The notes below the pieces were generated by a model. That model did no database searches, was not told the origin of the DNA, and worked only from the letters and a program-made list of their open reading frames with translations. DNA of 44,147 nucleotides from a bacterium (lineage in GTDB: Bacteria; Cyanobacteriota; Sericytochromatia; S15B-MN24; VGJW01). The position numbers were made by a program, and so were the translations under genes. The stretch lies in contig JAJXWQ010000022.1 of NCBI GenBank assembly GCA_021781555.1, positions 1 to 44,147 of the forward strand, written 5' to 3'. Below are positions 1-44,147 of this stretch, in pieces. Positions within the stretch are counted from its first letter, which is position 1, and each line of letters opens with the position of its first letter.

Positions 1-186
1 ACGGGTCCCTCTGCGCGGTCGCTACGCTGCGCAACCGGGCCCCGTTTGACCCCCAAGCCCCGAGGCCTGTCCGGGACAAACCGCTCCAGACCCTTGAACG
101 GGTCCCTCTGCGCGGTCGCTACGCTGCGCAACCGGGCCCCGTTTGACCCCCAAGCCCCGAGGCCTGTCCGGGACGAAGTGCGCTAG
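1..186 (-). repeat. Palindromic repeat, two tandem copies (variant tail)
   Basis: Two direct copies start at 1 and 98 (97-nt spacing) and share a palindromic core with arms ACGGGTCCC and GGGCCCCGT around a TGCGC/GCGCA inner stem. The flanking tail (about 51-77 and 148-174) differs from the CTAG-type tail seen elsewhere but resembles that of the copies at 27062 and 29157. The second copy ends in GCGCTAGG, and the CTA of this end is the stop codon of the minus-strand gene at 183-1595. The first copy is cut by the window edge. Confidence 0.85.
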
Positions 187-1595
187 GCTTTTCGCACCGG
201 CTCCAGCGTCTTGGAGGCCGACTGCTTCAACGTGGGGTCGTTGACCTTTGCCAGAAGCTGGTTGATGGTGTTGGCGTCCGCGTACTCGTTGACGGCGTAC
301 TGCCCGTTGGCGATCTTGTACGACTGGTGGATGCCATGGTCCCGCTTGAAGCCGATGACCGCGGCCGACGTCGCCGTATCCCAGGTACCGGAGACTTCCA
401 CGTTGTAGCCCGCAACGTGCAGCAATGCCTGGAGCTCCTGGATCTGCTGCTTGCTTGCCGTGTCGGGACCGATCGTCGTGCCCTGGTAGCCGGAGACCTC
501 GTCGACAAAGGCCTGCACGTTGGCCACGGTATCCTCGAGGTTGTACTTGCTGGCAATCGTCGCGGCCGTGGCGGGCGAAAGGGCTTTGCCCGCGGGCAGG
601 TTCCTGGGAAGCGCGCCAATCCGGCCCAAGGTATCGGGGACGAGTCCGATCGCCGGCGTGACCAAGGCGAAGGCCTGGGGATTGCGCACCATCTGCCGCC
701 CGATCTGGGCCAGGAAGTTGGGCCGGCTGGCTCCGCCAGCCAGGACCTTCTCGGCGACGGCCGTGGCGTCCGAGGCTTCCTGGGCATCGGATGCCACGGA
801 GTAGATGCCCTTGGGCACTCGCCCGGTCAGCATGCCGAGGCTGCGGAGGCCCCGGAGTCCGACCAGCTTGCGGCTGTACGAGAGAAAATTGGCGTAGGTC
901 ATCGCCGTTCCTGCGACGCTGACGGTCGCTTCCGGGGCGATCTTTGCAACCGCGCCTGCAACGGCATCGGCGCTCCCGGTGGTCGCGAGCTTGGCGACTC
1001 CGAGCGCATCGTCCGCGTAGAGGGCCATCTGGCTCGACTCGGCGGCGTGGCCAAGTTCGGCAAGGCGCTCGGCATCCCGTGCGGCCTGTGTCGCCTTCAT
1101 CGTGTATGTTCCCGCCACCGAGGCTTCCTTGAGCGCGAGTCCAACGCCCTCTCCTGCGGAAAGACCATGGACCGCCGCGCTGGCGAACGCTGCGCCGCCT
1201 CGTGCGACGTTCACCACCTCGCCCGGGGTGATGAACAGCGACCCGATATCGACGAGGCCCATACCCACGGCGCGGCCGGGATGTCCCGACTGACAAGCCT
1301 CGATGTAGGGGTCGACGATGGCCTGGCCCAGGAGGTGGAGTGTGGGACCCGGCTGGGTAACAAGCTTGCTGGCCAGGAAGTACAGGCCCTTGGCCGTCCG
1401 GATGGGATGGAGAACCATGCTGGCCATCCCGGAGACCATACTCCAGGCCGCCTGCGCACCACCGATGAAGACGTCGGGGACGAACTCGATGGCTTCGTGG
1501 GTGAGGTCCGCGCTGGCTTGCCCATCCCGGACCAGCCTGTCCGCAGGCGCGGCTTGACCCTTGTTGGGTCCGCCCAGCCCTACGTTCGCGACCAT
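183..1595 (-). CDS. Peptidoglycan-binding-like module protein, shortest of three paralogues
   Basis: A 470-aa protein starting at an ATG preceded by GGAGGAG four bases upstream. It is homologous to the two genes at 1965 and 5133. Residues about 38-120 hold the shared N-terminal region (VPDVFIGG..., HPIRT, VDPY, GMGLVDIGS); the middle is Ala-rich and helical. Residues about 343-460 form a PG_binding_1-like module (QELQALLHVAGYNVEVSG, then IGFKRDHGIHQSYK and AVNEYAD), with about 12 extra residues between helix and end compared with the classical domain. Unlike its paralogues it has no LysM and only one module. There is no signal peptide, lipobox or clear transmembrane segment, so its location is unclear. 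Binding to peptidoglycan or another glycan is inferred from the module only. Its stop codon lies in the adjacent repeat. Confidence 0.8.
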   Translation of the reverse strand: MVANVGLGGPNKGQAAPADRLVRDGQASADLTHEAIEFVPDVFIGGAQAAWSMVSGMASMVLHPIRTAKGLYFLASKLVTQPGPTLHLLGQAIVDPYIEACQSGHPGRAVGMGLVDIGSLFITPGEVVNVARGGAAFASAAVHGLSAGEGVGLALKEASVAGTYTMKATQAARDAERLAELGHAAESSQMALYADDALGVAKLATTGSADAVAGAVAKIAPEATVSVAGTAMTYANFLSYSRKLVGLRGLRSLGMLTGRVPKGIYSVASDAQEASDATAVAEKVLAGGASRPNFLAQIGRQMVRNPQAFALVTPAIGLVPDTLGRIGALPRNLPAGKALSPATAATIASKYNLEDTVANVQAFVDEVSGYQGTTIGPDTASKQQIQELQALLHVAGYNVEVSGTWDTATSAAVIGFKRDHGIHQSYKIANGQYAVNEYADANTINQLLAKVNDPTLKQSASKTLEPVRKA

Positions 1596-1762
1596 CCGCT
1601 CCTCCGTCAGGGGAACCCCCGGGCTCCCAATAGCCTTATACGGAAAACCGGCCTGCTTCTGACCGACTTGTTCAAGATTTAACCCGTTCCCAACCGCCTG
1701 GCTCCTCTCTCGAAGCCGAGGTCGCGGGAACGGGCTAAACCGAACGGGGGGATCGAAGTGGA

Positions 1763-1968
1763 GCTTTTCAGTTTGAACGGGGCCCTCTGCGCGGTCGCTT
1801 CGCTGCGCAACCGGGCCCCGTTTGACTCATCGGGCTCGATCCATTCAATCCGGGAGCACTCTAGGCCTTTTGCAGTTTGAACGGGGCCCTCTGCGCGGTC
1901 GCTTCGCTGCGCAACCGGGCCCCGTTTGACTCATCGGGCTCGATCCATTCAATCCGGGAGCACTCTAG
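1763..1968 (-). repeat. Palindromic repeat, two tandem copies
   Basis: Two tandem copies with arms AACGGGGCCC and GGGCCCCGTT (a perfect 10-bp inverted pair) and the tail CATCGGGCTCGATCCATTCA. CTAG occurs at 1861 and 1965, exactly 104 nt apart, as in the copies at 15910 and 33894. The upstream copy lacks its outer CTAG. The CTA at 1965-1967 is the stop codon of the next minus-strand gene. Confidence 0.9.
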
Positions 1969-4829
1969 TTACCGTTGGTGCCACCCGAGACGGCGACGGC
2001 CATGGCGTTGGCCGTGTTCTCATCGACGTACTCGTTGATGGCCCAGTTGCCGTTGGCGAGCTTGTAGGTCTGGTGGATGCCGTGCTTCTGCTTGAAATCG
2101 ATGACGGCGTTGGCCGTGGCGTTGTCGAAGGACCCGTTGGCCTTGACATCGGTGTAGCCAAGCTGCTCGAGCACCTGCTGGAGCTTGGTGATGTCGTCCT
2201 TGGTGCCGGCATCGGGCCCGATTGCCGAATTCCGGTAGCCGTTGACCTCGGCGGCAAAGGCCTCGACGTTGCCTCGATCGCCTGCCAGACCGTACTGCTT
2301 GGCGATCTGGGAGACCTGGGCGTCGGTCATCTGGCTGCTGCTGGCAGAGGCGGGCGACGCCGGGCTCGAATTCTGCGCGGGCGCGGAAGCCGGCTGCGCA
2401 GGCGTGGAAGCCGGCTGGGCGGGCGTGGAAGCCGCCGAAACTGCCGAGCTGGATCCAGGAAGGTTCTGGGCGTCAGCCGGCATCTTGAGCACCTCGCCGA
2501 CGTGCAGGACGTTGGGATCGGGGCCGATGATGTCCCGGTTGAGGGCGTAGATCTCGGGCCACTTGGCAGCGTCGCCGAGGAACCGTGCGGCGATTCCCCA
2601 GAGGCCGCCCTGGCGGTCGGCCGCCGTCACCGTGTAGGAAGAAACCGCCGGCGCGGGATTGGCGCTGGCCGGAGCCGGAGCAGATCCGCTGGCCGAGGGG
2701 GTGGCGGTCGAGGCGCTGGCCGCGGGTGTCGAACCGGCGGTAGACTGCGTCGAAGGAGTGGCCGGGGTGCTGGTGGTCGGAGCCGGGGCAGACCCGCTGG
2801 CCGAGTCGGTGCTGCTCGAACCGCTGGCCGCAGGGGTCGAACCGGCGGTCGACTGCGTCGAGGAGGTGGCCGAGTTGGTGCTGGTCGAGCCACTAGCCGC
2901 AGGTGCCGAACCGGCAGACGTCGAGCTGCTCGAACCGCTGCTGCTCGGTCCGGCCGTCCAGCCGGCCTTGACCGCGGCGACCATCGCCTGGGCGGTAGCC
3001 GAATCGACGTACTCGTTGACCGCAGGAGAGCCGTCGGCCATGTTGTACGACTGGTGGATGCCGTTTTCCTTCTTGAAGTCGACGACAGCCGCAGCCGTCT
3101 TGTCGTCGAAGGTGCCACTGGGATCCACGTCGTAGCCGAGGGCCCGGAGCACCGTCTGAAGCTGCTTCACCTGGTCCGACGTACCGCTGTCGGGCCCGAT
3201 GGCGTTCTTGGCATAGCTCTGAACCTCGGACAAGAAGTTGGCAACGTTCTGAGCCGTGGGCTCAAGACCGTACTGCTGGGCAATCTGCTGCACCTGCTGA
3301 TCTGACGGGGCGCCGCTCGTCTGGTTCGAGTTGCTGGTGCCCACCGGGGCCGGGGCGATTCCGGCGAGGGCCCCCTGGCCCAGGCTGTTGGCCAGGCCAG
3401 CCAGCGCGAGCGGCTTGACCAGGCTTGCCGGATTGGCCAGCGCGGCCTTGGCGATGGTACCGGGAAGCCTGACGGCGCTCGAAAGAATGTCTCCGATCGT
3501 CATCCCGCCAACCGCCTCGGCGCCAGCGGCGACGGCCCTGGCACCCGCCTGCACGGCGCGGACCGGAGCCTCGACGATATCACCGAGCGTCACGCTGCCC
3601 AGCTCGTCGGCAACCTTCGTCACACCCACCGCGACCGCCTTGCCCGCATCGACGGCCAGCGTCACGGGGGCCGTCACGATCTGGCCGACGGTGATGTCAC
3701 CGAGATCGCTCAGGGCAGCACCGACCTTGGCGACGGTTGCCGAGGCGGCATCCGCGACGGCCTGGCCGGCCTTGGCGGTGGCGACGATGCCCGAATCGAT
3801 CGTGCTCCCGACGATCTTGGCGCCAGCGACCAGCGGGCGCTCGACGAAGTTGGTACGGGCGATCCACTCGCCGGTATCGACGGCCGCTCCGGCCAGCCGG
3901 GCGCCGCTCACGATCTTGGCGGCAACCTCGGAATCCTCGGCCACCCCCATGATCCCGGCGGCCTTCGAGGCGGCAGCCGCCTCGGCAGCCTTCGCACTCA
4001 GGCCAGCGGCCCGGGACTCCCAGTAGCTCGAGTGGGCGGCGGTCAACGCAGCCTTGCCGACGTCGGCCGAAATTCCGGCCTCCTGCATCGCGGCCTGGGC
4101 AGCCTTGGTGAGGATGGGCTGCTCCGCCAGGCGAGCCGCGAAATTGGCGGCCTTGCCAGCGTCACCGGCAACCTCGGCGGCCTTGCCAGCGCCCCCGGCA
4201 ACCTCGGCAGCCTTGCCAGCGTCACCGGCGACCCCGGCGGCCTTGCCAGCGTCACCGGTAACCTCGGCGGCCTTGCCAGCGTCACCGGCGACCTCGGCGG
4301 CCTTGCCAGCGTCACCGGCGGCCTCGGCGGCCTTGCCAGCCGATGCCACGCCGTCGGCGCTCGCTCCGCCGAATCCGCCCATCGGGATGAAGAAGGAGCC
4401 GATCTCGACGATGCCTCGGCCCAGAGCCAGGCCCGGGCGGCCCTCGGCGATGGCCTGGGCATAGGGATCGACGAAGGCGTGAACGAGGGCCGCGGGATGC
4501 GTCACGGCATAGCCGAGCCCTTCGATGGTCTTGATGGGGTGGGCGATCATCGTCCCCACGCCCTTGACCATGTCCCAGGCAGCCTCGCCGCCGCCGACGA
4601 ACACGTCGGAAACGAATCCAAACAGGCCGCCGCTCGACTTGGAAGCTTCGGTCGTCGCAGGGGTCGCGGCGGCCGAACTGGCGCCGCTCGCGGCGGGATC
4701 GCCTCCGGCCTGGGTGACAGCCGCAGCATTTGCCTGCGCCACGGCGCCCGTTGCCTGCTCGGCAGAAGCCGCGGCCGGGGCGGTGAGCGCAGCGTTCTTT
4801 CGAACGGCGCTGGTCGTCGAGATACCCAT
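1965..4829 (-). CDS. Large LysM and peptidoglycan-binding-like module protein
   Basis: A protein of about 954 aa. The ATG at 4829 is chosen because GGAGGG lies six bases upstream; the frame stays open to 4922 but that extension has no ribosome site and a promoter-like element lies just beyond it. Order: the shared N-terminal region (FGFVSDVFVGGGEAAWD, HPIKTIEG), then six to seven 10-aa repeats of the GKAAEVAGDA type (DNA about 4147-4346), then a long Ala/Val helical region. A PG_binding_1-like module follows at about 508-622, then a Ser/Thr/Ala/Pro linker. A LysM at about 728-784 (YTVTAADRQGGLWGIAARFL ... GPDPNVLHVGEVLKMP), a second linker, and a last module at about 833-954 complete it. It has no signal peptide and no cysteine. 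LysM and the modules point to glycan binding; the N-terminal half is not recognised. The stop codon lies in the repeat at 1763-1968. Confidence 0.85.
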   Translation of the reverse strand: MGISTTSAVRKNAALTAPAAASAEQATGAVAQANAAAVTQAGGDPAASGASSAAATPATTEASKSSGGLFGFVSDVFVGGGEAAWDMVKGVGTMIAHPIKTIEGLGYAVTHPAALVHAFVDPYAQAIAEGRPGLALGRGIVEIGSFFIPMGGFGGASADGVASAGKAAEAAGDAGKAAEVAGDAGKAAEVTGDAGKAAGVAGDAGKAAEVAGGAGKAAEVAGDAGKAANFAARLAEQPILTKAAQAAMQEAGISADVGKAALTAAHSSYWESRAAGLSAKAAEAAAASKAAGIMGVAEDSEVAAKIVSGARLAGAAVDTGEWIARTNFVERPLVAGAKIVGSTIDSGIVATAKAGQAVADAASATVAKVGAALSDLGDITVGQIVTAPVTLAVDAGKAVAVGVTKVADELGSVTLGDIVEAPVRAVQAGARAVAAGAEAVGGMTIGDILSSAVRLPGTIAKAALANPASLVKPLALAGLANSLGQGALAGIAPAPVGTSNSNQTSGAPSDQQVQQIAQQYGLEPTAQNVANFLSEVQSYAKNAIGPDSGTSDQVKQLQTVLRALGYDVDPSGTFDDKTAAAVVDFKKENGIHQSYNMADGSPAVNEYVDSATAQAMVAAVKAGWTAGPSSSGSSSSTSAGSAPAASGSTSTNSATSSTQSTAGSTPAASGSSSTDSASGSAPAPTTSTPATPSTQSTAGSTPAASASTATPSASGSAPAPASANPAPAVSSYTVTAADRQGGLWGIAARFLGDAAKWPEIYALNRDIIGPDPNVLHVGEVLKMPADAQNLPGSSSAVSAASTPAQPASTPAQPASAPAQNSSPASPASASSSQMTDAQVSQIAKQYGLAGDRGNVEAFAAEVNGYRNSAIGPDAGTKDDITKLQQVLEQLGYTDVKANGSFDNATANAVIDFKQKHGIHQTYKLANGNWAINEYVDENTANAMAVAVSGGTNGN
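4147..4346 (-). repeat. 30-bp in-frame tandem repeat
   Basis: Six to seven imperfect 30-bp units inside the coding sequence encode the decapeptide GKAAEVAGDA and variants. The paralogue at 5133-7760 has a more diverged Ala/Lys/Asp tract at the same place, so copy number has changed since duplication. Confidence 0.85.
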
Positions 4830-4928
4830 CGGAACCCTCCTCACGAAACCTTCGGAAAAAGCTTCTTTACAGCGCTCTCCGGCTCCGGCCGGTCTCCACA
4901 TCTGCGGTGCTCTTTTTTCCACTGACTG

Positions 4929-4955
4929 TTATCGCCGTCACCGAGCCGAACTTTC
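4929..4955 (-). promoter_or_regulatory. Candidate sigma-28 (FliA)-type promoter
   Basis: Read on the minus strand the site is GAAAGTTC, 11 nt, GGCGATAA. The sigma-28 consensus is TAAAGTTT-N11-GCCGATAA, so 6/8 and 7/8 positions match at the exact spacing. Transcription would start near 4920, giving a leader of about 90 nt before the ATG at 4829. The gene-free interval 4830-5132 holds this site, a short hairpin at about 4973-4988 and the terminator-like stem at 5093-5124. Confidence 0.4.
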
Positions 4956-5092
4956 TGATCTGGCGATGAATCCCTGGATAAGTCCAGGTAAAGATGCTCG
5001 CGCCTGGAGAAGAGCGCCACGGCGGCCCCGAGCTGCCGGCGCACGAGAAGCGTCGGCGTTGGGAGAGACGCGCCGGAAAGAGAACCAGCTCC

Positions 5093-5124
5093 GTCGGCCC
5101 CCCGGAGGACTCCGGGGGGCCGAC
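5093..5124 (-). terminator. Strong GC hairpin after the 5133-7760 gene
   Basis: A perfect 14-bp stem (GTCGGCCCCCCGGA with TCCGGGGGGCCGAC, loop GGAC) begins 9 bases beyond the TAA at 5133-5135. No immediate T-run follows, so termination may need a factor, or the stem may simply protect the 3' end. Confidence 0.65.
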
Positions 5125-5132
5125 CGCTGGGG

Positions 5133-7760
5133 TTACTTGTCCTGGCCAGCCGTGAGAGCCTGGGCGATCGCGCTGGCGGTCGCCTCGTTGACGTACTCGT
5201 TGACCGCCCACTGTCCGTTGCTGAGCTTGTACGACTCGTGAAGGCCATGCTTCTCCTTGAAGTCCATGACGGCATTCGAAGTGGCGTCGTCCCACTTGCC
5301 GGTGGCCTTGACGCTCGAATAACCGAGCTGGCTCAACGCCTGCTGGAGGTTGGAGATGCCCTGAGCGTCGCCGGCATTGGGCCCCAAGCCATTGCTTTGG
5401 AGCTCGGAGAGCTCGGTTGCAAAGGCCTCGACGTTGGCCCGGCTGGGATCCAGCGAGTACTCCTTGGCCAGGCTCGCGACCTGCTGATTCGAGAGCTGCG
5501 GGGCTGCGGACGAACCCGCAGCCGTTGACGTCGAAGAGCTGGAGGCCGTGGCACTGGCCGAGGCCGTGGCACTGGACGTCGATCCAGGCAACTGGAGCAC
5601 CATTCCCGGCCGGATCATATTGGGGTCGGAACCGATGACGCCCTTGTTGAGATCGTAGATCTCGGGCCAGCGGTTGGCACTCCCGAGCACCCTGGCCGCA
5701 ATCGCAGAAAGGGTGTCGCCGCTGCGGACCATGTAGGTGCTCGGTGCCGCCGGCGAGGTGCTGGCCGTGGTCGAGGTCGTCGAAGCCGTAGCGGAGGCCG
5801 ACCCGGTCGTGGTTCCGGTCGAAGCCACGCTGGAGGATGAGCCCGTGGTGCTACCCGTTGCGGCCGTGCTCGACGTGGTGCTCGAGCCCGAGCTGGTGGA
5901 TCCCGTGCTGGAACCCGAGGTGCCGGAGGCCGACTGGCCGGCGTGCCATCCGCTCTTGAGGGCGGCGACCATCGCGTTGGCCGTCTTCTCGTCGACGTAC
6001 TCGTTGACCGCGGGGCTGCCGTCGGCCATCTTGTACGACTGCGTGATGCCGTTCTCCTTCTTGAAGTCGACGACGGCATTGGCGGTGGCGGTATCCCACT
6101 TCCCGCTCGGGTTCACGGCGTAGCCCAGGGAAGCCAGGACGGTCTGGAGCTGCTTGACCTGATCGGGGGTTCCCTGGTCCGGGCCAATCGCGTTGCCCGA
6201 ATAGCCTTGGACCTCCGAGAGGAAGGCCTGCACATTTTGCTTGGTGGGCAGGAGGCCGTACTGCTGGGCGATCTGCTGGACCTGGGCGTCAGAAATCGCA
6301 TTGGGATTGCCAGCCCCCTGGGCCATCGCCAGGGCGCCTATCCCGATCTCTCCGGCTAGGGCCGCGCCAGCCACGATCTTGGGATGGGTGATCGCGAACC
6401 GGGCAGCCTTTCCGGCGAGCTTGAAGGGAGCCTTGAGGCCAGCCGACAGGAGGTCGCCGACCTTCGACACGCCCTGACCGATCGCCCCCGGAATGGCATT
6501 GAGAGGAGTCCTGCCGACATCCTCGGCCACCTTGCCAGCATCCTGGGCCGCCTGTCCCACGGCCTCGCTCGCGTCGGCGACCGCCTTGCTGGCATCCGCT
6601 CCCACCGCCGCAACCTCGGTCTTGGTGGCATCGAGGGCGGTGCCGAGGATGTTCTTGACGCTCCGCAGTGCGACCAACGGAATGCGAATCGGAGCCGTGA
6701 CGATGTCCTTGATCGTGATATCGCCGATCTTGGACGCCGCGGCGCTGACCTCACCCGGGATGGCCTTGACCGACTGGGCGACGTACGTTCCGGCCTTGCC
6801 CACGGCAGCGATACCGCGATCGGCTGCACCACCGACAGCCTTGGCTCCCGCCACCAGGGGCCGCTCGACGTAGTCCGTCCGACCAATCCACGTGGCGGTA
6901 TCGGTCGCGGCTCCGGCAAGGCGAGCCCCACCGACGATCTTGGTGACCGCCTCCGAATCCTGAGCCAGGCCGGTGATCTGGGCGGCCTTGGCGGCGGCGG
7001 CAGCCTTGGCCGCATCGACCGTCTCGCCTGCCGCCCGAGAGTCCCAGTAGGCCTGGTGGGCGGCATCAAGGGCGGCCTGGCCCATCTTGGAGGAGATCTT
7101 GGCGTCGGCGAGGGCCGACTGAGCGGCCCGGGTCATGATCGGCTTTTCGGCGAGCCGGGCGGCGAAGCGTGTGGCATCCCCTCCCGCAGCCGCGGCATCG
7201 GCGGCCTTGCCGGCATCCACCGCAACGTCAGCGGCCTTGCTGGCATCGGCGGCCTTGCCCGCATCCGCCGCCACCTCGGCGGCCTTGCTGGCGGCTACGG
7301 CGGCATCGGCGGCCTTACCCGCGTCCCCGGCAACGTCGGCGGCCTTGCCGGCGGCGGCGGCCGCGTCAGCGGCCCTGGCAGCCACCGACGCGACGTCAGC
7401 GGCGTCGGCACCCGCGCCGGCCTCGCCAGCACCTGGAATCATGAACGAGGCTACGTCGACGATGCCCATGCCCAGCGCCTTGCCGGGATGACCCGACGCG
7501 ACGGCCTCGGCGAAGGGGTCGACGAAGGCGTGGTAGAGCGTGGCCGGATGGGTGACACCGTAGGCCAGACCCTCGACCGTCTTGATGGGATGGGTGACCA
7601 TCGTCCCGAGGCCCTCGACCATCCCGAGGGCGGCCTCGCCGCCACCGACGAAGACGTCCTTGATGAACCCGAACAGGCCGCCGCCGCTCTTCTTCTGCGG
7701 AGGCGCAGCCTGCGTGGTAGGGGCAGGCGTGGGCGATGCAGCCGTGATCTTGTTGCCCAT
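5133..7760 (-). CDS. Large LysM and peptidoglycan-binding-like module protein
   Basis: An 875-aa paralogue of the 1965-4829 gene. The ATG at 7760 follows GGAG at nine bases. It has a short Pro/Ala/Thr-rich lead, then GGGLFGFIKDVFVGGGEAAL and HPIKTVEG, the conserved N-terminal region. An Ala/Lys/Asp-rich repetitive tract follows, then a long helical region. A module at about 488-608 carries VKQLQTVLASLGYAVNPSG, DFKKENGITQSYK and AVNEYVDEKTANAM. After it come a Ser/Thr/Gly linker, a LysM at about 673-723 (YMVRSGDTLSAIAARVLG) and a terminal module at about 750-875. No secretion signal is visible although LysM domains normally act on cell-wall glycans. The domain order equals that of its neighbour, so a tandem duplication produced both. 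Function unknown beyond likely glycan binding. Confidence 0.85.
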   Translation of the reverse strand: MGNKITAASPTPAPTTQAAPPQKKSGGGLFGFIKDVFVGGGEAALGMVEGLGTMVTHPIKTVEGLAYGVTHPATLYHAFVDPFAEAVASGHPGKALGMGIVDVASFMIPGAGEAGAGADAADVASVAARAADAAAAAGKAADVAGDAGKAADAAVAASKAAEVAADAGKAADASKAADVAVDAGKAADAAAAGGDATRFAARLAEKPIMTRAAQSALADAKISSKMGQAALDAAHQAYWDSRAAGETVDAAKAAAAAKAAQITGLAQDSEAVTKIVGGARLAGAATDTATWIGRTDYVERPLVAGAKAVGGAADRGIAAVGKAGTYVAQSVKAIPGEVSAAASKIGDITIKDIVTAPIRIPLVALRSVKNILGTALDATKTEVAAVGADASKAVADASEAVGQAAQDAGKVAEDVGRTPLNAIPGAIGQGVSKVGDLLSAGLKAPFKLAGKAARFAITHPKIVAGAALAGEIGIGALAMAQGAGNPNAISDAQVQQIAQQYGLLPTKQNVQAFLSEVQGYSGNAIGPDQGTPDQVKQLQTVLASLGYAVNPSGKWDTATANAVVDFKKENGITQSYKMADGSPAVNEYVDEKTANAMVAALKSGWHAGQSASGTSGSSTGSTSSGSSTTSSTAATGSTTGSSSSVASTGTTTGSASATASTTSTTASTSPAAPSTYMVRSGDTLSAIAARVLGSANRWPEIYDLNKGVIGSDPNMIRPGMVLQLPGSTSSATASASATASSSSTSTAAGSSAAPQLSNQQVASLAKEYSLDPSRANVEAFATELSELQSNGLGPNAGDAQGISNLQQALSQLGYSSVKATGKWDDATSNAVMDFKEKHGLHESYKLSNGQWAVNEYVNEATASAIAQALTAGQDK

Positions 7761-8056
7761 TCGACGGTTCTCCTAAGCCAAGCACCACCTGGGTCCGGTG
7801 CGCCACCGGCGCAAAAGGCCCGTTCTGAAACTCGAGACGTTCGACCCCTTGCCGGCTTCGCTTGGAAAGCAGTGGCGAAGGTCAGGTTAAGGTCGTTCCC
7901 CGGCTGTCTTATACCCGTTAAGCGAGGCGATTCCACCTGCCCGGAGGTGCGGGGGGACTCCAAGCTTCGACGCAGCAGGCACCGACGTCTACGCCTAGTC
8001 AATCGGCGGTCGGGCGATGGATCTGACGTGGATCTAACGAAGGTTTAATGATCGAA

Positions 8057-9025
8057 TCAGTCGGAGACGACGATCCGACCGTCTGGCAGCCGATCCGCGA
8101 CGTCCACGTGGGTCATGACATTTGCGCCGGAGAACCGCTCGACCAGAGCCCGTTCGATGGCGTTGGCGATACGGTGGGCCTCCTTGGCCTGGATATCGCC
8201 AGGCACCACCAGGTGCACGTCCACGTAGCGATGGGAGCCCGATTTGCGGGTCTTGAGGTCATGCCAATCCAGGAGATCCTTCTCGAAGGCATCCAAGATC
8301 CGTTCGACCTCGGCAAGCTCCTCGGCGGGCAGCGAGCTATCGACCAGGTAAGCCAGTGCCGCCGCGACGATCCGGTAGCCGATGCGCAAAATCCAGAGAG
8401 ACACGACCAGCGCGGTCAAGCCGTCGAACAAGGCCAGATGGGTGAACTGGACGAGGGCCAGGCCCAGCAGCACGCCCGCGCCGGTGATGACGTCGGACGA
8501 TAGGTGCTGGGCATCCGCCTCGAGAGCGGGCGATCCCTCCTCGCGAGCCACCCGGTGAAGGTAGGACGCCACGAACAGGTTGAGAACGCACGAGGCACCG
8601 ATCGCCACCAACCCGAGCCCGACCTGCGGGGGACGGCCGACCAACAGCAAGCGAGGCACGGCCTCCCCGGCCAGGATGACTCCCGCGACCAGGATGAGGG
8701 CGCCCTCCGCCAGACCGGACAGATTCTCGTATTTCCCGTGGCCGTACGTGTGGTCGTGATCGGCCGGCTTGGCCGCCGCCCGGATCGCGAGGAACGCCAG
8801 ACCGGAAGCCACCAGATCGACGCTGCTGTGCACCGCCTCCGAGATCACGCCGATCGAACCGATCTGGAGCCCGATGGCGAGCTTGAGGACCGTCAGGAAC
8901 AGGTTGGACCCCATCGAAAGCGCCGCAGCTCGTGACCGCCGCGTTCGCCAGGTAGACCCGCCCCTCGCTCCGCCCCCCGAGTCTGGCGGAACCGGCCGGG
9001 AAGCCCCGGGCGAACTCACGTTCAT
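8057..9025 (-). CDS. Cation diffusion facilitator (CDF) transporter
   Basis: A 322-aa CDF-family proton/metal antiporter of the inner membrane. The ATG at 9025 overlaps the TGA of the upstream Fur-family gene (ATGA), which sets the start and implies translational coupling. Helices have the CDF pattern, with metal-site motifs HSSVD (about 66-70, helix 2) and HLSSD (helix 5), an HxxxD pair typical of zinc-type members. A His-rich loop DHDHTYGHGKYE follows helix 3, and the cytoplasmic C-terminal ferredoxin-like domain ends with HVDVADRLPDG. Co-transcription with a Fur-family regulator fits metal-responsive export of Zn, Fe or similar ions; the substrate is inferred. Confidence 0.9.
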   Translation of the reverse strand: MNVSSPGASRPVPPDSGGGARGGSTWRTRRSRAAALSMGSNLFLTVLKLAIGLQIGSIGVISEAVHSSVDLVASGLAFLAIRAAAKPADHDHTYGHGKYENLSGLAEGALILVAGVILAGEAVPRLLLVGRPPQVGLGLVAIGASCVLNLFVASYLHRVAREEGSPALEADAQHLSSDVITGAGVLLGLALVQFTHLALFDGLTALVVSLWILRIGYRIVAAALAYLVDSSLPAEELAEVERILDAFEKDLLDWHDLKTRKSGSHRYVDVHLVVPGDIQAKEAHRIANAIERALVERFSGANVMTHVDVADRLPDGRIVVSD

Positions 9026-9483
9026 TCCTCGGCGTCCTGGGCCGCGCGGCGCTGGCAGGCGGCGCAGATGCCGTGGATCTTGAGCTGGATGTCCAGGACC
9101 TTGAACCCGTAGCGCTCGGCAACGGCTCGGGCCGCATCCTCGACGTCTGCCCCCGTGAACTCGATCGGCGTGTAGCAGGCCACGCACACCAGGTGCTGGT
9201 GGTCGGTCGCACCGCGATGGAGCTCGTAATGCTTGTGCCCTTCGGCAAAATCGAGCTCTCTGAGCAGGCCCAGCGTCGCCAGGAGGTGGAGCGTGCGATA
9301 CGTCGTCGCGAGGCTGATCGGAGGCTGCGCATTCCGCAGCCGCTGGTGCAGCTCCTCGGCAGACAGGTGCGTGCCGGGAGCCAGGTCGTGAAAGACCTCG
9401 AGGATCCGCTCGCGCTGGGGCGTGACGCGGTAACCCTTCGACCGCAATCCTGCCGTTGTCTCCAACCGATCCATGGACCGCAT
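9022..9483 (-). CDS. Fur-family metal-responsive regulator
   Basis: A 153-aa protein with the N-terminal winged helix (RVTPQRERILEVF, TTYRTLHLLATLGLL) and C-terminal dimerisation domain. Metal ligands visible are HKHYELH, DHQHLVC and two CxxC pairs at 100-103 and 140-143, which form the structural zinc site in Fur, Zur and PerR. Which metal or signal it senses cannot be told from sequence. The start is uncertain: ATG at 9483 or 9474, neither with a clear ribosome site. It overlaps the CDF gene by 4 nt, suggesting it controls that exporter and itself. Confidence 0.9.
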   Translation of the reverse strand: MRSMDRLETTAGLRSKGYRVTPQRERILEVFHDLAPGTHLSAEELHQRLRNAQPPISLATTYRTLHLLATLGLLRELDFAEGHKHYELHRGATDHQHLVCVACYTPIEFTGADVEDAARAVAERYGFKVLDIQLKIHGICAACQRRAAQDAEE

Positions 9484-9532
9484 CTTAACCGAAAACCGGA
9501 GACCGCGATGCTGTCACGACGGCGCCGGACGA

Positions 9533-10549
9533 TCAGTCGGCGTGGACCGGCAGAACGATGGTGAACGTCGTTCCCTGGTTGATCACGGACGCCACCTCGA
9601 TCGTGCCCTTGTGAGCCACGATGATGTCCTTGACGATCGAGAGGCCGAGCCCGACGCCGCCGGTGACGCGACTGCGGGACTTGTCCACGCGATAGAAGCG
9701 GTCGAAGATTCGAGGCCGATCGATCTCCGGGATCCCGATGCCCGTATCGGTCACCTGGATCTCGATGCGATCCCGCTTGGGATCGAGCCCCAAGGTGACG
9801 GTTCCGGAAGCCGGAGTGAACTTGATCGCGTTGTCGACCAGATTGATGAGCACCTGCTGGATGCGATCGCGATCCCAGCGCACCATCGGCAGCTCCTGGG
9901 GCGCAACGAGCTTGAGCTGGACGTGGTTCAGGTCCGCATGGGGATCGAGCGTGCCGATGACCTCCTGGGCCAGATCGAGCAGGCCGAATTCGGTCAGGTG
10001 CAAGGTCGGGCGACCGTGGAGGTTGGCCACCACGAGCAACTCGTTGACCAGGCGCGTGAGCCGTTCCGCTTCCCGCTGAATGTTCGATGCGAACTTGGCC
10101 CGCAGCTTGTCGTTGGCCATCGCCCCCATCTGAAGGGATTCCGCGGCCATGCGGATGCTCGTCAGGGGGGTTCTGAGCTCGTGGCTGACGTTGGCGACGA
10201 ATTCCTGCTGGATGTTGGCCAAGCGGTGCACCAGGGTGCGGTTCTGCACGGCCACGAGAGTGCCGCAATCGCTCTCGTAGGCGGAAACGCCGAGAACCTG
10301 GCCAGGCCACCAGGCAGGAGCGAACTCGAGGCTCGCTTCGCCGCGGCCGTCCTTCAAGGAAGCGACCAGCGCCTGCAGTTCGGGATCCGCCAAGAGATTC
10401 TCCAGACGCTCGTGACCCGCCTGCTCGGGCGCCTCGTCGAAGTCCGAAAGGGCTTCCAGGAGCGAAGGACTCCGGTACACGACCGAGGAATCCCGCAGCA
10501 GGGCCAGGCCCTCGCAGCGGGGCGGGAGGAAGGAAGCTTTATCTGACAT
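9533..10549 (-). CDS. Soluble PhoR-like sensor histidine kinase
   Basis: A 338-aa kinase without transmembrane helices. The ATG at 10549 overlaps the end of the M20 peptidase gene by 11 nt. Residues about 1-110 form a PAS-like sensor region; then HisKA with phospho-acceptor motif FVANVSHELRTPLTSI, and HATPase_c with NLVDNAIKFTP (N box), DTGIGIP (G1), FDRFYRVD (F) and GVGLGLSIVK (G2). The layout is that of PhoR/ResE cores lacking the membrane part. No response regulator gene is adjacent, so its partner is elsewhere. The signal is unknown. Confidence 0.88.
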   Translation of the reverse strand: MSDKASFLPPRCEGLALLRDSSVVYRSPSLLEALSDFDEAPEQAGHERLENLLADPELQALVASLKDGRGEASLEFAPAWWPGQVLGVSAYESDCGTLVAVQNRTLVHRLANIQQEFVANVSHELRTPLTSIRMAAESLQMGAMANDKLRAKFASNIQREAERLTRLVNELLVVANLHGRPTLHLTEFGLLDLAQEVIGTLDPHADLNHVQLKLVAPQELPMVRWDRDRIQQVLINLVDNAIKFTPASGTVTLGLDPKRDRIEIQVTDTGIGIPEIDRPRIFDRFYRVDKSRSRVTGGVGLGLSIVKDIIVAHKGTIEVASVINQGTTFTIVLPVHAD

Positions 10550-11876
10550 TTGGTGCGTCTTCGAGAGAGGCGATGATCGCCGCGGTGCCGATCGCCGCCC
10601 GCAAGATGTCGTCCACCAGCACGCGGTCGTACGGTGTGCAGGCATAGCGTTCCCGGCCCGGAGCATAGCCGATGGTGGGCAGGCCAAGCCCACCCGCGGT
10701 GAAGGAACCATCGGTGGAAAAGAACCACTTGTCGATGCCCGGCTCCTGGTTGACGCTCGCCAGAGCGGCCAAGGCGCGGCTGACCAGGGGATGGTCGTCG
10801 CGCAAGAGCCAGGGCGACATGACCCGGGGAACGCTGCGGGCCAAGCCGGTGTAGGTCCGCTCCTCCGCCGACCGGACCCGGACCTCGGCCTGGAACTCGG
10901 GATCCTGCGCCGCACAGCGAGCGACGATCGTCCGCAGCTGGCTGACCACGGTATCGAGCGATTCGCCAGGCAGGTAGCGACGGTCGACCCGGACCACGCA
11001 GCGATCGGGGACGCGATCGAGCGCCCCGGGGGCGGCCTCGATCCCGGTCACGGCGATCGTGCTCTTGTCGAGGAAGGGATGGCTTGGCAACGCGGTCGCG
11101 AGCTCGGCGATGCCCCCCAGAACGGGCTGCATCTTGTGGATGGCGTTGAGTCCAAGCCACGGAGCGCTGGCATGGCTCGTCCGGCCGAAAGTGACGATCT
11201 CGATCTCGGCTCGTCCGCGATGACCCACGAACAGCGACAGGCCGGTAGGATCTCCCAGGACGACGGCCGAGGGCGAGATCCCGAGCTCGGGCAGCGTGCG
11301 TTCGAAGAGGACCTGCATGCCGAGACTCCCGCTCGGCTCGCCTGCCACCACCGACGCCACGACCAGGTTCCCCGCGGGCAGAAGATCGGGGGCGAAGGCC
11401 GCCGCCGCGAAGACCTGCGCGGCGAGCGCCGCCTTGTTGCTGGCGGCCCCGAGGCCGTGCAGGAAGCCGTCCGCGATGTCGCCCGCCAAGGGGTCGTGCT
11501 CCCAGAGGGCGCGCTCGCCGGGGTCGACGGTATCGAGGTGCGTGGCCAGAACCATCGTCGGCCCAGGCGTCTGCCCTCGGACCAGGCCTACGACGTTGCC
11601 AGCCGCGTCGATCCTTGCGTCGGCAAGCTGGAGCTCGCGCATCTTCTCGACCAGGAAACGCGCCAAGGCTCCCTCGGCGCCCGATGGACTCGAGATGGCG
11701 ATGAGATCGCGGGCGAGACCGACGATCCCGTCCTTCCAGTTCGAAAGGCGCTCGCAGGTCTGATCGAGGGGGATGGCGGGCAAGAAGTGGTTCCTGAAGG
11801 CAACGAACCGCGGAGTGAGCCCGAAGTCTAGCACGGCGATTTTGGCGCAGGCAACCTTGACGAGACCTTCGGGCAC
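10539..11876 (-). CDS. M20-family metallopeptidase/deacylase (YgeY-like)
   Basis: A 445-aa zinc-dependent amidohydrolase starting at GTG 11876, with AGGAG seven bases upstream. The M20 signatures ATHLDTVDPGE (metal-binding His and Asp) and VVAGEPSGS are present, with a dimerisation lid region (RTSHASAPW) and a C-terminal STDGSFTAGGLGLPTIGYAP segment. The C-terminal pattern resembles YgeY-type proteins more than DapE or ArgE. The usual EE pair is replaced by GEP, so the exact metal ligands and substrate are unsure. It heads the minus-strand group with the kinase, Fur and CDF genes, and its start region carries the divergent infC promoter. Confidence 0.8.
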   Translation of the reverse strand: MPEGLVKVACAKIAVLDFGLTPRFVAFRNHFLPAIPLDQTCERLSNWKDGIVGLARDLIAISSPSGAEGALARFLVEKMRELQLADARIDAAGNVVGLVRGQTPGPTMVLATHLDTVDPGERALWEHDPLAGDIADGFLHGLGAASNKAALAAQVFAAAAFAPDLLPAGNLVVASVVAGEPSGSLGMQVLFERTLPELGISPSAVVLGDPTGLSLFVGHRGRAEIEIVTFGRTSHASAPWLGLNAIHKMQPVLGGIAELATALPSHPFLDKSTIAVTGIEAAPGALDRVPDRCVVRVDRRYLPGESLDTVVSQLRTIVARCAAQDPEFQAEVRVRSAEERTYTGLARSVPRVMSPWLLRDDHPLVSRALAALASVNQEPGIDKWFFSTDGSFTAGGLGLPTIGYAPGRERYACTPYDRVLVDDILRAAIGTAAIIASLEDAPNVR

Positions 11877-11885
11877 CGGTAGACT
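11857..11885 (+). promoter_or_regulatory. infC operon promoter
   Basis: A sigma-70-type promoter: TTGACG at 11857-11862, a 17-bp spacer and TAGACT at 11880-11885. It starts inside the divergent M20 gene. The transcript would begin near 11892 and carry a leader of about 160 nt before infC. Confidence 0.7.
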
Positions 11886-11891
11886 CCTGGT

Positions 11892-12029
11892 TCGGAAAGC
11901 AGAAGGTCCGCCTTCTCACCTGACTGCCGCCCCCTTTGCGGGGAGTGCGTTTCGGGTCATCATCGCCTCGGCCGACTGGCCGAGCCTGGTGTCGAGCAGG
12001 TGGACCATCCGCCTGCTTTGCTTTTTTTT
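11892..12029 (+). promoter_or_regulatory. infC leader with attenuator (L20-leader-like)
   Basis: The leader has hairpins AGAAGG/CCTTCT (11901-11916) and CTCGGCC/GGCCGAG (11967-11984), then an intrinsic terminator: AGCAGGTGG pairing with CCGCCTGCT, followed by TTTGC and eight T (11995-12029). A terminator inside the leader, about 25 nt before infC, is the layout of the L20-controlled infC-rpmI-rplT leader of Firmicutes. That L20 is the effector here is inferred from operon content. Confidence 0.6.
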
Positions 12030-12054
12030 GAGCCCAAGGAAAGCGAGGAACACC

Positions 12055-12726
12055 ATTCTCAAGGAAACTGTCCTGCTCAACGAGCGGATCCGAGCGCGCG
12101 AAGTTCGGGCCATCGGCGAGGAGGGAGAGCAGCTCGGAATCCTGCCCCTGCGCGAGGCGATCCGCATCGCCCAGGAGCGCGGCCTGGATCTCGTGCTGGT
12201 AGCTCCCGAGGCCCAGCCACCCGTATGCAAGATCATGGATTACGGGCGGCACAAGTTCGAGACCGAGAAGAAGAACCGCGAAGCCCGCAAGAAGCAGCAC
12301 ACTTCCAGCCTCAAGGAAGTCACCCTGTCCTACAAGATCGCCGACCACGATTACCAGGTGAGATTGCGCAGGGTGCAGGAGTTCCTCCTCGACGGCGACA
12401 AGGTCAAGGTCACGATTCGCTTTCGCGGTCGCGAGATGCAGCACCAGGCCCTTGGAGCCGGCGTATTGATGCGGTTCGCCAAGGACGTTGCCGAGATTGG
12501 CAACGTCGAACGTGATCCGCGCCAAGAGGGCCGCACGCTGTTCTTTATCCTCGCACCCAAGAAGGGCGTGACCAAGGAACGCGCCGAGGGCAAACCCCTG
12601 GCCGAATCCCCTGCCACCGAGCGCGCCGAGGGCACATCCCAGGCCGAGTCCCCTGCCACCGAGCGCGCCGAGGGTACATCCCAGGCCGAGTCCCCCGCCA
12701 CCGAGCGCACCGAAGCCAGGCCCTAG
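12055..12726 (+). CDS. infC: Translation initiation factor IF-3
   Basis: A 223-aa IF-3 that binds the 30S subunit and controls start-codon choice. The N domain has LLNERIRAREVRAIGEEGEQ, then PPVCKIMDYGRHKFE and the linker; the C domain has VKVTIRFRGREMQHQALG and ends with FFILAPKK. The start is taken as ATT (12055) with GAGG six bases upstream, because no ATG, GTG or TTG fits and AUU is the usual autoregulated start of infC. After LAPKK an extra tail of about 45 residues contains three units of the ATERAEGTSQAESP type, absent from standard IF-3 (E. coli IF-3 has 180 residues). First gene of the infC-rpmI-rplT operon. Confidence 0.95.
   Translation: MLKETVLLNERIRAREVRAIGEEGEQLGILPLREAIRIAQERGLDLVLVAPEAQPPVCKIMDYGRHKFETEKKNREARKKQHTSSLKEVTLSYKIADHDYQVRLRRVQEFLLDGDKVKVTIRFRGREMQHQALGAGVLMRFAKDVAEIGNVERDPRQEGRTLFFILAPKKGVTKERAEGKPLAESPATERAEGTSQAESPATERAEGTSQAESPATERTEARP
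12577..12716 (+). repeat. 42-bp tandem repeat in infC 3' end
   Basis: Three near-identical 42-bp units encode ATERAEGTSQAESP-like 14-mers in the IF-3 tail; the first is more diverged. The exact phase of the unit is arbitrary. Confidence 0.85.
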
Positions 12727-12785
12727 ATCAGAATCCCGCCCCCACGGGCACCCCGGTAATACCCCTTTTCGCTAGGAGTCGTTCC

Positions 12786-12995
12786 ATGCCCAAGATGAAG
12801 ACGCATCGCGCTTCCGCCAAGCGCTACAAGTTGACCGGTTCTGGCAAGTTGATGCGCCGCACCGCCTTCCGCAAGCACCTGATCGTCGGGAAACCGACCA
12901 CCCGTCTGCGTCGCATCCTGGACGAGCAGGGGATATCGAGTGCGGATATCGATCGCGTCACCCAGGCGCTGCCTTACGTCAAGCACAGCCGCTAG
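12786..12995 (+). CDS. rpmI: 50S ribosomal protein L35
   Basis: A 69-aa protein with the L35 signature MPKMKTHRASAKRYKLTGSG and a basic central helix (RRTAFRKHLI). AGGAG lies upstream of the ATG. Length and position between infC and rplT are standard. It is a structural protein of the large subunit, bound to 23S rRNA. Confidence 0.97.
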   Translation: MPKMKTHRASAKRYKLTGSGKLMRRTAFRKHLIVGKPTTRLRRILDEQGISSADIDRVTQALPYVKHSR

Positions 12996-13077
12996 AGCTT
13001 TTTCGGCACCGCGAGGCTCACAGCCGATGCCAGCATCGGCTCCGGTCCGCCGCCTTTCCTGATAAGGAGTTCAGCCC

Positions 13078-13443
13078 ATGCGCGTCAAGCGTGGAAATGT
13101 CAACCGCCGCAAGCACAAGAAGGTCCTCAAGCTCGCCCGGGGATTCCGGGCCGGCACGAGCCGGCTCTTCCGCACAGCCAACCAGGCCGTGATGAAGTCC
13201 CTGCGCTATATGTACCGGCACCGCCGGGAGCGCAAGGCCGATTTCCGCCAGCTCTGGATCCAGCGCATCAATGCTGCGGCGAGGATGAACGGCATCAGCT
13301 ACAGCCAGCTCATCAGCGGCCTGCGTAAGGCCGAGATCACGATCAACCGCAAGATCCTGGCGGAGCTCGCGGTGTCGGACACCTCCGCGTTCGCCCAGCT
13401 CGTCAGCCGGGCCAAGGAGGCTCGGGACAAGGCCACCGCCTGA
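13078..13443 (+). CDS. rplT: 50S ribosomal protein L20
   Basis: A 121-aa protein with the L20 motifs [20 protein letters not shown] and [20 protein letters not shown]. It starts at ATG 13078 behind AAGGAG. L20 assembles early onto 23S rRNA; in several bacteria it also represses this operon by binding the leader, which fits the attenuator seen before infC. Confidence 0.97.
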
Positions 13444-13467
13444 CCCGCCAGCCTGCCATCACGCCTC

Positions 13468-13495
13468 GAGGGAGCCGGCTTTCGCTGGCTCCCTC
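13468..13495 (+). terminator. Hairpin terminator after rplT
   Basis: GAGGGAGCC pairs with GGCTCCCTC and the stem extends inward through a G-T and two GC pairs, giving about 12 bp with loop TTTC, 25 nt beyond the rplT stop. There is no T-run after it. Nothing else is seen between here and the repeat at 13599. Confidence 0.6.
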
Positions 13496-13598
13496 TCGCT
13501 GTGATCGGCTCGACCTCGACGCACGGCTCCGAACGCGACTCGCCCCGGATCCGCCCCCGTTGCGGGCAAGTTCTTGCCAAGAGATGGCGATAGACCGG

Positions 13599-13706
13599 TT
13601 AGAGTGCTCCCGGTTTGAATGGATCGAGCCCGATGAGTCAAACGGGGCCCGGTTGCGCAGCGAAGCGACCGCGCAGAGGGCCCCGTTCAAACTGCAAAAG
13701 GCCTAA
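13599..13706 (+). repeat. Palindromic repeat, full unit with TTAG/CTAA ends
   Basis: A complete 108-bp unit in the reference orientation. Its ends are TTAG and CTAA, which are reverse complements, where other copies have CTAG at both ends; spacing is again 104. Inside are GTTTGAA/TTCAAAC and AACGGGGCCC/GGGCCCCGTT arms. It lies between rplT and the lipoprotein gene. Confidence 0.9.
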
Positions 13707-13735
13707 GGCTCGGAGCCGGGGAGGAGACGCAGGAG

Positions 13736-14053
13736 ATGAAAACGCTGGCTTTGTTCGCCGGCCTTGCCGTCTTGCTGTCGGGCTGCGCCACGGCTGCCAA
13801 CCTGGCGGACGATGCCGCGATGACCGCCTGGCTCGGGGCCCATGGCGACCTGCGGGCTGCCAGCGATCCGGCGCACCTGGACGGGGCGGTCCCCCACAAC
13901 GCGCCGGTCAGTACCACCCAGAGCCAGGGTTCCGCAGGCCAGGCGCCGCAAGTCCAGAGCCGCCGCGTGCCGCAGGTTCCGGTCCCGGACGTCGCGCCGT
14001 CCACCACCCCCGGATTCCTCGAGCCCGATTCCTTGAAACCGGGCGGTCCCTAA
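13736..14053 (+). CDS. Small lipoprotein, function unknown
   Basis: A 105-aa protein with a type II signal peptide: KT, a hydrophobic stretch and lipobox LLSGC with Cys at 17, so it is likely anchored in a membrane by lipidation. The mature part is low-complexity and rich in Pro, Gln, Val and Ala, with no recognised domain. GGAGGAG and CAGGAG precede the ATG. Its stop overlaps the stop of the convergent kinase gene by four bases. Confidence 0.75.
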   Translation: MKTLALFAGLAVLLSGCATAANLADDAAMTAWLGAHGDLRAASDPAHLDGAVPHNAPVSTTQSQGSAGQAPQVQSRRVPQVPVPDVAPSTTPGFLEPDSLKPGGP

Positions 14054-15378
14054 GCTCCTGGCGAGCCAGCGTCGGCGCCCGCGGGCCGTGGCGACCCCTC
14101 GAGGGGAAGGGTGAACCAGAAGATCGATCCACCCGATACGTGGCTGGTGACACCGATCTCGCCGCCGTGCGCCTCCACCAGGGCCTTGCAGATGCTGAGT
14201 CCCAGGCCCGTGCCACCCGCCTGGCGGGTGTTGCTCATGTCCACCTGGGTGAAGGGGTTGAAGAGCTTCGCCATGTGCCGCGGCGCGATGCCGATGCCGG
14301 TATCTTCGACCTCGCAGCGCAAGTGGTCGGCCTCGATGCGCGCGCGCACGACCACCCGCCCCCCCACAGGGGTGAACTTGATGGCGTTGCCGACGAGGTT
14401 GGTCAGGATCTGCACCACACGCTGGCGATCGGCGATCACGTCCGGGAGATCCTCCGGAACCTCGTCGCGGACCTCGAGGGCCTTCTTGCCGGCCAAAGGG
14501 GCCAGGGAGTCGACCACATGACGCACCGCCGCGTCGAACCGCATCGGATCCTTGAAGAGCTCGAACTTCCCCGCCTGGATCCGGCTCATGTCGAGCAGGT
14601 CGTTGATCAGGGACAGGAGGGTGTCCGCTCCGGTCAGCATCTTCTCCAGGTACTCGTGCTGCGCCTTGTTGAGGGGCCCCGCGATCTCGTCGGTCAACAG
14701 GCTGCCGAATCCCGTGATGGCGTTGATGGGGGTGCGTAGCTCATGGGACAGGATGCCGAGGAACTGGTCCTTGAGGCGATCGGCCTGCCGGAGCGCCTCG
14801 ATCTTTTCGCGCTGCAACCGCTCGCCATCGACGCGGTCCGAGACATCATCCGCCACGACGATGAGGCCGACGACCTCTTCCTCCCGAAGCACCGGGATGA
14901 AGGTGAAGTCCCAGTAGGTGGGCCTCGGGGCGCCGCCTTCGCCCGTGCGAGTGAACGGCATCGCCGACCGATGGATCGACTGGCCGCTGCTCAGGACGGT
15001 CTGCATATCGGCCTCGGTCGCCTTCTCGATCTCGGTCGGAAGCTCCGATACCTTCCGACCGATGATGGCTTCGGCCGGCAATCCGAGGAGCTTGCAGTGC
15101 GCCGGATTGCTCCTCAAGAAGACGAGCTCCCGATCCAGGTACGCGATGGCGGTCGGCACCGTCGTGACGATCGCCTCGACGATGGCCCGCCCCTGCTCCC
15201 CCCCGCCCAGCGGCGTCGCTCCGTCCTCTGCCGGTGGGCCCTCTGCGGGTTCTGCCCGCCCCACCTTGCGGAGAGTTTCCACCTCCTCGCACAAGCGATC
15301 GCGCTCGGCCACGGCCTGACGCAGTAGCTTCTTCAACTCGCCGATCTGCTCCGCAGACTCGGGCACCTTCGGATCCAC
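14050..15378 (-). CDS. PAS-domain sensor histidine kinase
   Basis: A 442-aa soluble hybrid-type core without a receiver domain. Order: N-terminal coiled coil (about 8-40, ELKKLLRQAVAERDRLCEEV), PAS domain (about 65-185, VPTAIAYLDRELVFLRSNPA), HisKA with ILSHELRTPINAI, and HATPase_c with NLVGNAIKFTP, DTGIGIAP and GGTGLGLSICKALVEAHGG. Start is GTG at 15378 with a weak purine stretch before it. The BarA/ResE-like catalytic core is clear; no response regulator is adjacent. The signal is unknown. Confidence 0.88.
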   Translation of the reverse strand: MDPKVPESAEQIGELKKLLRQAVAERDRLCEEVETLRKVGRAEPAEGPPAEDGATPLGGGEQGRAIVEAIVTTVPTAIAYLDRELVFLRSNPAHCKLLGLPAEAIIGRKVSELPTEIEKATEADMQTVLSSGQSIHRSAMPFTRTGEGGAPRPTYWDFTFIPVLREEEVVGLIVVADDVSDRVDGERLQREKIEALRQADRLKDQFLGILSHELRTPINAITGFGSLLTDEIAGPLNKAQHEYLEKMLTGADTLLSLINDLLDMSRIQAGKFELFKDPMRFDAAVRHVVDSLAPLAGKKALEVRDEVPEDLPDVIADRQRVVQILTNLVGNAIKFTPVGGRVVVRARIEADHLRCEVEDTGIGIAPRHMAKLFNPFTQVDMSNTRQAGGTGLGLSICKALVEAHGGEIGVTSHVSGGSIFWFTLPLEGSPRPAGADAGSPGA

Positions 15379-15473
15379 TTCTTTCAGTATGCCAGGAAGA
15401 CTTCCATAACGCAGCAGGCTAATTGTCGCCGCTGCTCTTGCGCCGATGCGGCTTTGCGCCCTAGGATGCGAGC

Positions 15474-15896
15474 ATGAGATCTTTCCGCAAGGAAATCGCG
15501 CTGAACATCCCGCAGCGCATGGACTTCCGCAACATCACCCCTGCGGTCGAGGCCGCGGTGCGGGAATCCGGTGTTCGCGAAGGCCTCTGCCTGGTCAACT
15601 CCATGCACATCACGTCGAGCGTCTTCATCAACGACGACGAACCCGGCCTGCACGCGGACTACAAGCGGTGGCTCGAGCAGCTCGCGCCCTACGATCCGAG
15701 CCCCGAGCGCTACCACCACAACCGCACCGGGGAGGACAACGGCGATGCCCACCACAAGCGCCAGGTGATGGGCCGGGAGGTCGTGGTGGCGATAACGGCG
15801 GGCCGCCTCGATTTTGGTCCCTGGGAGCAGATCTTCTACGGCGAGTTCGACGGGCGGCGTGAAAAGCGGGTGCTGGTCAAGATCATAGGCGAGTAG
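15474..15896 (+). CDS. YjbQ/UPF0047 family protein
   Basis: A 140-aa protein of the YjbQ family, annotated elsewhere as secondary thiamine-phosphate synthase enzyme. Typical motifs are [40 protein letters not shown] and [13 protein letters not shown]; the conserved histidines suggest a metal-bound active site. Length is normal for the family. Some E. coli-type homologues rescue a thiamine mutant, but the physiological reaction is not established. It is followed at once by a palindromic repeat. Confidence 0.9.
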
Positions 15897-15898
15897 GA

Positions 15899-16017
15899 CC
15901 GGGAGCACTCTAGGCCTTTTGCAGTTTGAACGGGGCCCTCTGCGCGGTCGCGTCGCTGCGCAACCGGGCCCCGTTTGACTCATCGGGCTCGATCCATTCA
16001 AACCGGGAGCACTCTAG
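15899..16017 (-). repeat. Palindromic repeat, full unit
   Basis: CTAG at 15910 and 16014, 104 nt apart, enclosing the core with AACGGGGCCC/GGGCCCCGTT arms; a further CGGGAGCACTCTAG precedes it, as in a tandem array reduced to one unit. It lies in a convergent intergenic region. Confidence 0.9.
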
Positions 16018-16112
16018 CTGGTTTACCAGGGCGAATTCGAGCCTCGGTAGGCGCACGACTCGGCCTGGCGGCCGACACCACCCGGACGCTCACGCCGGGC
16101 GCAAGCCGCAAG

Positions 16113-16736
16113 CTATCGTGCAGACGACTCCAACGGGCGGATCCCTTCGATGAGCTGGAAGGTCCCGAGCGCCAGCATCCGGTTCGAAACCGAAGCGAAG
16201 CCCGCGCCGTCGACCAGCCTGGCGATGGGGCGATCGAAATACTCTCCGTAGCGTGGTCCCAGCCAGGCCGATAGCCCGCGCAGGATCGCGTTCAGAACCT
16301 TGCTGGGGCCGAGCGTGTGCTCGATCATCACCAGCTTGCCGCCGGGAACGAGGACGCGGTACACCTCGGCAAGGGCGCGCTCCGGCTTCGAGACTCCGCA
16401 AAAGACCAGGGTCGACAGGACCACGTCGAAGCTCTTGTCGTCCAGATCCAGCCGTTCGGCGTCCATCCGGAGCAATTCCACGCCGGCAGCCTCGGGACGC
16501 ATCGCGGCTCTGGCCAGCATGCCTGGATCCACATCGATGGCCGTCACCCGCGCATCCGGGGCATAGAGACCCAGGTTTGCGCCGGTTCCGACCCCGACAT
16601 CGAGGACCCTCCCGTGGAGCTGGCCCAGGATCTCAGAGCGGATGCGACGCAACCGGAATCGCTCCAGGGGTGCCATGAACACGTCGAAGGCGGCTGGAAA
16701 CCATCCGGGTTCAGGGGCGGCTGTACGGCTCGACAT
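16113..16736 (-). CDS. SAM-dependent methyltransferase (UbiE/phospholipid-type)
   Basis: A 207-aa class I methyltransferase. SAM-binding motif VLDVGVGTGANLGLYA, then AIDVDPGMLARA, a motif with LLRMDAERLDLDDKSFDVV, and post-motif VLVPGGKLVMIEHTLG. The ATG at 16736 is preferred since the upstream extension is unlike coding sequence. The C-terminal part resembles UbiE and phosphatidylethanolamine-methylating enzymes, but the substrate is not determinable. No operon partner is seen. Confidence 0.8.
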   Translation of the reverse strand: MSSRTAAPEPGWFPAAFDVFMAPLERFRLRRIRSEILGQLHGRVLDVGVGTGANLGLYAPDARVTAIDVDPGMLARAAMRPEAAGVELLRMDAERLDLDDKSFDVVLSTLVFCGVSKPERALAEVYRVLVPGGKLVMIEHTLGPSKVLNAILRGLSAWLGPRYGEYFDRPIARLVDGAGFASVSNRMLALGTFQLIEGIRPLESSAR

Positions 16737-16941
16737 CGAGAGCCATCGTCCCACTCCGGAGCTAGCGAAGCAAACAGTCCAGCATCCGCCAGCATCCAGC
16801 CCGCCCCCCGCCAAGCCCGCATCCCCTCCTGGCAAGCGGCTAACTTAGTGAATCCTTAACCCATCGATAAGTCAGATCCGGACGGTGGCGACGATATCCT
16901 CACCGGGCGGCAGGTGCCGCAGATTGGAGAGAGAGGGTTCC

Positions 16942-17724
16942 ATGCCGAAGGCAATTGCCGGAAGTTCCGTCACCAAGCGTCCGGTCCAGGGCCAGCTTCC
17001 GGCCACGACGCAGCCGAAGGCCAAGGCCTCGGCTCCGACTCTCGCCTCGGATTCCGCGGTGCTGTCCGCAGGCATGGAGAAGGCTGCGACACCCGCGTCC
17101 GCCGGTTTGCCGATCCAGATTCCGTCGCTCAACCCGGATGAGCCGATGGCGCACCTGTCCAAGAGCCCGAACTTCTTCCAGCGCATCGGTAACGGGATCT
17201 GGGAGGGCATCGCGCACGTCTTCACCTGGATCAAGCAGCCCTTCATGCCGGATCTGAACCCGGATCGCACCATCCTCGGCTACGTCGTCGCCCCCGAGGA
17301 GAAGCCCAACGTCGACGGCGACATGGACATCGACGTCGCTCCCCTGCCCGCCGACCGCAGCGTGCTCAATTACAAGGGGCGCTACCGCCCGGCCCCCATG
17401 AGCCTGGTCAAGGACGACGATCCCAACATGTCGGCGCGAGCACGATCCATGGCCAAGGACGGCGCCGTCCACTGCGAGGTCAAGGACAACGTGCGGGCCC
17501 GTCTCATGCCCGAGCTCAAGACCCTCCAGAAGCTTGCGGCCGAAGGCAAGACTCCGCTGGTCGAGATCTCCGGCCGCTGGACCTACGACATCTTCCACTC
17601 GGGCTGGACCGAGATCCACCCGGTCAAGAACATCAAGATCCTGACCAACGACTACGACCCGAACCGCCCGGCCCCGGGAGGAAACGTGGCCCCGGCGCCA
17701 GGATCCGCTCGGGTCGGTGGTTGA
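16942..17724 (+). CDS. Protein of unknown function
   Basis: A 260-aa protein; the ATG at 16942 is set by GAGAGAGG upstream. The N-terminal ~75 residues are Ala/Pro/Ser-rich and disordered-looking without a signal peptide. Then follow an amphipathic aromatic stretch (FFQRIGNGIWEGIAHVFTWI) and a compact C-terminal region. The latter has HCEVKDNVRARLMPEL, ISGRWTYDIFHSGWTEIHPV and KNIKIL. The GRWTYD...GWTEIHPV motif recurs in many uncharacterised bacterial proteins and may be a small beta-barrel, but I cannot name the family. It stands alone upstream of prfC. Confidence 0.7.
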   Translation: MPKAIAGSSVTKRPVQGQLPATTQPKAKASAPTLASDSAVLSAGMEKAATPASAGLPIQIPSLNPDEPMAHLSKSPNFFQRIGNGIWEGIAHVFTWIKQPFMPDLNPDRTILGYVVAPEEKPNVDGDMDIDVAPLPADRSVLNYKGRYRPAPMSLVKDDDPNMSARARSMAKDGAVHCEVKDNVRARLMPELKTLQKLAAEGKTPLVEISGRWTYDIFHSGWTEIHPVKNIKILTNDYDPNRPAPGGNVAPAPGSARVGG

Positions 17725-17875
17725 GGGGGCCCGAACCCGGATGGCAGGCCCCCATCCGGTGGCTCCCGCGGGCCGTGGCCTTGACTGGAAGCCGTCTTGA
17801 CGGTACGGTCAGCGCATCAATCGGGCCTCGGTTGCGCGGCACAGCCATCGCGCCAGGAGGATCCCGCCACCGAGA

Positions 17876-19531
17876 ATGATGCAAGCAATCGCACCTCTGG
17901 GTCCTTCCCGCCTCGTCCAGGAGATCGATCGGCGTCGAACCTTCGCCATCATCTCCCATCCGGACGCAGGCAAGACCACGCTCACCGAGAAGCTGCTGCT
18001 GTATGGCGGCGTCATCCACCTGGCCGGCGCCGTCAAGGCCAAGCGCGGGCGCGCTGGCACCTTGTCGGACTGGATGGAGATGGAGCGCGAGCGCGGTATC
18101 TCCATCACGACCAGCGTCCTGCAGTTCCCGTACAACGGCCTCCAGATGAACCTGCTCGACACGCCGGGCCATGCCGATTTCAGCGAGGACACCTATCGCA
18201 CGCTGCACGCGGTGGACGGGGCCGTCATGCTGCTCGACTGCGCCAAGGGCGTCGAGGATCAGACCCGCAAGCTCTTCCGGGTATGTCGGCAACGGGCGAT
18301 CCCGATCTTCACCCTGGTCAACAAGATGGATCGCCCGGGCCGCGATCCCTTCGAGCTGGTCGGCGAGGTGGAAAGCGTGCTGGGTATCGGCGTGTTTCCG
18401 GTCACCTGGCCCATCTACCGCGATAACGTGTTCCGGGGCGTGTACCACCGCCTGGCCAGCAAGGTCTTCCTCTTCGAGGAGTCGCACGCGGGCTCGAGCG
18501 CGAGCCGCGGATCCGAGCTGGCCCCCGTCAAGGTGAGCGGCCTGGACGACCCGTTCCTCGAGCAGGAACTCGGCTCCAAGGGGTACCACCGGCTCCGCGA
18601 GGAGGCCGAGATCCTGGATGCCGCGGGCGACGGCTTCGATCGCGAGCGTTTCGAAGCCGGAGAGCTGTCGCCGATGTTCTTCGGAAGCGCCATCAACAAC
18701 TTCGGCATTCAACCCTTCCTCGACACCTTTTGCGAGCTCATGCCGCCGCCGCGGTCGCGCAGTACGGACCAGGGAATGATCGCCGCGACGACCGACGAAT
18801 TCTCCGGCTTCATCTTCAAGATCCAGGCCAACATGGACCGCACGCACCGCGACCGGGTGGCCTTCGTGCGGGTCTGCTCGGGCCGTTTCGAGCGCGGAAT
18901 GAAGATCCAGCACATCCGGACCGGCCGCGAGCTCCGTCTCGCCAACCCGACCCACTTTCTGGGCCAGGAACGCCGCATCGTCGAGGAGGCGTTCGCGGGC
19001 GACGTCTTCGGCGCCTACGATCCCGGTCTGTTCGAGATCGGCGACACCCTCACCGGCGGCACCAGGCTCAACTTCGAGGGCATCCCGAGCTTCGCCCCGG
19101 AGCACTTCGCCCGCCTGGTATCGATCGATCCCCTCAAGCGCAAGCAACTCGCCCGCGGGATGGACCAGCTCGCCAAGGAGGGCACGATCCAGCTCTACCG
19201 TCCCCCCCACGGACGGGCCGGAGACCTCATCCTCGGGGCGGTCGGCCAGCTGCAGATCGAGGTCGTCAAGTACCGCCTCAACCTGGAGTACGGCGTCGAC
19301 GTGCTGCTCGAGGGCGTGCCCTTCCGGTTCGCCCGCTGGATCACCCGCAAGGACGGCGCCCCGGTGGACACCGACTGGCTGCGATCCGAGCGCGTGGGCA
19401 TGGTCGTGCTCGATATCCGCGAGCGGCCCGTGCTGCTGTTCGAGGGCGAGTGGGCCCTGGGCGCGGCCCAGAAGCACCTCCCCCAGCTGGACTTCCAGGA
19501 GACGGCCATCGGCGTCGTCGTCCGGGCGTAG
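17876..19531 (+). CDS. prfC: Peptide chain release factor 3
   Basis: A 551-aa translational GTPase that recycles RF1/RF2 after termination. G1 SHPDAGKTTLTEKLLLYGG, switch region ERERGISITTSVLQF, G3 DTPGHADFSEDTYRTL, G4 NKMDRPGRDP. The KAKRGRAGTLSDWMEMERER segment separates RF-3 from EF-G and TypA. Length fits RF-3 (about 530). Two ATGs are adjacent (17876, 17879); AGGAGG lies rather far upstream (15 nt), so the exact start is uncertain. Confidence 0.96.
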   Translation: MMQAIAPLGPSRLVQEIDRRRTFAIISHPDAGKTTLTEKLLLYGGVIHLAGAVKAKRGRAGTLSDWMEMERERGISITTSVLQFPYNGLQMNLLDTPGHADFSEDTYRTLHAVDGAVMLLDCAKGVEDQTRKLFRVCRQRAIPIFTLVNKMDRPGRDPFELVGEVESVLGIGVFPVTWPIYRDNVFRGVYHRLASKVFLFEESHAGSSASRGSELAPVKVSGLDDPFLEQELGSKGYHRLREEAEILDAAGDGFDRERFEAGELSPMFFGSAINNFGIQPFLDTFCELMPPPRSRSTDQGMIAATTDEFSGFIFKIQANMDRTHRDRVAFVRVCSGRFERGMKIQHIRTGRELRLANPTHFLGQERRIVEEAFAGDVFGAYDPGLFEIGDTLTGGTRLNFEGIPSFAPEHFARLVSIDPLKRKQLARGMDQLAKEGTIQLYRPPHGRAGDLILGAVGQLQIEVVKYRLNLEYGVDVLLEGVPFRFARWITRKDGAPVDTDWLRSERVGMVVLDIRERPVLLFEGEWALGAAQKHLPQLDFQETAIGVVVRA

Positions 19532-19584
19532 GAGTCCCTCGCGAAGCGGCCGCGCAGAGGGACCCGTTCACACAGCAAAAGACC
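19532..19584 (+). repeat. Degenerate palindromic repeat fragment
   Basis: CGAAGCGGCCGCGCAGAGGG followed by ACCCGTTCACACAGCAAAAG, matching the right half of the repeat; the left arm is lost. It begins right after the prfC stop and lies between convergent prfC and the CobW-type gene. Confidence 0.75.
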
Positions 19585-19597
19585 CAACAAAACCGCC

Positions 19598-20728
19598 CTA
19601 CACCGCCATGCGGTGCGTGGGGTTGGGATAGGCCGGGCTAAGGCTGCGCACCTGGCGGATGGATACGACTCCGGCGTGTCCCAGGGCCCTGGCCAGTGCG
19701 CCCTTGGCGACAACCTCCAGCTCGTCGGGGGCCATGGGAACGCGAGCGTTGAGTATGAGACGCGTGCTCCCTCCGGCGAAGGTCGCCGCACCCCGGATGG
19801 CCGGCGGGCGGTCCGTCGAGACCAGGTTGGCGTGGCAGAAGGTGTCCGCGTTGACCAGCGTGAGCTTGACGTGCGCAACCTCGAATCCGCCCTCGCGAGC
19901 CGCAGCGCCGAAGGGCAGGAGCACGGCATCGACGACGTCACGGCTGGCAAATCCGCCAGGGACATCGAGCTCGGCGGTCAGATTGAGCCAGCCCAGCTCC
20001 GCCTCTCCGGCGGCATAACGCTCGTAGTCGATCTCCTCGAGGATCTGCGGATGGGCCTCGGTCTTGGGACCGCTCCCGAGGACCCCGATCGCCTCGAGCC
20101 AGGGGGCCACGCCTTCCCCCGTGAGCGCGGAAATGGCGAACAGGCGTGCCTGCGGAGCCCGCTCCCTGAGCAGCGCCTCGAAACTGGCAAGCTCGCCTGG
20201 TTCCAGTAGATCGGTCTTGTTGAGGAGCACGATCTCGGCCTCCTCGAGCTGCTTGGCAAAGATGTACACCACGTCTTCGGAGAACCCGCGCTCGGACGCA
20301 GACATCCGCAAGGCCTGGCGAAGCCGGCGCGGGTCCACGAGCACGCTGAACGGAGCGACGCTGAAGCGATCGCCGTGCAGACGCTGCAGGGGCGCGATCA
20401 CGGTGGCCGAAACGTCCGTGCAACTCCCCACCGGCTCGCCGAGGATCACGTCCGGATCGCGCTCTTTGATGAGGCGATCGGAGGCGTCGAGGAGCTGATC
20501 GAAGCGGCAGCAGAAACAGCCCCCGGCGACCTCTTCGACCGAGCCCCCGGCAGCGGAGAGGATCTGGGTGTCCACGAGGTTCTCGGCCTGGTCGTTCGTG
20601 ATCAGGCCAACATCCGCCTGCGCGTCCGTGAGGAGCTTGGCGGCGCACCTGAGCAGCGTCGTCTTGCCGGCCCCGAGGAACCCTCCGACGAAGACCAGAT
20701 GGGTCTTGCGCAGGTTGAATTCAAGCAT
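19598..20728 (-). CDS. CobW/COG0523-type metallochaperone GTPase
   Basis: A 376-aa G3E GTPase. P-loop GGFLGAGKTTLLR (15-27), metal site GGCFCC (CxCC at 71-74), NKTDLLE for guanine recognition, and a C-terminal CobW_C-like domain with a Leu/Val-rich core. COG0523 proteins load Zn, Co, Fe or other metals onto client enzymes. The usual ExP motif appears as GEPVG. GAGGAG precedes the ATG at 20728. Last gene of the methyltransferase-peptide-radical SAM group, 117 nt after the thioredoxin fusion with a large hairpin between; its client may be one of those enzymes. Confidence 0.88.
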   Translation of the reverse strand: MLEFNLRKTHLVFVGGFLGAGKTTLLRCAAKLLTDAQADVGLITNDQAENLVDTQILSAAGGSVEEVAGGCFCCRFDQLLDASDRLIKERDPDVILGEPVGSCTDVSATVIAPLQRLHGDRFSVAPFSVLVDPRRLRQALRMSASERGFSEDVVYIFAKQLEEAEIVLLNKTDLLEPGELASFEALLRERAPQARLFAISALTGEGVAPWLEAIGVLGSGPKTEAHPQILEEIDYERYAAGEAELGWLNLTAELDVPGGFASRDVVDAVLLPFGAAAREGGFEVAHVKLTLVNADTFCHANLVSTDRPPAIRGAATFAGGSTRLILNARVPMAPDELEVVAKGALARALGHAGVVSIRQVRSLSPAYPNPTHRMAV

Positions 20729-20785
20729 CGAAGTTCTCCTCTGGAGGCCCCGCAGCGGGATCGCGATGGGGGCGGCGGTCGGCCG

Positions 20786-20833
20786 GGATGACCCGGATCC
20801 CGCCGCCAGCAGGCGACGGGGACCGGGTCATCC
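20786..20833 (-). other. Large inverted repeat between thioredoxin fusion and CobW-type genes
   Basis: Eleven-bp arms GGATGACCCGG and CCGGGTCATCC enclose 26 nt; outer bases add further pairing. It could terminate or process the operon transcript so that the GTPase is made at a lower level. Confidence 0.5.
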
Positions 20834-20845
20834 GGGATGGGCGGC

Positions 20846-22177
20846 CTACCGTCCTGCGGCCGCGAGCTCTGGCTTGGCCGGGGCGTCCGCCTCGATCTCG
20901 CTCGAAACGGCCATCGCGGCGATCGTCCCGTCGTTCACGGCAGTCGTCAGCTGGCGGTAGCGCTTGCTCCGGACATCGCCGATGGCGAACACGCCCGGGA
21001 CGCTCGTGTGCATGGCGTCGTCAACCTTGACGTAGCCAAAGTTGTCGAGTTCGAACGCGTTGGCGAACCCCTCGAGGTTGGGCTGCATGCCGACGAAGAT
21101 GAACACGCCATCGGTTGCCAGGACCTTGCGCTCGTGGGTCTTGAGGTCTTCGACCTCGACACGGTTGACCGTCTCTTGCCCCTCGGCGATGAAGGCCCGT
21201 GGCTCGTGCTCCAGGACGAACTTGATCTTCTCGTTGGCGAAGGCCTTCTCCTGCGCGGTCTTGTTGGCCTGCAGGTGATCGAACTGGTGCACGATCGTGA
21301 CGCTGCGGGCGAACTTGGTGATGAAAAGAGCCTCCTCGATGGCGGAGTTGCCGCCCCCGATGACGATCACGTCCCGATCCTGATAGTACTTGGCATCGCA
21401 CGTGGCGCAGTAGCTCAGGCCACGGCCCTTGTACTCGCGCTCGCCCACGATGCCCAGTGGCCGTGGCGACGATCCCGTGGCGACGAGGATCCTCCGGGCC
21501 TGGATGGTCTCGAGGCCGTCGATCTCGATCTCCTTCTTGTGGAGATCGATGCGGGTGATGTCGACCGCCTCGCGGAACTCGGCGCCAGCGTTCTTGGCCT
21601 GCAGTTGCATGTGATCCGCCAGCGCCCAGCCAGGCTGGGGCTCGGGGAATCCGGGGAAGTTGGAGACGGTATGCGTGATGGCGACGTTGCCACCGGCCAT
21701 CTGGATGTCGACGACGATCGTGCGAAGCCGCGCCTGCGCCAGGTAGATCCCGGCCGTGAGCCCGGCGGGTCCACCACCGAGGATCAGGACATCGCATTCG
21801 GTCCGGCGCGGCTGACGGCGGGCCTTCAAGGTCGCGACCCGATCGGCAGAAAGGAGCCCGTCGAGATTGCGCTCGAGGTCCGCCCGCTTGATGCCGCCCG
21901 TGAGGAACTCGCCGGTCCTCTGCCCGTCGCGATAGAACATCACGCTGGGCGAGGAGGTCACCCCGAGGTTGGCGGCGAGCTCGCGGTTGCCCTGCCGGAA
22001 GATCTTGATGAAGCGGATGTCGTCGCCGTAGAGCTCGGCCGCGCCCTCGTACTTGGTTGCCAGGGCCTCGCACGGCGCGCACTCGGTCGAGAAGAAATCC
22101 ACCACCACGGGCTTGTCGCTCTTGAGTACCAGCTCGTCGAAGCGGCTGGCGTCGATCTCCATCATCTTTTCGTTCAT
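20846..22177 (-). CDS. Thioredoxin-thioredoxin reductase fusion
   Basis: A 443-aa protein. Residues 1-110 are a thioredoxin fold with CAPC (33-36) in place of CGPC and the cis-Pro loop TSSPSVMFY. Residues about 125-430 are an NADPH-FAD thioredoxin reductase: FAD site GGGPAG (134-139), redox CATC (257-260), NADPH site GGGNSA, C-terminal GVFAIGDV. The known mycobacterial fusion has the opposite order (reductase then thioredoxin). The ATG at 22177 overlaps the TGA of the radical SAM gene (ATGA), so it is co-translated. In this context it may reduce disulfides or supply thiols for the peptide or its Cys-rich maturase; that role is inferred. Confidence 0.92.
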   Translation of the reverse strand: MNEKMMEIDASRFDELVLKSDKPVVVDFFSTECAPCEALATKYEGAAELYGDDIRFIKIFRQGNRELAANLGVTSSPSVMFYRDGQRTGEFLTGGIKRADLERNLDGLLSADRVATLKARRQPRRTECDVLILGGGPAGLTAGIYLAQARLRTIVVDIQMAGGNVAITHTVSNFPGFPEPQPGWALADHMQLQAKNAGAEFREAVDITRIDLHKKEIEIDGLETIQARRILVATGSSPRPLGIVGEREYKGRGLSYCATCDAKYYQDRDVIVIGGGNSAIEEALFITKFARSVTIVHQFDHLQANKTAQEKAFANEKIKFVLEHEPRAFIAEGQETVNRVEVEDLKTHERKVLATDGVFIFVGMQPNLEGFANAFELDNFGYVKVDDAMHTSVPGVFAIGDVRSKRYRQLTTAVNDGTIAAMAVSSEIEADAPAKPELAAAGR

Positions 22178-23523
22178 GAAAGGATCCTTTCCTTGGCGCC
22201 ATACAGCGCGATGCCCAGTCCGAGCAGTTCGTCGACCGGTCGGCAATCCGGTTCGGCGATCCTGCCGGTGCGATTCTTGGCCACCGCCCCGCAGCCCCCG
22301 CCGCAGGCGAGTTGCAGGTTGCAGGTGGAGCACGCCGAGATGGCCAGGACGTCGCGATCTTCCCAGGCCGCGATGGCCTCCCGATCCAGCGAAACCTCGG
22401 GATAGAAGGTTCCGAGGGACTCACCGGCCTTTCCGACCGTGGCCGTGCACGAATAAATCTGACCGGTGTAATCGAAGGCCCACTCCGTCTTGGTAGCCGG
22501 GCAGCTGTCGAAGAGCGGCTCCGGGAGCTCGCCGTTGTCGAACAGGAACCGCGCCAGGCTGAACGCAGGCCGGTGGAAATCCAGAACCTCCGGGTGCTCG
22601 CCGATGAGCTGGTAGAGCGCCTGGTAGAGTTCGATACGCGAGTAGAGCTGACCGGGCGCACCGTGGCAGTGGTGCAACTCGTAGTTGCGGCCGAGCTGGG
22701 TCTTGAAGAGCGGGTGGCCGATCCAGCCGTGCTCCCGGGCGAGCTCGGCAAGGGCCGGCAACGCCTCAAGATTCTGCCGATCCACCACGGCGCGGAGATT
22801 GACGGGGAACCCCTGCTCGAGGGCCGCATCGATGCCCCGCACGACCGACCGGAAGCTGCCCGTTCCGCCACGCAAGGGCCGCCGGCTGTCGTGCACCGCC
22901 TCGGGCCCGTCCAGCGTGATCTGGAGCTCGCGGATGTGCGCCTCACCGAGCAGCGGCAGGTAGCTCTCGAGCTCGTGGCCGTTGGTCACGATGGCCAGAT
23001 CCAGTCCCGCGGCTGCAGTCCCCCGGACCAGGCTCGTGATGCTCTCGCGCTGCGCCGGGCCTGCCAGCAAGGGCTCGCCGCCAAAGAGCGTGACGTACTT
23101 GCGGCGCCCGGCGAATGCGGTGCGGACGTGAGCGAAGAAAGCATCCACGACGGCCGGGTCGAGCGGCTTCCTGGAGGCCTCGTAAGGCGCCTGATAACAA
23201 TAACTGCAGGCGAAGTTACAGGCGTACCACGGGGCGAAGAACAGCTGGACCTCGTCGTTCTGGCGAGCCTCCAGCGCATCGAGGTAAGCCTGGCGGAACC
23301 GCTTGCGCTCCGCCTCGGGATCCACCAGGTAGCCCTTGCCGGCCCAGGCGGCCGCGTCGACAATCGTGCCGGTGCGCAGTGCCTCGGCCTCTTCGGCGGA
23401 CAGGATGTCCGCCTGCCTCGAGAGGGGGTTCACGATGAACCAGCTGGGAGATCCCGGAACCGCGCCAACAATGTTGTGCCGGGACGGTTCGAGAGCCGCA
23501 GTTTCGCCAGGCTTGACCATCAT
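22174..23523 (-). CDS. Radical SAM/SPASM peptide-maturase-like enzyme
   Basis: A 449-aa enzyme. The radical SAM cluster motif CNFACSYC has Cys 102, 106 and 109, followed by GGEPLL and TNGHEL. The C-terminal SPASM region has a Cys at DSCPATK and one at YSCTA, then CSTCNLQLACGGGC, which matches CX2CX5CX3C, and a final Cys in PDCRP; it should hold two auxiliary Fe-S clusters. Such proteins install thioether, C-C or other links in ribosomal peptides. The N-terminal ~85 residues could be a peptide-recognition region. It starts 9 nt after a gene for a 36-aa Cys-containing peptide, the likely substrate, and overlaps the thioredoxin fusion by 4 nt. Confidence 0.92.
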   Translation of the reverse strand: MMVKPGETAALEPSRHNIVGAVPGSPSWFIVNPLSRQADILSAEEAEALRTGTIVDAAAWAGKGYLVDPEAERKRFRQAYLDALEARQNDEVQLFFAPWYACNFACSYCYQAPYEASRKPLDPAVVDAFFAHVRTAFAGRRKYVTLFGGEPLLAGPAQRESITSLVRGTAAAGLDLAIVTNGHELESYLPLLGEAHIRELQITLDGPEAVHDSRRPLRGGTGSFRSVVRGIDAALEQGFPVNLRAVVDRQNLEALPALAELAREHGWIGHPLFKTQLGRNYELHHCHGAPGQLYSRIELYQALYQLIGEHPEVLDFHRPAFSLARFLFDNGELPEPLFDSCPATKTEWAFDYTGQIYSCTATVGKAGESLGTFYPEVSLDREAIAAWEDRDVLAISACSTCNLQLACGGGCGAVAKNRTGRIAEPDCRPVDELLGLGIALYGAKERILS

Positions 23524-23532
23524 CGGAACGGC

Positions 23533-23643
23533 CTAATCGTGGCAGCCAGCCACGGCCCGCGACTGCTTGGCGCAGCACTGAGCCAAAGCCGGGGCCTGCG
23601 GTTGCCCGACCGTCGCGCCCGACGTCTTGATGAGTGATTGCAT
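23533..23643 (-). CDS. Candidate RiPP precursor peptide, 36 aa
   Basis: A short gene with a strong AAAAGGAGG ribosome site eight bases before its ATG, directly upstream of the radical SAM gene. The N-terminal half (MQSLIKTSGATVGQPQ) looks like a leader and the C-terminal part (APALAQCCAKQSRAVAGCHD) like a core. The core has Cys at 23, 24 and 34 and ends His-Asp. Small size, strong translation signal, Cys-rich end and a neighbouring SPASM enzyme are the hallmarks of a modified-peptide substrate. No known family is recognised. The product could be a thioether peptide or a metal/metalloid-binding peptide; neither is shown by sequence. Confidence 0.75.
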   Translation of the reverse strand: MQSLIKTSGATVGQPQAPALAQCCAKQSRAVAGCHD

Positions 23644-23810
23644 GACAGGTACCTCCTTTTCTGTTGAGACTGGAGCGCGATGCACGCTCCTCACGCGCTT
23701 GCACGTGACTGGAAAGCCGGACTGCCGGCCAAGACGCAGGATGAATGCAGCGGAAAGCTGGCGGTCGAACACAGCGGCAAAAGCCTCTTGCGGCCGGCGC
23801 GATCCCGAAG

Positions 23811-24467
23811 CTAGGACTTCGGCTTGAATCCTTTGAGCGTGATGCTGACGCACTGGATCTGGCCCTTGGGATACGGAGCACTCTCCTCGAGAACCCGCAC
23901 GCCGGGAAAACCCGCCTGTTCCAGGGTGGCCATGTAGACGGGCCGGGTGACGGCGCCCGCCCAGCACTCCGCGACGGCCTGGGGATCGTTCCGGTACGGC
24001 TCCGGGACCTCGTGTGTGGAGTAGATATCGCTCACCACGAACCGGCCCCCGGGCTTGAGAAGCCGGAAGAGCTCCTGCCAGACGGCGAGCTTGTCCCCTG
24101 CGTGGTTGATGGTGCAGTTGGAAATGATGAGGTCGAGGCTCCCGGATGGCAGGTCGATCGCCGAGAGTTCGGCCTGGATGAACTTGACGTTCTCGACGCC
24201 CAGCTTGGCCGCCGTCCGGCGTGCGGTCTCGAGCATGGCAGGCGTGAGATCCACTCCATAGGCGAATCCGGAACTCCCGACCGCCTCGGCCAGCCGCAGG
24301 ACATCCTGCCCCCGGCCACTCCCGAGATCCAGGCACACCTCCCCGGGCTGCGGCGCGGCCAGATTGATGGCGCCACCACAGCTCAGACAGCACGATCCTT
24401 CCGCCAGCTCGCCATAGCGCTCGTTGATGGCGAGTTCGAAGAGGGGCGCGGGATAGGATGGGGTCAT
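23811..24467 (-). CDS. ArsM-like SAM-dependent methyltransferase
   Basis: A 218-aa class I methyltransferase. SAM motif CLDLGSGRGQDVLRLAEAVG, then YGVDLTPAMLETA, SNCTINHAGDK and LLKPGGRFVVSDIY, with DPQAVAECWAGAVTR later. The SNCxxN..DK and ECxAGA segments match the conserved Cys-bearing regions of arsenite methyltransferases. An N-terminal SCCLSCGG (26-32) adds further thiols. ATG at 24467 has GGAGAGG before it. It is the first gene behind an operator-controlled promoter and lies 167 nt upstream of the precursor peptide. It could methylate arsenite or another metalloid, or act in peptide maturation; the Cys pattern favours a thiophilic substrate. Confidence 0.8.
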   Translation of the reverse strand: MTPSYPAPLFELAINERYGELAEGSCCLSCGGAINLAAPQPGEVCLDLGSGRGQDVLRLAEAVGSSGFAYGVDLTPAMLETARRTAAKLGVENVKFIQAELSAIDLPSGSLDLIISNCTINHAGDKLAVWQELFRLLKPGGRFVVSDIYSTHEVPEPYRNDPQAVAECWAGAVTRPVYMATLEQAGFPGVRVLEESAPYPKGQIQCVSITLKGFKPKS

Positions 24468-24551
24468 GACCTCTCCAGCTCTGGTGTGCGGCCGCCGGGT
24501 CCTGCCAGGCGATCGGACGCCTCTGCGAGACCTTGCGACAATGCTTGCCTG

Positions 24552-24580
24552 TAGCAATATTTGCTACCAGCAAATAGTAA
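24552..24580. promoter_or_regulatory. Operator 1, MarR-type palindrome
   Basis: TAGCAATATTTGCTA is a TAGCAA-N3-TTGCTA palindrome, followed by CCAGCAAATAGTAA. The 29 bp are 24/29 identical to the site at 26447-26475. It covers the -10 element and start region of the methyltransferase promoter, so binding should repress. Confidence 0.7.
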
Positions 24581-24602
24581 CCCGGAAGGGCCGCCTTGTC
24601 AA
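24574..24602 (-). promoter_or_regulatory. Promoter of methyltransferase-peptide operon
   Basis: On the minus strand: TTGACA (24602-24597), 17-bp spacer, TACTAT (24579-24574). Near-consensus sigma-70 promoter; the -10 overlaps operator 1. Confidence 0.75.
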
Positions 24603-24675
24603 TGCCTTCCCGCGCCAGGAACCTCGCCGCCTCGACTGCGTAGCGACGTAGCAGCTTGCCCGCAGCAGGGCGAGT

Positions 24676-24701
24676 TTGAGAGGGGCTGCGGCCCCTCTCA
24701 A
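24676..24701. terminator. Hairpin between esterase and methyltransferase units
   Basis: A perfect 11-bp stem, TTGAGAGGGGC with GCCCCTCTCAA, loop TGCG. It lies beyond the esterase stop and before the next promoter, so it likely ends the MarR-rhodanese-esterase transcript. Confidence 0.65.
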
Positions 24702-24733
24702 GTCATTGCCGGCGCAGCCGGAGATCAAAAACC

Positions 24734-25537
24734 TCACGCCAACAGGTACTGCATCGCTCCGGGAAGGCGGAACCGCCAGGCCTCTTCCTCGTGCTTGCCC
24801 TGGGGATCCGGCCGGAACAGATAATCGACCCCATCCTGAAGCCCCCGCGCCCGGAAGATGTCCACGAACTCGTCGGCATGCCGGAGCACGTGCCCGCAAG
24901 GGCATTCCATCCCCCCCGCGTCGAGGTAGAAGCGGGATCCCTCCGGGAAGGGGCTCTGCTCCATCAGGTCGTAGATGCGCCCGTGCTCCCCGCGCTCGAT
25001 CCCCAGGGTCGGCGACATCGCAAGGACCCTTCCGAACACGCCTGGGTGCCGAAGGAAGGCGTAGATCGACAGGAGAGCCCCGAGCGACGATCCACCGATC
25101 AGGGTATTCTCCCGCCCGGGCTTCAGGCGAAACTCCGAACGGGCCAGCGGAAGCAGGGCCTCGACGATCCAGTCCGCCATGATCTGGCCCCGGGCATCCG
25201 GGACGGACTCGGTCGACCACGGCGAGAGCGCGATCTCCCGCGAGCCTTCGGTGTGGATCGCCAGCACGACGGGAACCATGTCACCTTGGCAGTTCCGCCA
25301 GTCGAGCAGCTGGTGGAGGCGCCAGCCTCCCAGGTACGAACCCTCATCGTGGAACAGGTTCTGGCCGTCGAAGAGCACGGCGATCGCGTAGCTGGTCTCG
25401 GGGTGCTGATCGTAGCCGGCCGGAAGGTAGACCGACAGCGGATAGCGCCCAGGAAGCCCCGGGACCTCGAACCACGTGCCGGGCCTCAAGGTCCCTCGAT
25501 GCGCGGGGTCCAAGAGGAGTTCCTGACAGTCGGGCAC
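24734..25537 (-). CDS. Alpha/beta-hydrolase esterase (Fes/esterase D-like)
   Basis: A 267-aa PF00756-type esterase. Motifs: AVLFDGQNLFHDE, nucleophile elbow GGSSLG (148-153, Ser 151), FYLDAGGMEC (likely Asp) and GKHEEEAWR (His). It resembles the catalytic domain of enterochelin esterase and secreted acyl esterases, but no signal peptide is present, so it acts in the cytoplasm. GTG start at 25537 with GGGAGGT six bases upstream. Downstream of the rhodanese gene and probably in the MarR unit; the natural ester is unknown. Confidence 0.82.
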   Translation of the reverse strand: MPDCQELLLDPAHRGTLRPGTWFEVPGLPGRYPLSVYLPAGYDQHPETSYAIAVLFDGQNLFHDEGSYLGGWRLHQLLDWRNCQGDMVPVVLAIHTEGSREIALSPWSTESVPDARGQIMADWIVEALLPLARSEFRLKPGRENTLIGGSSLGALLSIYAFLRHPGVFGRVLAMSPTLGIERGEHGRIYDLMEQSPFPEGSRFYLDAGGMECPCGHVLRHADEFVDIFRARGLQDGVDYLFRPDPQGKHEEEAWRFRLPGAMQYLLA

Positions 25538-25592
25538 GAGAAGACCTCCCTTGCAAGCTCTTGCGGAAACAAGAGCAGGGAATTTTGGGCCG

Positions 25593-25943
25593 CTAGTGCG
25601 GCAAGCGGTGCAGCGGGCCGGCGTTGGTCACGTCCTGGAAGCCCGCCTTCTTGAACATCCGCGCCGCCAGCGCGGCCCGAGATCCCGAGTGGCAGTACAG
25701 CACGACCGGCTTGTCCCTCGCGAGCTTGCCGATCCCGGACGAAAGCTCTTGCAGGGGCAGGTTGATCGCCTCGGGGTAGGCCCCGCTCTTGAACTCCGCG
25801 GGAGTCCGGACATCCACCACGAGCGCGCCCGCGGCGAGCTTCTCCTGGACAAGCGCCAGGCTGGCGCGGGGAGCCAGGATCCGACGGATCGCTACGTAGC
25901 CGACGACGGCAACGGCCCCGATGGCCAAGTTTGTGACGGTCAT
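25593..25943 (-). CDS. Membrane-anchored rhodanese
   Basis: A 116-aa protein. Residues 1-24 form one transmembrane helix (TVTNLAIGAVAVVGYVAI), then a single rhodanese domain with VVDVRTPAEFKSGAYPEAIN and active-site loop CHSGSR (Cys 84). Rhodaneses carry sulfane sulfur as a persulfide. AGGAG lies five bases before the ATG. It is 15 nt after the MarR gene, so the two are co-transcribed, pointing to sulfur or thiol stress as the regulon's theme. Confidence 0.88.
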   Translation of the reverse strand: MTVTNLAIGAVAVVGYVAIRRILAPRASLALVQEKLAAGALVVDVRTPAEFKSGAYPEAINLPLQELSSGIGKLARDKPVVLYCHSGSRAALAARMFKKAGFQDVTNAGPLHRLPH

Positions 25944-25958
25944 TCTTACTCCTGAACG

Positions 25959-26411
25959 TTATTCGCTAGCACCGCTGACAGAATCGGCGGAAGGAGGTGA
26001 TACCGGGTGCACCGAATCGATGACACGGAGCAAGAGGGCGATGGCCTCCTCCACCGCCAGGAGCTCCTCTCCCGTGAGCTGACTGGCGAGGGAATGCTCG
26101 CAGCTGTCCACGCAGGTCCGGAGATGCTCCTGGATCTCGCGGCCAGCAGGGGTCAGTTCGAGCAGGCTGATGCGGCGATCGTGGGAATCCGGTTGGCGCT
26201 GGATGATGCCCTTGCGCACCAGTCCGTCGATCACGCGGCTGCCGCGTGAGGCGGAAAGTCCCACCGCCCGGCAAAGCTCCCCGGCCGAGGTCGGCGTGTC
26301 GGTAGGGAAGGCTGCCACGAAACCGAACTCGGTCTCGCCCAGGTTGACCTGAGCGTGGACACCGGACTGGAGCCGATCGCAGCAGGACCGCAGGCGCATG
26401 AGGTTGGCCAT
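25959..26411 (-). CDS. MarR-family repressor with Cys pairs
   Basis: A 150-aa MarR-type regulator. The winged helix is TSAGELCRAVGLSASRGSRV, with wing DSHDRRISLLELTPAG. It holds several Cys: RSCCD near the N-terminus, ELC in the HTH, and CVDSC in the dimerisation helix, which could sense thiol-reactive compounds or metalloids. The ATG at 26411 is used because the frame's earlier start (26468) lies within the promoter/operator. It probably represses both its own unit and the methyltransferase-peptide unit through the twin operators. Confidence 0.85.
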   Translation of the reverse strand: MANLMRLRSCCDRLQSGVHAQVNLGETEFGFVAAFPTDTPTSAGELCRAVGLSASRGSRVIDGLVRKGIIQRQPDSHDRRISLLELTPAGREIQEHLRTCVDSCEHSLASQLTGEELLAVEEAIALLLRVIDSVHPVSPPSADSVSGASE

Positions 26412-26446
26412 CAAGGCCCCGGTGCGCCGCTCCTCTGGCTTGCCCC

Positions 26447-26475
26447 TAGCAATTGTTGCCACTAGCAAATAATAA
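26447..26475. promoter_or_regulatory. Operator 2, MarR-type palindrome
   Basis: TAGCAATTGTTGCCA followed by CTAGCAAATAATAA, the partner of operator 1. One base breaks the palindrome (TTGCCA for TTGCTA). It overlaps the -10 element of the MarR promoter, the same geometry as at 24552. Confidence 0.7.
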
Positions 26476-26497
26476 TCCAGCTCGAAGCTCGCGTCAA
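26469..26497 (-). promoter_or_regulatory. Promoter of MarR-rhodanese-esterase unit
   Basis: On the minus strand: TTGACG (26497-26492), 17-bp spacer, TATTAT (26474-26469). The transcript begins near 26462, about 50 nt before the ATG at 26411. Confidence 0.75.
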
Positions 26498-26540
26498 CTC
26501 CCCTCGTTCCCCTCCGGCCTCCGCTCTGGCCAGGAGCGCA

Positions 26541-26912
26541 TCAAGACGGCGGATCGCCCCCGGGCTGCCGGGCCCCCCGGTGCTGCATGCGCCAGGCCGC
26601 TTCCTCGTACGCCAGGATGCTCTCGTCCAGCCGGTCCGTACCGAGGGGGAGAGGAGAGATTTCGGCACTGTCCGCCGGGCCCGGCGGACGATCCAGGGGC
26701 GCCCGCCTCTTGGCCTGCAGCCGCTGGCGATACCCTTGCAGACGCATCCGGGCCCGCTCCCCGCGAACCAGGAGCTGCCGCACGTTCTGGAAGTTCTCGG
26801 GGCCCCGCACGGCCATCACCGGACGGATCGGAGAGATCGGTCGAACGGGGGGAATCTCGTCATCCAGCATCGAACCGAGTTGTACCCCGTGGCCTCGCCA
26901 GCGCATCTCCAT
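26541..26912 (-). CDS. Small basic protein, unknown (tentative)
   Basis: A frame of 123 codons with high third-position GC like neighbouring genes. The likely start is 26912 or, more plausibly, the ATG at 26870 (MLDDEIPPVRPISPIRPVM). A basic helix follows (FQNVRQLLVRGERARMRLQ), then a Pro-rich tail. No domain is recognised and no good ribosome site is visible. It lies just upstream of the MarR promoter on the same strand. It may be a real lineage-specific gene or chance coding. Confidence 0.4.
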   Translation of the reverse strand: MEMRWRGHGVQLGSMLDDEIPPVRPISPIRPVMAVRGPENFQNVRQLLVRGERARMRLQGYRQRLQAKRRAPLDRPPGPADSAEISPLPLGTDRLDESILAYEEAAWRMQHRGARQPGGDPPS

Positions 26913-27061
26913 GGCCTTTATCCAGCGTGTGCGCGGGCCGTCCTGGAGAGCGCTGGCTCGAGGTACCGATCCCGTCCGGGGCGATCGGACCCTTGCCGGA
27001 ACCGCCCGACCAGGGGAGGCCCCTGGCGGCCAATCACGGTATGCTTCCCTGGGCCTGGTTC

Positions 27062-27156
27062 GGTGTGAACGGATCCCTCTGCGCGGTCACTGCGCCGCGC
27101 AACCGGGTCCCGTTGGACTCCTCGGGCCCGATCCCGGCTCGGCGAAACCGCTCCGG
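27062..27156 (-). repeat. Palindromic repeat, diverged copy
   Basis: Core GAACGGATCCCTCTGCGCGG to CCGGGTCCCGTTGG, then tail CTCGGGCCCGATCCCGGC and GGCGAAACCGCTCC. It lies upstream of the P-type ATPase, one of the few copies not at a gene 3' end. The rest of the gene-poor stretch 26913-27277 shows no other clear element. Confidence 0.85.
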
Positions 27157-27277
27157 GCCAGATCCGTCGGAAGAAAGGCGAACCTTGGAAGCCTCCCCTC
27201 ATCTTGGACTTCGCGGCTCCACGGCCGCCAGAGGACCCGGTGTCGCCAGGCCGGGCGAGAGCCCGCGCCCTCCTGTA

Positions 27278-29179
27278 GTGGCGACATCCGACCGGATCCG
27301 GATCGCGGCCGTGGCCCTGGTCGCGGCCGGCACCTGGTTCCACCTCTGGCCGCAGGACTTGACGGCCCGGTGGCTCTCGGCTTGGCCGCAGATCGCCCAC
27401 CTGGATGCGATAGCCGCCGCAGCGACACTGGTCGGCGGCTATCCGATCTTCAAGGAGGCCCTTGGGGCCCTGAGCCGGCGCCGGATGACGATGGAGCTGT
27501 CCATGACCCTCGCCCTGGTGGCCGCCCTGGCCATCGGGCAGGCCTTCACGGCCCTGGTGATCACACTGTTCGTGCTCATCGCCGAGGTTCTCGAGGACCT
27601 CACGGTCGACCGGGGACGGCGGGCCATCCGCGATCTGGTCGACCTCTTGCCGCGCCAGGTGGTCGTCCGGGACGGGGAGGACCCGCGCTCGGTGGCCATT
27701 GCCGAGGTGGTTCCCGGCGACACCGTGCTGGTCAGACCCGGGTCACGGATTCCCGTCGACGGCCGCGTGGTGCAAGGAACGACCTTCGTCGACCAGTCCT
27801 CCGTGACCGGCGAGTCGGTACCGGTCGAGAAGATCGTCGGGAGCGCTGTCTATGCCGGCACCCTCAACCAGTCCGGGGCGATCGAGGTCGAGGTCGCGAG
27901 CATCGGCCCCGATACGGCGTTCGGCCAGATCGTCCAGGCCGTCGAGCGAGCCGAGAAGAACCGGGCTCCGCTCCAGAAGACGGCCGATCGCCTCTCCGGC
28001 TACCTGGTCTACTTCGCCCTGGCCGCCGCTGCGCTGACCTACTTGCTTACCCGCGACCCCCGATCGACCCTCTCGGTGATCCTCGTCGCGGGCGCGTGCG
28101 GCGTCGCAGCCGGAACCCCCCTCGCCCTGCTTGGCGGGATCGGCCAGGCGGCGCGCAGGGGGGCGATCGTCAAGGGCGGCCTCTTCCTCGAGCAGCTTGC
28201 GGGCGTCGACACGATCGTCCTGGACAAGACCGGGACGCTGACGCTCGGAGACCTCGCGGTGGTCGAGGTCTGCCCGGCCGTGGGCGTGAGCGACAGTGCC
28301 CTGATCGAGGCCGCCGCCAGCGCCGAACTGCGATCCGAGCACCCCCTCGGCGCGGCAATCCTCGAACGGGCCGGCACGGGCAAGCCACCCGAGCCAGATC
28401 GCTTCGACTACGTACCCGGAAGAGGCATCCGCTGTGCCGTCGGCGACGAGGAGATCCTGGTCGGCACCCGAGCCCTGCTCGACGAAACCGGCGTCGCGGA
28501 CATTCCGGAGTTGCTCGGCGCCGAGCACCTCACCCAGGTCCTGGTCGCTCGCGGTGGGAAATACCTCGGCCGGATCCTCGTGGCCGACACGCTGCGACCG
28601 GAAGCCGCACGCGCGGTGTCCGAACTGCATCGGGCGGGCTACCGGCTCGTCCTGTTGACGGGAGACGCCTGGTCCGTGGCGCGCCACGTCGGCCGGGATC
28701 TGGGGATTTCCGAGATCGAGGCCGAGCTCTTGCCGGCCGACAAGGAAGCCCGGATCCAGGCGCTGGTTGCAGCCGGGCACAAGGTCGCCATGATCGGGGA
28801 CGGGCTGAACGACGCCCCGGCCCTGGTGCAGGCCAGCGTGGGTATCGCGATGGGAACCGGCGCTGACGTCGCCCAGGAAGCAGCCGACATTCTCCTGCTG
28901 GGAAACGATCTGTTGAAGTTCGTCGAAACGATCCAGATCGCGCGGCGGACCCGCGCCGTCATCTTCTTCAACTTCGGCGGCACCCTGGTCGTGGATGCTC
29001 TGGGAATGGCCCTGGCGGGGTTCGGGTTCCTGAACCCGCTCCTGGCCGCGCTGATCCACGTGACGTCGGAGCTGGTATTCATCCTGAACTCTGCGCGGCT
29101 CTCGCCCGCGCTCGCCAGACGGCCTGGAGCGAGCACGCCGCCTCGCGGCAGGGGGGCCGCGCAACCGGGCCCCGTCTGA
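27278..29179 (+). CDS. P-type (P1B-like) cation-transporting ATPase
   Basis: About 633 aa from GTG 27278, a tentative start with no clear ribosome site. TGES motif SVTGESVPV, phosphorylation site DKTGTLT (Asp 316), SEHPLG (P1B HP motif), GDGLNDAP. The transmembrane helix before the phosphorylation site reads GACGVAAGTPLALLGG, so the P1B CPC or SPC ion motif is replaced by ACG. No N-terminal metal-binding domain is present. It should move a metal or other cation, but the substrate class is not among the standard CPx types. The last ~10 residues and the TGA come from a palindromic repeat, so the C-terminus seems to have been altered by repeat insertion. Confidence 0.88.
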   Translation: MATSDRIRIAAVALVAAGTWFHLWPQDLTARWLSAWPQIAHLDAIAAAATLVGGYPIFKEALGALSRRRMTMELSMTLALVAALAIGQAFTALVITLFVLIAEVLEDLTVDRGRRAIRDLVDLLPRQVVVRDGEDPRSVAIAEVVPGDTVLVRPGSRIPVDGRVVQGTTFVDQSSVTGESVPVEKIVGSAVYAGTLNQSGAIEVEVASIGPDTAFGQIVQAVERAEKNRAPLQKTADRLSGYLVYFALAAAALTYLLTRDPRSTLSVILVAGACGVAAGTPLALLGGIGQAARRGAIVKGGLFLEQLAGVDTIVLDKTGTLTLGDLAVVEVCPAVGVSDSALIEAAASAELRSEHPLGAAILERAGTGKPPEPDRFDYVPGRGIRCAVGDEEILVGTRALLDETGVADIPELLGAEHLTQVLVARGGKYLGRILVADTLRPEAARAVSELHRAGYRLVLLTGDAWSVARHVGRDLGISEIEAELLPADKEARIQALVAAGHKVAMIGDGLNDAPALVQASVGIAMGTGADVAQEAADILLLGNDLLKFVETIQIARRTRAVIFFNFGGTLVVDALGMALAGFGFLNPLLAALIHVTSELVFILNSARLSPALARRPGASTPPRGRGAAQPGPV

Positions 29180-29217
29180 CTCCCCGGGCCCGAGCCGGCC
29201 CAGGCGAAACCGCTCTA
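29157..29217 (-). repeat. Truncated palindromic repeat
   Basis: GCGCAACCGGGCCCCGTCTG then CCCCGGGCCCGAGCC and GGCGAAACCGCTCTA. The left arm is eroded. It supplies the stop codons of both convergent genes: TGA 29177-29179 (ATPase) and CTA 29215-29217 (Crp/Fnr). Confidence 0.85.
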
Positions 29218-29961
29218 TCCCCCCGGATGGGGGGGCGACGGCAACTCCTCGGCGATCGCTTCCAGGGGCTCGGGCCTGGCGACGAGTAGCCACCCCCTGC
29301 CGCTGTCGATCAGGCCCTCGGATTCCCACCGACTCGCGATGCGGCTCACGGTCGAGAGCGTCGTGCCGGTCATCTCGGCCAGGTCCTGGCGGGACAGGGG
29401 AAGTTCGACCAACAGGCCCCGCTCCGTCTCCCTGCCGTGGGCCCTGGCCAGCCTGAGCAGGGCCCGGGCGATCCGCCGCTCGACCCTTTCGGTCGAGAGC
29501 TCCCGGTACCGGTCTTGCAGCTCGGCGAAGCGGGTCGCCACGACCTGCAAGATGTTGCGTACGAGCTGGGGATGGCGGTCGAGCAAGCGCCCGATGGTGT
29601 CACCGTCCCAGAACAGGCCGATCGACGGGACGATCGCCTCGGCCGCGGCGGGATACACGCTATGGCCAAGCACCGGCCCACCACCGAAAGGCTCGCCTGG
29701 CGAGATGAAGTGGAGTACCACGTTCTGCCCTTCGGGGGAGATCTGGACCAGCCGGACCTTCCCCTCGACCAGAACGTAGAGGGCCAAAGCCGGCTGGCCT
29801 TGGTGGAAGAAGAACCCGTCCTTGTCGACCCGCCTCAGCCTCGCTTGCGTGCGAATCTCGTCGAGCGCCGCCTGGTCTATGCCCTTGAAGAAGCTGACCT
29901 GGCCCAGGAGTCTGAGCAGCCCGGACTCGCGCCGGATCTTGGACTCCGACTCTGAATTCAT
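29215..29961 (-). CDS. Crp/Fnr-family transcription regulator (DNR-like)
   Basis: A 248-aa protein: N-terminal cyclic-nucleotide-like beta-roll (GFFFHQGQPALALYVLVEGK, FGGGPVLGHSVYPAAAEA), long dimer helix, C-terminal HTH (LSRQDLAEMTGTTLSTVSRI). It lacks the Fe-S Cys cluster of Fnr. With the RIC gene next to it and an FNR/DNR-type box before that gene, a nitric-oxide or redox role like DNR is likely but inferred. ATG at 29961 (a TTG lies just before). Its stop is within the repeat. Confidence 0.88.
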   Translation of the reverse strand: MNSESESKIRRESGLLRLLGQVSFFKGIDQAALDEIRTQARLRRVDKDGFFFHQGQPALALYVLVEGKVRLVQISPEGQNVVLHFISPGEPFGGGPVLGHSVYPAAAEAIVPSIGLFWDGDTIGRLLDRHPQLVRNILQVVATRFAELQDRYRELSTERVERRIARALLRLARAHGRETERGLLVELPLSRQDLAEMTGTTLSTVSRIASRWESEGLIDSGRGWLLVARPEPLEAIAEELPSPPHPGG

Positions 29962-30065
29962 CAACGTTTGCGGCCAAGCCTCCGGTCCGGTCGGCCCTCC
30001 CGCGACGCCACGGGCTCCAAGCTGACCCTACTCCCCGGGGCGCTCCTTGCCAAGCATGTCGCAGC

Positions 30066-30764
30066 TCAGGAGTCGATGGCGGCCAGGGCGCGGGGGAACA
30101 GGATGTTGTTCTCCTTGTGCACGTGCGTGAGGGTGTCCCTCTCGATCTCGGCGAGCTGCTCGAGCAACCGGCGGTAGGACGAGCAAGCATCCTCGGGGAC
30201 GGCGTAACCGGAGGTCAGCTCGCGAAGCCTGGCCAGATCGCGGCCAGCCTCGTCGTGCTCGGCTTCCATCACCGCGATAGGCTGCCAGATGGGGAACGGC
30301 GCCGTACGGTCCTCGATCCGCGCGATACTCGGGAACAGGATGAGTTCTTCCTTGCGCAGGTGCGGCCCGATGTCCCCGGCAAACTTGGCAAAGACGTCGC
30401 GGACCTCGGCAAGCTCGCCATGGCGCTCGCCATGCACCCGCGCCACCTTTTCGGCCAGCTCGACCAGAGGCCCCAGATTCTCGTGAAGGTAGGCGTGATG
30501 CGTCGCCACGATGTGGTCGATGAACTCGACCAGAGAGAGCTCGGTCCAGTCGACGCCTTCCTGGTCGCCCGGCAAAGCGGCTGCGGGTGCGGCGAGGATC
30601 TCTTCGAGAACCCCCTCCCCCGCCAGGCCCGCGTGCCGACAGGCCTCCGCGAGGGATTGCCGGCCGCCACAGCAGTAGTCCAAACGCAGGCGCTCGAAGA
30701 CAGCGATGCTGGTCGGCCGCGCCGCGGCGATCTGGCCGAGGGGCGTATCGACGGTGAACTCCAT
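30066..30764 (-). CDS. RIC (YtfE/ScdA) iron-sulfur cluster repair di-iron protein
   Basis: A 232-aa protein. N-terminal ScdA-type domain with DYCCGG (31-32 Cys pair), then a hemerythrin-like four-helix domain with HHAYLHENLG, HLRKEELILFP, EAEHDEAGRDL and THVHKENNILFP, whose His/Glu residues bind two irons. RIC proteins repair Fe-S clusters damaged by nitric oxide or peroxide in the cytoplasm. AGGAGG lies five bases before the ATG. It is 104 nt upstream of the Crp/Fnr gene on the same strand and has its own FNR/DNR-type promoter. Confidence 0.95.
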   Translation of the reverse strand: MEFTVDTPLGQIAAARPTSIAVFERLRLDYCCGGRQSLAEACRHAGLAGEGVLEEILAAPAAALPGDQEGVDWTELSLVEFIDHIVATHHAYLHENLGPLVELAEKVARVHGERHGELAEVRDVFAKFAGDIGPHLRKEELILFPSIARIEDRTAPFPIWQPIAVMEAEHDEAGRDLARLRELTSGYAVPEDACSSYRRLLEQLAEIERDTLTHVHKENNILFPRALAAIDS

Positions 30765-30877
30765 GATTCCTCCTGTCTGTGCAATCCGTGCTGTCGAGAA
30801 ATTCCGCTGCATCGCGGGGGGGCGCGCTCGAGGTGCGATTTCGTCCACCGGGGACGCGCAGCCCGGGATTAACTCAC

Positions 30878-30919
30878 AGCGTACCGACCGGCAGGAGGGA
30901 TCGCTTTGTTCCTGAGCAA
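30878..30919 (-). promoter_or_regulatory. FNR/DNR-type activator box and promoter for RIC
   Basis: On the minus strand, TTGCTCAGGAACAA (30919-30906) matches 8/10 fixed bases of TTGAT-N4-ATCAA. A -10 element TACGCT lies at 30883-30878, giving a start near 30871 with the box centred at -41.5, the class II activator position. Confidence 0.6.
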
Positions 30920-30994
30920 ATCCTGCGACCGAAAGCAAGGCCGGTGGATCGAATCTCGATAAAAACGCAGGAGCGGAGAGAGGGGTACACGGCC

Positions 30995-32221
30995 TTGCAG
31001 ATCGGAAAACCGGCGTCGGGACGCCCGGGATACGTGACTCCCGGTTTCGCCCGCCCGGCGAGCGCACGCGGGCTGGCCCGGGATGTGGCCCGGTTCTCGG
31101 ACCTGGCCGGTCGCGCGGCCGATCGAGCCGAGGCCAGCGTCAAGTCCAGCCTCTCGAGCCTCGCGTCGGACGCGATGACACGGGTGAGCCGTGGCGCCAA
31201 CAAGCTTTACGACGACCTCCACGCATCAGCTGTCGGACGAGCGGCATTCGTGGTCCTGGAGAACACGATGGGTGCGCTCTTCAACTTCCAGGATCGCCAC
31301 CTGGACCCCGACGTGGCGCCTCCCCCCGCCGGCCTGGCGAGGGATCCGCTGGGCAAGCCTCTGCCGGCGCCCGCACACCCATTGCCGCGGCTCGCGACCC
31401 GAGGCAACCAGATCGTCGATGCCAGCAGCGGCAAGCCGGTCCGGCTGCGCGGTGTCGACATGTCGGGCTTCGAGTACAACAAGAACGGCGACCAGCAGGA
31501 TCCGCAGACCTTCGCTCGCCTGGCCAAGATGGGCGTCAACATCGTCAGGATGCCGATCAACCAGGACTGGGCATTGTCCGATGCGACCTATCGCCAGCAC
31601 CTGGATCGCGCCATCTCCGAGGCCAATGCCAAGGGGATCTATGTCGTGCTCGACCTGCACTGGCACGACGGCAAGCAGCTCCCCTGCCTCGACTCCGACA
31701 GCCTGCGCATGTGGCGGCAGCTCGCCAACCGGTACTCCAAACAGCCCGGCGTGCTCTACGACATCCAGAACGAGCCGCAGTGGATCTCGTGGAAGTCCTA
31801 CGAGCCCTGGGCCCAGGCGGCAATCGCCAACATCCGCGCCGTCAACCCGAATTCGCTCTGCATCGTCGAGGGCACGGAGTACGCGTCCAACCTCTCGGGA
31901 GTGTTGTCGGATCCGGTCAAGGCCCCCGACGTGGTGTATTCGGTCCACGAATACGGGCCCTCGCTCCGGGTTCCCGAGGCCGGGCCGGAGTTCTGGGACA
32001 AGACCTTCGGCAACGTGGCTTCCAGGTATCCCGTATACGTCGGGGAGTTCGGGGGGAACGACGCCGACGTGGCCTATGGCAAGCAACTGATCCAGTACAT
32101 GGACCACAAGGGCCTCTCGTGGACCTCCTGGAACTGGGGCGAGGCGGTCCCCAACCTCGAGAAAGGTGGCCGGCTCACGGCGTTCGGACAGCTGGTCGCA
32201 GCCCACCTCAAGACGCCCTGA
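30995..32221 (+). CDS. GH5-family glycoside hydrolase (endoglucanase-like)
   Basis: About 408 aa from TTG 30995, a tentative start behind GAGAGGGG. Residues 1-130 are an Ala/Arg-rich helical lead without a signal peptide. The GH5 barrel follows: RLRGVDMSGFEYN, NIVRMPINQDWAL, VVLDLHWHDG, acid/base Glu at QNEPQW (about 260), VVYSVHEYGPS, nucleophile Glu at YVGEFGG (about 351) and WTSWNWGEA. GH5 enzymes cleave beta-1,4-glucans or mannans with retention. Like the wall-binding proteins at the window start, it lacks an export signal, unusual for the family; the frame stays open upstream to 30779 but no Sec signal is gained. Confidence 0.88.
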   Translation: MQIGKPASGRPGYVTPGFARPASARGLARDVARFSDLAGRAADRAEASVKSSLSSLASDAMTRVSRGANKLYDDLHASAVGRAAFVVLENTMGALFNFQDRHLDPDVAPPPAGLARDPLGKPLPAPAHPLPRLATRGNQIVDASSGKPVRLRGVDMSGFEYNKNGDQQDPQTFARLAKMGVNIVRMPINQDWALSDATYRQHLDRAISEANAKGIYVVLDLHWHDGKQLPCLDSDSLRMWRQLANRYSKQPGVLYDIQNEPQWISWKSYEPWAQAAIANIRAVNPNSLCIVEGTEYASNLSGVLSDPVKAPDVVYSVHEYGPSLRVPEAGPEFWDKTFGNVASRYPVYVGEFGGNDADVAYGKQLIQYMDHKGLSWTSWNWGEAVPNLEKGGRLTAFGQLVAAHLKTP

Positions 32222-32349
32222 CGGCCGCGTCCGCACCCCGCCACGGGCAGATCCGCACGGGCTTTCGCTCCCACGGCCTCGTGGGGCTCCGGCCCCCCGG
32301 GTGGGACCAGGCCTTGTGAAGACCGGTCCAAAACGATGTCCTGCCGAAG

Positions 32350-33897
32350 ATGGAACCTCCTCGAGATCCGGATCCACGCTCGCTCGCGTCGGCGGGTCAG
32401 GAATCCGGCCCCGTCGGCGCCGGTGCCGGTGAACCCGAATCCGCCGCGCTGACGCCGGAGGATCGCCGCTACGCCTGGCAGGCCCTCTCGGTGACGACCG
32501 TCGGGGCCCTGCTGGCCGCCACCCAGGGCTCGGCGCTGCTGATCGCCATTCCCCGGCTCATGACCGCGCTGCACGCGGATTTCCTGACGATCATGTGGAT
32601 CATCCTCGGCTACCAGCTCGTCACGACCGCGGCAGTACCGATGATCGGTCGCGCCGCGGACCTCATCGGGCGCAAGACCCTGTACAACATCGGCTTCGCC
32701 ATCTTCGGCCTGGGTTCGCTGTGGGCGGCCCTCGCCATCCCGAGTTTCCACGGCTGGGATCTCGTCGGAGCCCGGCTCGTGCAGGGCCTCGGCGGAGCCC
32801 TCCTGTTCACGAACAGCACGGCGATCGTCACCGACGCCTTCCGCAAGGAGCGCACCGGACTGGGGCTCGGCGTCAACCAGGTGGCGCTGGGGGCAGGCTT
32901 CGTGCTCGGGCCCGTCGTGGGCGGAGTGCTCACGGCCCTGTCCTGGCGATGGGTTTTCGGATTCAACGTACCCCTCGCCGTGTTCGGGACGCTGTGGGGA
33001 ATGGCGCGGCTGCGGGAGCCGCTGGCTCGCCAGGGCCACGAGCCCTTCGACTGGGCTGGGGGCATCGTGTTCACCCTCGGCCTGGGGGCCTTCTTGATGG
33101 CCCTGACGGTCCTCGGATTCCCGCTCGTGCCGAGCTGGGTCGCGTGGCTTCTCCTGGCCCTGTCCGCCATCCTCCTCCCGCTCTACGTCCTGGTCGAGGG
33201 ACGGGTGACCTCACCCACGGTCGACTTCAAGCTCTTTGGCGACCGGCTGTTCTCCTTCGCCTGCGTCGCCCTCGTGCTCAACACCCTGGCCCGGGGAGCG
33301 ATCCTCTTCGTCCTCATCTTCTTCCTGCAGGGACCCTACGGACAGGATCCCCTGACGGCGGGCTTGATGCTGGCGCCTTTCGGGGTCGTCTTCATGCTGA
33401 CGGGTCCGATGGCGGGCTGGCTCTCCGACCGGATCGGCTCGCGGATCCTGGCGACGGCGGGCCTGGTCGTGTCGGCTGGCGCCCTCGTGGGCCTCTCGAG
33501 CCTGCGAGCAGACACCCCTTACTGGATCCTGGCTAGCTTCTTGATCCTCGAGGGCGCCGGCTCGGGTTTCTTCGGGACTCCCAACACCAGCGCGATCATG
33601 ACCTCCGTACCTCCCGAGCGCCGGGGCGTGGCATCGGCCGTCCGCGTCGTCCTCAACAACACCGGGCAGATGGTGGCCATCGCGCTGGCCTTCCCCCTGG
33701 CCATCGCGAAGATCCCCGCGCGAGAGATGATGCGGATCTTCCTGGTGGGCGGTGGCGTGGCGACGGCTCCGGCGGCCCTGCGATCCTTCGAAAGCGGAAT
33801 GACCCACATCTTCTGGCTTTCGGCCGGAGTCCTGGTCGTTGCAGCCTTCATCTCGGCCCTGCGCCCCTCCCGCACCTGGGGAGAAGCCAAGGGCTAG
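32350..33897 (+). CDS. DHA2-type MFS transporter (EmrB/QacA-like)
   Basis: A 515-aa integral membrane protein with about 14 predicted helices. Motif A-like GRAADLIGRKTLYNIG, motif C region GPVVGGVLTAL, and repeat of motif A in GWLSDRIGSR. A 40-residue Pro/Gly/Ser-rich cytoplasmic lead precedes helix 1. DHA2 proteins are drug/proton antiporters; substrate unknown. The stop TAG is the CTAG end of the next repeat. Confidence 0.9.
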   Translation: MEPPRDPDPRSLASAGQESGPVGAGAGEPESAALTPEDRRYAWQALSVTTVGALLAATQGSALLIAIPRLMTALHADFLTIMWIILGYQLVTTAAVPMIGRAADLIGRKTLYNIGFAIFGLGSLWAALAIPSFHGWDLVGARLVQGLGGALLFTNSTAIVTDAFRKERTGLGLGVNQVALGAGFVLGPVVGGVLTALSWRWVFGFNVPLAVFGTLWGMARLREPLARQGHEPFDWAGGIVFTLGLGAFLMALTVLGFPLVPSWVAWLLLALSAILLPLYVLVEGRVTSPTVDFKLFGDRLFSFACVALVLNTLARGAILFVLIFFLQGPYGQDPLTAGLMLAPFGVVFMLTGPMAGWLSDRIGSRILATAGLVVSAGALVGLSSLRADTPYWILASFLILEGAGSGFFGTPNTSAIMTSVPPERRGVASAVRVVLNNTGQMVAIALAFPLAIAKIPAREMMRIFLVGGGVATAPAALRSFESGMTHIFWLSAGVLVVAAFISALRPSRTWGEAKG

Positions 33898-34001
33898 AGT
33901 GCTCCCGGTTTGAATGGATCGAGCCCGATGAGTCAAACGGGGCCCGGTTGCGCAGCGAAGCGACCGCGCAGAGGGCCCCGTTCAAACTGCAAAAGGCCTA
34001 G
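33894..34001 (+). repeat. Palindromic repeat, full reference unit
   Basis: CTAG at 33894 and 33998, 104 nt apart. Left end AGTGCTCCCGGTTTGAATGG, short hairpin ATCG/CGAT, core arms AACGGGGCCC/GGGCCCCGTT enclosing TGCGC/GCGCA, then TTCAAAC and GCAAAAGGCCTAG. Confidence 0.92.
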
Positions 34002-34085
34002 GGCCCCGGTCCGCCAGGAGCCCGGCCCCACTGCAAGGAGCCGGCGCTCGTGCTACGCTACTGACGCGGGTTGGAGGCGCGGTGG

Positions 34086-35285
34086 ATGAACAGGTTCTCC
34101 CTCCAGTGTCGGCGCTGCGGGCGCGTGGAAAGCTTTCGCCCGCAGGCCACCTGCGGGTCCTGCGGCTCGCCCCAGCTCGAGGTGCAATACGCACCGGATT
34201 CCACGCTCGCAGCTAGCTGGCGACGCGAGTCGGCGGAACGCTCCCTCTGGCGCTATCGGGATTTGCTGCCGATCGCAGACGCCCGCCATGCCGTCAGCCT
34301 CGGGGAAGGCGGAACGCCCCTGATCGCCATCGAGCGGCTGGGCCGGCAGCTGGGGCTTGGCAGCCTCTACACGAAGGACGAACGCCAGAACCCGACGGGC
34401 TCGTTCAAGGATCGCCAGGGGAGCCTGGCCCTGTCGATCCTGCACGAGCACGGCGTGCCGGAGGTCGTGGTGGCCTCGACCGGCAACGTCGCCCTGGCCT
34501 ACGCCGCCTACGGGGCGCGAGCCGGCATCAAGGTTCACGCCTTCCTGCCAAGTTCGATCCCCGCCGAGAAGCTTCGGGAGGTGCTCTTGTACGGGGCCCG
34601 AACGACGCTCGTCGAGGGCACCTACGACGCCACCAAGAGCGCGGCGGCGCGGTTCGCGCAGGCCCACGGTCTGTTCCTGGATCAAGGCTTCGGAACCGTC
34701 GCGGCGGTCGAAGGAATGAAGACCCTCGCCTTCGAGATCGCCGAGCAGCTCGGCTGGAGAGCTCCCGACTGGTACATCCAGGCCGTCAGCGGGGGTATGG
34801 GTCCGGTCGGCGTGGCCAAGGGATTCTCCGAGCTCCAGGCCCTGGGTCTGGTCGACAAGGTCCCGGCCATGGGGCTGGTGCAGGTCTCGGGCTGCGCACC
34901 GATGGCCGAGGCCTTCCACGGGCGCCTGCGGCAGCCCCTTCCCGTCCTGGAACCTGCCACGGCCGTTCTCCCCCTGGCGACCGGGACTCCGGGACCAGCC
35001 TACGAGCTCCTGTTCGACCTCCTCTCCCGCGATGGGGGGACCTTCACCACGGCCAGCGACGCGGAAGCCTGGGAAGTCATGCGCCTGCTAGCGCGCACCG
35101 AGGGCATCTCGGTCGAACCGGCGACCGCCGTCACCTTTGCCGGTCTCATCAAGCTGATCGAATCCGGCGCGATCGGTCCGAACGAGTGCGTCGTGGTCAA
35201 CGTCTCGGGCCACACGTACAGCGTGGAAGCCCACGTGGTCACCGGCCACCCGGCGGACCTGCAGGAATCCGTTTCCGGGACCTGA
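34086..35285 (+). CDS. thrC: Threonine synthase
   Basis: A 399-aa PLP enzyme converting O-phosphohomoserine to threonine. The N-terminal zinc ribbon has Cys 8, 11, 23 and 26; PLP lysine in NPTGSFKDR (Lys 108); substrate/phosphate loops SLGEGGTPLI and STGNVALAYAAYG; C-terminal VVVNVSGHTYS. The ATG at 34086 is chosen over the in-frame TTG at 34071 because GGAGG lies eight bases upstream of it. It is the class with an N-terminal ribbon, as in plants and many bacteria. Confidence 0.93.
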   Translation: MNRFSLQCRRCGRVESFRPQATCGSCGSPQLEVQYAPDSTLAASWRRESAERSLWRYRDLLPIADARHAVSLGEGGTPLIAIERLGRQLGLGSLYTKDERQNPTGSFKDRQGSLALSILHEHGVPEVVVASTGNVALAYAAYGARAGIKVHAFLPSSIPAEKLREVLLYGARTTLVEGTYDATKSAAARFAQAHGLFLDQGFGTVAAVEGMKTLAFEIAEQLGWRAPDWYIQAVSGGMGPVGVAKGFSELQALGLVDKVPAMGLVQVSGCAPMAEAFHGRLRQPLPVLEPATAVLPLATGTPGPAYELLFDLLSRDGGTFTTASDAEAWEVMRLLARTEGISVEPATAVTFAGLIKLIESGAIGPNECVVVNVSGHTYSVEAHVVTGHPADLQESVSGT

Positions 35286-35315
35286 GCGTGCCGGCGCCTC
35301 GCCTTCGCCCGGACC

Positions 35316-35524
35316 GAATCGGGCCGGGGGAGTCAAACGGGGACCGGTTGCGCAGCGCAGCGACCGCGCAGAGGGACCCGGTCAAACTGCAAAAGATTGG
35401 GACCGGTTGCGCAGCGCAGCGACCGCGCAGAGGGACCCGGTCAAACTGCAAAAGATTGGGACCGGTTGCGCAGCGCAGCGACCGCGCAGAGGGACCCGGT
35501 CAAACTGCAAAAGATTGGGACCGG
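35316..35524 (+). repeat. 59-bp tandem array of the palindromic repeat core
   Basis: Three direct copies of a 59-bp unit (starting GGACCGG at 35341, 35400 and 35459, with a partial fourth at 35518) plus a flank GGGGGAGTCAAACGG. The unit is the core and GCAAAAGATT tail only. Arms differ from the 108-bp form (GACCGG and CCGGTC). It sits between convergent thrC and the tandem ATP-grasp gene. Confidence 0.92.
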
Positions 35525-37440
35525 CCCATCGCCACGATCAGCCGCTCGATCAGCCCCTCGACCCGGAAGCGCTGCTCCGGCCCGAGGTCCGCATAACCGG
35601 TCAGATCGGGCATCGAGTTGACTTCCAGGAGGTGATACGGGGCGCCGCCGCGCGGATCGGGCCCCTTGATATCGACACCGGCGTAACGCAATCCCATGTG
35701 GGATGCCGCGGCGATCGCCGCCGCCACGACGTCCTCGGGCACCGTATGCCGTGCCTCACAGAGATAACCGCCGCACCCGTAACCCGAGTTGAGCATGACC
35801 CCCAGCTCCTCCCCGCGCTCCACCACATCAAGGCGCGATCGGCCAAGGAATGCCAGGTGGGCCGTGATCCGGAAATCGTCCGCTGAAATCCCGACATGGC
35901 CAGAGCTTGCCCGGTAGGCTTCCAGGTGTTTCCCGATCAGCTCCGAAAGAGAGCTTTCGCCGTCGCCCAGCACCGTCAGGGGGTGCTTCTCGTAGGCGAT
36001 CTCGAGCTGGCCATCCAGCACCACGACGCGATATTCGAGGCCAAAAACCGCCTTTTGCACCAAAAAGATCGGTTCGGTGGCCACCAGGGCCGAGCAGAAA
36101 CGCGCAAAATCCTCGGCTCCTGCCGCGATGAAGACTCCGTTGCCGCCCAGTCCGGCACTCGGCTTGCAGACCACGGGAAAACCGAGCTGTTCGGCATAGG
36201 CAAGGGCTGCCGCCTGATCGCGGTTCGTTCCGAGGATCTGAGCCAGCCAGTCGGCGTAGAAGCACTGGAACTCGGGCAAGAAAAATCCACCCTTTTGAAG
36301 GAAGCCCGCGGACCAGGCCTTTTGCCGGGCGACGGTCACGCTGCACGGATCGTTGAGGTCGGTCATCTCGTCGATCACGTGCCGGATGGTTCCATCCGGA
36401 TACGTCAGACGGATGGCATCCCGGTGCTCGGGCACCCGATCCACGCCCACGCCCAGCGCCGGGGCGATCTCGGCCACCCGAGCGGCCAGCGTCGTCAGGG
36501 CCGGCAGGGCGGGCGACCGACCGCTCCCGGTCTCGCCGGCGGGCGCCACCGTGCGGGGCGAGATCCCGCTCACCCCGAGGGGAGATCGCACCTGCACACA
36601 CTCGGAGAGCAGGGCAGCAACGGCGCGCTCCGGGCCCTCGCCCAGGGCCTCGCAGGCGGCCAGATCGCAAAAGCCGTCGACCTGCAAGACCCAGAAGGCG
36701 GGCTGTTCGTCCGCGTCCGGCACGACGCCGTCCACCACGCACAAGCGCAAACCCGAACCGTACGCGGCCTGCCGGGCGATCGCCAGGGACGCAGGGGACA
36801 GGCAATCGCCCGCATCTCGGATGGCGCCGCTGGTCTCGGGATGCTCGAGCAACTCGGCCGCGCTCGGCTCCCCGGCGCTGCGGCTCTCATCACCCAAAAA
36901 CGTGACCGGCGCGAGCTCGAAGGCGCCGATCACGCTCCCGTCCAGCACGCAGACGCGAAACTGCGTCCCGCGAATCCAGCGCTGCACCAGGAACATCCGG
37001 TCTTTGGCCAGCAACTCCGGCACGATCCGTGACATGGCGGCTCGATCCCTCACGAGGCGGGCGCCTGCTCCGCGCACCTGACCGTGCAAGCGCAGGACCG
37101 CGGGAAACCCCAGGCGCTCCGCGTACTCGAAGGCCGCCTCCGGGCCTGGCACGGATCCCGGGTTGCCCTCGGGATCCCCGGAGCCGAAGAGCTCGAAGTC
37201 AGGGACCGGCACGCCGCCGCCCTGCAGCAACCGGAGGCTCCAGGCCTTCAGCCGCGCCAGCGACGAGCTGCCGATTCCGTTCAGATCCCACTCGGTGGGC
37301 AAAAAATAGCGCGGGCTCCCGCCCCCAGCGCGGATCTGGGCCACGTGACCCGGGTCGAGTTCCCCATCAAAAAAGATCCCCCGGCGGCGGGCCTCGTCGG
37401 CGACCCGGGCCAGGAGGAAAGGGAGATTCGCGCTGGTCAA
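35500..37440 (-). CDS. Tandem ATP-grasp protein (cyanophycin-synthetase-like)
   Basis: A 646-aa protein starting at TTG 37440 behind AAGGGG. Two ATP-grasp-like halves. The C-terminal half (about 370-640) looks active: VVCKPSAGLGGNGVFIAAG, VQKAVFGLEYRVVVLDG, GDGESSLSELIGKHL, YAGVDIKG and LLEVNSMPDL (Mg-binding Glu/Asn). The N-terminal half (about 50-270) has the same order but a changed nucleotide loop (VLRLHGQVRGAGARLV) and LQVDGFCDL in place of LEVN, so it is probably inactive. The YRVVVLDG and GDGESS segments resemble CphA. It may ligate amino acids to a peptide; substrate unknown. The last residues (RSQSFAV) and stop are encoded by the repeat. Confidence 0.85.
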   Translation of the reverse strand: MTSANLPFLLARVADEARRRGIFFDGELDPGHVAQIRAGGGSPRYFLPTEWDLNGIGSSSLARLKAWSLRLLQGGGVPVPDFELFGSGDPEGNPGSVPGPEAAFEYAERLGFPAVLRLHGQVRGAGARLVRDRAAMSRIVPELLAKDRMFLVQRWIRGTQFRVCVLDGSVIGAFELAPVTFLGDESRSAGEPSAAELLEHPETSGAIRDAGDCLSPASLAIARQAAYGSGLRLCVVDGVVPDADEQPAFWVLQVDGFCDLAACEALGEGPERAVAALLSECVQVRSPLGVSGISPRTVAPAGETGSGRSPALPALTTLAARVAEIAPALGVGVDRVPEHRDAIRLTYPDGTIRHVIDEMTDLNDPCSVTVARQKAWSAGFLQKGGFFLPEFQCFYADWLAQILGTNRDQAAALAYAEQLGFPVVCKPSAGLGGNGVFIAAGAEDFARFCSALVATEPIFLVQKAVFGLEYRVVVLDGQLEIAYEKHPLTVLGDGESSLSELIGKHLEAYRASSGHVGISADDFRITAHLAFLGRSRLDVVERGEELGVMLNSGYGCGGYLCEARHTVPEDVVAAAIAAASHMGLRYAGVDIKGPDPRGGAPYHLLEVNSMPDLTGYADLGPEQRFRVEGLIERLIVAMGRSQSFAV

Positions 37441-37569
37441 ACAAGGTCCCCTTTACTTTCGGCGCCCGCAACGGCGGCGCCGACATCCGCAGGGTCGTAG
37501 CACATCCTAGCGCAATCGTGTTTCAATCGCGTCGCAAGGCGTGCGGCAGCGCCACGCAGCTCCGGTACA

Positions 37570-39075
37570 ATGACCGCCGAGCCATCCTCGATGCAGTCGC
37601 ACCGACACTCCTTGGCCGTTTGCCAGCCACCGGGACGGCCGCAACCCGAGGGACAGGCACTGGAAGTGAACCGACAGGACGCCGAGGCCTTGCACGTGGC
37701 CCGGGAACTCGATCGGCTGGGCCACGACGAGGACGCCAAGCGTGCCTACCTCGATCACCTGCAGCGCCACCCCGACGACGCCGAGGTGCTGACCGACCTC
37801 GGAAACCTCGCCTTTCGGACCCGGTACCGGCGGGCGGCCAGGACCGCATACGCCCGGGTCGTCCAGCTGCGGCCCTTTGATCCCGCAGCGCGGGTGAATC
37901 TCGGAAATGCGTGGCTGGACGCGGGCGACCTGCAGGCCGCGCAAGCCGAGTACGAAGCGGCGCTCGCGGTGGATCCAGCCTTCGCGCCGGCCCACCAGGG
38001 GTTGAGCCATGTCTTCGCCCAGCTGGCCGACGACGCGACCTCCCGGCACCACCGCGACCTCGGGTTTGCCGGCAACGCCCTGGCCCATGTTCCGTACCAG
38101 GGGGAAGGCACGGCGCTCCGGGTCCTGGTCCTGACCTCGGCGGCGGGCGGGAACTTCAACACGAACTGGCTCCTCGATCCCCATCGCTTCGACGTCGTCC
38201 GCCTCGCGCTCGACTACGTGGACGCACGCATGCCGCTGCCGCCGCACGACGTGATCGTCAACGCCATCGGCGACGCGGACCTTTGCCAGCGCGAGCTCGA
38301 AACGGCCAGCTGCCTGATCGCACGCTCCAGCGCTCGCGTGGTCAACGCTCCGGTCCGCGTGCTGAACACCGGCCGGGTCGCACATTCCGAGCAGCTGCGA
38401 GCCGTCGCTGGCACGGTGGTGCCCCGGATGGCGACGATCCCCAAAGCGGCGATCGCCGCGGGCGGCGAGGCCCTGCTGCGCGGCCACGGCTTCGACTTTC
38501 CGCTGCTGCTCCGCACCCCCGGTCACAATACCGGCCGCCACTTCGTGAAGGTCGCTCGCCCGACCGACCTGAGGGCCGCCCTCGAGACGCTGCCGGGTGA
38601 CCAGGTCCTGGCGATCGAGTACTTCGACCTGGCCGAAACGGGGGGATGGACGCGCAAGTATCGCGTGATCGCCATAGACCAGGAACTCTTTCCGGTTCAT
38701 GCCGCGATCTCGGCGGACTGGAAAGTTCACCTCTTCAGCGCCAGCCACGCGCCCGAGCACCAGGAGGAAGACGCCCGCTTCCTGGACGATCCCCGAAACG
38801 TGCTGCCCCCGGGCGTCCTTGCCGCCCTCGAAGCGATCGTGCGCCGCCTGGGGTTGGATTATGCCGGCGTGGATTTTGGAATCGATGCCGCCGGGCATCT
38901 GGTGCTCTTCGAGGCCAATGCCACGATGTCGATCCATCCCGTGGATCCGGGAGATCCCTTCGCGTATCGCCGCGCTGCCATCGGGCGTATCTTCGCGGCC
39001 TTCGAGCGCATGATCGGCCCGCCCCGGGCCGGGCAGCCCAAGAGCGAACCGGTGGAAGTCGAGAGGGGCGAGTGA
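37570..39075 (+). CDS. TPR plus ATP-grasp-like protein
   Basis: A 501-aa protein, divergent from the tandem ATP-grasp gene. Residues about 35-165 form three to four TPRs (EVLTDLGNLAFRTRYRRAAR, AARVNLGNAWLDAGDLQAA). The rest is ATP-grasp-like: FPLLLRTPGHNTGRHFVKVA, VLAIEYFDL, YRVIAIDQELFPVHAAIS, LGLDYAGVDFGID and LVLFEANATMSIHP (Mg-binding Glu/Asn). Similar TPR-ATP-grasp proteins occur in uncharacterised peptide clusters. The start is unsure: ATG 37570 lacks a ribosome site and sits in a -10-like TACAAT, so GTG or ATG further in is possible. Its end overlaps the tRNA-His gene on the other strand by nine bases. Confidence 0.82.
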   Translation: MTAEPSSMQSHRHSLAVCQPPGRPQPEGQALEVNRQDAEALHVARELDRLGHDEDAKRAYLDHLQRHPDDAEVLTDLGNLAFRTRYRRAARTAYARVVQLRPFDPAARVNLGNAWLDAGDLQAAQAEYEAALAVDPAFAPAHQGLSHVFAQLADDATSRHHRDLGFAGNALAHVPYQGEGTALRVLVLTSAAGGNFNTNWLLDPHRFDVVRLALDYVDARMPLPPHDVIVNAIGDADLCQRELETASCLIARSSARVVNAPVRVLNTGRVAHSEQLRAVAGTVVPRMATIPKAAIAAGGEALLRGHGFDFPLLLRTPGHNTGRHFVKVARPTDLRAALETLPGDQVLAIEYFDLAETGGWTRKYRVIAIDQELFPVHAAISADWKVHLFSASHAPEHQEEDARFLDDPRNVLPPGVLAALEAIVRRLGLDYAGVDFGIDAAGHLVLFEANATMSIHPVDPGDPFAYRRAAIGRIFAAFERMIGPPRAGQPKSEPVEVERGE

Positions 39076-39140
39076 TGGGAGTCGAACCCACGCATGGAGG
39101 ATCCACAATCCTCTGCCTTAACCACTTGGCTACACTCGCC
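39067..39140 (-). tRNA. tRNA-His (GTG)
   Basis: Anticodon stem GAGGA/TCCTC around loop TTGTGGA, anticodon GTG. Acceptor has the extra G-1 pairing with C73, typical of tRNA-His, U8 and D stem GCC/GGC, T arm GGTTCGACTCCC. CCA is not encoded (CCT follows C73). Confidence 0.93.
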
Positions 39141-39164
39141 ACGGTGTCCGGTTCGATCGACCGG

Positions 39165-39240
39165 TGGCGCGCCCGGCTGGATTCGAACCAGCGACCAGCC
39201 GCTTAGAAGGCGGCTGCTCTATCCCCTGAGCTACGGGCGC
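39165..39240 (-). tRNA. tRNA-Arg (TCT)
   Basis: Acceptor GCGCCCG/CGGGCGC, D arm GCTCAGGGGATAGAGC, anticodon stem GCCGC/GCGGC with loop CTTCTAA (anticodon TCT), T arm GCTGGTTCGAATCCAGC, then G73 and an encoded CCA. It precedes tRNA-His by 24 nt, so the two are co-transcribed. Confidence 0.94.
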
Positions 39241-39257
39241 AGGAGGTATGAGAGGGG

Positions 39258-39263
39258 AGTATA
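39258..39263 (-). promoter_or_regulatory. -10 element for the tRNA pair
   Basis: TATACT on the minus strand, about 18 bases before tRNA-Arg. A good -35 is not visible. The interval to glpD (39264-39395) shows no gene. Confidence 0.45.
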
Positions 39264-39395
39264 GCATATCGGGCAGCCGCCTTCGGCAGGCACCCCACCG
39301 CACGCGCGACGTGTCGTCCTCCGGCGCTGGCAGCTTGACTCGGATCGGACCCGATCGAAGCGGGGTCGCGGCGATCGTGCTAGCATCGCGTTGAC

Positions 39396-41156
39396 ATGGC
39401 CGTGAGCCCGGATCTCTCGCCCCGCGTGCGGGCGACGCATCTCACCCGACTGGGCGCCGAGCGCTTCGACCTGCTGGTCGTGGGCGGCGGCATCAGCGGG
39501 GCAGGCATTGCCGCCGAGGCTGCCAGCCGTGGTCTTTCGGTCGCTCTGGTCGAACGCGCCGATTTTGCCGCGGGCACCAGCAGCAAGTCGTCCAAGCTCT
39601 TGCACGGCGGCCTGCGCTACCTCGAGCAATTCCACCTCCACCTGGTCAGGGAGGCGCTGCGCGAGCGCAATTCACTGCTGCGCGAGGCTCCGCACCTTGC
39701 CAGCGAGCTGCCCTTCCTCTATGCAGTGGAATCTGGTCGCGGCTTCCGCTTGCTCGAGGTGCAGGCCGGCCTGTCGCTGTACGACTCCCTGAGTCTCCTG
39801 GGAGGCGGTCCGCGGCGCTGGTGGCACCGCCGACTGGATCCCGCCGCCGCCGAACGGGAAGTCCCGGCTCTGGCGGGGGCCGACATCGGGGGCGCGTTGC
39901 TGTACTTCGACGGGTTGACCGACGATGCCCGCCTGGTCGTTGACGTCGTCAAGGCTGCGGCCCGCGCCGGAGCGGTGGTCGCCAACTACTGTGCCGTGCA
40001 GGGCTTCGTCAAGGACGCTCGGGGCCGGGCCGTCGCCGCCGTCGCATTCGACGCCCTGGAGGGCCGCACGATCCAGATCCACGCGACCCGGATCGTCAAC
40101 GCCGCAGGGCCGTGGGTCGATGCCATCAACCTCCTCGACGATCCTGGCTACTCGCGCCGGCTGTTGCCCACCAAGGGAGTCCACGTGATCGTGCCGGCCT
40201 TCACCAAGGGCAAGGCTCTCGTGCTCAAGTCCCTGCCGCACGCCGACGGTCGCCGCCGCTGGCTGTTCGTCATTCCCTGGGGCGAGCGGGCCATCATCGG
40301 GACCACCGACACCGCCCACCCGGGGACCGATCGAGGCGATCGCTACCTCGACGAGGAGACCGAGGTCACCCCCGCCGAGGTCGACTACCTGCTCGGCTCG
40401 GTCAATGCCACGTGTCCTGGATCCGGGCTGCGTCCAGCCGACATCATCAGCGCCTTTGGCGGGTACCGACCGCTCCTGGCGCCCGCAGGGAAGGCCTTCG
40501 AATCGGACATCAGCCGGGAGCACGACATCTTCGAGACGCCCTCAGGGGTGCTGTGCGTGGCCGGCGGCAAGCTGACGACGTACCGTCTGATGGCCCGCCA
40601 GGCCGTCAACCGCGCCGTACGCTTGCTGCGTCAGGACGGAGTCAGGCGGCTTGCCCGGGCAGGCCGCGCCCCGGTGCCGCTGGGCGGGACCGAGGGCGGT
40701 ATGTCCCTGGCCGCCTTCACCGAGGACCAGCTGCGGGGCCTCTCCGAAGCCGAGGCGAGGTGGACCCGGCGCCTCATCGCCACCTACGGCACGGCCTATG
40801 CCGACGTGCGCAGGCTCGCCACCGACCGCGAGGGTCTGGCCCGCGAGATCGCCGGCCTGTCGCCCGAGGGGACCAGGACCCGGGCCGAGGTGGTGTTCGC
40901 CGTCCGCCACGAGATGGCGATGTCCGTCGCCGACGTCATGGCGCGCCGCACGCGCCTGCAGCTCCTCGACACGCACCTGGGCCTCGACGCCGTCGAGGAG
41001 GTGGCCGACCTGGTCTCCCGCGAGCTGGCCGGCGCGCTGGAGTGGGACGAGGAACGTCGCAAGCGCTGGACCGCGGCGGAGCTAGAGGCTTACCAGGCAC
41101 AGGTCGACCGCATGCTAGCCTTCCGTACGGCGCAGAGTTCCGCGCGTTCGTCCTGA
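39396..41156 (+). CDS. glpD: Glycerol-3-phosphate dehydrogenase (FAD)
   Basis: A 586-aa flavoprotein that oxidises sn-glycerol-3-phosphate at the membrane and passes electrons to quinone. FAD motif VVGGGISGAGIAAEAASRG, then TSSKSSKLLHGGLRYLEQF, NAAGPWVDAI, RRLLPTKGVHVIVP, IPWGERAIIGTTDT and GGYRPLLAP; the C-terminal DAO_C helical domain ends with the usual VADVMARRTRL. Length is normal. No glpF or glpK neighbours. Confidence 0.94.
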   Translation: MAVSPDLSPRVRATHLTRLGAERFDLLVVGGGISGAGIAAEAASRGLSVALVERADFAAGTSSKSSKLLHGGLRYLEQFHLHLVREALRERNSLLREAPHLASELPFLYAVESGRGFRLLEVQAGLSLYDSLSLLGGGPRRWWHRRLDPAAAEREVPALAGADIGGALLYFDGLTDDARLVVDVVKAAARAGAVVANYCAVQGFVKDARGRAVAAVAFDALEGRTIQIHATRIVNAAGPWVDAINLLDDPGYSRRLLPTKGVHVIVPAFTKGKALVLKSLPHADGRRRWLFVIPWGERAIIGTTDTAHPGTDRGDRYLDEETEVTPAEVDYLLGSVNATCPGSGLRPADIISAFGGYRPLLAPAGKAFESDISREHDIFETPSGVLCVAGGKLTTYRLMARQAVNRAVRLLRQDGVRRLARAGRAPVPLGGTEGGMSLAAFTEDQLRGLSEAEARWTRRLIATYGTAYADVRRLATDREGLAREIAGLSPEGTRTRAEVVFAVRHEMAMSVADVMARRTRLQLLDTHLGLDAVEEVADLVSRELAGALEWDEERRKRWTAAELEAYQAQVDRMLAFRTAQSSARSS

Positions 41157-41192
41157 CAGGCGCCGGCCCGATCCCTTCAGGCTACGAGCGCC

Positions 41193-41378
41193 CTAGGCTC
41201 CGAAAAGGAACCGGAGATTGCGGCGGCGGCTGCGGTGCGGAGCCTTGCGATCGCCCTGTGCCGCCAGCACGTCGCGGACGTCGTCGAAAAGCCACGGTGT
41301 CGTCCCGGCCCGGACCAGCGGTCGCTGCGGGCGGACCGCCGGCGACTGCGGCCCGTCAGGGGCGTTCTGAGGACTCAT
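41193..41378 (-). CDS. Possible small protein (tentative)
   Basis: A 61-codon frame from ATG 41378 (MSPQNAPDGPQSP...) with a central TPWLFDDVRDVLAAQG and a basic tail RSRRRNLRFLFG. Only a weak ribosome site. Codon use is like neighbours, but length is too short to judge. Downstream of convergent glpD. Confidence 0.35.
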   Translation of the reverse strand: MSPQNAPDGPQSPAVRPQRPLVRAGTTPWLFDDVRDVLAAQGDRKAPHRSRRRNLRFLFGA

Positions 41379-41513
41379 GGCTAGACACTCTGTGATCGCG
41401 GTTCTCGATGCTCCGGGAGCATAAGCCCGATCCGGCGGCAAACGACCGCATCTCGGGCCAAAGGCTCTCCTGAAGGGCTTATCGACGCTCGACCCTCCGC
41501 GCCGACGTTAAGC

Positions 41514-41522
41514 TGTGGATAA
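41514..41522 (-). other. Consensus DnaA box
   Basis: TTATCCACA on the minus strand, the exact DnaA-box consensus, in the gene-free interval 41379-41685. A weaker 7/9 match lies at 41479-41487. No AT-rich unwinding region or further boxes were seen. Confidence 0.5.
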
Positions 41523-41596
41523 ATCCCGCTCAGGGGGCCAGCCATGGTATCGTTTGGTGGATCTGCGATCGGCCGAGCATGCGAGGAAGTCCTGCA

Positions 41597-41641
41597 GGAC
41601 CCGGTTGCGCAGCGAGGCCCGTCCAGCTGCAAAAGACCTAG
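41597..41641 (+). repeat. Degenerate palindromic repeat fragment
   Basis: GGACCCGGTTGCGCAGCGAG, then GCCCGTCCAGCTGCAAAAG and ACCTAG. The inner hairpin is deleted; the outer end CCTAG is kept. It lies 45 nt before tdh. Confidence 0.8.
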
Positions 41642-41685
41642 AATCCGGCTAGGGCGCCGTCCTTGAGGACTTAAGGAGTTCTGCC

Positions 41686-42834
41686 ATGACAAAGGCCGTC
41701 ATGTCTGCCGATACCGTCTCGCCTTCGCACCCCCAGGCGCGGTCCAAGTCCACCGAGACGCCCCTGCGCGCTGCGGCCCGGAGCTTCGACATCCCCAAGA
41801 CGATGCGAGCCGTGGTCAAGCGCCAGGCCGGGCCAGGATTCGAGCTGATCGAAGCGCCGGTCCCGGAGGTCGGTCCCAAGGACCTGCTGGTCAAGGTCAA
41901 GGCCACCTCCATCTGCGGCACCGACGTCCACATCTACGAGTGGAACCGCTGGGCGCAGGGCCACGTACGCCCCCCGCTCACCATCGGCCACGAGTTCAGC
42001 GGCGACGTCGTGGCCGTCGGCAGCGAGGTCAAGGACTTCGAGGGCGGCGAATACGTGTCGGCCGAGAGCCACGTCATCTGCGGCGTCTGCCGGCAGTGCC
42101 GCGAGGGCAACGGCCACATCTGCCACGACACGGCCATCCTCGGGGTCGACCTCGACGGCAGCTATGCGGATTACGTGCGGATTCCCGCCAAGAACGCCTG
42201 GAAGAATCCCGCCACCCTGGCGCCTGACTTCGCCTCGCTCCAGGAGCCCCTGGGCAACGCCGTGCACACCGTGCTCTCGGGGGCCGTGGCGGGCAAGACG
42301 GCGGCGGTCTTCGGGTGCGGCCCGCAGGGTCTGATGGCGATCGGCGTCGCTCGCGCCGCCGGGGCCACGCGCATCTACGCCGTCGACGTCAACCCGTATC
42401 GCCTCGACCTGGCCCGCGAAATGGGCGCCACGCGCACGCTCAATCCCCAGGGCGAGGACGTGGTCACGGAGATCCTCGCCGAGACCGCCGACATCGGGGG
42501 CGTGCAGGTCGTGTGCGAGATGAGCGGGCATCCGCAGGCGATCCGGCAGGGCTTCGAGGTGCTCGCCAACGGCGGGCGCTACTCGATGCTCGGGATCCCG
42601 AGCGGCCCGGTGGAGCTCGACATCTCCCGCGACATCGTCTTCAAGGGGGCGACCGTCCAGGGCATCATCGGGCGTCGGGTCTTCGAGACCTGGTACCAGA
42701 CCTCCGCACTGCTCAGCTCGGGCCGCCTCGACATCTCACCCCTCATCACCCACCGCTTCGCGCTCGAGTGCTTCGACGAGGCCTTCGCCCTGATGCAGAG
42801 CGGCAACTGCGGCAAGGTCGTGCTGCTGCCGTAG
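41686..42834 (+). CDS. tdh: L-threonine 3-dehydrogenase
   Basis: A 382-aa zinc medium-chain dehydrogenase oxidising threonine to 2-amino-3-oxobutyrate with NAD. Catalytic-zinc region SICGTDVHIYEWNRW and GHEFSGDV; structural-zinc Cys in CGVCRQCREGNGHIC; NAD site VFGCGPQGLMAIGVARAAGA; C-terminal GRLDISPLITHRFALE. The ATG at 41686 follows AAGGAG at eight bases, so a 39-residue N-terminal extension before the usual MRAVVK start seems real. It lies 25 nt before kbl. Confidence 0.95.
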   Translation: MTKAVMSADTVSPSHPQARSKSTETPLRAAARSFDIPKTMRAVVKRQAGPGFELIEAPVPEVGPKDLLVKVKATSICGTDVHIYEWNRWAQGHVRPPLTIGHEFSGDVVAVGSEVKDFEGGEYVSAESHVICGVCRQCREGNGHICHDTAILGVDLDGSYADYVRIPAKNAWKNPATLAPDFASLQEPLGNAVHTVLSGAVAGKTAAVFGCGPQGLMAIGVARAAGATRIYAVDVNPYRLDLAREMGATRTLNPQGEDVVTEILAETADIGGVQVVCEMSGHPQAIRQGFEVLANGGRYSMLGIPSGPVELDISRDIVFKGATVQGIIGRRVFETWYQTSALLSSGRLDISPLITHRFALECFDEAFALMQSGNCGKVVLLP

Positions 42835-42859
42835 CGGTTGACCCTTCGAGAGGACCGAC

Positions 42860-44053
<1,194 letters not shown>

Positions 44054-44118
44054 CGCCCGTTCGACCCGATGCGGCCGGAGACCAGCCCTGGCGCGTGCAC
44101 CTGGCGGGCTTTGCTGGC

Positions 44119-44147
44119 TTGACGCTGTCAAAGAGCCCTGCTACGAT
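44119..44147 (+). promoter_or_regulatory. Promoter at window end
   Basis: TTGACG (44119-44124), 17-bp spacer, TACGAT (44142-44147). The -10 is the last six bases, so the gene lies outside the window. Confidence 0.6.

Follow-up and report, generated by a model that had tools for sequence, protein, structure and literature searches.

A conserved, putative SPASM-type RiPP operon with an ArsM-like methyltransferase and a probable metalloid link

The window, i.e. the whole stretch of 44,147 nucleotides analysed here, harbours on its minus strand a methyltransferase gene followed by genes for a 36-amino acid peptide, a radical SAM/SPASM enzyme, a thioredoxin-thioredoxin reductase (Trx-TrxR) fusion and a CobW-type GTPase. 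These genes and the associated features are as follows.

23811..24467, minus strand: ArsM-like SAM methyltransferase, 218 aa, with cysteines at C30, C118 and C168
23533..23643, minus strand: precursor-like peptide, 36 aa, three cysteines, C-terminal QCCAKQSRAVAGCHD, ribosome site AGGAGG
22174..23523, minus strand: radical SAM/SPASM enzyme, 449 aa, cluster and SPASM cysteines, N-terminal beta3-alpha3 region (18-88) of putative RRE type
20846..22177, minus strand: thioredoxin (CAPC)-thioredoxin reductase (CATC) fusion, 443 aa
19598..20728, minus strand: CobW-type GTPase, 376 aa, a genus-specific neighbour outside the conserved core
24545..24574, no strand assigned: operator-like palindrome TTGCCTGTAGCAATATTTGCTACCAGCAAA, some 80 bases ahead of the methyltransferase start
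26440..26469, no strand assigned: the operator-like site again, 29 bases ahead of the MarR start codon
25959..26411, minus strand: MarR-family regulator, a candidate regulator of the operon in view of the shared site

The peptide open reading frame comprises 36 codons (MQSLIKTSGATVGQPQAPALAQCCAKQSRAVAGCHD) and is preceded by AAAAGGAGGTACCTGTC, a strong ribosome site. Nine bases separate its gene from the radical SAM gene, which is in turn joined to the Trx-TrxR gene by an ATGA overlap (22177/22174). The five genes from the methyltransferase to the CobW-type GTPase had been pointed out in an earlier note made from the sequence alone and are present on the minus strand; its family assignments likewise agree with the profile scores, both in Pfam (Radical_SAM, 68 bits; thioredoxin, 66.5 bits, and Pyr_redox_2, 184.5 bits, in the fusion; cobW, 88 bits) and in NCBIfam, where the best match of the methyltransferase is arsenite methyltransferase (NF008823, 188.9 bits, cut-off 263). 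Two tRNAs, both far from the operon, are the only RNA elements found in the window. A viral context was rejected, with no relative among viral contigs, as was a plasmid or mobile-element context, with no plasmid match above ~30% identity.

A database comprising one genome per GTDB species was scanned with the enzyme alignment as the sole query, without any information on the peptide. The 40 resulting loci are all from genomes titled as metagenome-assembled. Of these, 38 are intact family members, and every one of them has the peptide just upstream of the enzyme on the same strand, ending in QCC[AST]KxSxxxxGCHD-stop; they come from at least six phyla (Bacteroidota, Myxococcota, Spirochaetota, Fibrobacterota, Ignavibacteriota and Cyanobacteriota). 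The two exceptions are L046, a broken remnant that lacks the peptide because its enzyme is broken N-terminally and the methyltransferase is missing, and L051, a distant, unrelated enzyme. A further 80 genomes, all from one family, were sampled separately; the enzyme was identified in 17 and the peptide in 16 of these, the 17th being an incomplete match without the enzyme N-terminus. Of 386 genomes from the phylum to which the window belongs, exactly three match the motif written as degenerate DNA, and these are the three that carry the enzyme; the backwards control of this pattern gave no match in the 386. The peptide was also found in a genome of the same genus and in one from another family of the order, in which the enzyme is just 40% identical to that of the window and the peptide reads MRPITVVDIKQNRSCCGTADEKVAQCCSKSSKLVAGCHD. 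The earlier note had named two grounds for refutation, namely that relatives lack a conserved peptide in this position and that SPASM homologues are always linked to another substrate. Neither applies: the peptide is conserved there, and the enzyme is not linked to another substrate. Judged from these comparisons, the peptide's place beside the enzyme is not due to chance.

A-Q-C-C-x-K-x-S-x4-G-C-H-D is kept without exception in 18 diverse peptides that were compared. Most of them begin with a similar N-terminus (MKSL[VI]KK), and the part in between differs in both length and sequence, so that the layout, as read from the alignment, is that of a leader plus a core that hardly changes. Single-base codon differences over peptide pairs were synonymous in 4441 cases and amino acid-changing in 469, a ratio biased by the search pattern, which fixes the amino acid in 8 of the 15 codons compared. 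No precursor model in NCBIfam or Pfam matches the peptide; for one of the 18, an ArsD-related vicinal cysteine protein came up as a weak match no better than chance (E = 0.097). A core that stays the same from phylum to phylum is, to our knowledge, very rare among RiPP-type peptides, and those that have one are mostly cofactors or metal ligands. The near-constant core found here would fit such a role better than that of an antibiotic.

The SPASM cysteine pattern CX9-15GX4C - CX2CX5CX3C - C is used as a criterion of family membership, and the window's enzyme displays it together with CX3CX2C. Both the cluster motif (C102-x3-C106-x2-C109) and the cysteines at 341/359/398/401/407/411/427 (with C341-x12-G354-x4-C359) are invariant in 29 sequences, bearing out the full SPASM complement recognised by the earlier note. 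The AlphaFold2 model of the enzyme (pLDDT 88) is nearest to the thioether-forming maturase CteB (5wgg, 5why), with which it aligns over 452-475 columns, and then to SuiB (5v1t); its beta3-alpha3 region at residues 18-88 probably corresponds to an RRE-like domain, with a predicted role in leader recognition. The best-scoring curated relatives in NCBIfam were CefB (NF038107; 106 bits, cut-off 600), TIGR04463 (101 bits, cut-off 525), the geopeptide family TIGR04280 (99 bits, cut-off 400) and PapB (97 bits, cut-off 340); membership in any of the four was rejected on these scores, and the window's peptide lies outside all curated precursor models. The window's enzyme groups with copies from Myxococcota and Fibrobacterota and not with the other cyanobacterial copy, a placement suggestive of horizontal transfer.

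The AlphaFold2 model of the methyltransferase (pLDDT 91) has CmArsM, CrArsM and human AS3MT (4fr0, 5evj, 8xt7) as its nearest structures. C30, C118 and C168 are invariant in 24 methyltransferase sequences and align with the cysteines of 5evj and 4kw7/CmArsM, the As(III) ligands of CmArsM being Cys72, Cys174 and Cys224. All three arsenic-binding cysteines of ArsM are kept, giving a putative three-thiolate metalloid site. ArsM and AS3MT are the nearest relatives in sequence as well as in fold; the operon enzyme differs from them in being short, in its association with the peptide and the SPASM enzyme, and in scoring below the curated cut-off, all operon copies reaching 157-209 bits against the required 263. 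A canonical ArsM is encoded elsewhere in eight of the 16 sampled genomes that carry the operon, where plain arsenite methylation by the operon copy would be redundant. The sub-cut-off score and these separate canonical copies together suggest that the role of the operon methyltransferase is specialised rather than redundant.

The methyltransferase and the Trx-TrxR fusion were each recovered in 36 of the 40 loci, with 70% or more of the length covered, in a fixed order of methyltransferase, peptide, radical SAM enzyme, DUF1847 (in 12 loci) and Trx-TrxR. Distances between radical SAM enzymes correlate with those between methyltransferases at 0.91 (Mantel P = 0.001), and the two genes therefore travel together. 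The earlier note had also counted the CobW GTPase among the partners. The gene does lie beside the operon; among all loci compared, its only tblastn match was in the other genome of the same genus, and it was excluded from the conserved unit as what is, on this comparison, a local addition. The recurring flank families, besides DUF1847, were a separate thioredoxin in a few loci and DUF5714 in two, the remaining flank genes being housekeeping genes that differ between loci. The list of flank families contains no ars efflux or arsenate reductase (ArsC) gene, which, like the methyltransferase score of ~189 against 263 and the separate canonical ArsM in eight of 16 genomes, counts against a metalloid reading. 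Genes for a protease, an exporter or immunity do not recur around the operon in the compared loci; not every RiPP system needs a protease or exporter within its cluster.

The window's genome has exactly three copies of a 30-bp palindrome: one ahead of the operon, one ahead of the MarR gene and one, on another contig, ahead of a gene for a MIP (aquaporin-family) channel. The consensus used for this count derives from these same three copies; its backwards control was not found in this genome, and the 15-bp core alone was not enriched genome-wide (3 occurrences against 8 for the backwards control, per strand). No palindrome upstream of the methyltransferase is common to the other loci. Ars operons can include MIP channels, which transport arsenite (PMC4435449; PMC6205960). 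At one further locus (L050, one of 38), an ArsR/SmtB metalloregulator scoring above its curated cut-off lies directly upstream of the operon. The MarR/MIP site and this ArsR gene represent two independent, single-genome hints at a metalloid, and their restriction to one genome and to 1 of 38 loci, respectively, counts against that reading.

Several known systems share part of this organization. CteB and SuiB, maturases of the ranthipeptide/sactipeptide type, are likewise SPASM radical SAM enzymes encoded next to a short cysteine-containing precursor, and their N-terminal recognition region has a putative counterpart in the window's enzyme. The window's enzyme is only 14-17% identical to them, and the present systems differ from theirs in a core that is near-invariant across phyla and in an ArsM-like methyltransferase and Trx-TrxR in place of exporter, protease and immunity genes. 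The SbtA/SbtM system, said to have been described by Lewis and colleagues in 2021, reportedly yields a thio(seleno)oxazole RiPP through the action of a radical SAM maturase on Cys/Sec of a small peptide; the likeness lies in the pairing of a radical SAM maturase with a small cysteine peptide, and we know of no ArsM-like enzyme or Trx-TrxR in that system. Finally, a radical SAM enzyme beside ArsM, as found here, is also the arrangement in arsinothricin (arsQML) and arsenosugar (ArsM/ArsS) synthesis (PMC8552651), although ArsL of the arsinothricin pathway has three cluster cysteines and no peptide substrate, in contrast to the SPASM enzyme and ribosomal peptide described here.

Taken as a whole, the explanation that we favour, and to which we give an even chance of being correct, is that of a conserved RiPP-type operon whose modified peptide handles an As(III)/Sb(III)-like metalloid inside the cell. 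The radical SAM/SPASM enzyme would bind the peptide N-terminus (of the MKSL[VI]KK type), probably through its RRE-like N-terminal region, and would modify the C-terminal QCCxKxSxxxxGCHD, most likely by forming a thioether or similar linkage at one or more cysteines. Given the lack of conserved genes for a protease, an exporter or immunity, the matured peptide would stay inside the cell, where it would act as carrier or ligand of a thiophilic metalloid, with As(III) and Sb(III) as the likeliest candidates. The thiols would be kept reduced by a dedicated NADPH-thioredoxin reductase fusion, and the methyltransferase, with its three-thiolate site, would act on the peptide-bound element. The observations behind this picture are the content and order of the genes, their near-absolute conservation and the catalytic and ligand cysteines; modification of the peptide and its chemistry, the metalloid and the role as carrier are inferred. 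The suggestion of a thiol- or metalloid-binding product made in the earlier note gains support here from the three conserved ArsM arsenic cysteines and, for the window's genome, from the operator-like site common to the MIP channel. A bolder version, which we hold to be rather improbable, is that As or Sb sits on the three cysteines of the matured peptide, or is joined to carbon through the radical SAM enzyme, and is methylated by the ArsM-like enzyme. Such an organo-metalloid peptide is conceivable, if unproven, because radical SAM enzymes pair with ArsM elsewhere (PMC8552651), and it would constitute a ribosomally made organo-metalloid peptide or a metalloid-carrying cofactor.

The main rival to metalloid handling dispenses with the metalloid altogether: the radical SAM enzyme would cross-link the peptide cysteines, the methyltransferase would S-, N- or O-methylate the peptide, thioredoxin would serve maturation, and the product would be a redox cofactor or signal. 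The presence of a SPASM maturase with its precursor, a core conserved as in cofactor RiPPs, the lack of ars genes in the listed flanks and the separate canonical ArsM in half of the sampled genomes are all consistent with this scenario, which we nevertheless consider unlikely, about half as probable as the favoured one, as a peptide methylase would have no use for the three As(III)-ligand cysteines kept here, no protease or exporter is conserved, and the operator in the window's genome is common to a MIP channel. Less probable still is that the peptide is an unmodified or transiently modified thiol protein, metallothionein- or ArsD-like, the radical SAM enzyme acting on another substrate, e.g. 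the metalloid. ArsL and ArsS do act on arsenic beside ArsM, and ArsL has three conserved cysteines only (PMC8552651), whereas the full SPASM complement and RRE-like N-terminus found here are hallmarks of peptide maturases and the peptide has the kind of conserved N-terminus that is typical of leaders; the very short length of the peptide, its vicinal cysteines, the lack of a conserved processing gene and the single chance-level ArsD-related match would fit a small thiol protein. That the small open reading frame is not a product of the system at all, its neighbourhood being accidental, has nothing but its short length in its favour and was ruled out by the locus comparison; its recurrence in every intact locus, its strict genome-level co-occurrence with the enzyme and the excess of synonymous codon differences, even with the bias noted above, leave this reading with next to no probability.

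The earlier note did not recognise this combination of families, and no curated family or paper that we found covers it; in particular, no paper was found on the peptide motif, on DUF1847/DUF5714 or on a SPASM-arsenic-RiPP combination. The precursor family and its set of partners are new, constituting what is probably a previously undescribed SPASM-type RiPP system, with a probable link to metalloids. Since the operon is a compact one of four genes, maturation, metalloid binding and methyltransferase specificity are directly testable in E. coli. A link between RiPPs and metalloid biology is described in no source that we found; if the metalloid reading is true, a three-cysteine peptide together with an ArsM-like methyltransferase would tie RiPP chemistry to the biology of metalloids.

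The MarR gene, the candidate regulator, is separated from the operon in the window by genes coding for a rhodanese-like protein (25593-25943) and an esterase (24734-25537), neither of which showed conservation outside this locus. Transcribed divergently from the MarR gene is a heavy-metal P1B-type ATPase gene (26453-29179; TIGR01525 match, 517 bits), whose product carries ACGVAAGTP at the sixth-helix motif in place of the usual CPC; roughly 1 kb separates this gene from the operator-like site. Of the sites matching the 30-bp palindrome, the best lies on a separate contig of the same genome, in the promoter of a MIP/aquaporin gene (L084, 5293-6081).

Variation was also observed among the related operons. 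In 12 loci, the interval between the radical SAM gene and the Trx-TrxR fusion gene is occupied by a member of DUF1847, a Cys-rich family without assigned function (e.g. 8345-8923 in locus L045). The Myxococcota genome with loci L015 and L016 (G060) has three copies of the peptide gene, all of them different. Loci L047 and L049 form a divergent subfamily (radical SAM enzyme identity of 36-40%), in which the peptide bears an additional SCC upstream and the operon includes a DUF5714 gene, a relative of which is the double selenoprotein MbdU (NF045648, 121 bits).
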